Source: Candidatus Zipacnadia bacterium (GTDB taxonomy: Bacteria > Armatimonadota > Zipacnadia > Zipacnadales > Zipacnadaceae). Taken from it: a DNA stretch of 45,153 bases. Where the stretch lies: positions 1 to 45,153 of the forward strand of contig JALGTU010000004.1 of NCBI GenBank assembly GCA_029821195.1, given 5' to 3'. Shown one piece after another: positions 1 to 45,153 of the stretch (the stretch's first letter is position 1; each line of letters opens with the position of its first letter). The notes under the pieces are model-generated. The model saw only the letters and a program-made list of their open reading frames with translations, did no database searches and was not told the DNA's origin. The position numbers and the translations under genes were made by a program.

Positions 1-110
1 TGCTCGGGGGTCTTGGTCGCCGGCTGTTGCTCCTGCGCCCACACGCTGTTCGCCATCAGGACAGAGCTGAAGAGCACGGCCACGACAGTTGCTTTCGTGA
101 GGGTTTTCAT
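1..110 (-). CDS. 5' end of a secreted protein, truncated by window edge (MKTLTKATVVAVLFSSVLMANSVWAQEQQPATKTPE...)
   Basis: ATG at 108-110 on minus strand, AAAGGAG Shine-Dalgarno just upstream, signal-peptide-like N-terminus; runs off the window. Confidence 0.7.
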   Translation of the reverse strand, partial: MKTLTKATVVAVLFSSVLMANSVWAQEQQPATKTPE

Positions 111-173
111 CGCAATGTCTCCTTTGTAGCCCTCCTGCTATGTTCGCAGGAGGAGCATCGCTGGCCCGATGTA

Positions 174-369
174 GTCGCGACACGAATGTCGCTCCTACCG
201 CGAGTTAGCCTCTGTAGGGGCACAGGTTCGTACCGCCACCGGCTGGAAGCCGGTGCCACTGAACGCCACCATAGCACCGACAGGCGAGACGCCTGTCGTA
301 CCGGGAGCCCCCCGCGGTCGGGGTACCCTTCGACAGGCTCAGGACAGGAGGGATGCCCCTCCCACAGCT
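174..369. repeat. Intergenic cluster of short hairpin repeats (GTAGGAGCGACATTCGTGTCGCGAC; CACCGGCTGGAAGCCGGTG; GACAGGCG-AGA-CGCCTGTC; CCTTCGACAGGCTCAGG; GTGGGAGGGGCATCCC)
   Basis: Inverted repeats read directly; related copies occur elsewhere in the window. Confidence 0.75.
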
Positions 370-401
370 AACTGAGGCAGCAGTAGCTCGCTTAGCCCCC
401 G

Positions 402-1046
402 TCACGGTATCCAGAACTTGCCGTCGTCCACGGCCGCAGAGCGCAGGGGCTTGGCGTGGCCGTCGAGGAAGCCGAAGCTGGCCCAGTCGTCGTGGCGGAA
501 GGCCACCCGGCTGAGCCGGTGCGAGACGTAGGAGCTGCCCATCGCGCCGACGCTCGACTTCATATCGAAGAACAGAATCAGCTCGCTCACCCGCTCCAGG
601 CTGGACATCGAGCGGGCCAGGTGCTCCTGGCCAAAGCCGGTCAGGTAGGTCAGGCTGTAGTTGATGCCGTAACTATGGGGCAGGTCGGTGCTGTTGCGGG
701 CGGTCTGGGGGCTATCGTCCACCGGGCAGATGATAATCTGCTCGCTGGCCAAGTACGGCTGGAGCAGCAGGCACCAGGTAACCCCGAGCGTGCCGTGGGA
801 GGTGTCCCAGTTTCGGGCCGGCACCAGGCGCCGCCCGTGGTCGGAACAGTACATCTGCTGGGCCTCGAGGAGCTGCTTGACCTGGGAGATGCAGGAGGCC
901 TTGTAACTGCTGCTCTTTACCCTGACGAATACCGGAAATAAGAGCGCCGCCAGGACAGCTATGACGGCGATTACGACCAGCAGTTCAATCAGGGTAAATC
1001 CGCAGGGGAATTGCCGGCGACCTCGGTTGATAGCCATAGTAGCCAC
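402..1046 (-). CDS. Prepilin-type N-terminal cleavage/methylation domain protein (pseudopilin, DGHA C-terminus)
   Basis: [27 protein letters not shown]-terminal FGFLDGHAKPL; ATG alternative start at 1037. Confidence 0.9.
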   Translation of the reverse strand: MATMAINRGRRQFPCGFTLIELLVVIAVIAVLAALLFPVFVRVKSSSYKASCISQVKQLLEAQQMYCSDHGRRLVPARNWDTSHGTLGVTWCLLLQPYLASEQIIICPVDDSPQTARNSTDLPHSYGINYSLTYLTGFGQEHLARSMSSLERVSELILFFDMKSSVGAMGSSYVSHRLSRVAFRHDDWASFGFLDGHAKPLRSAAVDDGKFWIP

Positions 1047-1101
1047 TACTTCGCGCCGAGGCCTGTCAATTCCTTGTCGCTTTGCGTTGGGCGGCCCTTA
1101 A

Positions 1102-1127
1102 TCGCGACAAGAATGTCGCTCCTACCG
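1102..1127 (-). repeat. Dispersed hairpin repeat GTAGGAG-GCGACA-TTCT-TGTCGC-GA
   Basis: Perfect 6 bp stem with TTCN loop; same family at 174-200, 15919-15941, 33276-33302. Confidence 0.75.
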
Positions 1128-1169
1128 AATGAGCGGGCGAGGCGTGGAGGTGCGGCAGTTCCTTGGTGG

Positions 1170-1817
1170 CTAGCGGCCAACGGTGATGCGGCCCTGGCCA
1201 GTGTAGCTAAGCTCGTCCTTGGAGTCTACGAAGGTCTTGATGACCGCAGCCAGGCCGGTGCTGCCGCGCCGGACGATGTCATCCTCGTCGAAGGTCTGGA
1301 AGTAGCCCGAGCCGCCCTTGGCCAGGAACAGCGGCATTGCCACCTGGTAGGCCTTGTCGTCCTCAAAGGCTCCGGTGTTGAGGGCCAGCGAGGTGATGCG
1401 CCGGTTACGCGGTGCTTCGGGGTCGTACTTGACCTTTAGTCCGGACACCTGCAGGAAGGCAGTATTAGGCAGGGGTACACGGCTGAGGCTGCGCTCGAGG
1501 GCCGCGCGGATCTGCGCGCCGGTCAGCTTGGAGACCGCCCAGGTCTCGTCGGGGGTTTGCAGCAGGCTGGCGATCTGCTGCGGCGTCGGCTGGTTCGCGG
1601 GGATGGCGCCCGACTTAAACGAGACTGCCCCGACCAGAGCGATAGTAGTATTCGACGCGGAGCACAGCGCATCCGCCGTCAGGTCGCCGAAGCTGACTTC
1701 CCGCTTGTCGGCATTGACCGTAGACAGCTCATCCGCCGCAAGCGCAAGGGTGTACACCAGTGCGGCAGCGCTCGCGGTCAACGCCACAACCACCACTATA
1801 ATCGCTACTTTTTTCAT
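1170..1817 (-). CDS. Exported protein resembling the 5'-nucleotidase C-terminal domain only
   Basis: Signal/TM N-terminus; N-D...FGDLTADAL...ALVGAVSFKSGAIPANQ...VSKLTGAQIRAALERSLS...FLQVSGLKVKYDP...YQVAMPLFLAKGGSGY; ATGA overlap with prfB stop. Confidence 0.75.
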   Translation of the reverse strand: MKKVAIIVVVVALTASAAALVYTLALAADELSTVNADKREVSFGDLTADALCSASNTTIALVGAVSFKSGAIPANQPTPQQIASLLQTPDETWAVSKLTGAQIRAALERSLSRVPLPNTAFLQVSGLKVKYDPEAPRNRRITSLALNTGAFEDDKAYQVAMPLFLAKGGSGYFQTFDEDDIVRRGSTGLAAVIKTFVDSKDELSYTGQGRITVGR

Positions 1818-2927
1818 TCCAACTCGCCACCTTGCCCGATCACGGTCTGCAGATAGGCACGGATGAACTGGTCAATTTCGCCGCTCAGTACCGCCTCTAC
1901 GTTGGACACCTCGACACCCGTGCGATGGTCTTTGACCATTGTGTACGGCTGCATCACGTACGATCTGATCTGACTGGCAAAGGCAATATCCTGCTTATTA
2001 TCGCGCAGCTTGTCAATTTCTTCGGCGCGCTGCTGGCGCTGGTGCTCGGCCAGCCGGGCCTGCAGCACCTGCATCGCGAAGCGCCGATTGGCATGCTGCG
2101 AGCGCTCGGACTGCGACTGGGCGCTAATGCCCGTCGGGACATGTGTGATCCGCACCGCTGAGTCGGTCTTATTGACGTGCTGGCCCCCGGCGCCGCTGGA
2201 CCGGAAGGTCTCAATGCGCAGCTCTTCCGGGGCGATGCTGATCTCCACGTCATCGTCTACCTCGGGTATGACATCCACCGAGGCGAAGCTGGTGTGGCGG
2301 CGCTTCGAGCTATCAAAGGGCGACAGGCGCACCAGACGATGAACGCCCACCTCGGCCCGCAGATACCCGAAGGCAGACGGTCCCACGACGCGAGCAGTGA
2401 CGTTGCGGAAGCCGGCAGCATCTCCCTCGACGAACGATACCACCTGGACCTCATAGTCGCGCCGATCACCCCACATCCGGTACATCCGCAGCAGCATCTC
2501 CGCCCAATCACACGCTTCGGTCCCGCCAGCACCAGCAGTTATGGTCAGGATGGCGTTGGCGCTGTCGTACTTGCCGCTCAGCGTGGCAGCCAGCTCCAGT
2601 TCCTGGAGCTGGGAGCGAGCCGCCTGGATCCCCACGGCAATCTCCTCGCCAACGCTCTCGTCGCTCTCCTCCTGGGCCAGCTCCAGCAGCACCCCGAGAT
2701 CGTCCAGCTTCTGGCTAAGCTCCTCCCACGGGTCCAGCGTGGCCCGCAGCGCGCTCAGCTTCTGCATCAGTTCCTGGGCGCGCTGCGAATCGTCCCAGAA
2801 ATCCGGCTCTTTGGTGCGGTTTTCAAGCTCCGCTAGCTGCGCCCGGCGTCCCGCCAAGTCAAAGACGATCCCCAACCTGCTTTAGGGTATCTTGCAGCTC
2901 CTTTAGTTGATGGTCAATATCCTGCAT
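1814..2927 (-). CDS. prfB: Peptide chain release factor 2, expressed through a programmed +1 frameshift
   Basis: SSGAGGQHVNKTDSAVRITHVPTGI; zero-frame ATG at 2927 gives MQDIDHQLKELQDTLKQVGDRL then in-frame TGA in CTTTGAC; +1 frame continues DLAGRRAQLAELENRTKEPDFWDD. Confidence 0.93.
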
Positions 2928-3055
2928 CAGCACAATAAGAAAACTCTTTCGCCGATCTACACCTTATTAGACAAGTAGGTTCGCCAATAGTTCGGTGCAA
3001 ACCGCGTGCCGAAGGCGAAACTGAGCCCTCAGCCAGTAGCTTTGAGCCCAATCAA

Positions 3056-4012
3056 CTACTCCTCCTCGTGTTGCAATTGATACAACAGCACCGCTGCCAA
3101 GTCAATCCAGCGCTCTTCGTCCGGGGACGCGGGGTCGCGTATCTTGGCGATCTCGTCCAGGATCTTCATAGCCCGACCTTTGTCGCCATCCACGTACTTG
3201 GCTACCGCCATAAAATACCTAACTTCGACGCGGCGCTTTGCGTTCGGATAGGTAGTCAGGTAGCTCTCCAGGTCCCGGTAGGCCTGCGCCGGCTGGTCGG
3301 GGAGGGCCATTATCGTCAGGTCCAGCTCGGCATCGGCTTTGGCGCCGGCCTGGTTCTCAGGGTCCAGCTCGAGGGCCCGGTTCAGGTGCTTGCGGGCCTC
3401 CTCGTACAACTGCAATTCCAGGCACAGATGTCCGAGGCGGGCATAAGCCCGGGCCTGTATGAGCGGGGCGTCCGGCGACTCGGGGACCGTAACAAGCAAG
3501 TTGACCGCCTCGATAATCTGCACAAACCACTGCTCGGGAATATACCCGTAGACCTGGAAAACCTTCTCGCCACTGCTGCCCAAGAACAGATGAAAGGGCA
3601 GCCGGTACGAGCTGTGGACCGCCCGATCTTCGTGCGCCTCGGGTAGCAGGCCGGGGACATACTTGTCAATGAAGTCGCGATTCCGCCGGTGGTGGACCTC
3701 CAGAGCGCACAGCGTGTAGCCACGCAGCATGTGCTTGACCTGCTGCTTGACCAGCGTCAGACGGTTCATCTTGTCGCACGGATCGTACTCCCGCAACTTC
3801 GCCCAGTCCTCCGCCGACATACCGGGGTGTTCCCGCCGTTCCCAGATGTAGACGTATATCGGCTTGCCGCTCTGCTGAGCCGAGCTTAAGGCCGGCTCCC
3901 AGCTTTCGTGCCAGATGTTGACCTGAGCCGAAGCGGGCAGCGCCGCCATCAACGCGCAGCCGATGCCCACCAGTACGCTGATTAACTTCTGTATCAGCCA
4001 ACGCCAGTGCAT
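3056..4012 (-). CDS. Secreted protein with thioredoxin-like N-terminal region and TPR repeats
   Basis: Signal peptide MHWRWLIQKLISVLVGIGCALMAALPASAQ; SGKPIYVYIWERR; TPR-like ARAYARLGHLCLELQLYEEARKHLNRALELDPENQ; AGGAGG SD. Confidence 0.65.
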   Translation of the reverse strand: MHWRWLIQKLISVLVGIGCALMAALPASAQVNIWHESWEPALSSAQQSGKPIYVYIWERREHPGMSAEDWAKLREYDPCDKMNRLTLVKQQVKHMLRGYTLCALEVHHRRNRDFIDKYVPGLLPEAHEDRAVHSSYRLPFHLFLGSSGEKVFQVYGYIPEQWFVQIIEAVNLLVTVPESPDAPLIQARAYARLGHLCLELQLYEEARKHLNRALELDPENQAGAKADAELDLTIMALPDQPAQAYRDLESYLTTYPNAKRRVEVRYFMAVAKYVDGDKGRAMKILDEIAKIRDPASPDEERWIDLAAVLLYQLQHEEE

Positions 4013-4045
4013 TTGTCCGCCTCCTGTGGGCGGCGAGCATAGCTA

Positions 4046-4531
4046 TCATATCCGCCGCCGGTCGGCGATGCGCATAAAGTAGTATATTTTGCGACCGACC
4101 TCGCGGTAGCCCAGCCGGGGATAGAAGGCCTGGCCGCGCTCGTTACAGGTCAGGGTCTCAATCTGACTATAAATCATACCCTCTGCCTGGAAATAGTCAA
4201 GAGCGGCATCAAGGATGGCCTTAGCCACACCCTTGCCCTGATGGTCCGCCGCCACGGCCACGTTATGAACATGGCCGGTCAGGGTTTGCCGGTCCAGCTC
4301 GGTGGTGACATAGCCGACTGGCTCACCCTCAACCTCCGCGACGAACGTTCCCGGAGGGTGGGCGGCAATCTCCGCAGCCACCTCTGCTTGCTTGCACTCC
4401 TGCCAGGGCACACCATTGCGCAGCCCAAACTGCTGCTCGATCAGCCCGACTATAGCCACCGGCCCAAATACCTCTGCGGTAATCTCCAGGAGGCGCGGTC
4501 GGTCCGATGGTTGGTACCTGCGGATTATCAT
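4046..4531 (-). CDS. GNAT family N-acetyltransferase
   Basis: VHNVAVAADHQGKGVAKAILDAALDYFQAEG motif A; FYPRLGYREVGRKIYYFM. Confidence 0.88.
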   Translation of the reverse strand: MIIRRYQPSDRPRLLEITAEVFGPVAIVGLIEQQFGLRNGVPWQECKQAEVAAEIAAHPPGTFVAEVEGEPVGYVTTELDRQTLTGHVHNVAVAADHQGKGVAKAILDAALDYFQAEGMIYSQIETLTCNERGQAFYPRLGYREVGRKIYYFMRIADRRRI

Positions 4532-4543
4532 GTGACAACTCTC

Positions 4544-6208
4544 CTACCAAACGCATCGTGCGCTCAGGGAATACGTGGGACCGGACGAGCTGTACTTGAG
4601 CTGGAAGTAAGAGTATTCCAGGGCCAGCTCTTCGATTTGGGGGAGTTCGAGCAGTGGGGAGGTGCCGTTGGCAAGCCGGGCCATGCCTTCGGCCAGGCGG
4701 TCCATCCCCATCCAGCCTTGGAGCTCCCGGTCCCAACTCAAACGTATTTTGACATTGTCCGCTCCCAGCAGTGCCAGAAAGCGCCGTTCGCCCTCGTCGT
4801 GGGCCACGAAATAGCTGTTGAGCGTGGTCTCGATCTTGCCGATCGGCTTGATGGTCGCAGCAATCATCCAGGGCAGATACATTGCACCGGCGGCATAGGC
4901 TCGGCCCTCGACTAGCGCCTGGCGGAGGCTCTCTTCACTGGTGTCGTCGGCCTCGATCATCGTGTAGGGTATGCCTACCGCCTCACTGTAGGTGGTGTTG
5001 CTGCCGTACAAAGCAGGTTTCCCCACCAGAGCCGGCTCGTAGAGTACTTGCAGGGTGCGAAACATCTCGAATAGGCCGGCCTGGATCAGATAACCATCAA
5101 AGGGCATCTGCCGCAGCATGCGTGGCCCGCCGGCGACGCCCGGATGAGCCATGATGGCCAGAGCGCCCTGGTCGTGAATCATCTCCAGAGTCTTCTTCAT
5201 AGTCATCTGCTCAGGCACCCAGGTGCGCACAAACAGCGCCAGCACTCCCCCGCTGGTGGTGTCCACATACTCACCGACGATCACCCGGAAATCAGCAGGC
5301 AACTTCCCCTGGGCACGCAGGCGAGCCGCGGTCTGCTGGGCGCGCTGCGCTCCGTCAATACGATTGCGGTCGGCGATGACCACCGCCTTCAGACCGCGCT
5401 GGGCCGCCCGCAGCAGCATCTTCTCCATAGCGGCTGCGGAATCAAAGGAGGTGTTGCTCGCCACGCGCAGATCAATTGGTACCATCCCCTCCCCCGAGGT
5501 CACCTCGGTCAGGCTGTCAGGCAACAGCGCCAGGAGCCGGGGGGCCACCAGATCCGCCAAGAGATCGCGGCAAAGATACTGTGGCCGGCCCAGCACCGCC
5601 TCGAGCGTTTCCAGCTCTGCGTCCTCATACTGCCGGCGTGTCCACCAGTAAGCTGTGGCCAGGGCCACGCGTTTGAGCGCGAGATCGTCGTCCTCGTTCA
5701 TCTGCTGTACTTCCTGGGCGGCGATCCTGTAGGGGTTTGCCCAGCCCCGCTGCTGCAGCCACGAGGAGTTCACATAGTCGTCGTAGGACCACTCATCCCA
5801 ATTGCGGCCCGGGTCGAACTCGGGCAGAAAACTGGGACTGAATTCCGGAGCCATCCGCCACTGCCGGCCTATATCAATGGGGTAACGGCAGGCAATGTCA
5901 GGCGCCTGGCCGACCAGGTCGCCGGGCGGGGCACGATAGAGGCTTTGCCAGTCGCTCTCCGGCTCGACGGAGACAGCCCAGTCCGGCGCAGGCAGTTGTT
6001 CGCGGATTATCTCGTGCCAGGAGGCGTAACGGGATGTAATATCTATCACCGGCTGGGCGGAAATCTGCGCGGACTCGGGGAGATAGTCAGGTGATGCCCA
6101 GAGGCGAGCGGGCCCGCCAACCAGCAAAACGCAGGTCGCAATAGCGAGGGTTAACCAAGATTGTGCTGCTGCGTCGCACACACGTGTGCCAATTGCTGAT
6201 CGCGTCAC
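4544..6208 (-). CDS. Exported PHP-like protein with apparently degenerate metal-binding motifs
   Basis: AAMEKMLLRAAQRGLKAVVIADRN...VIVGEYVDTTSGGVLALF...MIHDQGALAIMAHPGVAGG; hydrophobic N-terminus. Confidence 0.6.
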   Translation of the reverse strand: MTRSAIGTRVCDAAAQSWLTLAIATCVLLVGGPARLWASPDYLPESAQISAQPVIDITSRYASWHEIIREQLPAPDWAVSVEPESDWQSLYRAPPGDLVGQAPDIACRYPIDIGRQWRMAPEFSPSFLPEFDPGRNWDEWSYDDYVNSSWLQQRGWANPYRIAAQEVQQMNEDDDLALKRVALATAYWWTRRQYEDAELETLEAVLGRPQYLCRDLLADLVAPRLLALLPDSLTEVTSGEGMVPIDLRVASNTSFDSAAAMEKMLLRAAQRGLKAVVIADRNRIDGAQRAQQTAARLRAQGKLPADFRVIVGEYVDTTSGGVLALFVRTWVPEQMTMKKTLEMIHDQGALAIMAHPGVAGGPRMLRQMPFDGYLIQAGLFEMFRTLQVLYEPALVGKPALYGSNTTYSEAVGIPYTMIEADDTSEESLRQALVEGRAYAAGAMYLPWMIAATIKPIGKIETTLNSYFVAHDEGERRFLALLGADNVKIRLSWDRELQGWMGMDRLAEGMARLANGTSPLLELPQIEELALEYSYFQLKYSSSGPTYSLSARCVW

Positions 6209-6210
6209 CT

Positions 6211-6804
6211 TTATGCCGTAGGCTGCAGGGGTAATATGTCGGGAATGACTTCGAGATCGTCTTCCAGCAAACCCATGGGGAGTTCAAAGGCACGGCCCAC
6301 GCTGTTAAAGCCCAACTTCTCCAGGGCCTCGGCAGCCTGCTGCTTCATAACCGGCTTTCGCTTATCTGCCAGCGCTCCGGTGGCGGCTTCCTTAAGCAGC
6401 GGAAGGGCGCGGCGATCCCCGATCTCGCCGAGCGTCCACGCCGCCCGGGCGCGGAACTGTTCCCCCAGATGTGTATTCTTCAGCACCTCGCTAACCTGGG
6501 CGACAACCGGGTTTTCCCGCTCGGTAACCTCAATCTGCCGCCCGTGCTTGACCAGGGCCACCGCGGCCTTGTCGCACAGCTTGCCATCGCTGGAGAGCGC
6601 TTCAGTAAGCAGCCTGACAGCCTGGCGATCCGCCAGGTTAGCCAACGCAACGATGGCTTGTTCCCGCGCGCTAACCTGGGGCGACTCAATCTTCCGGCTC
6701 AGCTCCTCAATGGGAGGTATGGCACAGCCGGCCAGCAGGCCCGCAACTATCCCGATCATTACCGCTACCGTCACTACCCTGGCTACATACATCATTATGG
6801 CCAA
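6211..6804 (-). CDS. HEAT-repeat lipoprotein
   Basis: Lipobox-like LLAGC; AREQAIVALANLADRQAVRLLTEAL... FRARAAWTLGEIGDRRALPLLKEA; ATG alternative at 6795. Confidence 0.75.
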   Translation of the reverse strand: MAIMMYVARVVTVAVMIGIVAGLLAGCAIPPIEELSRKIESPQVSAREQAIVALANLADRQAVRLLTEALSSDGKLCDKAAVALVKHGRQIEVTERENPVVAQVSEVLKNTHLGEQFRARAAWTLGEIGDRRALPLLKEAATGALADKRKPVMKQQAAEALEKLGFNSVGRAFELPMGLLEDDLEVIPDILPLQPTA

Positions 6805-6831
6805 CCCTCTCCAACGATGATTCTGGAGCTG

Positions 6832-7755
6832 TTACTCAGCGGCGGCCTGCCGCACCCAGTAGTGCGGGTCACGACCTGCCTGCTCCAGTACACTGTCGGC
6901 TTTGCTATCCTGCCCTTGGGGCGGCGAGACTCTCTGCAGAGAATCAACAGCGGCCATGCGCACATCTCCGATCTCGTCCCGGGCCGCTTCAACCAGTGCC
7001 TCAAAGCCGCGGAGGGCGCCGCCGCTTTCGCAGGCGCCTTTGCTCAGAGCGTCGCCCAGCGCGTAGGCGACGGCAGTGCGCTCCCGGATATCGCCCGGCT
7101 CAGTACCGCTGGTGGCAACTCGCTCACCCAGCGCATCAATGGCTTCGGCGGTGCCGATGGCACCCAGCGCGCCAGCAGCGGCCACGCGCAACTGCCAGGA
7201 GTTATCCGGCTCTCCTTCTGCGACAATTGGCTGATAAACAAGTGCCTGCTTCAATTGCGGGACCGCTTCTTCGGCAGCGAGTGCGCCCAAGGCCTGCGCC
7301 GCACTGATGCGAACCACCAATTCTTCGGCATCATTACCCACCAGGCGGGCCAGCGCCGCCGCCGCGTCCTGACCATTTACCCGCCCCAGCGCCTGGGCTC
7401 CGGCAGCCCGCACAGTGGCACTGGGGTGGTCGAGCATCTCGCTGAGGACCTCGGCAGCGGAGGAACGGCCCAACTCGCCCAGCATCACCGCGCTGCGCCA
7501 CTTGACGTCGGGGTCCTGGCCCTGGGCCAAGTCGAGCACTTTGGGATAGAGCTGCACGCCGCGCTCGCCGAGCTGTTCCATCGCCTGCGCCGCTTCCTTA
7601 TGGTCGGCGGCGATAATGGCCGCGAGCAGCTCGGCGGTTTTGCCCACCCGCTGCAAGTAGGTAAGATAGTAGCCGCCGGCCGCGACCAACACGACGATCA
7701 CCGTTATCAGTACTGTCCGCCGATTCACGCTTGTTTCTCCCCTTTGAGCAGCCAA
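6832..7755 (-). CDS. Membrane-anchored HEAT-repeat protein
   Basis: N-terminal TM VLITVIVVLVAAGGYYLTYL; repeated AAGALGAIGTAEAIDALGE, AAQALGALAAEEAVPQLKQ; likelier GTG start at 7728 with AGGGGAG SD. Confidence 0.8.
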   Translation of the reverse strand: MAAQRGETSVNRRTVLITVIVVLVAAGGYYLTYLQRVGKTAELLAAIIAADHKEAAQAMEQLGERGVQLYPKVLDLAQGQDPDVKWRSAVMLGELGRSSAAEVLSEMLDHPSATVRAAGAQALGRVNGQDAAAALARLVGNDAEELVVRISAAQALGALAAEEAVPQLKQALVYQPIVAEGEPDNSWQLRVAAAGALGAIGTAEAIDALGERVATSGTEPGDIRERTAVAYALGDALSKGACESGGALRGFEALVEAARDEIGDVRMAAVDSLQRVSPPQGQDSKADSVLEQAGRDPHYWVRQAAAE

Positions 7756-7789
7756 GAGCGCTGCTTTACTCGTATCTCACACACCACCA

Positions 7790-10441
7790 CTATTCATAGC
7801 CCAGAATACGCCTTCTCATCTGCTTAACCTGACGCATACGCTCTTCATCGGGCTTCTCCTCTTCATCCAGGTAGTTGATCAGCCGCCTTGCCTGCATGCT
7901 GCCGCTGGCTTCCAGTGCCGCCACGCACCATAATCGGTGCTCACGATCCTCGCTCGCCCCTCGGGCCGACAACATTGGCTCTGTCGCGGGCTCGCCGATG
8001 ATCGCCAGAATGGCGGCTGCCCATGGCTTTAGCTCGTCGGGGTAGGTGCCCAGGCCCTCGATAAGCTCGGCGACCGGCAGCCCTTTCATCGTCGTCAAGG
8101 CTCGGGCCACCTGCTCGCGCAGCATATCGTCCTGCACCTCTTTCAATACCTTTATCAGCAACCGGGCCGCACGGCCTAGTTCCGCCCGGTCCGCCTCCCC
8201 GGCGCTCTGGGCGGTCCTGAGCCCAATCTGCGCCACGGAGGAGGCAGCCCCGGCCACAAACTCCGAATCGGGCGTGAGCATCGCCTCGAGCACCCCGACC
8301 GAAGCGGGCGTGCCCACTGCGCCCAGATTACTCACCGCCGCCTGCCTGAGCTCGAGGTCCTCGCTGGGGTCTTCGATGATCGCAGTCAGCACCTTAACGA
8401 TCTTGCCAGACTCAGCCGCTTCAGCGGCACTGCCGATTACCTGGGACAAGAGCCGATTCGCCGCCGGTGAGACATGATAAGCCAGAATTACTGCCGCACG
8501 CCGCTGGGCGTTGTCATCCCCCTCGTTGAGTACCTTGTTAAGCAGATCGGTGACCTCGTCGAGCTGCCAGCCTTTGAGCAAGGCTGTAGCGACGTCCCGC
8601 ACAGAGCTATCCGCATCTTGCAGCGCGGCGACCAGCGTCTCGGTGCCCGCCGCGTCCCACAGGTCGTTGATCGCCTTGAGCACGGCAGCACGCACCTGAG
8701 GCTCGGAGGCATCAGCAGCGGCGGTCAGCGCATCGGTAGCTGCTGGCGAGCGCGTGTAACCAAGTGCCCGCACCGCCGCCGCCCGCGTCGCAGAGGATTC
8801 GGTCGGATTATTGACTATACGCGTGGTCGGCCCAATGACGTCGGGACCGATCTTGCCCAGCGTCACTGCTGCCCAGTGACGGATCTCACCGCTCGATGAG
8901 CGCAAGGCCCCCAGCAGCGACTCAATGGCCGGGCCGCCGATATCTGCCAGGGCTTGCTGGGCCATGAACCTGCTGCGGATATCGGGGGCGCCCAGCTTAG
9001 TTATCAGCGGTGCCACGGCCTTCTCCCCGATTCGGGCCAGCGCCGCTCGCACCTCGTGATAGACCTGCCAGGCAGGGTCGTCCAGCGCGGCAAGCAGACT
9101 GCTCACTACTGCCGGCGTGGCCATCGGCACCAGGGTATCAACAGTCATATCGGCGAGCGTCTCTGCCGCCAGCCGCCGGATAACCTCATCGGAATCACTG
9201 AGGCATGCCGCTAGCGGCGCGACCGCCTGGCGGCCACCGATACCGGCCAGAATCTCCGCGGCCAGTTCGCGGACTTCCGTGCTGCTGGAACTAAGCGCCG
9301 GAGCCAGGGCAGCGATGGCCGGCGGCCCCAGGCGCCGAATTGCCAACTGTAACTCGGTAACGGCACCAGCACGATTAGTCAAGAGGGTCTCGACCAGAGT
9401 TGATGCGATCTGAGTAGCGCCAATCTGGCCCAGTGCGGCAGCCGCCGCCGCTTTCACTTCGGAACGCCGGTCGGCCAGGTGAGCGACCAGGGCGCTGACA
9501 ATGTTTGGCTGATTGCCGGCAGCGAACAGGCGGCCCAGCGACAGCGCCGCTTGCCGGCGCACCCGCCAGTCTGGGTCATTGCGCAGCCGGTCAACCAGCG
9601 GAGCCACTGCCGTCTGCGCATCCTCCAGAGCAATAGGCGTGACTAGCTGGATCGGCTCAGCCACAGCAGGATGCTCATAAAACTTGGCGGTCTGGTCAAT
9701 AACGTCGCCGACCAGCCGCGCAGCAGTCTCACGCACTGGGGGCTCCTGGTGAGTAAGCAACTCCGCCATCACCGGGCCCATGCTGGTAACCTTCATCGCC
9801 TTGAGTGCGCCGTACGCTGTGTCCTGCTCCCGTACGAACTCGGCAGCCGATTGATCCGGCCCCGGCGCGGTCTTCTTGAGGACCTGAATAAGTGGATCAA
9901 CCGCCGGCTCGCCCATGCCGGCCAACGCTCCCAGCACGCCGGCCCGCGCGTCGTCATCGTAGACATCCAGCATGCCCAGCAGCGTGGGCAGGGCCGGGGG
10001 ACCGATCTTAGCCAGTACCCCCGGAGCCACCCCGCGAACTGCCTTCTCTTTGTGGTACAGAATCGCCACCATCGGCCCGATCGCTTGCTCACCCATCATT
10101 ATCAGGTAATCTTTAGCCGCAGCCGCGACCGGCTGGTCGAGCAAGGGCACAACCACAGCCAGCTCTTGTAAAGCCTGGGGGGTGCCAATCTGGGCCACGG
10201 CGGCCACCGCCCGGTCCTGGACCCACCGCGACTGGCCTTCTAAAGCGTCCGCCAGCTTATGCGAGTTGACCAATCCCCGGACAGTCGCCGCCCGCTCGGC
10301 GGGCGTGCCGCGCTCCAGTTTAGTGATCGCACGATTCAGGGCTGTACGCCGTTGGGCAGCGACTATTACCAGAATCGCTATCAGCCCAATTACTATAACC
10401 CAGGTAATCTGACGCCTGGTATTATCTTCCACCGCGGTCAA
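7790..10441 (-). CDS. Large membrane-anchored HEAT-repeat protein (883 aa)
   Basis: N-terminal TM ITWVIVIGLIAILVIVAAQ then many repeats such as RRQAALSLGRLFAAGNQPNIVSALVAHLADRRSEVKAAAAAALGQIG; GTG at 10432 with AAAGGAG SD is a likely start. Confidence 0.88.
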   Translation of the reverse strand: MTAVEDNTRRQITWVIVIGLIAILVIVAAQRRTALNRAITKLERGTPAERAATVRGLVNSHKLADALEGQSRWVQDRAVAAVAQIGTPQALQELAVVVPLLDQPVAAAAKDYLIMMGEQAIGPMVAILYHKEKAVRGVAPGVLAKIGPPALPTLLGMLDVYDDDARAGVLGALAGMGEPAVDPLIQVLKKTAPGPDQSAAEFVREQDTAYGALKAMKVTSMGPVMAELLTHQEPPVRETAARLVGDVIDQTAKFYEHPAVAEPIQLVTPIALEDAQTAVAPLVDRLRNDPDWRVRRQAALSLGRLFAAGNQPNIVSALVAHLADRRSEVKAAAAAALGQIGATQIASTLVETLLTNRAGAVTELQLAIRRLGPPAIAALAPALSSSSTEVRELAAEILAGIGGRQAVAPLAACLSDSDEVIRRLAAETLADMTVDTLVPMATPAVVSSLLAALDDPAWQVYHEVRAALARIGEKAVAPLITKLGAPDIRSRFMAQQALADIGGPAIESLLGALRSSSGEIRHWAAVTLGKIGPDVIGPTTRIVNNPTESSATRAAAVRALGYTRSPAATDALTAAADASEPQVRAAVLKAINDLWDAAGTETLVAALQDADSSVRDVATALLKGWQLDEVTDLLNKVLNEGDDNAQRRAAVILAYHVSPAANRLLSQVIGSAAEAAESGKIVKVLTAIIEDPSEDLELRQAAVSNLGAVGTPASVGVLEAMLTPDSEFVAGAASSVAQIGLRTAQSAGEADRAELGRAARLLIKVLKEVQDDMLREQVARALTTMKGLPVAELIEGLGTYPDELKPWAAAILAIIGEPATEPMLSARGASEDREHRLWCVAALEASGSMQARRLINYLDEEEKPDEERMRQVKQMRRRILGYE

Positions 10442-10515
10442 CTCCTTTGGCTAATCAAGACGATGGGACTATTGCGCTGCGCTGTCCGCATCATCTAGCC
10501 CTAATCACTGGTTAG

Positions 10516-10546
10516 ATTATACCATATTCGCCGACTGTTTTGTCTA
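10516..10546 (-). promoter_or_regulatory. Putative extended -10 promoter for the HEAT-repeat operon (TAGACA-19-TATAAT with TGG upstream)
   Basis: Minus strand TAGACAAAACAGTCGGCGAATATGGTATAAT; perfect -10 plus TGN. Confidence 0.5.
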
Positions 10547-10591
10547 TTCCTCCGTCGCCCGCAGACACCTTTTTGTTGCTATCCTTTCTTG

Positions 10592-11395
10592 TTATCCTCT
10601 TTGCCACGGCACCGGACAGCGATGAAAGACCACCTTGAGGCCGGGGAAATGCTGGGCTAACTGCTGGGCGAAGCGCGCCAGTCCGAAGTTCTCGCTGCCC
10701 GCGTGGCTGGTCTCGATGAGCGGCACGTCCGCGTCCAGGCAATAGAACATCGCGTACTCATCGCTCTCGCCCGCGATCAGGACATCGGCGCCGTACCCCA
10801 GCAAGCCTTCGATGAAGTCCACATTGACGGACAGCCCCAGGCCGCCCCAGGGCAACCCGACGCGGCTGACCACTCGTTGACTATCCCCGGTCACCCGCAC
10901 GCAGTCCATACCCAGCGCCGCCTTGGCCTGGGTCACGAGCTCTGCCACCGGCCGCGGCGCAATATCATAGATGCGGTAGAACCCCTCGCTTACCGCGGGC
11001 TGACCCAGGCCCAACTCCGCCGCGAAGTCGTCCAGTATGCAGTAGTGGTCGAGCATCCCGTGGGCGCGATAGACGGTTATCCCCGCGGCGGCCAGCGCAG
11101 TGACCCGCCGCCGGTTAACCGTCCAGGTCATATACTTCTCCAGCCCGGGGGCGAACGCAGCATAGGGATAGTGCATTTCCTCGTGGCAGATGACCATATT
11201 GCAGCCCTGCTGGGCCGCGTCCTCGATCGCCGCCAGCGTGCTCATCCAGCAGATCAGCACGCCGGTCAGTGGCGCCTGCGGATCGCCGAACTTGAACCCT
11301 TCGTCACTTCTGGGTTCTGCACCCAGACCCTCGATGAACCCGGCGATATTGCTGGCGATTACCAGGCTGTTGTCTTGGTCACCACTCCGTTGCAT
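10592..11395 (-). CDS. Nif3-like dinuclear metal center protein
   Basis: KFGDPQAPLTGVLICWM; MVICHEEMHYPY; ETSHAGSENFGLARFAQQLAQHFPGLKVVF; ATG at 11395 preceded by GAGGAAG (the ORF track extends to GTG at 11476). Confidence 0.8.
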   Translation of the reverse strand: MQRSGDQDNSLVIASNIAGFIEGLGAEPRSDEGFKFGDPQAPLTGVLICWMSTLAAIEDAAQQGCNMVICHEEMHYPYAAFAPGLEKYMTWTVNRRRVTALAAAGITVYRAHGMLDHYCILDDFAAELGLGQPAVSEGFYRIYDIAPRPVAELVTQAKAALGMDCVRVTGDSQRVVSRVGLPWGGLGLSVNVDFIEGLLGYGADVLIAGESDEYAMFYCLDADVPLIETSHAGSENFGLARFAQQLAQHFPGLKVVFHRCPVPWQRG

Positions 11396-11511
11396 AGCTT
11401 CCTCAGCTCCATCAGCATTTATGTGGGCGCCGCTAGCCCGGCCGAGAATACCTTTCGCGACTTCTTCCCCTAACACCTGCCTGCGCGGACAGCTATAGGA
11501 CAGGTGGACTT

Positions 11512-11682
11512 TACGTAGCGGTAGACACGAGCGATGATTGTGTGGAATGGGCAGTACATACCGGCGACATCGGTCGCCCTACCACATTCCCCTGGGGGGT
11601 CTATCTGGACTCGGGCGGCACCAGCGGACTGGCTAAGCTGCTCCATGAACTGATGACAAGACTCAAAGCGCCCGTCGCGTGA
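11512..11682 (+). pseudogene. Coding-like open segment without an obvious start (TGGLYVAVDTSDDCVEWAVHTGDIGRPTTFPWGVYLDSGGTSGLAKLLHELMTRLKAPVA*)
   Basis: Open frame with coding-like composition ending at TGA inside a terminator-like hairpin; absent from the ORF track; only in-frame candidate start is a GTG at 11542. Confidence 0.3.
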
Positions 11683-11700
11683 CGGGCGCTTTGTTCTCTG
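11664..11700 (+). terminator. Terminator-like hairpin CAAAGCGCCCGTC-GCGT-GACGGGCGCTTTG followed by TTCTCTG
   Basis: 13 bp perfect stem, 4 nt loop; only a weak T-rich tail. Confidence 0.65.
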
Positions 11701-11738
11701 TGAGGTGTTCTGCCAACAAGTCGGGGTCGTTCAAGCTA

Positions 11739-12629
11739 CTACTGCATCTCCTCGGGGAAGATCGGATTGCTCCAGGCCTTGCGGCCCTCACTATCAATTA
11801 TCTCTACCCGGAATGGCAGTTCCGGGGAAGGTAGGGGGAGCCGGGCTTGCTCAAAGGGCGGCGCCTGCTGGAGCCGGTCAGTAGTCCGGCCAAGCCCAGG
11901 GGCAGGCTGAATCACCGCTATCTGGCGCGCTGGCGAGCAATGCACTATGACCTCCTCCCTCTCAATGGTTATATCATATATCTCTGGACCGTGGGATGCA
12001 TAGAAGTGGCCGCGGGCCAGCGCCGCCAGGATTGCTGCCGGACTGTTCTCGGTTGACTTAACCATCACCAATGCCTGGGCATACTCCTCGGGGCGGTGGG
12101 CATCATCTACAGCAAAACCCCACAGCTGCTGGCCATGTGCCAGTAAAATATCCCAGACGAAATTCGAATGTCCCCTGGCAATGCTGAACTGGCAGGTCGT
12201 GTTGTAGACTTCGATTCCCACGTGCCCCTGCACAGCGAGTAGCTCTGTAGGGGTCACCAGCGACCAATACGGATGGGCTACAAAGCACAGCTCGCACTGC
12301 GCGGCGATGGCTGCAACCAGTTCGGCATAGCTGGATTCATCCGGCACTTCTGGAACCGTGGCCAGGCCCAGCGCCAACACGTGTATTTGCTGCCCCAGAG
12401 AGCCGGTGCCGCCGTTTATCTCAGAGCCGCTAATGAGCGTCAGGCCTTGTGGGTCGAGTCCGTCATAGTCCACTACAGCGTTGTGGTCGGTCAGCGCCAG
12501 GAAGTCATAACCTCCCTGGGCATAAGCCGCGATCGCCTCCTGCGGAGTTAGCCTGCCGTCTGATACCGTAGTATGAGTATGCAGGTTGCCTTTGTACCAG
12601 TTCCCGTCAATCCTAAAGGGATTCGGCAC
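11739..12629 (-). CDS. PHP domain-containing phosphoesterase
   Basis: GNLHTHTTVSDGRLTPQEAIAAYAQGGYDFLALTDHNAV; SGSEING; FVAHPYW. Confidence 0.9.
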   Translation of the reverse strand: MPNPFRIDGNWYKGNLHTHTTVSDGRLTPQEAIAAYAQGGYDFLALTDHNAVVDYDGLDPQGLTLISGSEINGGTGSLGQQIHVLALGLATVPEVPDESSYAELVAAIAAQCELCFVAHPYWSLVTPTELLAVQGHVGIEVYNTTCQFSIARGHSNFVWDILLAHGQQLWGFAVDDAHRPEEYAQALVMVKSTENSPAAILAALARGHFYASHGPEIYDITIEREEVIVHCSPARQIAVIQPAPGLGRTTDRLQQAPPFEQARLPLPSPELPFRVEIIDSEGRKAWSNPIFPEEMQ

Positions 12630-12665
12630 TGTGCGTCGCCTCCTGTAAAACAGAATAGTTGGGTG

Positions 12666-13541
12666 CTATTTGCTGATTGAGATCAGAAATGCTCCGACGA
12701 AGATAATCGCTGCCCCCAGGACGCGGCTGGGGCCGTGTTTCTCCTTGAGCAGCGTTGCGCCCATTATCGCGCCCAGCACGATGCTGATCTGGCGGAAGGC
12801 CAGGATGTAGCTGACCTTGCTCAGTTCCATAGCGGCCAGGACCGCCGCATAGCCGGTGAAATCAAACAGACCCATCACCGGTAAGCGCCGCCAATTGGCA
12901 CGCGCCTCCTGCTTGATGTCGGCCCAGCGGTTGGTCCGCAGTACGTAGGGAGTTAGCCCCAGCCAGGTCGGTACGAACATCAGGAACAGGAAGTTAATCG
13001 CGGTCATCTCGGGCGCGTCCATCGCCGCCTTGTCAATGACCGAGAATATTGCAATGAGCAGAGCAGTGGCCAACGCGGCCCACAGCCCGGGGCCAACGCA
13101 CTCCCGGGACAGTACGCAGTTCGATAGTTTCAACGGGCCCATGTTCAGGACATATATCCCGACCATGATAACGGCAATCGCCAGGCCGGCCAGAGGGGAG
13201 ATCGTCTCGCCCAGAAACAGATACGCGCCGAACGGTACCAGCACTATCCCGGTACGCGACAGCGGATAGCCCAGGGACAAGTCACTGAGCTTGTAGGTCG
13301 CCGCGAGGGTGATGTAGTAGCCGGACTTGGTCAGTCCCGAGGCGAGCACCAGGGCGGCAAGCGGGGCAGTTAGGACGAGCGATCGGGAGGTATAGCAGAA
13401 GACAGGTAGATACAGCAGGATGCCGAGCCCCGTCATCAACCACATACCTACCAGCGGGCGCTTGAAGTTCTGGACAAGATAGTTCCAGCCGGCATGGCAG
13501 ACGGCTGAGAACACAATTAGGGCGACGGCGCGTGGATCCAT
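12666..13541 (-). CDS. EamA/DMT superfamily transporter
   Basis: Multiple hydrophobic helices; internal repeat; VSYILAFRQISIVLGAIMGATLLKEKHGPSRVLGAAIIFVGAFLI. Confidence 0.85.
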   Translation of the reverse strand: MDPRAVALIVFSAVCHAGWNYLVQNFKRPLVGMWLMTGLGILLYLPVFCYTSRSLVLTAPLAALVLASGLTKSGYYITLAATYKLSDLSLGYPLSRTGIVLVPFGAYLFLGETISPLAGLAIAVIMVGIYVLNMGPLKLSNCVLSRECVGPGLWAALATALLIAIFSVIDKAAMDAPEMTAINFLFLMFVPTWLGLTPYVLRTNRWADIKQEARANWRRLPVMGLFDFTGYAAVLAAMELSKVSYILAFRQISIVLGAIMGATLLKEKHGPSRVLGAAIIFVGAFLISISK

Positions 13542-13690
13542 ACGATTGCTCCCGGCTTATGCTGGGCGGAAGGTAGCACAACCGCCCGGGGCCGTCAAGT
13601 GCCCCACGAAGGAGATTTACCCGGCGCCAGCGAATTATATTTTCGCGTGTGGTGCACACACATCGTCTGATAGACGAGGAGGGAGATACG

Positions 13691-14713
13691 ATGATCCGCA
13701 TTGGCGTAGTAGGCATGGGGTTTATGGGCCAGCAGCATTTCTCCATCTACGAGGGCATGGATAATGTTGAGGTAGTAGCGGTATGCGACAAGAACCCCAC
13801 CAAGGTCGCCGAAGCGGCTCCCAGCGTCGGCGGCAACATCGGCGAGGCCACCGAACTGGACCTCTCCGCGCAGGCCCGGTACGTCTGTTTGGAGGACATG
13901 CTTGAAAAAGAGGAGCTTGACTGCGTGGACGTCTGTGTGCCGACGTACCTGCACGCGGAGATGACAGTGGCGGCGCTCGAGGCCGGCTGCCACACCATCA
14001 GCGAGAAGCCGATGGGCCGCAGCCTGGAGGATTGTGACCGGATGATCGCGGCGGCCGAGGCCGCCGGTCGGATGCTGTTCATCGCCCAGTGCGTCCGCTT
14101 CTGGCCGGAGTACGAACTGCTGGCGGATATGATCAGCAGGGGCGGGCTGGGTCGGCTGGCATCAGTGAAGTTCACCCGCCAGTCACCGCCAGCGACCTGG
14201 GCCGAGGACGGCTGGCTCCTTGATCCCAGGCTTAGCGGCGGGGCGATGCTCGACCTCCACATCCATGACGTTGATTTCATTCTGTCCGTGTTCGGAAAGC
14301 CGTCCGCCGTGCTCGCCCGCGCCAGCAATCTTTTCAGCACTGGCGAGAAGGTGGATCACATCATCACCAGCTACCTGTACGACGACTTCATCTGCGTGGC
14401 CGAAGGCGGCTGGGCGATGCCGGGCGCGTTTCCCTTCGAGATGGGCTTCCAGGCACTCGGCGAGCAGGGCCTGCTGGATTTCTCGCTCGCCAACGACCCG
14501 ATGCTCACTTTTTACCCGAGCGACGGTGAGCCGTACACACCCGAGGTCGCCGCCGGCACCGGCTACGAACGGGAACTGGCCTACTTCGTGCAGTGTATGG
14601 AGAACGACCAGCCACCCGAGCGCGTTACCCCGCAATCGGCGCGCGAGTCGGTGCAGGTGATAATGGCCGAGCAGCAGTCCGCCGAGACCGGCGAAGTCGT
14701 CCAGCTGGACTAG
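13691..14713 (+). CDS. Gfo/Idh/MocA family oxidoreductase
   Basis: MIRIGVVGMGFMGQQHFSIYEGMDNVEVVAVCDKNP; CVDVCVPTYLHAEMTVAALEAGCHTISEKPM; SD GGAGGGAG. Confidence 0.93.
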   Translation: MIRIGVVGMGFMGQQHFSIYEGMDNVEVVAVCDKNPTKVAEAAPSVGGNIGEATELDLSAQARYVCLEDMLEKEELDCVDVCVPTYLHAEMTVAALEAGCHTISEKPMGRSLEDCDRMIAAAEAAGRMLFIAQCVRFWPEYELLADMISRGGLGRLASVKFTRQSPPATWAEDGWLLDPRLSGGAMLDLHIHDVDFILSVFGKPSAVLARASNLFSTGEKVDHIITSYLYDDFICVAEGGWAMPGAFPFEMGFQALGEQGLLDFSLANDPMLTFYPSDGEPYTPEVAAGTGYERELAYFVQCMENDQPPERVTPQSARESVQVIMAEQQSAETGEVVQLD

Positions 14714-14935
14714 CCCGGATTATTCATGAAGACAAAAGGGATGAGCGTTCGAAAGACGTGCAGGTGTCCCTCAAAAGGCATTGACGGCAGTTCACAGTTC
14801 CTTGCGAGCAGCGAGACGATGCAACTATCAACTGCATTAGTCAACTTTCAAAGTTTTTGCCGGAAGGGTGTGGGAAACCGGCTTTTTTTGCTTAAAAAGC
14901 GGGTTTCCCACAAGCCGTTCATGAATAATCTGGAC
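14713..14935 (+). mobile_element. MITE-like element copy A (223 bp), TA-flanked, ~18 bp TIRs
   Basis: TA|GCCCGGATTATTCATGAA...TTCATGAATAATCTGGAC|TA; right ~96 bp ~94% identical to copy B; imperfect hairpin 14870-14911. Confidence 0.85.
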
Positions 14936-14965
14936 TAGACCAATATCTTCAGGAGGGAATGAGTC

Positions 14966-15835
14966 ATGCGCAAGAGTATAAGTGAGTGGTCGTTCCCCGC
15001 CGATATGCAGTTGAACGAGCGGATGGTCCTGGCCAAGGAGGCCGGCTTTGAGGGCATCGAGGTCGCGCTGACTGAGGACACCGATGGCTCCCAGCACAGC
15101 CTGGGCCTGCTGTGTCTGGATTCCTACGAGGAGGATGCGCCCCGGATCGTCGGGGCCGCCCGGCGCGCCGGAATTGAGATCTCGGGCGTCGCCACCGGCC
15201 TGTACTGGTCGTACTCCCTGACCGCCGACGACCCCGAAGAGCGCGCCAAGGCGATGGACGTCACCCGGGTACTCCTGCGCTCGGCCCACATGGTGGGCGT
15301 GGACGGCGTGTTGGTTATCCCCGGTAACGTCCACGCTACCTTCATCGCCGGCTGCCCCGTCGTGCCCTATGAAGTAGCCTACGCCCGGGCGCTGGTCGCT
15401 ATGCGGGAGACGGCGCCGCTGGCCGAGGAACTGGAAGTCTCGATGGGCCTGGAGTACGTCTGGAATATGTTCCTGCTCAGCCCCCTGGAGATGCTCCGGT
15501 TCATCGAGGAGGTCGGCAGCGAGCACGTCGGCTTCTGGATGGATGTCGGCAATATGATGCCCACCGGCTTCCCCGAGCAGTGGATCCGCCTGCTGGGTGA
15601 GCACCTCGTCCGGGTCCATTTCAAGGACTTCAAGCGCAGCGTGGGGACCATTGAGGGCTTCTGCGACCTGCTCGAGGGTGACGTCAACTGGCCGGCGGTC
15701 ATGGACGCGTTCGCGGAGGTCGGCTACGACGGCTGGGTGGCCGCCGAGATGATGCCGCCGTACCAGCACGCCCCCGAAGAGCTAGTTTTCGCCACCTCCC
15801 GCGCGATGGACCGGATATTGGCGATGGCGCCGTAG
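14966..15835 (+). CDS. Sugar phosphate isomerase/epimerase family (TIM barrel)
   Basis: MVLAKEAGFEGIEVALTED; VGFWMDVGNMMPTGFPEQWIRLLGEHLVRVHFKDFK; GWVAAEMMPP; SD GGAGG. Confidence 0.92.
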   Translation: MRKSISEWSFPADMQLNERMVLAKEAGFEGIEVALTEDTDGSQHSLGLLCLDSYEEDAPRIVGAARRAGIEISGVATGLYWSYSLTADDPEERAKAMDVTRVLLRSAHMVGVDGVLVIPGNVHATFIAGCPVVPYEVAYARALVAMRETAPLAEELEVSMGLEYVWNMFLLSPLEMLRFIEEVGSEHVGFWMDVGNMMPTGFPEQWIRLLGEHLVRVHFKDFKRSVGTIEGFCDLLEGDVNWPAVMDAFAEVGYDGWVAAEMMPPYQHAPEELVFATSRAMDRILAMAP

Positions 15836-15883
15836 TCGCAGAAAGGCCTGAGGGTGGGTGTAGCCAGCCTGCAGACCTCTGGC

Positions 15884-15941
15884 GCTGTGGGAGGGCCACC
15901 CTTGGCCCGACCATCGTCGTGGCAAGAATGCCACTCCTACC
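15884..15941. repeat. Hairpin repeats GTGGGAGGGCCACCCTTGGCCC and GTAGGAG-TGGCA-TTCT-TGCCA-CGAC
   Basis: Inverted repeats read directly; the second has compensatory stem changes versus other family members. Confidence 0.7.
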
Positions 15942-15958
15942 ACATAGAGGAAGGACGA

Positions 15959-16681
15959 ATGCCCACCATTCGCCTTAACAAGTTTCTGGCCGATGCCGGA
16001 ATATGCTCGCGGCGGAAAGCTGACGAGCATATTTCGTCGGGCGATGTCTACGTCAACGGCGAGCGGGCCACGTTGGGGATGAAGATTGACCCGGACAAGG
16101 ACGACGTCGTCTTTCGCCGCACGCCGGTTAGGCGACGCGCGGAGACACTTGTCTACTACGCCCTGTATAAGCCCAAAGGCGTGGTGTCAACGGCTGCCGA
16201 CGAGAAAGGGCGCACCACGGTCACCGACCTCGTCCCCCAACGACCCCGCGTTTACCCGGTCGGGCGGCTCGACCTGACCTCGGAAGGCCTCATCCTGCTG
16301 ACCAACGACGGCGAGCTGACCCACCAGCTCATGCACCCCAGCTTCGGGCACGAGAAGGAGTACGAAGTGGTGGTGCAGATTGCGGAGGGGATCAGCCCAA
16401 GAGAAGTCAAGCGAAGCTTCGAGGCAGGCTTGCAGATCGAAGGGAAGCTAATGCAGGCTGACCGGGTCGCGCTGCTGCATCGGAGTCCCAAGCGCGCCGA
16501 CATAGTGACTCTGCGGATGGTACTGCACACCGGCTACAATCGCCAGATCCGCCGCATGTGCGAAGCGCTGGGCCTGACCATCATCAACCTGCGTCGCATG
16601 AGAATCGGCAAGCTTGAGCTGAGCAAGCTTGCTCTGAAGCCGGGGAAATATCGCCGGGTCGAGAAAAGCGACATTGTCTAA
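15959..16681 (+). CDS. rluB: Pseudouridine synthase, RsuA/RluB family
   Basis: S4 domain MPTIRLNKFLADAGICSRRKADEHISSGDVYVNG; VYPVGRLDLTSEGLILLTNDGELTHQLMHP; GYNRQIRRMCEALG; SD AGGAAGG. Confidence 0.9.
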   Translation: MPTIRLNKFLADAGICSRRKADEHISSGDVYVNGERATLGMKIDPDKDDVVFRRTPVRRRAETLVYYALYKPKGVVSTAADEKGRTTVTDLVPQRPRVYPVGRLDLTSEGLILLTNDGELTHQLMHPSFGHEKEYEVVVQIAEGISPREVKRSFEAGLQIEGKLMQADRVALLHRSPKRADIVTLRMVLHTGYNRQIRRMCEALGLTIINLRRMRIGKLELSKLALKPGKYRRVEKSDIV

Positions 16682-16902
16682 TCCGGATAATTCATGAACG
16701 GCTTGTGGGAAACCCGCTTTTTAGGCAAAAAAAGCCGGTTTCCCACACCCTTCCGGCAAAAACTTGGAAAGTTGAGCAACGCCCGCGACAATTGCGTCGG
16801 GGCGTTGTTCACAGGAAACAGTGAATTGACGTGACGGGCTTCGACGGCTACTGCCACGCCTCCGACGCGCTCACTGCATCTATCTTCATGAATAATCCGG
16901 GC
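16681..16902 (-). mobile_element. MITE-like element copy B (222 bp), inverted relative to copy A, TA-flanked
   Basis: TA|ATCCGGATAATTCATGAA...TTCATGAATAATCCGGGC|TA; hairpin 16705-16746; first base completes the rluB TAA. Confidence 0.85.
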
Positions 16903-16925
16903 TAATCGTCCCGCGCCACACTCGC

Positions 16926-19376
16926 TCAATCCGTCACAATCCAGTGCCGCTGGCCCTCGTCGGTAGCGTCAAATGCAAGTATCGCCCTGCCTGCTATCTT
17001 TTCAAATGATGCGGCAACTTCATCTGCGTATACTTGCGGAGCGTCACGGCGATAGGTGGGCACAGCCAGCTCCACGGCCATACCCGCGGGCCAGGCCACC
17101 TCGAGTTCAAAGCGTATCCCCTCATCGGCGCGCTGCCAGGAGACTTCTACCGGCCCCAGCGGCGTCGGGATGCTGCCCCGTGCCCAGCGCAGGTCACCGG
17201 GCTCGGGCGCTATTCTGGTCCGCGCAAAACCCGGCTCAAGCGGCTGCACCCCCAGCACGTGCGCGGGCAGGCTATGCACTGGCCCGCAGCAGAATTCGTG
17301 GCACAGGCTCCACAGCCGGTTGGGCAGCTCGCCGCGCGGCGTGGTCGGGTCGAAGACCTCCCAGAAGGTAGTCGCGCCGCGCTCGATCATCCCGCCCCAA
17401 TACTCGCGGATGCGCTGGACCGCCTCCGTTGGTCTGGCCGCCGCGAACAATGCCTCGGTCACATAGTAGTTCATATATCCGGCTCTCACCGGCGGAGCCA
17501 GGCCGGGGTCGAGCAGCACCGCGAGCGTGCCCGCCTGCCGCTCCGGGGACACAAGTCCGCAGTATAGCATCAACCCATTGCTAATCTGGTTCAGGCCGGT
17601 GCCTGTGTCGCCGCCCGGCTCCACGTCAGGCGTCGCCCGACTCATCGGCTCACCACCTTCGCCCAGGCAGTCCACGTACGCCTGCAGCTCTTCGTCCCAG
17701 TACAGGCCATTGATGACCGTGCCCAGCCGTTCGGCACGCTCCCGCGCTATCTGTGCAGTCGCCGCGTCGCCTACAGCACCTGCCATTTTCGCCGCGGACA
17801 GCAGCGCATGATGATACAGGGCCTGGACTGCCAGGACCTGGCCGTCCATCTTCACGCCGGCAAGATTGTCCACGAAATCGGCCCGCTCGCTCAGCGGCAG
17901 TTGCTTCATCAGGCCCCGCTCGTCGTGCCACGAGTGGTACCACTCCAGCAGCCGCTCGACGTTGCCCCAAAGTTCCTCGACCAGTGACAGATCGCCGCTG
18001 TGCTGCCAGTAGTCGGCCAGCGCAATCAGCCACAGCGCGGGATACTCCGGGATGGCCTTGAACTCGCTGGGTACGGGGCCGTGGTTGGGGATCCGCCCAT
18101 CACCCTTCTGTATGCGGGCCAGCTTGGTCAGCGAATTGCGGGCGAGCGCGTAGTCGCCGTAGGCGTAATAGGTCAGCAGCGCCGAGACGCGCAAGTCACC
18201 GCAGTACAGTGTCTGCTCGCGCCAGGGGCAGTCCTCGTAGTGGTCGTGCATATTCATGCGCAGCGTCCAGCGGCCCACATCCCAGATGCGATCGAGCATC
18301 GCGTCGCTGCAGGCGAACTCGCCCCGCTTCTGCACCGGATAGGTCACCAGTTCGAACCACGCCCCGCGCAGCTTGAGCGGCGCGGGCAGGTCACGGCAGG
18401 TGAGCATAACGTACCGCCCGAAGCGCCGCTCGTAGGGCTGGTAGTGCTGGGGGCCCGGGCGCAAGATCAGCCGGTCGGTGCGCGTTAGGTCCAGGTCATC
18501 ACCGTAGGAGATGAAGATCTCGCCGCCCCCGCAGTCGGCCACATCCAGGTGGAACCGTCCGACAGTGGGCCGGCCGAAATCCAGGATTATCTGCACCTCG
18601 AAATCATCGTGCAGCGGGAAGATCTCGGCCACCTCGTCGTCATCGCGCTTCAGCGCTTCGGGGTTGTTGATATCGTGCTCAGAGAAGCCGTAGGCACGGC
18701 CGCTGAGATGTCCGAACACGTTCACCGGCCAGACCGGCTCTCTGGTGAAGAAGGGAATATCCCGAGCAATCAGGTGCGTCCAGGGGGCCGTCGGCACGGG
18801 CCCCAGCACCGCCGCTGGCGGCCAGGCGCTGTCATCAAACTGCACTTCCCGCCAGTCCGCTATCTCCTTGGTGGCGTCGTAGATTTCCTTGAAATCCTGC
18901 CGGTGCCAGGTGACGTGTTCGGCGTCAATCTCGTATTGCGGCGCGCGTAGCACCCGCCAGGAGTCGTCGGTGCCCACAGTGACCATGCTGCCGTCGGTCA
19001 GCTCAACCGTCAGCTTGCCGATCAGCCCGCCGGGGCCCGGTAACTGGCCTAGCCCACCGTCGTGCTGACCGCCGTGGCTGTAGGCGTGAACCGCGACGAC
19101 GTTATCACCGGACTGCAGCGCCGCGCTTACGTCGTACTCATCGTAATACTGCCACTCGGGGTATGAGCGCACCGGCCCGCGACCAACCCAGTTGCCATTG
19201 ATATGCAGCTCGTAGGCGTTATTGGCGCTGATTAGGCATGTCGCCCGCTCGACATCTCCGGGTAGCGAAAAAGCCTTCCGCGCCAACAGGTGGAAGTTAT
19301 ACATCTTCTCGACCGGCGGGTGCCAGATCCAGTACGCTCCCTGCCAGAGCTCAGCATCTGTGCTTGCATCCATCAT
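16926..19376 (-). CDS. Bacterial alpha-L-rhamnosidase-like glycoside hydrolase (GH78-like)
   Basis: YWIWHPPVEKMYNFHLLARKAFSLPGDVERATCLISANNAYELHINGNWVGRGPVRSYPEWQYYDEYDVS; MHDHYEDCPWREQTLYCGDLRVSALLTYYAYGD; start trimmed from the 20024 ORF. Confidence 0.85.
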   Translation of the reverse strand: MMDASTDAELWQGAYWIWHPPVEKMYNFHLLARKAFSLPGDVERATCLISANNAYELHINGNWVGRGPVRSYPEWQYYDEYDVSAALQSGDNVVAVHAYSHGGQHDGGLGQLPGPGGLIGKLTVELTDGSMVTVGTDDSWRVLRAPQYEIDAEHVTWHRQDFKEIYDATKEIADWREVQFDDSAWPPAAVLGPVPTAPWTHLIARDIPFFTREPVWPVNVFGHLSGRAYGFSEHDINNPEALKRDDDEVAEIFPLHDDFEVQIILDFGRPTVGRFHLDVADCGGGEIFISYGDDLDLTRTDRLILRPGPQHYQPYERRFGRYVMLTCRDLPAPLKLRGAWFELVTYPVQKRGEFACSDAMLDRIWDVGRWTLRMNMHDHYEDCPWREQTLYCGDLRVSALLTYYAYGDYALARNSLTKLARIQKGDGRIPNHGPVPSEFKAIPEYPALWLIALADYWQHSGDLSLVEELWGNVERLLEWYHSWHDERGLMKQLPLSERADFVDNLAGVKMDGQVLAVQALYHHALLSAAKMAGAVGDAATAQIARERAERLGTVINGLYWDEELQAYVDCLGEGGEPMSRATPDVEPGGDTGTGLNQISNGLMLYCGLVSPERQAGTLAVLLDPGLAPPVRAGYMNYYVTEALFAAARPTEAVQRIREYWGGMIERGATTFWEVFDPTTPRGELPNRLWSLCHEFCCGPVHSLPAHVLGVQPLEPGFARTRIAPEPGDLRWARGSIPTPLGPVEVSWQRADEGIRFELEVAWPAGMAVELAVPTYRRDAPQVYADEVAASFEKIAGRAILAFDATDEGQRHWIVTD

Positions 19377-19514
19377 AATCATTCTCCAAGTAGGAGCCAG
19401 CCAGTGCTCTGCGGCCCACCGCGCCTTATCCACAGCATAGGCCTTTCGCGGGTCGGGATGCCGCGCTACGAAGTCGGCTGAGCACCACCGCGCGCCTGTT
19501 CTCCTCCCCACCCC

Positions 19515-19543
19515 TTCAAACCTTCCCCAAAATGTGCTACACT
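19515..19543 (+). promoter_or_regulatory. Putative sigma70-type promoter of leuS (TTCAAA-17-TACACT, TGC extended -10)
   Basis: Spacing and -10 read directly; about 40 nt upstream of GTG. Confidence 0.5.
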
Positions 19544-19589
19544 CTGAGCAATACGAGTATCTCTCTGCGCAAACTAAGGAGTTCCGATT

Positions 19590-22079
19590 GTGCCTGACCG
19601 TTACGACTTTTCCAGCATCGAACCCAAATGGCAGCAGATCTGGCGCGCGCGTGAGCTGTTCCGGACCACCGAGAGCACCGACCGGGAGAAGTTCTATTAC
19701 CTGGATATGTACCCGTATCCCTCCGGCGAGCTGCACATGGGCCACGTGCGCAACTACATCATCGGCGATGTGGTCGCCCGCTATATGCACATGCGCGGCT
19801 ACAACGTCATGCACCCGATGGGCTGGGACGCCTTCGGGCTGCCCGCGGAGAATGCCGCAATCGAGCGCCAGATTCACCCCGCTCAGTGGACTGAGGACTG
19901 CGTCGGGCGGATGAAGGACCAGTTCGACCGGCTGGGCATCAGCTACGACTGGAGCCGCGAGGTCAACGCCTCCGCGCCGGACTACTACAAGTGGACCCAG
20001 TGGCTGTTTTTGCAGCTCTACCACAACGGTCTGGCCTACCGCGGCGAGGCGGCGGTCAACTGGTGCCCCTCGTGCCAGACGGTACTGGCCAACGAGGAGC
20101 TAGAAGGCGATCTGTGCGAGCGCTGCGGCACGCCCGTCGAGCGGCGCCAGGTCGCCGAGCAGTGGTACTTTGCAATAACGAAGTACGCCCAGAGATTGCT
20201 GGATGACATCGAGATGCTCGATGACTGGCCCGAGCGGGTGCGGGTGATGCAGGAGAACTGGATCGGCCGCTCTGAGGGCGTGCAGTTCAAGCTGCCTGTG
20301 GACGGCAGAAGTGATCCTATTGAAGTCTTCACCACCCGCATTGACACTATCTACGGCATCACTTTTATGGCGCTGGCGCCCGAACACCCCCTGGTCAACG
20401 AGCTGACCGCGGGCACCGAGTATGAAGAGCCGGTGCAGGCCTTCGTGCGCGAGGCGCTGGCCGAGGGCGAACTGGCGCGCGGCTCGGAGGAAGTCGAGAA
20501 GCGCGGCATCTTCACCGGCGCGTACTGCACGCATCCGCTCACCGGCGAGAAGATCCCCATCTGGGTGACCAACTACGTACTGATGGAGTACGGCACCGGG
20601 GCGATTATGGCCGTGCCCGCTCACGACCAGCGCGACCTGGAATTCGCCCGCAAGTACGATATTCCCGTCAAGGTGGTCATCCAGCCGCCGGGCGAGGAGC
20701 TGGACGCCACCACGATGACCGAGGCCTGGGTGGAGGCGGGCGTCCAGGTCAACTGCGATCAATTCTCGGGGATGGACAGCGCAGCAGCCCAGGAAGCGAT
20801 CGCCGATTATCTCGAGGAGCAGGGCATCGGCCGGCGGGCGGTCAACTGGCGGCTGCGCGACTGGCTGCTCAGCCGCCAGCGCTACTGGGGCTGCCCCATT
20901 CCCATAATCTACTGCGAGGCTTGTGGAGAGGTGCCCGTGCCCGAGCAGGACCTGCCGGTGCTCCTGCCGACTGACGCCGAGTTCGAGCCTACGGGTGAGT
21001 CACCGCTGGCCCAGGTGGACGAATTCATTAACACCACCTGCCCCCGGTGCGGCGGCCCGGCCCAGCGCGAGACCGACACGATGACCACCTTCGTGGACTC
21101 GTCGTGGTACTTCCTGCGCTACACCAGCGCCGATGCCCCCGACGTGCCCTTCCGGCGCGAGGCGGTGGACTACTGGCTGCCGGTGGACAAGTACGTCGGC
21201 GGCATCGAGCACGCAGTCCGCCACCTGCTCTACGCCCGCTTTATTACCAAGGTGCTCCACGATCTGGGCCACATAGGCTTCTCTGAGCCGTTCGCGGAGC
21301 TATTTACCCAGGGGATGATCTACAAAGACGGCGCCAAGATGAGCAAATCCAAGGGCAACGTGGTCACGCCCGACGAGATCAATGCCCGCTACGGCGCCGA
21401 CACCGGCCGCGTCTTCATTCTCTTTGTCGGGCCGCCCGACCAGGACGCCGAGTGGAGTGACCGGGGCGTGGAGGGCGCGCACCGTTTCCTCAACCGCGTC
21501 TGGCGCCTGGTTGCGGGGAACCGAGACAAGTTCGATCCTAACTGGGCGGAGCACCTGGACACCGAGCTTGACGAAGCACAGCGCGCCATCCGCCGCAAGG
21601 TTCACCAGACGATTCAGTCGGTCAGCGGCGATATTGAGGAGATGGGGCTTAATACCACGGTCAGCGCCCTGATGGAGCTGGTCAACGAACTGCTGCCGTT
21701 CGCCGAGCAGACCAGCGCCGGCGAGGCGGTCTCCTGCGCGGTGCTCAGTGAGGGCTTGCAGAACCTGCTGCTGCTGCTCTCGCCGCTGGCCCCGCACATT
21801 GCCGACGAACTCTGGGAGCGCCTCGCCCTCCCCGGCACTACTTACGAGCAGCCCTGGCCCGCTGCTGACGAGCAGATCGCCGCGGAAGAGCAGATTACCA
21901 TCGCCGTGCAGGTCAACGGCAAGCTGCGCGGCACTATTCAGGTCCCCGCCGGCACCGACATGGAGCGCTGCCAGGAGTTGGCCGTGCAGGTCGAGAGCGT
22001 CCAGCGGCACATTGCGGGCAAGGAGATCAAGCGGGTTATTCCGGTGCCGAATAAGCTGATCAATATCGTGGTTGGGTAG
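19590..22079 (+). CDS. leuS: Leucyl-tRNA synthetase
   Basis: YPYPSGELHMGHVRNY; MGWDAFGLPAENAA; KMSKSKGNVVTPDEI; GTG start with TAAGGAG SD. Confidence 0.98.
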   Translation: MPDRYDFSSIEPKWQQIWRARELFRTTESTDREKFYYLDMYPYPSGELHMGHVRNYIIGDVVARYMHMRGYNVMHPMGWDAFGLPAENAAIERQIHPAQWTEDCVGRMKDQFDRLGISYDWSREVNASAPDYYKWTQWLFLQLYHNGLAYRGEAAVNWCPSCQTVLANEELEGDLCERCGTPVERRQVAEQWYFAITKYAQRLLDDIEMLDDWPERVRVMQENWIGRSEGVQFKLPVDGRSDPIEVFTTRIDTIYGITFMALAPEHPLVNELTAGTEYEEPVQAFVREALAEGELARGSEEVEKRGIFTGAYCTHPLTGEKIPIWVTNYVLMEYGTGAIMAVPAHDQRDLEFARKYDIPVKVVIQPPGEELDATTMTEAWVEAGVQVNCDQFSGMDSAAAQEAIADYLEEQGIGRRAVNWRLRDWLLSRQRYWGCPIPIIYCEACGEVPVPEQDLPVLLPTDAEFEPTGESPLAQVDEFINTTCPRCGGPAQRETDTMTTFVDSSWYFLRYTSADAPDVPFRREAVDYWLPVDKYVGGIEHAVRHLLYARFITKVLHDLGHIGFSEPFAELFTQGMIYKDGAKMSKSKGNVVTPDEINARYGADTGRVFILFVGPPDQDAEWSDRGVEGAHRFLNRVWRLVAGNRDKFDPNWAEHLDTELDEAQRAIRRKVHQTIQSVSGDIEEMGLNTTVSALMELVNELLPFAEQTSAGEAVSCAVLSEGLQNLLLLLSPLAPHIADELWERLALPGTTYEQPWPAADEQIAAEEQITIAVQVNGKLRGTIQVPAGTDMERCQELAVQVESVQRHIAGKEIKRVIPVPNKLINIVVG

Positions 22080-22109
22080 TCGCGTTCCACCAACCCCTCG
22101 GACAAGTAT

Positions 22110-22796
22110 GTGAGGCCTGTGCTGGAACTCAGGACGGCGCAGAAGATAGTGCTGGCCCTGATAATCGTGGTGCTCGGTGGCACTGGTACCTACCTGTTCT
22201 CCGCCCACACCAGTGCGCCGGTGCCCGCTGGGGAGCAGCTTTACCATCCTCCCGCTCCCGGCGAGGATGCTGTGCAACTGGTGGTGCAGGTCGCCGGCGC
22301 GGTCAACCGCCCGGGTATCTATCGCCTGGCGCCGGGTACGCGCGTATACGAGGCCATCGAGCGGGCCGGAGGATTCGCTGCCCGGGCTGACCGGGACGCG
22401 GTCAATCTTGCCAAACTGATAGAAGACGGCGACAAGGTAACTGTGCCCTACAAGCCCGCACCGAAGCCTGAGCCGGTCCCTACACCTACGCTCCAACCAC
22501 CACCCCAGCCGCGGCCGACCCCGAAGCCAGCCCCACCACCTCCGGCGGTCAAGCCCGCCGCGCCTGCCCCGATTACCCCGCTACTAGTTGACCTCAATAC
22601 CGCCACCCAGGCCGATCTCGAACGGGTGCCCGACATCGGCCCGGTCCTGGCCCAACGGATCATCGCCTACCGGCAGCGCTACGGGCCGTTCAAGACGATC
22701 TATCAACTGCAACTCATTGAGGGGATCGGGCGCAATACCTTCGCGCAGATCAAGCCCTACGTGACCGTGCGCCGGGTTCAAAGCCAGGGCCAGTGA
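22110..22796 (+). CDS. comEA: ComEA-like protein (SLBB plus helix-hairpin-helix)
   Basis: VVQVAGAVNRPGIYRLAPGTRVYEAIERAGGF; Pro-rich linker; LVDLNTATQADLERVPDIGPVLAQRIIAYRQRYGPF. Confidence 0.9.
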   Translation: MRPVLELRTAQKIVLALIIVVLGGTGTYLFSAHTSAPVPAGEQLYHPPAPGEDAVQLVVQVAGAVNRPGIYRLAPGTRVYEAIERAGGFAARADRDAVNLAKLIEDGDKVTVPYKPAPKPEPVPTPTLQPPPQPRPTPKPAPPPPAVKPAAPAPITPLLVDLNTATQADLERVPDIGPVLAQRIIAYRQRYGPFKTIYQLQLIEGIGRNTFAQIKPYVTVRRVQSQGQ

Positions 22797-22826
22797 CCAC
22801 AGCCGGTACCCGCGCAATAAGAATCC

Positions 22827-22855
22827 TTGACAGTTTTTCAGCTTTGCAGTATACT
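22827..22855 (+). promoter_or_regulatory. Consensus sigma70-type promoter TTGACA-17-TATACT
   Basis: Exact -35, 17 nt spacer, 5/6 -10; precedes pilin leader 1. Confidence 0.8.
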
Positions 22856-22860
22856 TTATA

Positions 22861-22989
22861 CTGACTAGGAGTAGCGACGTTCATTACGTGCCGACAGGGA
22901 GGTGATAACCCGCGCCGCAGCTTGTTGACAATGGCATGACGTTCAGACGTATCAAGTTGGTATGCCAAGTACCTAAGGAGTGAATAATC
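22861..22989 (+). promoter_or_regulatory. Pseudopilin 5' leader 1 (CAGGGAGGTGATAACC at 22895-22910)
   Basis: Matches leader 2 in motif, order and spacing from promoter and start codon. Confidence 0.55.
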
Positions 22990-23796
22990 ATGGCAAGTAG
23001 ACGCACAGGATTCACCCTGATAGAATTGCTGGTGGTGATAGCGATCATCGCTATCCTGGCGGCGATTCTGTTCCCCGTTTTCGCCCGGGCCAAGGCCAAG
23101 GCCCAGGAGACGCAGTGCCTATCCAACGTCAAGCAGTTGGCCACGGCGGTTCTGACCTATGCCTCGGACTATGACAGCTCGCTGCCGTGGGTGATGTACG
23201 GCTCATCCAGTGACATAGGCAATATCACCCACGCCTGGGTAGTGCTGAGGCCGTATTTCAAGACGACCGACATCCTTCAGTGCCCCACCGCACCCGACGC
23301 CATCCCCTTTGGCGACCTGACCGACGTTAGCTGGCTCTCCAGCAGCTACTCGCTCAACGGAGCATGGCTGGGCGACATGTATAACTTCAGCACCTCCTGT
23401 CGCCCCGCCAAGGAAGCCCGGGGCTACTGCAAATTCGGTTGGCACATCAGCGGCGTGGGCGGCGATCCCTGGCCGACCGGCTCGTCCCTGTACGGAACGC
23501 AGCTTCTGGACAAGTGTGACGATCCGTCGGGGCAATACATGCTGTGGGACGCCGAGATGGACGCCAGTGGCTGCACCGGCGCGGTTACCAGCATCGGGGA
23601 CCTTCAAGCCCATTACAGCTGCGGTTCAAACAGGCTGGCCAACCTGGGCGGCAACAGTTGTGCCACCATCAAGCCGGTACTGCGCCACAACAACGGCCTG
23701 AATGTGGCCTTCTTCGATGGCCACGCCAAGCGCCAGAGTAAGGCGGAAACCACCGCCTGGGCGCCGTCAGCGAGTACAAGCTGGCCCTGGCCGTAG
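22990..23796 (+). CDS. Pseudopilin A (prepilin N-terminus, DGHA C-terminus)
   Basis: [72 protein letters not shown]. Confidence 0.95.
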   Translation: MASRRTGFTLIELLVVIAIIAILAAILFPVFARAKAKAQETQCLSNVKQLATAVLTYASDYDSSLPWVMYGSSSDIGNITHAWVVLRPYFKTTDILQCPTAPDAIPFGDLTDVSWLSSSYSLNGAWLGDMYNFSTSCRPAKEARGYCKFGWHISGVGGDPWPTGSSLYGTQLLDKCDDPSGQYMLWDAEMDASGCTGAVTSIGDLQAHYSCGSNRLANLGGNSCATIKPVLRHNNGLNVAFFDGHAKRQSKAETTAWAPSASTSWPWP

Positions 23797-23827
23797 CCCA
23801 AAATTACCTCGAGAGGAGTCGATGATA

Positions 23828-24637
23828 ATGCTTACCAAGCGCAAGGGTTTCACCCTGATTGAATTGCTGGTGGTGATAGCGATCATCGCTATCCTGGCAG
23901 CCATTCTGTTCCCCGTCTTCGCCCGGGCGCGCCAGAAGGCCTATGAGACCCAGTGCCTGAGCCAAGTGAAGAACCTATGCACCGCCTTCAAGGTCTACAC
24001 TGCTGACTACTTCGGGTGGTTCCCACACAGGCGGGATTGGGCCTACAACAACAACGGTAGTCTGAGCGGGGACCTCAAGCCGTACATCAATGAGTGGCAC
24101 ATGATCAACTGCCCGGGTCTGGCCCAGTTTGGCGGGGGCTACAAGGCATGGGGCTCGGGCTACCGCGAGAACAGCTACGCGTACAACATGCGGTACTCCG
24201 ACCACGGCAGCAGCCCCTACAAGGGCGGCCTGACACTCCAGGCCTATTGCAGCAATTGGAGTGATCCCGGCCCGATGCGTTACTTCCCCGCTAACGAGGC
24301 CTGGCTTGCAGATCCTAGCGGCACGATCCTGCTGCTCGAGGTCTCCGCTAGCACATCCGGTAGCTGGCAGAACTGGGGCGGGCCATGCTACCACAATCAC
24401 ACCACCGGGGCTGTCATGAGCTCCGGCCGCGGTCGTCACAATTGGCGCCACAACAGCGGGATGAACATCGGCTTTACCGACGGCCACGCCCAGTGGGTCA
24501 AGCAGGGCACAGACGGCGTCGAGTTCAGTGATGGCGACTACGATGCCAAGGTCGCAGACGGCACCAACCTCCACGACCTGGGCAACGGCAAGGACATCTA
24601 CGTTCGCGTCAACTTCGACCCCGACCAATGCGACTAG
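23828..24637 (+). CDS. Pseudopilin B (prepilin N-terminus, DGHA C-terminus)
   Basis: [64 protein letters not shown] 9 nt upstream. Confidence 0.95.
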   Translation: MLTKRKGFTLIELLVVIAIIAILAAILFPVFARARQKAYETQCLSQVKNLCTAFKVYTADYFGWFPHRRDWAYNNNGSLSGDLKPYINEWHMINCPGLAQFGGGYKAWGSGYRENSYAYNMRYSDHGSSPYKGGLTLQAYCSNWSDPGPMRYFPANEAWLADPSGTILLLEVSASTSGSWQNWGGPCYHNHTTGAVMSSGRGRHNWRHNSGMNIGFTDGHAQWVKQGTDGVEFSDGDYDAKVADGTNLHDLGNGKDIYVRVNFDPDQCD

Positions 24638-24670
24638 GCCGGCCCGTTTGTACTCAGAACCAATAGCCAT

Positions 24671-24703
24671 AAAGGGGAAGGCCAGATGGCCTTCCCCTTT
24701 TTT
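24671..24703 (+). terminator. Rho-independent terminator AAAGGGGAAGGCC-AGAT-GGCCTTCCCCTTT-TTT
   Basis: 13 bp perfect stem then T run; core identical to 26738-26767. Confidence 0.93.
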
Positions 24704-24715
24704 CTGCCTCGGTAC

Positions 24716-24734
24716 GACAGGCGTCCCGCCTGTC
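24716..24734. repeat. Hairpin repeat GACAGGCG-TCC-CGCCTGTC
   Basis: Perfect stem; related copies at 279-297, 29450-29468, 30817-30835. Confidence 0.75.
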
Positions 24735-24809
24735 GCCCTCTCTCGTCGGCCCGATGACAAGGCGCAGGTAATATTCTGCTCGCTTGCGAAGAATAGGCAC
24801 CACAAACGG

Positions 24810-24838
24810 TTGACAGCCCGGTCATTTTGTGGTACCCT
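24810..24838 (+). promoter_or_regulatory. Putative promoter TTGACA-17-TACCCT for the second pilin unit
   Basis: Exact -35 and same geometry as 22827; weak -10. Confidence 0.5.
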
Positions 24839-24842
24839 GTAC

Positions 24843-24971
24843 CCGCTGAGTAGGCACGTCATCTCGAGGCCCGTGCAAATCAGGGAGGTGGTGACCGCCA
24901 CTACCGGTCGGACTACAACTGGGTCAGATCCATATAGGTACGTACGCGAAGTACTAAGGAGTGAGAATCTG
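24843..24971 (+). promoter_or_regulatory. Pseudopilin 5' leader 2 (CAGGGAGGTGGTGACC at 24881-24896)
   Basis: Matches leader 1 in motif, spacing and preceding small hairpin. Confidence 0.55.
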
Positions 24972-25802
24972 ATGACAAGTAGACGCAGAGGTTTTACCCT
25001 GATAGAATTGTTGGTGGTGATAGCGATCATTGCTATCCTGGCAGCGATTCTGTTCCCCGTTTTCGCCCGCGCCAAGGCGAAGGCAATGGAGACCCAGTGC
25101 CTGTCCAACGTCAAGCAGTTGGCCACGGCCATCCTGACGTATACCTCCGATTACGACCAGGCGTTACCCTATTTCGCCTATGGCAACTACAGCGACAGCA
25201 ACGAAGACGACATCGTTTACGTCTGGAATGCGGTGGCCCCCTATTTCAAGAGCGCGGATATTCTCCAGTGCCCCGCCGCCCCCGACGCGCTGCCCTTTGA
25301 CGAGATCCCGGTGGTGAACTTCCTGTCGAGCAGCTATTCCGTCTTCGCGCCTCTGTTCGGCAAGAACGACCTCTTCCCCACACCGAATTGGGACGCCAAG
25401 AGCGCACAAGGCCACTGCCGGTTCTGGTGGGCGATCCGAAGCGTCGGCGGCGACCCATGGGGCCCGTGCACGATATGGCCCCCCGGCGCTAACGACATTG
25501 ACATGTGCCCTGACCCCTCGACTGTTTACATGGTTTGGGACGCCGAGCAGGCCATCTCCACCGACAGCGCCTGCGACAGCTTCTCCTGGGGTAGCGCCAA
25601 CGTCTTCGAGCTTGACGTCCGCTACAGTGGCAGCGAGCATAGGTGGAAGAGCAAGAGTACCTCCGGCGTCAGTTGCGTGGACATCACGCCGGTGCTGCGC
25701 CACAACAACGGGATGAACGTCTCCTTCCTGGATGGGCACGCCAAGCGCCAGAGCCGCCGCGAGACTGAAGTGGTCATGGGCTGGGACTGGGACAACTACT
25801 GA
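24972..25802 (+). CDS. Pseudopilin A' (paralog of 22990 gene)
   Basis: [89 protein letters not shown] track start too far upstream. Confidence 0.95.
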   Translation: MTSRRRGFTLIELLVVIAIIAILAAILFPVFARAKAKAMETQCLSNVKQLATAILTYTSDYDQALPYFAYGNYSDSNEDDIVYVWNAVAPYFKSADILQCPAAPDALPFDEIPVVNFLSSSYSVFAPLFGKNDLFPTPNWDAKSAQGHCRFWWAIRSVGGDPWGPCTIWPPGANDIDMCPDPSTVYMVWDAEQAISTDSACDSFSWGSANVFELDVRYSGSEHRWKSKSTSGVSCVDITPVLRHNNGMNVSFLDGHAKRQSRRETEVVMGWDWDNY

Positions 25803-25835
25803 CGATAACACTCTCACAGATAGGAGTTGATGATA

Positions 25836-26702
25836 ATGATAGCTAGCCGCAAAGGCTTCACTTTGATCGAGCTGCTGGTGGTGATAGCCATTATCGCCAT
25901 CCTGGCAGCTATACTCTTCCCGGTCTTCGCCCGGGCCCGGGCCAAGGCCAAGCAGACCCAGTGCCTGAGTAATATCAAGAACGTCGCCATGGCCTACAAG
26001 ATCTACACCAGTGACTGGTTCGCCTACTACCCGCATGATGTCGAGAACGTTCTATACTTCTATAGTACCAATCGTAGTGATCCCCCCAAGGGGCTACTGG
26101 CGACCTACGTCACCAGCAGCGACATCATGTTCTGCCCGCTGCTGAAACAGGCCAAACAAGTCAAGACACTGGTGAACGGTGGCTACTTGCCCAACTGGAG
26201 CCGCTACCGGGAGAGTGGGTACTCCTACAACGGGGTATTCTACAACAGTACCTACGGCGGCGACAAAGACGGCTGCGCCGACTTCTACGGTGGTTTGGCG
26301 CTCAAGGTAGATTGCGGCTCCGGCCTGAAGTACATCCCCGCCAGCGAAAGCTGGCTGGAGAGCCCGGGCAACACCGTCCTGCTGGTCGAGTCGTTTTCGA
26401 ACACCAGCAACATGAGGTACGCCGGCGGCCAGGCCTGGATGTGCCACACCGGGAACTCCAACTACAAGCGCAGTGGCCGCCAGTGCGGCTACATTTGGGC
26501 GAACCACAACAACGGCGCAAACTACGCGTTCTGCGACGGCCACGCCCGCTGGGTGATGAACGGCACCGAGGGCGCAGTGATCAGCAACTGGAGCACCTGG
26601 GAGGCCACCAGCCCGCTCGAGGACAACTGGTGGGACATCGGGCCCAACAGCAAGGAGCTGTGCGAGCGGGTGACCTGGCTGAGCGATTGCGCCTGCCCGT
26701 AG
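25836..26702 (+). CDS. Pseudopilin B' (paralog of 23828 gene)
   Basis: [78 protein letters not shown] 9 nt upstream. Confidence 0.95.
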
Positions 26703-26737
26703 ACCGTTGGGCCAAGCTGCAAGCACAAATCAAAGCA

Positions 26738-26767
26738 GGGGAAGGCCAGATGGCCTTCCCCTTTTTT
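26738..26767 (+). terminator. Rho-independent terminator GGGGAAGGCC-AGAT-GGCCTTCCCC-TTTTTT
   Basis: 10 bp perfect stem then T6; core identical to 24671-24703. Confidence 0.93.
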
Positions 26768-26813
26768 CTGCTTCCGTGGCACAGGCATCCTGCCCCTGAG
26801 AGACCGAGATCAG

Positions 26814-27857
26814 TTATTTCATCAGGCGCTTGACAACCTTGAGGACGCCCTGGTTCCACGCAACCCGGTGGGTAACCCCGGTTGCTGAGTCGGACTCTGT
26901 CTTATGGTCCAGATACCATTGATACGAGCGGATCAGCGCCTCAGAATTACTATATTTGGCCGACCAGCCCAAGGTTTGCTTGATCTTGTCCACCGAAACG
27001 AAGCTATCGGTATCCGCAGTGCCGTAGACCCACTTGTACAGGGGCGAGAGGTGCAACGCTTCGAGCAGGGCCAGGGCAGGTTTCACCACCCCGGCAGGAG
27101 TCGTCATCACCCGCGCGCCGCTGGCTGCATACTCGCACAACGCCCCGACATCCTCCGCGACGGTTCCGTACTTCTCTGCGCCCACGTTGAACGTGTCATT
27201 GACCTGGTCATCAGGGGCAGTCGCGGCCAGCCAAATCGCATCGCAGAGGTCTTCAACTTCGAGTAGCTGATAGTGATTCCTACCGTTGCCAATCAATGGT
27301 ATGCGGCAGCCCGATTCCACCCAATCGTACAGAATCTGGAATACCCCCAGCCGCGCAGTTCCGATGAAGGTCTTCGGGCGGATTATCGGAACGCAAAGCC
27401 CGCGCGCGCGGAACTCCTCACAAACCTGCTCGGCGAGAATCTTGCTCTCGCCATACGGACCCACCCCTACCCGCGGATTATCCTCGTAAAGCGGATGAAC
27501 TTTCGGCACGCCATACACAGCCGTTGAGGAGATATACACCACGCGGGGGATACCCAACTCGCGGGCGACAGCCAGCACCGTACGGGTACCTGCCACATTC
27601 ACCGAAAAGATATCCTGGCGCTTCCACAGGGGTAGTGCCGCGGCCGCATGGATGATGCACGACAGGCCCTGATTTGCAAGCGCACTCCGGACAGCCTGAG
27701 CATCGCGCACGTCGGCTTCAACGAAGGTCGCACCTTGAGGATACTCCGATTCGTCGAAAGTCGCGATGTCCAGCAGCAGACAGCTTTCGCCCTGCCCAGC
27801 GAAGTAGTTGGCTACATGATAACCCAAGAAGCCAGCCCCACCGGTTATCGCTATCAT
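26814..27857 (-). CDS. NAD-dependent epimerase/dehydratase (extended SDR)
   Basis: MIAITGGAGFLGYHVANYF; VYISSTAVYG...YGESKILAE. Confidence 0.93.
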   Translation of the reverse strand: MIAITGGAGFLGYHVANYFAGQGESCLLLDIATFDESEYPQGATFVEADVRDAQAVRSALANQGLSCIIHAAAALPLWKRQDIFSVNVAGTRTVLAVARELGIPRVVYISSTAVYGVPKVHPLYEDNPRVGVGPYGESKILAEQVCEEFRARGLCVPIIRPKTFIGTARLGVFQILYDWVESGCRIPLIGNGRNHYQLLEVEDLCDAIWLAATAPDDQVNDTFNVGAEKYGTVAEDVGALCEYAASGARVMTTPAGVVKPALALLEALHLSPLYKWVYGTADTDSFVSVDKIKQTLGWSAKYSNSEALIRSYQWYLDHKTESDSATGVTHRVAWNQGVLKVVKRLMK

Positions 27858-27952
27858 TCTTGATAGTCTCCTCTGATAACATTATTGCTCAATCTCACTT
27901 GCTCCCGACGACGGGCTGGGCGATTCGATACACCACCGCGTGATAGACACGG

Positions 27953-28540
27953 TCAAGAAGCTGCTACACCCGCCGGAGATGGCCCGAAGTCTGCGAGGAT
28001 GATCCCAGCAGCTTCCACCAAGTCCTCAACCTCATAATCAGGAACGGTAATCATCTTCTCGCGCTGATTCTGGGTACGCTCGTCGGTGCAATGAGTCTGC
28101 ACCCAGAAGGTGGTACATCCAACCGCGGCCCCGGCCTGGATATCCCGCGCCGAATCGCCGATGAGGTAAGACCGGCGCAGGTCCAGGCCCCACTTGGCCG
28201 CGGCTTTAAGCAGCATCCCGGGCCTGGGCTTGCGGCACATACAATTGGCCTCGTCGGTGTGCGGGCAGTACTGGATACCCAGCAACCGCCCCCCGGCCCT
28301 GCGGATCTCCACCAGCATCCGCCAGTGAATATCCGTCAGGCGCTGCTTTGAGTACAAGCCCTTGGCTATGCCCGACTGGTTGGTGATGACGTAAATCTCC
28401 CAGCCGGCCTCAGTGAGCTCGCGGATAGCCTCCAACGCACCGGGACAAAACTGAAACTCGTCCCAGCTCGTGACGTAGCCGGGCCCATCTATATTTATCA
28501 CACCATCACGGTCCAGGAGTACAGCCCGTTTGCTGCGCAT
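27953..28540 (-). CDS. gmhB: HAD-IIIA family hydrolase, D-glycero-D-manno-heptose 1,7-bisphosphate phosphatase-like
   Basis: [70 protein letters not shown]; start trimmed from 28600. Confidence 0.88.
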
Positions 28541-28623
28541 TAACTGTTGCTCCAGGTAGGTATAAGCCCAGTGGTGGAAGAATAATACTGGCAGGACCAA
28601 CTCCGCACCAGGACGGATGATGT

Positions 28624-29439
28624 ATGGCTGAGCCAGCTAAAAGGCCGATTGCCGTAGCAATGACCATCGCCGGGTCTGATTCGGGTGGCGGTGCCGGGAT
28701 CCAAGCGGACCTCAAGACCTTCGCCTCGTTGGGTCTGCACGGCACCTGCACGATTACCGCTATTACCGCGCAGAATACCGTGGGCGTCCAGCAGGCTTTC
28801 CCGCTGCCGCCCGAACTGGTCGCCGCGCAGATAGATTCTATCATATCCGACCTGCCGTGTCACGCCGCCAAGACCGGCATGCTGGCGACCGCCGCCATAA
28901 TCGAAGTCGTGGCCGAGCGCATCCGGCACCACCAAATTCCGCACCTGGTCGTGGATCCAGTAATGGTGGCGACCTCCGGCGGACGACTCTTGCTCGAAGC
29001 GGCGGAGACAGCCTATATTGACCTGCTCCTGCCGCTGGCGGAGGTCATCACGCCCAATATGGCCGAGGCCAGTGCACTGCTGGGGCGACCGGTGGAGAGC
29101 CTGGAGCAGATGCGCGCGGCCGCCCAGGCGCTGTGTGAGCTGGGCCCGCGGGCTGTTGTTGTGACCGGTGGTCACCTGGCGGAAAGCGCTGTGGATGTCT
29201 TCTGTGACGCCGAAACGGGTCAGGTACACGAATTCAGTGGGCCCCGGCTGGCCAGCGCCGGCACTCACGGCAGCGGCTGCGTATTCGCCTCGGCTATCGC
29301 AGCGTACCTGGCCCGCGACTACGAGCCCCTCGAGGCGGTGGAGCGGGCCAAGCTCTTCGCCGCGCAGGCTATCGAGTCCGCGCTGCCCCTGGGTCAGGGG
29401 CCTGGCCCAGTCAATCCGGGACGATTCGTGGCAAGGTAG
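28624..29439 (+). CDS. thiD: Bifunctional hydroxymethylpyrimidine kinase/phosphomethylpyrimidine kinase
   Basis: [72 protein letters not shown]. Confidence 0.93.
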
Positions 29440-29449
29440 CTGCCGGTAG

Positions 29450-29540
29450 GACAGGCGACTCGCCTGTCCAGTCATCGGTGGCACCGGCTTCCAGCCGGCG
29501 TACATGACGGCAAGGCACACAGGCAGGATGCCTTTGCCAC
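29450..29540. repeat. Intergenic hairpin-repeat cluster (GACAGGCG-ACT-CGCCTGTC; CACCGGCTTCCAGCCGGCG; GTGGCAAAGGCATCCTGCC on minus)
   Basis: Inverted repeats matching families elsewhere in window. Confidence 0.75.
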
Positions 29541-29559
29541 TTAGAGATCCAAGGGAATC

Positions 29560-30183
29560 ATGAAAGACACAGATGCTCCAAAATCCAAGGCAGCCCACTA
29601 CTTCACAGCACAGCCGCAGACAGCCTCCCAACCCCGACGGTTCAGCGTCTCCGTTCAGGACGTGGAACTGAGGCTGACCTCGGACCGGGGCATCTTTTCG
29701 CACGGGCGCGCTGATCCCGGCAGCCTGCTGCTGGCCAGGAAGATGGCGCTGCCCGAGTCGGGCGACATTCTGGACCTCGGCTGCGGGTATGGCGTACTGG
29801 GGCTCATCGCGGCCAAGCTTGCGCCGGGCGCGCGGGTAACGCTGGTAGATATCAACGAGCGCGCCACGCAGCTGGCCGCCGAGAATGTGGCGGCCAACGC
29901 AGTCAACAACGGGGAAGTGCTCACCGGTGATGCCCCGGAAGTGCTGGGCGACCGCCGTTTCGATGTCGTGCTGTGCAATCCGCCGATTCGGGCGGGCAAG
30001 CAGGAGGTCCTGCGGCTGCTGGCGGCTGCGGCCGAGCGCCTGCGCCCCGGCGGAGCGCTCTGGCTGGTCATCCGCACCAAACAGGGAGCCAAGAGTATCA
30101 TCCGCGACATTACCCCACTGTTCAGCAATATCAAGACAGTAACCTGCAAAAGGGGTTACCGCGTATTTTGCTGTCAGAAATAA
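29560..30183 (+). CDS. Class I SAM-dependent methyltransferase (RsmC-like small methyltransferase)
   Basis: HYFTAQP; GIFSHGRADPGSLLL; ILDLGCGYGVLGLIAAK; VLCNPPIRAGK. Confidence 0.88.
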   Translation: MKDTDAPKSKAAHYFTAQPQTASQPRRFSVSVQDVELRLTSDRGIFSHGRADPGSLLLARKMALPESGDILDLGCGYGVLGLIAAKLAPGARVTLVDINERATQLAAENVAANAVNNGEVLTGDAPEVLGDRRFDVVLCNPPIRAGKQEVLRLLAAAAERLRPGGALWLVIRTKQGAKSIIRDITPLFSNIKTVTCKRGYRVFCCQK

Positions 30184-30203
30184 CTCCAAGGAGGCTAGTT
30201 ATT

Positions 30204-30719
30204 ATGGACGTTTTCGAAGCCATTCAACAGCGTTTCAGCGTGCGCCGGTACAAAGACCAACCAGTGGAGGCTGAGAAGCTCGAACGGGTGCTGGAGGCAG
30301 CGCGCCTGGCACCCTCGGCGAGCAACCGGCAGGAGTGGCGCTTCGTAGTGGTGACCGATGCCGAGGTCCGGCAGAAGCTGATGGCCGCCGCGGGCGGCCA
30401 GGGCTTCGTCGGGCAGGCGCCGGTGGTCATTGCCGCCTGTGCCCAAACCGATGAGCACGTGATGCCCTGCGGGCTGATGTGCTACCCGATTGACGTGGCG
30501 ATTGCCTTAGAGCATATCGCCCTGCAAGCCGTCGAAGAAGGCCTGGGCACCTGCTGGGTGGGCGCCTTCGACGCGAAGGCGGTCAAAGAGATCCTGGGGA
30601 TACCTGAGGAAATCCGCGTGGTGCAGTTGATGCCGCTGGGCTACCCTGATGACCAGCCCGGGGCCAAGCACCGCCTGGCCCTCGAGCAGATTGTCAGCTA
30701 CGAGAAGTGGGGACAGTAA
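30204..30719 (+). CDS. Nitroreductase family protein
   Basis: MDVFEAIQQRFSVRRYKDQPVEAEKLERVLEAARLAPSASNRQEWRFVVV; GLGTCWVGAFD; SD AAGGAGG. Confidence 0.93.
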   Translation: MDVFEAIQQRFSVRRYKDQPVEAEKLERVLEAARLAPSASNRQEWRFVVVTDAEVRQKLMAAAGGQGFVGQAPVVIAACAQTDEHVMPCGLMCYPIDVAIALEHIALQAVEEGLGTCWVGAFDAKAVKEILGIPEEIRVVQLMPLGYPDDQPGAKHRLALEQIVSYEKWGQ

Positions 30720-30733
30720 CGACAGCCCTATGC

Positions 30734-30835
30734 CCCTTCGGCAGGCTCAGGACCCACGGCCCTTCGGCAGGCTCAGGGCAAGCAACGCAACAGCTACCGC
30801 AAGCGATCGCCGGTAGGACAGGCGTCCCGCCTGTC
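30734..30835. repeat. CCCTTCGGCAGGCTCAGG (two copies) and GACAGGCG-TCC-CGCCTGTC hairpin
   Basis: Direct reading; same words at 326-344 and 279-297. Confidence 0.75.
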
Positions 30836-30866
30836 CCGCGGCCTCGTCTTGGAAGCGCCGTGCTCT

Positions 30867-32006
30867 TCAGTGCAAGCGCAGCAGTTCGCCGTCGCCGGCG
30901 GCGACGATGAACTCCGCCACGGTATCGTCCCCGCGTGTTCGGATCGGTAGCGCTATCCACTCGCCAGTGGTCTTGTCCATCTTATCAATCTGGACATCCG
31001 GCCTGAGGATCACCAGCACAGCCCACTTGCTTTTGGCGTGATCACGGTTAGCCAGCAGCAGGTAGTCATTATTATCCGGGTCTTTGAAGACCCCCAGCAC
31101 CCAGTCTTCACCGGCCACCTGCACCCAGTAATCGTCCGGAAGCTGACGGGTACTCCGGGGCAGCGGCGGCGTGTGGAAGACCTCCTGCGACCGCAGCTTG
31201 ACCAGCGTCGGGCCAAGCACCTTCATCTCCGCGCCAATCACCGCGGCGTCCTGGCCAACAGGGGTCAGTTGGTCGTCTTTCCACAATTGGTTGCCCTTCC
31301 ACCACAGGATACCTTTGACGCCGTAGGCCAAGCGGGTGTATATACTCATTCGCAGGCGCGGGAGGTTGTCAGCCAGGTGGACATACTTGTATTCCCTGAT
31401 TTTGTCCTGTTTGGCGGTATTGCACTCTGCCCAGGCGATCAATGGAATCCCCGCATCCAGAGCGGCAGCGCGGTATTCCTCTAACCTGGGGAAATGCAGG
31501 TCGTAGTCCCACCACCAGTGGTAGTAGTCGTAGCTGAGCACTTCGGGCTTGACGATCTCGATGAATCTGGAGTGAATCTTCTGGTAGCCGCCCCCCAGGT
31601 TGACGTAGCTGGGATGGTTGGGATCCGCTTTGTGCAAGGCCTCGCGCCTCTGGGCACATTCCTCGTACTGTTTGACGCCCGCCGGCTCGTCCATAATGAA
31701 GTAACCCCAGACCGTCTCGTCGTCCTGGAGCTGCGCAGCTTGCTCGGCGGTGAGGGGAGTGTCATTCTTGCCCGGCCGGATCATCGCCTTGAGACCATAC
31801 TGGCGACAGACCTCGAGTTTCTCCAGCGGGCACATTACCACCGTGATATTGGCTTTCAGGATTGTCTGCGCCGAGGCATTGTTGCCCGCCGGTGTATCCG
31901 TCGGGTGACCATTGGTGGCGATCATAAACTCGGACAGTTGCCACTCAGCACTGGCGGGAAGCGTCATCAGAATCACTACTCCCAGGATAAGAATGGTTCG
32001 CAGCAT
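30867..32006 (-). CDS. Secreted TIM-barrel glycoside hydrolase-like protein, paralog 1
   Basis: Signal peptide; WGYFIMDEPAG; PEVLSYDYYHWWWDYDLHFPRLEEYRAAALDAGIPLIAW; GVKGILWWKG. Confidence 0.65.
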   Translation of the reverse strand: MLRTILILGVVILMTLPASAEWQLSEFMIATNGHPTDTPAGNNASAQTILKANITVVMCPLEKLEVCRQYGLKAMIRPGKNDTPLTAEQAAQLQDDETVWGYFIMDEPAGVKQYEECAQRREALHKADPNHPSYVNLGGGYQKIHSRFIEIVKPEVLSYDYYHWWWDYDLHFPRLEEYRAAALDAGIPLIAWAECNTAKQDKIREYKYVHLADNLPRLRMSIYTRLAYGVKGILWWKGNQLWKDDQLTPVGQDAAVIGAEMKVLGPTLVKLRSQEVFHTPPLPRSTRQLPDDYWVQVAGEDWVLGVFKDPDNNDYLLLANRDHAKSKWAVLVILRPDVQIDKMDKTTGEWIALPIRTRGDDTVAEFIVAAGDGELLRLH

Positions 32007-32048
32007 TTCTTCTTGCCTCCGTATTGGCCGAGTTCCTGACCCGACAGC

Positions 32049-33164
32049 TCAGCGCAGGCGCAGCAACTCTCCGTCGCCGGGGGCAACGATGAAGTCTACA
32101 GAGATCCCACCTTCGTGCTGGCTGACGGGCAGTTCCAGCCATGCCCCGGTCTGCTTGTTGAGCTTGTCCACCTGGGCGCCTGCGCGCTGGATTTGCACGA
32201 CTGCCCACTTGGTGTGCTGGGGATCGCGGTTGGCCAGGATCAGGTAATCCTTGTCCTCCGGGTCTTTGAAGACCCCCAGTACCCAGCCCTCGCCCTGGGG
32301 CTGGACCCAGTAGTCATCGGGCACTTGCCGGGTGGCGCTGGGCAGCGGCGGCGTATGGTACACGTCTACGGACTGAAGCCGGATGAGCGTTGGTCCCATC
32401 ACCTTCAGTTCGGCGTTGATCTTAGCGATGTCCTGCCCCTGGGGAGTTATTTGACCGTCGCGCACGTTACAAAAGCGCGTCCCTTTCCACCACTGGATGC
32501 CCTTGACGCCGTAAGCCAGGGAGGTGAAGACACTCTGGCGCAATCGCCCGTAGTTGTCGGGGTGATAGATATATTTGTTGCCCTCCATCTTCTTCTGCTC
32601 GATGGCGCTCGCCTCAATCCACGAAATCAGCGGTATGCCCGCCTCCAGCGCGGCGGCGCGATATTCTTCGAGCCGGGAGAAGTGAGCTGCCGTGCCCCAC
32701 CACCATTGGTAATAGTCGTAGCTCAGCACCTCGGGCTTGACGATCTCCATGTACCCCCGCTGGGCGTGTCGGGCGTAACTGCCCCCCAGGTTTATGTAGC
32801 CCGGGTGATTGGGGTCAGCCTCATGCAAGGCCTCGCGCTTCGCCGCACACTCCCGGTACTGTTCTTCATTCCCCGGCTCGTCCCTGACGTAGTACCCCCA
32901 GATCACTTCATCGTCCTTGAGTTGCGCGGCCAGTTCCGGGGTGGCCCCCGTCAGCATCGCCTTGAAGCCGTAGCCGCGGCACATATCGAGCTGATTGGCC
33001 TTGCACATTATGGTATTGATACCGCACTGGACGGCGGCCTGCGCGTGTACATCATCTCCGGGCGCACCCCACCACGAAATCATGAACTCGGACAGTTGCC
33101 ACTCGGCGGCAGCCGGGACGGTCACAACAGTTGCCAGCAATAACGGCAGAATAAGTCGTATCAT
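32049..33164 (-). CDS. Secreted TIM-barrel glycoside hydrolase-like protein, paralog 2
   Basis: WGYYVRDEPGN; PEVLSYDYYQWWWGTAAHFSRLEEYRAAALEAGIPLISW; tandem paralog of 30867-32006. Confidence 0.65.
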   Translation of the reverse strand: MIRLILPLLLATVVTVPAAAEWQLSEFMISWWGAPGDDVHAQAAVQCGINTIMCKANQLDMCRGYGFKAMLTGATPELAAQLKDDEVIWGYYVRDEPGNEEQYRECAAKREALHEADPNHPGYINLGGSYARHAQRGYMEIVKPEVLSYDYYQWWWGTAAHFSRLEEYRAAALEAGIPLISWIEASAIEQKKMEGNKYIYHPDNYGRLRQSVFTSLAYGVKGIQWWKGTRFCNVRDGQITPQGQDIAKINAELKVMGPTLIRLQSVDVYHTPPLPSATRQVPDDYWVQPQGEGWVLGVFKDPEDKDYLILANRDPQHTKWAVVQIQRAGAQVDKLNKQTGAWLELPVSQHEGGISVDFIVAPGDGELLRLR

Positions 33165-33275
33165 CTGACGTTCCTCCTAACTGGTTCAGGCGTCTTTTTG
33201 CTGTTCGCAGTTATCCTGCGTCCTGTATCCCGTCGCCACTTTCCCCACGGTAGGCCTTTCTGTGCCTACTGTCCA

Positions 33276-33302
33276 GTCGCGACAGGAATGTCGCTCCTAC
33301 CG
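33276..33302 (-). repeat. Hairpin repeat GTAGGAG-GCGACA-TTCC-TGTCGC-GAC
   Basis: Perfect stem, TTCN loop. Confidence 0.75.
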
Positions 33303-33365
33303 ATTGAGACGTCGTTGTCCACCGTCTGCCATTCACTAGCGACGATCTACTACCCACTCGCCGTA

Positions 33366-34775
33366 TCACGGCAAGTGGATGGCCCGGCCCAGGCCCGCCA
33401 GCGCAGCCTCGCCAATCGCCTCGCTGATCGTGGGATGACTGTGAATCGTCTCGGCGACGTCATCCAACGTCAGCCCCATGCGCAGTGCCAGGGTGATCTC
33501 CGCGATCAGCTCGCTGGCCGACAGGCCGACGACAGTGCCGCCGATGATGCAGCCGGAGCCGGCCTCAGCGATGAGCTTGACAAAGCCCTGGCGCTCGCCG
33601 TAGGCCGCCGCCCGTCCATTGGCGCTGTATGGAAAGCTGCCCACGGAACATTCTACGCCGCGCTCAGCGATTTCATGCTCCTGCACGCCGACTGAACCGA
33701 TCTCGGGGTGGGTGTAGATGACCGCGGGCACAGCGTCATAGTTGATGGCCCCATCCTCACCAACGCCCAGAGCATTCTCGACCGCGACGATGCCCTCGTG
33801 GGAAGCCAGATGGGCCAGCCCCACCCCGCGCCGTACGTCACCAGCCGCGTAGACGTTTTCAATATTGGTTTGCAGATGGTCATTGACCACGATGCGCCCA
33901 CGCTCGGTGCCGACGCCGACTTCCTCCAGCCCCAGGTCGTCGGTGTAGGCCCGGCGGCTGGTGGCCATCAGCACTATCTGCGCCTCGACGCTCTCGCCTT
34001 CTCCGTCGCAGTCCAACTCCAGGCGCTTGCCGCCGTCAACGTCTTCGATCCCCAGCGCCTTAGACCTGGTCAGCACGCGGATGCCCTGCTTCTTCATTGT
34101 GCTTTCCAGCAGGGCACTGGCCTCGGGGTCTTCAGCCGGAACAAGCCGGTCGAGCATCTCCACCAGTGTGACCGTCGTGCCGAGGCCCGCGTAGACCTGG
34201 GCTAGCTCCGAGCCGACTGCGCCGCCGCCGATTACCACCAAGCTCTCCGGCGGACCGGGCAGGGCCACAGCCTGGTCGCTGTCAATTATGCCCTCGCCAT
34301 CAGCGCCGGGGATAGGGGGAATGAACGGCACAGAGCCGGTACACAGGATGATTCTGGCAGCTTCAAAGCTGGTAGTCTCATCTGAGCCGGTGACCTCGAC
34401 ACCGGCGGGATCGAGGAGCTTACCGTGGCCTCGAAATACGGTAACGCCGTTGCTCTCCATGAGCACCTCGACGCCAGACACGAGCGTCTTGACAGCGCGG
34501 GCGGCGTGGCGGCGCACCCCGTCAAAATCTATTTCGGGTTCGGCGAACTTGAGGCCCATGCGCTTGGCGCTCTTGGCCAGTTCGATGGCCTCTACGCAGC
34601 GCAGCAGGGCCTTGGAGGGTATGCAGCCGCGATTCAGGCAGGTGCCGCCCAGCTCGCGCGCCTCGACAACCACGGTTTTTGCACCCAACTGGGCTGCGCG
34701 GATTGCCGCCACATACCCGGCCGGTCCCCCGCCGATGACCCCGACGTCAAACTTGTCAATTGCTTCCTTCGTCAA
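33366..34775 (-). CDS. lpdA: Dihydrolipoyl dehydrogenase
   Basis: FDVGVIGGGPAGYVAAIRAAQLGAKTVVVEARELGGTCLNRGCIPSKALL; LVVIGGGAVGSELAQVYAGLG; HSHPTISEAIGEAAL; TTG start with GAGGAG SD (ORF track overextends to 35105). Confidence 0.93.
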   Translation of the reverse strand: MTKEAIDKFDVGVIGGGPAGYVAAIRAAQLGAKTVVVEARELGGTCLNRGCIPSKALLRCVEAIELAKSAKRMGLKFAEPEIDFDGVRRHAARAVKTLVSGVEVLMESNGVTVFRGHGKLLDPAGVEVTGSDETTSFEAARIILCTGSVPFIPPIPGADGEGIIDSDQAVALPGPPESLVVIGGGAVGSELAQVYAGLGTTVTLVEMLDRLVPAEDPEASALLESTMKKQGIRVLTRSKALGIEDVDGGKRLELDCDGEGESVEAQIVLMATSRRAYTDDLGLEEVGVGTERGRIVVNDHLQTNIENVYAAGDVRRGVGLAHLASHEGIVAVENALGVGEDGAINYDAVPAVIYTHPEIGSVGVQEHEIAERGVECSVGSFPYSANGRAAAYGERQGFVKLIAEAGSGCIIGGTVVGLSASELIAEITLALRMGLTLDDVAETIHSHPTISEAIGEAALAGLGRAIHLP

Positions 34776-34950
34776 TTCACTGTCTCCTCGTACTACTGAT
34801 ATCTGCCGGCTTAAAGGTTTGTCTATCTCCGGGTCCCTGTCCAGAGCAAGTTTCCCCACGGAGGCCAAGTATTCCTCTGCCATAATCACAAGGCGGCTCG
34901 GCAATTGCTTGGGATGGCCGGCTGCAGGGGGGGCGCAGGTGAGGCCATAA

Positions 34951-34979
34951 TTGACACGCGGCCCAATCGCCGGTAGAAT
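34951..34979 (+). promoter_or_regulatory. Putative sigma70-type promoter TTGACA-17-TAGAAT
   Basis: Exact -35, 17 nt spacer, 5/6 -10; divergent from lpdA. Confidence 0.7.
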
Positions 34980-35114
34980 TCCTACAAGCGACACGAGTTG
35001 GGGCCCCTGGGCTATGTCGCGGGGCTCGAATTCGTTTGGCGAAGGGTTTGCGCGGAAGCAAGTGCGGGTCGCGGCTGCTACGTAGGGACGAGCATCCCTT
35101 GCCAAGAAAGAGGC

Positions 35115-36395
35115 GTGAATCAGGTGGCAGGTATCCGAACTGCGGCTAGTCTGAGATGCAATCTTATTGTGGGCATGCTTGCTGCCTGTCTCCTGGTTAT
35201 CGGTGCCGGGGCAGCCGAGAGGCCGGCTGAGGAGGAGCTAACGATGGACTATCGTGTTATTGAAGAGTATTACGGGCCGGAGATTCGCTGCAACGATTGG
35301 CAAAACGCCGGCGGGAAGCTGGTGCCCGCCGGCGGCACGCTGCAGATCTTTGCCGAGGATATTGCGGAGGTCACGCGCGTTGATTACCCGCTGGCCGGTG
35401 GTGGCGATGTCGAGATCGCGCTGACCTTCAACTTTGAGCGCCTCGGTGAAGACAGCTCCTTGACCGTACACTTCGGCTCAAGGAAGAAGGCAACCAGTGG
35501 CTTCCGCGTTGTCTTTGATGGCCAGCACGTGACGATATTCCATAAGGATAACCAGGTATTCCAGGCCGAGAGCCCCTCTGTGCAGAAGGAAAGCGCGCAT
35601 ACGGTGAAGCTCGTCACCCTGGCCGAGTCGTACGCCGTCTATCTTGATGACCGGTGCCTCGCGCACGGGCAGATGGACCCGCCTTACACCGAGAACGAGG
35701 GCCGGCTGCAGCTCAGCGTGCGAGGTGCAGACGTCAGGATCATCAGTTGCACGGAGAACTTCATCGTCCACGATATAACCTTCCCGGAGTGGCAGCGCAC
35801 TGAGCTGCTCTACGAGGAACCGTTCGGCGCGGAGGCGTTCGACGCGCAGTGGGTCTGCAACGGTGAGAAGCCCACAGTTGAGGGTGATGCTTACACCTTC
35901 CGGCATATGAGTGTCAATGTTATGAAGCAGCGGTTCACGGGGCCGATTGCGGTTGATTGCGTAGCCACTCCGGTGCCCACGGAGGAGTTCTCGGCGGGCG
36001 TGACCGACGCCATCTTCATCTGGATGATAGACAAGCGCGACGGCGACCTGTTCGAGTACATGCGGGGGCTGCCCAACGCCAGCCTCAGGAACTACCTGCC
36101 CCTGCCCCTGTACTGGGTGGATTTGGGCGGCACCAATAACAAGACGACCCGGCTGCGCAAAAACCCGGGCCGGCATCTGATCCGGCAGTTCACCGACCGC
36201 GCCCGGCTGCTCGACCGCAACAGGTCGTACCGGATCACGCTCGTCCAGAACGGCAATGTCCTGGAGTTCTGGGTTGACGGGAAGTGCTGGATCCAGGCGT
36301 ACGACCCCAGCCCGCTCACCGCCGGCTATGTCGGCTTTCGCGCTTACTGCGCGGACCTGACGATAAGCAATCTGAAGATATGGAGAATCGAATAA
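35115..36395 (+). CDS. Exported protein with concanavalin A-like/LamG-type lectin folds (probable)
   Basis: Signal-like NLIVGMLAACLLVIGAGAAE; beta-rich repeats GRLQLSVRGADVRIISCTENF and GYVGFRAYCADLTISNLKIWRIE; start uncertain. Confidence 0.55.
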   Translation: MNQVAGIRTAASLRCNLIVGMLAACLLVIGAGAAERPAEEELTMDYRVIEEYYGPEIRCNDWQNAGGKLVPAGGTLQIFAEDIAEVTRVDYPLAGGGDVEIALTFNFERLGEDSSLTVHFGSRKKATSGFRVVFDGQHVTIFHKDNQVFQAESPSVQKESAHTVKLVTLAESYAVYLDDRCLAHGQMDPPYTENEGRLQLSVRGADVRIISCTENFIVHDITFPEWQRTELLYEEPFGAEAFDAQWVCNGEKPTVEGDAYTFRHMSVNVMKQRFTGPIAVDCVATPVPTEEFSAGVTDAIFIWMIDKRDGDLFEYMRGLPNASLRNYLPLPLYWVDLGGTNNKTTRLRKNPGRHLIRQFTDRARLLDRNRSYRITLVQNGNVLEFWVDGKCWIQAYDPSPLTAGYVGFRAYCADLTISNLKIWRIE

Positions 36396-37351
36396 TGATT
36401 CGCATCGGCATACTAGGAGCAGGCTGGCATTCTTCTGACTCCCACGGCCCGGCGCTTAAGACCTTTGCTGCAGAGCACCCGGGGGCAATCGAGTTGGCCG
36501 CGGTTTGCGATCTGGACCGCGAGAAAGCTCAGACCTACGCAGACGCCTTCGGCTTTGCGAGGGTCTACGAAGATATGCAGGTTATGCTAGCCGAGGAAAC
36601 TCTTGAGGGGCTGATCGCCGTCACGCCGGTAGCGCTGACCGAAGAGATCGTCAGTGATCTGCTTCCCGTCGGCATTCCCCTGCTGATCGAAAAGCCTCCC
36701 GGCGAGGATTCCGCTGCCACCCGGCGCTTGCTGACCATCGCCGAAGAGTGCGAGACACCACACATGATCTCCTTTAACCGGCGCTTCAATCCGGCGCTGA
36801 CGAAGGCGCGCGCGTGGCTGGCCGAGGCCGCCGCGGATCGGCCGCCCCAACTGGTCATCGCCCGGATGCTGCGCCATAACCGCCGGGAGCCGCAATTCGT
36901 CACCGCAACGGCCTGCCATCTGGTTGACGCGGTTATCTCGATCCTGGGCCGGCCCAGCCAGGTCACAGCGGAAGCCCTGAAGACCGAGGCAGCATCCTTT
37001 ACCCAGGCGCGCATCTCTTTCACCAACGGCAGCTGCGCTGAGCTGATAATCTCGCCGGTCGTAGGCAGAGCAGCGGAGACTTACGAAGTTCACGGCGAGG
37101 GCTACACCATCGAGGTTGACACCACCAACTGCACCACAACCATCTGGGACCAGGGACAGGAAGTGCTCTCGTGGACGGCACCCGAGCAGGCCAGCAGTGA
37201 GTATCGCGACGGCTCGCTGGCGGAGACCGAAGCCTTCATCTGTGCGATTGAAAGGGGCAGCGGCTTTGCGCCCGATCTGCGTGAAGCCTTGATCTCGATG
37301 CTCACCACGGAAGCTGTGGCAGCAGGCGAGGAAACCGAGATTACCGTCTGA
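36395..37351 (+). CDS. Gfo/Idh/MocA family oxidoreductase
   Basis: MIRIGILGAGWHSSDSHGPALKTFAAEHPGAIELAAVCDLDREKAQ; GIPLLIEKPPGED; TAATG overlap with previous gene. Confidence 0.9.
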   Translation: MIRIGILGAGWHSSDSHGPALKTFAAEHPGAIELAAVCDLDREKAQTYADAFGFARVYEDMQVMLAEETLEGLIAVTPVALTEEIVSDLLPVGIPLLIEKPPGEDSAATRRLLTIAEECETPHMISFNRRFNPALTKARAWLAEAAADRPPQLVIARMLRHNRREPQFVTATACHLVDAVISILGRPSQVTAEALKTEAASFTQARISFTNGSCAELIISPVVGRAAETYEVHGEGYTIEVDTTNCTTTIWDQGQEVLSWTAPEQASSEYRDGSLAETEAFICAIERGSGFAPDLREALISMLTTEAVAAGEETEITV

Positions 37352-37369
37352 GCAACGGCCCGGGCCGAC

Positions 37370-37912
37370 TCAGGTCAGCTCCTGCCACAACTCCTCCTGT
37401 GGCCAGGAAAGCGTCCTATCGAAAATCTCTTCATCAGAAAGCTCCGCAGCCATCCACTCCGAGAAAAGATCGGCCACGCTCGCCGGGATGTTGACGCGCA
37501 ACGGCGCGCCGCCGCTGTCAGCAATTGCCTCGATCTCAAACAGCACACCGGGGGCGCGACTGGCGCCGGTCACCAGCTCCAGGTTACGCTTGCCCAGCGT
37601 ATGGCCGGTGGACATCTGCAGACCGTCGAGCAGACAAGTAAACGGGGTCACGCCCGGGCCAGTGACGGTGATATGCGCGCCGAAGTACTTGCCGCAGCCC
37701 AGCCGCTCCAGGAGCCAGCCGCCCAAACGGTAGCCCAGAACCGCATAGGGGCCCAGGTGGCCGTGGAACTGGCGCAGGCGGTGCAAAGTCTCGGCGGGCG
37801 AAAGGTCCTCGTCAACGGCAGTAACCTGAGGGTGTTTCTTTCCTGAGCAGCAGTCACAGGCCAACAAGCCAATTACTACCAAAGCATAGATCAATAACCC
37901 CAAATACGTCAT
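37370..37912 (-). CDS. FmdE-like domain protein with N-terminal membrane/lipid anchor
   Basis: FHGHLGPYAVLGYRLGGWLLERLG; CLLDGLQMSTGHTLGKRNLEL; N-terminal IGLLACDCC. Confidence 0.75.
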   Translation of the reverse strand: MTYLGLLIYALVVIGLLACDCCSGKKHPQVTAVDEDLSPAETLHRLRQFHGHLGPYAVLGYRLGGWLLERLGCGKYFGAHITVTGPGVTPFTCLLDGLQMSTGHTLGKRNLELVTGASRAPGVLFEIEAIADSGGAPLRVNIPASVADLFSEWMAAELSDEEIFDRTLSWPQEELWQELT

Positions 37913-37934
37913 TAGTCACCCACCCGATTATCAC

Positions 37935-38600
37935 TTAGCTGTCCGGGTATTCTGTGTCCCAATACAAGCGCCAGATTGATTCCTGCACGACCGTGGGGCT
38001 GGCGGGATGGGGGTTGCCCTCCGCGTCGGCCCACTCTGTGTTGCTGTGGTAGTGTTCCGGTCTCATCCACTTAGCATGGCCATCACCGAAGATTATATTG
38101 GAGCCACCTCCATGCACCCGGCAGACCGCCCAGTAACTTAACTGGCCACCGCGCAATAGACCAGTCGGCCCGACCGGTGGCCCCGACAGACACCGGTCCC
38201 ATTCGACAGCCAGTATCTTCTTACTCGGCTGCTTCACCCTGGTATCAATCTTCTCCGGAAAACCCTCCACGGGGGGATCACAATCCGGATCGGGACAGCC
38301 GACATTATAACCGTGCCCGTAGTACCAGGGCAACTCCGGGCGGGTGGGGCACCGCCACAATTCGCGACTGCCCAGATACTCATCGCACCTAGTTTTCCAC
38401 TGGTAGGCCGGCGGGTAGCGGCTGTCCCAGTCGGAGACGTACATCATAATAGCCAGCCCCTGCTGCTTCATGTTGGACAGGCACTGGGTGGACTGGGCCT
38501 TCATCTTGGCCCGGGCGAAGACCGGAAACAGGATTGCTGCCAGGATGGCAATGATGGCGATGACCACCAGCAGCTCAATTAGTGTGAAACCTCTGCGCAT
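37935..38600 (-). CDS. Pseudopilin (prepilin N-terminus, DGHA C-terminus)
   Basis: [65 protein letters not shown]. Confidence 0.94.
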
Positions 38601-38630
38601 TGAATAGGTACTCTCCTCACATCTGGTTTG

Positions 38631-38676
38631 GTGCTACGATTATCAGAATCGTAGCACTATATCCTATCTTTGTCAA
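38631..38676 (-). promoter_or_regulatory. Promoter TTGACA-17-TACGAT with an 11 bp perfect inverted repeat (GTGCTACGATT-CTGAT-AATCGTAGCAC) covering the -10
   Basis: Read directly on minus strand; -35 38671-38676, -10 38648-38653, palindrome 38631-38657. Confidence 0.75.
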
Positions 38677-38860
38677 GCTCGACTCATCCCGATGGCGAAG
38701 TGGAGAAAAACAGTTTACTAATAGGGAAGGAAATCGAGGTTAGTCAGGGAATATAGTAAATGAGTACCGTGGGGCGTCTGTATCCAGCGCGGAAGAGGCG
38801 GGCTTGCGGCTGAAGCTGGATCAGCCTACAGAGCAATTCACTCTTGGTGAGGTGAGTCAA

Positions 38861-40081
38861 ATGTCAGAATATGGTCGGCTAACAGTCCAAGCACCAGAAG
38901 TGCTGGCCAACAAGGTGGGTGCTCCCTTCGACGGAGAGATAATGGAAGCACTCCTGGACGGGTGCGTAAAGCTCGGAGCCTCCGACCTGCACCTGACGCG
39001 AGGCGAGCCGCCCATCTACCGGCGCCACGGGCGGCTTTACGGGGTGGAAGGCTATCGAGATCTTGACGCCGACGACTTGCACGCGGCCGTATGTTTCTTT
39101 CTAGGCGAGGATACCGGTGACAACCGCTATTGGAACGATTATCACGAAACCGGAGGTAGTGATATCGGTTACGCCTTCGAGGACCGGGGTCGCTTCCGGG
39201 TTAGTGTCTTCGGCCAGAAGCGAGCTCCCGCCATTGCCCTGCGTCTGATTCCTACCGATATACTCACCTTCGAGCAGCTTGGCCTGCCTCCGGCGCACAT
39301 TGAAGAACTGTGTCACCGTCAGCGTGGCATCGTCTTGCTGACGGGGCCAACCGGGTGCGGCAAGACAACCACGATTGCTTCAATGATTGACTACATCAAC
39401 CGCGAGCGCGACGTGCATATTATCACCATCGAAGACCCCATCGAGTACTATCACGAGGGCAAGCGGAGCATCTTGAACCAACGTGAAGTAGGGGTGGACG
39501 TATCTAGCTTCGCCGAGGCCGTCCGCCGCAACATGCGTTCGGACCCCGATGTGATGCTGGTGGGCGAGATGCGTGACCTGGAAACGATGCGCGCGTGCTT
39601 GCAGGCGGCGGAAACCGGGCATCTGGTCTTCTCCACGCTGCATACCGTCAGTGCGCCCAAGACGATTGACCGGCTGGTTACCGCCTTCCCCAGCGCCGAG
39701 CAGGAAGAGATCCGCGCCATGACTTCGACCTCCCTGGCCGCCGTCTTCTCGGAAGAGCTCATCCCCCGGATTGACAAGGACGGCCGCGTCGCCGCTTTCG
39801 AGATAATGGTCGGTGAGGCGGGCGGTTCACCAGCGATCGGTAACCTCATTCGCGAACGAAAGACCTCAATGATGCGGTCGGTCATCCAGAGCAGTGGCCA
39901 GGCACTGGGCATGCAGCTTCTGGAAGCCAACCTGGCTCAGTTGGTTAATGAGCAAAAGATTTCCTTCGACGACGGCTACAACCGCTCCAACGAGAAGCAT
40001 GACTTCCTCAACTTCGTGGACCAGGAGATGGTACCCGAGCGCTACACGCAGGCAGCGGCAGAGGTGGCCGAGAAAAAATAG
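38861..40081 (+). CDS. pilT: PilT-type twitching motility ATPase
   Basis: ASDLHLTRGEPPIYRRHGRL; GIVLLTGPTGCGKTTTIASMIDYIN; IITIEDPIEYYHEGKRSILNQREVG; ETGHLVFSTLHTVSAPKTIDRLV. Confidence 0.93.
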   Translation: MSEYGRLTVQAPEVLANKVGAPFDGEIMEALLDGCVKLGASDLHLTRGEPPIYRRHGRLYGVEGYRDLDADDLHAAVCFFLGEDTGDNRYWNDYHETGGSDIGYAFEDRGRFRVSVFGQKRAPAIALRLIPTDILTFEQLGLPPAHIEELCHRQRGIVLLTGPTGCGKTTTIASMIDYINRERDVHIITIEDPIEYYHEGKRSILNQREVGVDVSSFAEAVRRNMRSDPDVMLVGEMRDLETMRACLQAAETGHLVFSTLHTVSAPKTIDRLVTAFPSAEQEEIRAMTSTSLAAVFSEELIPRIDKDGRVAAFEIMVGEAGGSPAIGNLIRERKTSMMRSVIQSSGQALGMQLLEANLAQLVNEQKISFDDGYNRSNEKHDFLNFVDQEMVPERYTQAAAEVAEKK

Positions 40082-40109
40082 CCAGGCCTGATGTAAAACC
40101 TAGGCCTGG
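40082..40109. other. Inverted repeat CCAGGCCT-12-AGGCCTGG just downstream of pilT
   Basis: 8 bp perfect stem; no T tract. Confidence 0.5.
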
Positions 40110-40291
40110 GCAGCAGAGGGCAACGCCGGCTGACGACGAGCGAATGTGTCAGCCCACGGAGGTTATGTGTGGGCATGCCTGTGCTGAATACTGCACGAGT
40201 GATTGCACTCAAGCCCCCTGCCTATGAGACGCATGCTCAGCCCGCTACAGTCACAACCAAGGTAGATAACGACGAGTTGCGGGCCCGGCAG

Positions 40292-40320
40292 TTGCAGCAA
40301 GTCCTGTATTTTGATATAAT
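40292..40320 (+). promoter_or_regulatory. Putative extended -10 promoter (TGATATAAT, weak -35 TTGCAG at 17 nt)
   Basis: Consensus TATAAT plus TGN, about 30 nt upstream of the GTG start. Confidence 0.6.
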
Positions 40321-40349
40321 ATGGGCGGGCAACTGTAATCAGTTGCTAG

Positions 40350-41621
40350 GTGAGCCAACATTTGGAAGCAGACTTAGGTCTAATCCTTCTCCTGCTCGGC
40401 GTTTCTGCCTTCTTCTCCGGAAGCGAAGTAGCCTTCCTCGCCGTCGGTGACGCCCGCTTGCGCTACCTCACCGAAAAGGGCTGGCGCCTCGCCCGATTGC
40501 TTCTGTTCTTGCGCGGCCATCGCGCCTGGGTATTGTCTACCGTCCTTATCGCCATCACCGCTTCCAATTACACCGCCGAGCGCCTGGCGACGACTTTGGC
40601 CGTCAAGCACATTGATCCGACCATCGGCCCAATCATTGCCTATGTTTCCGTAATCGTCATCGTTCTGATCTTTTGCGAGGTTACTCCGATACAGTACGCC
40701 ATACGCCACACTGAGTCCATGGCGGTACGCGCGGCCGCGCCGATCACCATATTCGCCACCGTCCTGGCCCCGGTCATCTTCGTGCTGACCACTATCGCAC
40801 GCGGCCTGCTGTTTGTAGCCGGGGTCCGCCCGGACAGTGCAACTGCTCCGGTAACCGAGGACCAGCTCAAAGCCATGATCGAGCAGGGCGAGCAGGAGGG
40901 CACGGTGCCGGCCGTCCAGCGCCGAATGCTGTACGGGGCGCTGGACTTCGGCGACCAGACCGTCGCGCAGGTTATGACGCCGCGCCCCGACATCATTTGG
41001 GTGGACGCCGCAGATAGCCTGCAGGAGGCCCTCGAGACGGGCACGACGCGAGGCTTCTCGCGCCTGCCGGTCTGCGAAGACGACCTGGACGATGTCGTTG
41101 GCATCATCCACCTCAAAGACATACTGCCCTACTTGCGCAAGGGTGAGATGGACAAGCCGGTGCGACGAGTGGCACGAGCGCCGATGTTTGTGCCCGAAAG
41201 CTTGCCCGCTAACGTGCTGCTCCGCCAGTTCCAGGCCAACCACCGCACCATCGCCATCGTCAAGGATGAATTCGGCGGCACCGCCGGACTGGTGACCGTC
41301 GAGGACCTCCTGGAGGAGATAGTCGGCGAAATCACCGACGAGTACGACGTGGCCGAGCTTGAGATCGAAGCAGTCGGTGAGCACGAATTGCTGTGCGATG
41401 CCCGCATCTCTCTGCATCTGCTGGCCAACTACGTGCTCGAGGAACTGCCCGAGACTGAATACGATAGTCTGGGCGGGCTGATCCTCGACATCGCCGGGCA
41501 TATACCCACCGAAGGCGAACAGCTGTCGTGGGGCCGCCTGATTCTGATCGTCGAGGAGACGGCAGGCAATCGTATCGAGAAGGTACGCGTCATCCAGCAG
41601 CCGCACGAAACCAATGAATAG
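40350..41621 (+). CDS. CNNM/CorC-type transporter (DUF21, CBS pair, CorC_HlyC domain)
   Basis: Hydrophobic N-terminus; VAQVMTPRPDIIWVDA; DDVVGIIHLKDILPYL; IAIVKDEFGGTAGLVTVEDLLEEIVGEITDEYD. Confidence 0.93.
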   Translation: MSQHLEADLGLILLLLGVSAFFSGSEVAFLAVGDARLRYLTEKGWRLARLLLFLRGHRAWVLSTVLIAITASNYTAERLATTLAVKHIDPTIGPIIAYVSVIVIVLIFCEVTPIQYAIRHTESMAVRAAAPITIFATVLAPVIFVLTTIARGLLFVAGVRPDSATAPVTEDQLKAMIEQGEQEGTVPAVQRRMLYGALDFGDQTVAQVMTPRPDIIWVDAADSLQEALETGTTRGFSRLPVCEDDLDDVVGIIHLKDILPYLRKGEMDKPVRRVARAPMFVPESLPANVLLRQFQANHRTIAIVKDEFGGTAGLVTVEDLLEEIVGEITDEYDVAELEIEAVGEHELLCDARISLHLLANYVLEELPETEYDSLGGLILDIAGHIPTEGEQLSWGRLILIVEETAGNRIEKVRVIQQPHETNE

Positions 41622-41697
41622 CGCGCAGATCGACAACACAAGTCCTACAGCAAGCGACCACTCAGTTGCTGCTCCCACAGGGAGGCTGACGTAACCT

Positions 41698-42972
41698 TTG
41701 GACGATCCCCTACCTGTAATAGGAGCAGTCGTCATCGTTGTTCTGCTGGGCGGGATATTCTTCGTTTCGCTGGCCGAGGCGGCGCTCGTCGCGGTGCACC
41801 CGATATGGGTGCGCCGCCGGGCCGAGCGAGGGGATCAGTGTGCGCAGATAATCCGCCAGTTGCGCGCCAGCGGCCACTACCTGACCGCGCTTATTGTATC
41901 AATGAACGCCGGGGTCATCATGATCGCGACCATAACGACCGTGATGGCGGAGCATCTTATCCCGGAGCAAGCTACCTCCCAACACGAACTGCTGCATATC
42001 GGGATGATCGCCGCAATCCTGGTGCTGGCTGAGCTGACGCCCAAGACCTATGGGTCGTTGTTCGCTGAGCAGGTCGCGTTGCGGGTGGCACGACCGGTCC
42101 AGCGGCTGACTTACCTGCTGGCACCAGTTACCCAGGTTCTGATGGCGGTGAGCCGCGCGCTGTTCAAGGCAGCCGGCACCGGCCTGGAACAGCGCGCGCA
42201 CCTGATGACGCCGGACCAGATCCGCTCCGCCGCTGAATTAGGAGCAGAAAACGGTCAAGTGACGCTCGAAGAGACCCAAATGCTCGAGAGCGTCATCGAG
42301 CTGACCCACACTACCGCCCGGGAAATAATGGTACCACGGGGGGATATCGTCGCCTTGCCTCTGGCCGCGCGAGTTGACGAGATCGTCTCGACCGCCCTGC
42401 ACAGCGGGCACTCCCGCATACCAGTCTACGAAGAGGACATTGACCAGATAACCGGCATATTCTACGTCCACGACCTGCTGGCTACTCCCGCCGAGAAGTG
42501 GGGGGATTTGCGCTTGCCCCAGATAATGCGCGAGCCGGTGCAAGTACCGGAAACCAAGCGCGTAGACCAGATCCTGCGGATGATGCGCGAGCAGTCCACC
42601 CACATCGCCGTGGTCATTGACGAGTTCGGCAGCACCGCCGGCCTGGTGACTATCGAGGATATTCTCGAGGAACTCGTCGGCGAGATCGAAGACGAACACG
42701 ATTCGCCTGAGCAGGAGATCGAGCTGCTCAGCGCCACCGAGGCGGTGGTGGACGGCAAGGCGCATATTGAGGATATTAACCAGGCGCTGGGCACCGACCT
42801 GCCCGAAGATGACTACGAAACCGTCGCCGGGCTGGTCAGCGCTGTGGCCGGGCATATCCCCGAACCCGGTGACGTGATAACCTGCGGCCCCGTTCAATTC
42901 ATCGTGCAGGAAGGCGACGAACAACAGGTGGAGCGTTTGCAGATAACTACTCGACCCAATAGCGCTTCGTAG
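41698..42972 (+). CDS. CNNM/CorC-type transporter, tandem paralog
   Basis: TAREIMVPRGDIVALPL; IAVVIDEFGSTAGLVTIEDILEELVGEIEDEHD; TTG start. Confidence 0.92.
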   Translation: MDDPLPVIGAVVIVVLLGGIFFVSLAEAALVAVHPIWVRRRAERGDQCAQIIRQLRASGHYLTALIVSMNAGVIMIATITTVMAEHLIPEQATSQHELLHIGMIAAILVLAELTPKTYGSLFAEQVALRVARPVQRLTYLLAPVTQVLMAVSRALFKAAGTGLEQRAHLMTPDQIRSAAELGAENGQVTLEETQMLESVIELTHTTAREIMVPRGDIVALPLAARVDEIVSTALHSGHSRIPVYEEDIDQITGIFYVHDLLATPAEKWGDLRLPQIMREPVQVPETKRVDQILRMMREQSTHIAVVIDEFGSTAGLVTIEDILEELVGEIEDEHDSPEQEIELLSATEAVVDGKAHIEDINQALGTDLPEDDYETVAGLVSAVAGHIPEPGDVITCGPVQFIVQEGDEQQVERLQITTRPNSAS

Positions 42973-43005
42973 CGAGACTGCTTCGCATAGCAGTAAGGGT
43001 GGTGA

Positions 43006-43977
43006 TTGAACCTGCCTCGACGAGTCGGCAAGCGACGAAAGAAGCAGCAAAAGCAGGAATTCTGGCTTAGGCTGAGCGACTACCAATACCCCGGGGAGAA
43101 GCAGCATTACTGGATATCAGTGGGAGTAGTACTATTGGTGGCTTTCTGGATTGCTGGGCTGGTGTGGTGGCTCGACCGATTCAACACCTGGACCTACCAG
43201 CTCGCCTACATTCCCGGCTGGGTGCTGCTCTCCGCACCGCTGGTCAACTACCTCGCGGCCCGACCGCGACGCCAGCAACTCAAGAAGCTCGGCCACCACG
43301 CCAGGGTCTGGGGCAACAACTACCCCCAATATCACGCCGCGCTTACACGGCTGAGTAAGCTGGCCTGCCTGCGCCGAGTCCCGGAGATGTATATAGTTGA
43401 TGAGGAAGCGCCCTATCTCTACAGCCTGCCCGACCGAGCCGGGACGATCATTGTCACCAAGGCGCTGACCGAAGTGCTCGAGCTCGACGAGTTTGAGACG
43501 CTCGTCGCCCACGAACTGGGGCACATCAAGTCACACCACCTGCGCCTGGAGTTGGCGATGACTTACGTGGATAACGTCAACCCGACGCTCAAGTTCCTCT
43601 TCGGCCCCATCACCATCTGGCGGATGCTAATGGGCTCCTGGCGCGACGTCATCGAGTATACCGCCGACCGCGTAGCCCTGCTCATCACCCAGAAGCCGGT
43701 AGCCCTGATGCGGGCGATCATTAAGTCCGCCGCCGCCGCTGATGAGCAGACCGATCTGACGCAAGAAGAGATTGAGGCGTACCTCCAGCAATCTGGGCAG
43801 GTCGGCACCGACGCGGCCGAGATCGAGCGCTATTTCAAGATCAGCGAGTTCATCAATAATCAGCCCAATATGCACGAACGGCTCGAGGAAATTGGCCGGT
43901 TCCTCATTAGTGAGGAGGGCAAAGCGGCCTTCGAAAAGATAGGGCACATCCTCCAGGAAGTCACCCAGCGAGCGTAG
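43006..43977 (+). CDS. M48 family zinc metallopeptidase, membrane-anchored
   Basis: TLVAHELGHIKSHH (HEXXH); two hydrophobic N-terminal segments; EYTADRVALL; TTG start. Confidence 0.9.
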   Translation: MNLPRRVGKRRKKQQKQEFWLRLSDYQYPGEKQHYWISVGVVLLVAFWIAGLVWWLDRFNTWTYQLAYIPGWVLLSAPLVNYLAARPRRQQLKKLGHHARVWGNNYPQYHAALTRLSKLACLRRVPEMYIVDEEAPYLYSLPDRAGTIIVTKALTEVLELDEFETLVAHELGHIKSHHLRLELAMTYVDNVNPTLKFLFGPITIWRMLMGSWRDVIEYTADRVALLITQKPVALMRAIIKSAAAADEQTDLTQEEIEAYLQQSGQVGTDAAEIERYFKISEFINNQPNMHERLEEIGRFLISEEGKAAFEKIGHILQEVTQRA

Positions 43978-44021
43978 TACAGCAGACAACAGCAGATTAC
44001 GGCAGACGACGGACAACGGCG

Positions 44022-45083
44022 CTAGTCCGCCGCCGGGTAGGAGCCCAGGACCTGGAGCAGCGGGCACTGCCCGCCCAGTTCGTCCAGGGCCTGCTGTACG
44101 TTGGGGTCGCTGCGGTGACCCGCGAAGTCCACGAAGAAGACGTACTCCCACAGCCGACCGCGGGCGGGCCGTGATTGTATGAAGGTCATGTTGATGCCGT
44201 GGGCAGCCAGCGGCCCTAGTGCAGTGGCCAGGGCTCCAGCCCGGTGGGCGGTGGTGAAGACGATCGAGGTCTTATCTTCGCCAGTGACCTGTGCATCGCG
44301 GGTTGCGATGACGAAGAAGCGGGTGCGGTTAGCCGGCTCGTCCTCGATGTTGTCCGCGAGAATCTCCAGACCGTATCCCTCCGCCGCCAGCTCGGTGGCA
44401 ATAGCCGCACCGGTGGGGTCCTCCGCAGCCCGCTGGGCAGCCACCGCGGTGCTGGCGACATTCTCCACCTGGACGCCGGGCAGATTCTGACGCAGCCACT
44501 CGCGGCTCTGAGCCAGCGGCTGCGGATGACTGTAGAGCGTGGCGACTTCCTCCAGCCGACAGTTTCCCACGACAAACAAGTGCACGGGCACGTATAGCTC
44601 GCTGCTGATCAGCAGATGACTGTCCAGGAAGCAGTCCAGGGTTTCGGGAACAACGCCGCCAGTGGAGTTCTCGATCGGCACTACGCCGAAGTCGGCCTGC
44701 TCCTTCTGGACAGCGCGGAAGACGTCGTTTATACTGGTAGCCGGGAGGAGCACCGCGTTACGGCCGAACTGCTCGCGGGTGGCCAGGTGAGTGAAGGTAA
44801 ACTCGGGGCCCAGGTAGGCGACCTTCACTGGCTGTTGGATGCTGCGGCAGGCGGCCAATATTTCCCGGTAGATGTGGCCCAGTGCCTCCGCAGAAAGCGG
44901 ACCGGCGTCGAATTCAGCCAGCCGGCGCAATATCTGAGCCTCCCGGGCAGCATCGTAGACCGCGGCGTCCTTGTCCCGCTTGCTGCGGCCAATTTGTGCC
45001 GCCAGCTCGGCCCGTTGCCCAAGCAGGCTGACCAGCTCTTCGTCTAACTGGTCAATCTTGCGGCGTAGCTCGTCCAAGTTCAT
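44022..45083 (-). CDS. pheA: Chorismate mutase/prephenate dehydratase (P-protein)
   Basis: MNLDELRRKIDQLDEELVSLLGQRAELAAQIGRSK; VAYLGPEFTFTHLA; VVPIENSTGGVVPETLD; ACT domain GALATALGPLAAHGINMTFIQSRP. Confidence 0.95.
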   Translation of the reverse strand: MNLDELRRKIDQLDEELVSLLGQRAELAAQIGRSKRDKDAAVYDAAREAQILRRLAEFDAGPLSAEALGHIYREILAACRSIQQPVKVAYLGPEFTFTHLATREQFGRNAVLLPATSINDVFRAVQKEQADFGVVPIENSTGGVVPETLDCFLDSHLLISSELYVPVHLFVVGNCRLEEVATLYSHPQPLAQSREWLRQNLPGVQVENVASTAVAAQRAAEDPTGAAIATELAAEGYGLEILADNIEDEPANRTRFFVIATRDAQVTGEDKTSIVFTTAHRAGALATALGPLAAHGINMTFIQSRPARGRLWEYVFFVDFAGHRSDPNVQQALDELGGQCPLLQVLGSYPAAD

Positions 45084-45153
45084 CGGTGCTAGTCCTCATA
45101 GTCCAGCATCTGTGCGGATAGTTGCTGCCAGTTATGTTAGCACAAGGGCGCTG

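Follow-up and report, generated by a model that had tools for sequence, protein, structure and literature searches.

Two short elements in the 45,153-nt stretch of DNA analysed here (the window) are insertions of a non-autonomous IS1380-type MITE, which targets four-base YTAR sites, stop codons among them, and which carries a hairpin core that has probably been retained behind genes as a transcription terminator. This explanation is considered likely as a whole, its less direct parts being the mobilisation of the MITEs in trans, the terminator activity of the core and its selective retention. A mobile element may in this way spread terminator-like 3′ ends over a whole lineage, a process for which intact, decayed and shared copies, as well as empty sites, are available.

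The source genome (G000; 3.0 Mb in 237 contigs) belongs to the phylum Armatimonadota, near Ca. Zipacnadia, Zipacnadia being a class within this phylum (PMC10290634). It was compared, among others, with G003, a sister species of the same genus whose pseudouridine synthase is 90% identical. Copy numbers in G000 derive from pattern and model searches; TIRs were searched with the pattern CCGGATTATTCATGAA, allowing up to two mismatches, with the reversed pattern as a control. The features discussed are collected in Table 1.

Table 1. Positions of the elements, their borders, the neighbouring genes and related features (window coordinates unless a locus or contig is named)
Feature	Position	Strand	Basis or remark
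Copy A	14714-14934	+	221 bp, IS1380-type MITE
Copy A, TIR core CCGGATTATTCATGAA	14715-14730 and 14918-14933		
Copy A, left target-site duplication CTAG	14710-14713		sequence; same 4 bp at 14935-14938; family-wide pattern
Copy A, right target-site duplication CTAG	14935-14938		sequence
Copy A, conserved core	14844-14928	+	match to covariance model R1, E=4e-20
Copy A, large hairpin	14869-14912		inverted-repeat detection
Copy B	16682-16901	-	220 bp, IS1380-type MITE of a subfamily other than that of copy A
Copy B, TIR core CCGGATTATTCATGAA	16683-16698 and 16885-16900		
Copy B, left target-site duplication CTAA	16678-16681		sequence
Copy B, right target-site duplication CTAA	16902-16905		sequence
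Copy B, conserved core	16688-16772	-	covariance model; hairpin 16704-16747
Gfo/Idh/MocA oxidoreductase gene	13649-14713	+	PF01408, E=1e-26; gene caller
Xylose-isomerase-like TIM-barrel gene	14966-15835	+	PF01261
S4-domain pseudouridine synthase gene (RluB/RluF/RsuA type)	15959-16681	+	PF00849, PF01479
IS1380 transposase fragments in G000	C106:2954-3364 and C3:2420-2581		
Short IS1380-TIR element in G055	L129 1317-1404 (G055:C9)		TIR pairs at several further G055 places
Palindromic repeats nested in cores	L043 2005-2288; L108 6575 and 19299; L115 3722		

The copies A and B form an inverted pair, whose arms (14775-14940 and 16676-16841) are 82% complementary. An earlier note, made from the window, had described two inverted elements, each directly past the stop of a gene, and the sequence, the inverted-arm match and the TIR matches all confirm them. 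Its coordinates located the pair but were one base out at each side, and the TA that it reported at all four ends does adjoin the elements, although this TA is the middle of a duplicated 4-bp CTAR. The target site of copy A includes the stop of the oxidoreductase gene (TAG, 14711-14713), and that of copy B includes the stop of the pseudouridine synthase gene (TAA, 16679-16681); copy B is reversed, so that its right end adjoins this stop. The latter gene had been named rluB; it does encode an S4-domain pseudouridine synthase and scores above the cut-off of TIGR00093, and may be RluB or RluF. The TIM-barrel gene begins 27 nt past the right duplication of copy A. An open frame runs in copy A from an ATG at 14741 through the right TIR to the duplicated TAG (14741-14938); a coding role was rejected because indels disrupt the frame in other copies, and the frame is probably due to chance. 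A lone TIR-like sequence, TTCATCAATAATC, lies at 43849-43868 of the window with no partner, and is possibly a decayed end.

The MITE-like character of the pair, also claimed in the earlier note, is borne out across the assembly. For the TIR core CCGGATTATTCATGAA, G000 yields 45 matches and the reversed control none, and the number found in the window was reached by none of 100 shuffles. These matches pair up into at least 30 TIR-bounded elements of three subfamilies, mostly about 218-221 bp long and with 216-220 bp between the TIRs in nearly all of them. Their common layout is CTAR, C plus TIR at one side, and TIR plus one base, CTAR at the other, the 4-bp flanks (YTAR) being identical on both sides in 17 of the 30. 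Empty sites are provided by G003, which keeps the order oxidoreductase, TIM-barrel gene and pseudouridine synthase while homologous sequence runs through both sites: that of copy A reads ..GACTAG|AT.., with the TIM-barrel gene directly after the oxidoreductase, and that of copy B reads ..GTTTAG|CC... Since the homologous flanks are continuous there, the window copies are insertions and not inherited UTRs. The elements are thus short, non-coding, TIR-bounded and multicopy, with target duplications and empty sites, as MITEs are.

The family of the transposase was established by a PF13701 search of related genomes, which revealed seven insertion sequences of about 1.5-1.7 kb with the same type of TIR (CCNGATTATTCATGAA), namely L127/L154, L148, L150-L153 and L157. 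Six of the seven are flanked by an identical CTAG on both sides, and the seventh by CTAA/CTAG. The 465-aa transposase of L127 scores 344 bits with NF033539, the NCBIfam equivalog for IS1380, the cut-off of which is 180. An autonomous relative with the same TIR, the existence of which had been suggested as a check on the pair, is therefore present in related genomes, but it belongs to IS1380 and is not IS630-like. With TIRs matching those of an autonomous element and the same duplication, the window copies qualify as IS1380-derived MITEs; the intact elements (NF033539/PF13701) are alike in kind as to TIR type and 4-bp CTAG/CTAA duplications, while the MITEs differ from them in being only about 220 bp long, in lacking a transposase and in holding a core that the intact elements do not have. 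The IS5 group also uses a YTAR-like target, and an origin from it was rejected on transposase family, since the intact elements sharing these ends encode IS1380 enzymes.

The MITEs are presumably mobilised in trans by a transposase of the IS1380 family. No intact IS1380 element, which an active family would be expected to have in the same genome although its definition does not strictly demand one, was found in the 237 contigs of G000, only two fragments of transposase genes, so the present mobiliser has been lost, is unassembled or lies elsewhere. Many broken IS1380 transposase fragments occur in G000, G003, G008, G010 and G011, as if after a burst, and G055, another member of the Armatimonadota, has a shorter element with the same IS1380 TIRs and about 80 bp between their borders.

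Published duplications of the IS1380 family include one of 5 bp, that of IS1247 (PMC3281130), and the search of the open-access literature found no paper linking IS1380, CTAG and target duplication. IS1380 transposases serve as an outgroup to the eukaryotic piggyBac superfamily, whose target is TTAA, with CTAA and TTAG as rare variants (PMC10813416). The MITEs resemble piggyBac in duplicating a 4-bp target centred on TA, and differ from it in being bacterial and non-autonomous and in using CTAR rather than TTAA; by analogy, CTAR may be regarded as a natural variant of a target of the piggyBac kind. Small, non-coding, TIR-bounded elements moved in trans have likewise been described as MITEAba12 (PMC6382973) and among bacterial MITEs in general (PMC10969869). 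MITEAba12 shares the homogeneity of length, but without a predicted terminator (PMC6382973), and the review of bacterial MITEs is silent on IS1380-derived MITEs, stop codons and CTAG targets (PMC10969869).

The position of the elements at stop codons follows largely from their target. A gene stop lies exactly within the duplication in 13 of the 30 elements (five at the left end and eight at the right end), and no predicted gene is interrupted by any of the 30 elements or of the 151 core copies. Control YTAR sites of the same DNA comprise 27 gene stops, 77 intergenic sites and 306 sites inside genes. Stops are thus in clear excess against all YTAR sites (p=2e-8), and in a smaller one against those outside genes (43% vs 26%; binomial 0.03, Fisher 0.056). 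The stop-codon preference proposed from the two window copies holds to the extent that stops are over-represented; the special preference does not follow from so modest a difference. The simplest reading is that the hits on stops mostly reflect a CTAR target that contains a stop, together with the loss of copies that landed in genes, and a small extra preference for stop codons beyond motif and gene avoidance is possible. Since TAG and TAA are contained in YTAR, the element is able to insert at a stop codon; the duplication then restores the stop and leaves the protein intact. The proposal that the element supplies the third base of the stop has to be abandoned, as the stop belongs to the target and is duplicated whole. 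This clade of transposases inserts at CTAG/CTAA-like (YTAR) sites, duplicating the four bases, so that the stop codon is regenerated and the protein spared, and insertion beside a stop sets the hairpin core just downstream of the gene. A transposon can hit stop codons harmlessly by a simple rule, namely that its 4-bp target includes TAR and undergoes duplication at insertion.

A core of about 65 nt, AAAGTTTTTGCCGGARRGGTGYGGRRAACCGGCTTTTT..AAAAAGCGGGTTYYCCRC, is found in the right half of all subfamilies and is absent from the intact IS1380 elements. Among 20 copies of the main subfamily, collected by their TIRs and not by the core, private changes number 10 in the 62 sites of the core (0.16 per site) and 66 in the 113 sites of the left half (0.58 per site), that is, 3.6 times fewer in the core. 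The covariance model identified at least 73 cores in G000, 74 in G006, 56 in G004, 49 in G003, 19 in G011 and 16 in G036 (lower bounds, with up to 75 candidates scored per genome); the other genomes sampled had few cores or none, and Rfam has no match to the core up to E=1. Copies common to G003-G006 were recognised by matching right tails and flanks, and in at least four shared pairs (one of them G006/G036) the left 130 nt are at random level, against an identity of about 0.9-0.99 in the core. Most same-locus pairs between G000 and G004 or G006 have the look of independent insertions, several of them being without excess similarity. The hairpin of L005 (G000:C188) is the exact reverse complement of that of L004 (G000:C77), with CCGGC..GCGGG against CCCGC..GCCGG, as though it had been inverted in place.

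The survey of positions covered 151 distinct cores. Measured from the end of the core model, the stops of genes that end towards the right end of the element show a sharp peak at a distance of 8-10 nt (39 of 86), which places the stop at the right end of the element. Where both TIRs are still recognisable, stops at the right and left ends are in the ratio 11:13; among decayed copies the ratio is 51:5 (Fisher 3e-5), left-end stops being scored less reliably in decayed copies of genomes other than G000; within G000 alone, the ratios are 10:9 in intact and 19:4 in decayed copies (p=0.05). Decayed copies thus lie mostly antisense, directly past a stop codon. Copies with the right end at a stop would be those retained while their TIRs and left halves decay, the likeliest reason being that the core serves as a transcription terminator or takes the place of one.

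The structure of the core is consistent with this function. The strand of the element reads GCCGG...CCGGC followed by T5-T7, and the other strand GYGGR..CCCGC followed by T5; a GC-rich stem with a run of T, as expected of an intrinsic terminator, is therefore found on both strands and just after genes. In copy A, the plus strand reads GCCGG..CCGGC and then T7, and the minus strand GTGGG-AAA-CCCGC and then T5, with a terminator-like site at 14911-14899; in copy B, a terminator-like stem with T5 lies on the gene strand at 16705-16717. The two small stems overlap in one large hairpin, for which folding predicts -24 to -27 kcal/mol and in which compensatory changes are present. Its sole mismatch, G.G, recurs in 101 of 111 cores; a C on either side would ruin one of the small stems. 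The core may accordingly be described, from its sequence, as a putative compact bidirectional terminator 20-25 nt past a stop codon. At -5 to -7 kcal/mol the terminator stems are short, that of the gene strand is missing in one subfamily, and a terminator scan of the region gave 2 sites against a shuffle mean of 2.0, with no excess. The scarcity in divergent gaps is not significant (10 of 138 vs 33 of 252, p=0.09). About half of the intact copies lie just upstream of the start of a tandem gene, copy A being within a probable operon, which argues against strong termination everywhere. A comparable case is that of the SPRITE repeats of Streptococcus pneumoniae, which are terminator-like, dispersed and enriched near the 3′ ends of genes, and which have been suggested to be co-opted terminators (PMC3049150). 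SPRITEs have only AAAA/TTTT ends and possess neither an established target duplication nor a known mobiliser (PMC3049150), unlike the MITEs of G000, with their TIRs, duplication, empty sites and identified transposase family.

Three segments of the core covary in a manner that a hairpin does not predict. Segment 2 (GZYXAACCGGC) forms Watson-Crick pairs with segment 3 and has its mirror copy in segment 1 (GCCGGAXYZG); the positions X, Y and Z vary jointly in all three segments, with five main states (AAG, AGG, GGG, GAG and AAA). Segments 1 and 2 are identical in 94 of 107 scorable cores, whereas shuffling within genomes gives a mean of 49 and reaches 94 in none of 5000 trials; in a tree built without the X/Y/Z columns, segment 1 changes 23 times, and 20 of these changes share a branch with a change in segment 2, kinship being incompletely removed from both counts and the tree poorly resolved. 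Covariation through pairing of segment 1 with segment 3, either as a direct repeat or with a shift, was rejected, as Y follows its mirror partner, and not the direct-repeat one, in 11 of 11 inferred changes. Mirror symmetry is needed by a triple helix and not by a plain hairpin, so a plain terminator leaves the covariation unexplained. The X/Y/Z pattern is what a G.G-C/A.A-T triple requires (C+.G-C/U.A-U in RNA of the other strand). Two further features would agree with a triple helix: the T5 of segment 1, which is invariant and faces the T5-A5 stem, and the G.G mismatch, which is conserved and faces a conserved C. That the core is a three-stranded triple-helix element, spread by a transposon to the 3′ ends of bacterial mRNAs, is nevertheless put forward as an unlikely possibility. 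If true, MITEs would have been the carriers of a triple helix at the 3′ ends of bacterial mRNAs; the mirror-type covariation is in itself unusual and open to direct testing. Other palindromic repeats (CCGCCGTAGCTTTAGCGAAGGCGG; GTGGTGAGCTTGGTCGAACC) are nested inside some cores, between segments 1 and 2.

Retention of the core as a probable terminator has to be weighed against a plainly selfish IS1380 MITE, whose positions at stops would result from CTAR and purging and whose core would be needed for transposition, with no function for the host. Such an account would suit the small excess of stops and the presence of the core in all subfamilies, and the three-way covariation could mirror a structure used in transposition. 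It is held to be somewhat unlikely, however, since intact IS1380 elements without a core indicate no general requirement for transposition, the core survives in copies with decayed TIRs and in cross-species copies whose left half cannot be aligned, and the bias towards a stop at the right end appears in decayed copies only. It is distinctly improbable that IS1380 MITEs, instead of spreading the core, captured an older terminator or regulatory repeat native to this lineage: cores without recognisable TIRs do occur in G036, G011 and G013, but the majority still have a right end resembling a TIR, with a YTAR where expected, and core-only copies fit decay.

The earlier note had assigned the pair to an IS630/Tc1-mariner-type MITE with a TA duplication and a specific preference for stop codons. 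TA does stand at every end of both window copies; however, the duplication comprises the 4 bp YTAR rather than the 2 bp TA, and stops are just modestly above the expectation for non-coding YTAR sites. As intact elements with the same ends and with CTAG/CTAA duplications encode IS1380 transposases, and not the DDE enzyme of that family, this assignment is wrong, and the reading is given very little weight. Vertically inherited 3′ UTRs, which copies common to several species might recall, are practically out of the question given dozens of dispersed copies, the target duplications and the G003 loci, where the empty sites sought in a relative were found for both insertions. A phage origin was dropped after no match was obtained in the phage collection searched, and so was an integron attC-like cassette array, considered for same-strand clusters in G004 and G006, because these clusters track the gene strand at the 3′ ends of genes.

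The IS1380-type MITE is accompanied in the window by other repeats. Tandem paralogous genes with repeated 5′ parts occupy 22990-26702, two near-identical terminators (AGGGGAAGGCCAGATGGCCTTCCCCTTTTTT) lie at 24673 and 26737, and three families of short intergenic repeats are found, CGACAAGAATGTCGCTCCTACC at 175, 1102, 15917 and 33277, GGACAGGCGTCCCGCCTGTCC at 278, 24710, 29442 and 30809, and CCCTTCGACAGGCTCAGGAC at 326, 30734 and 30760.
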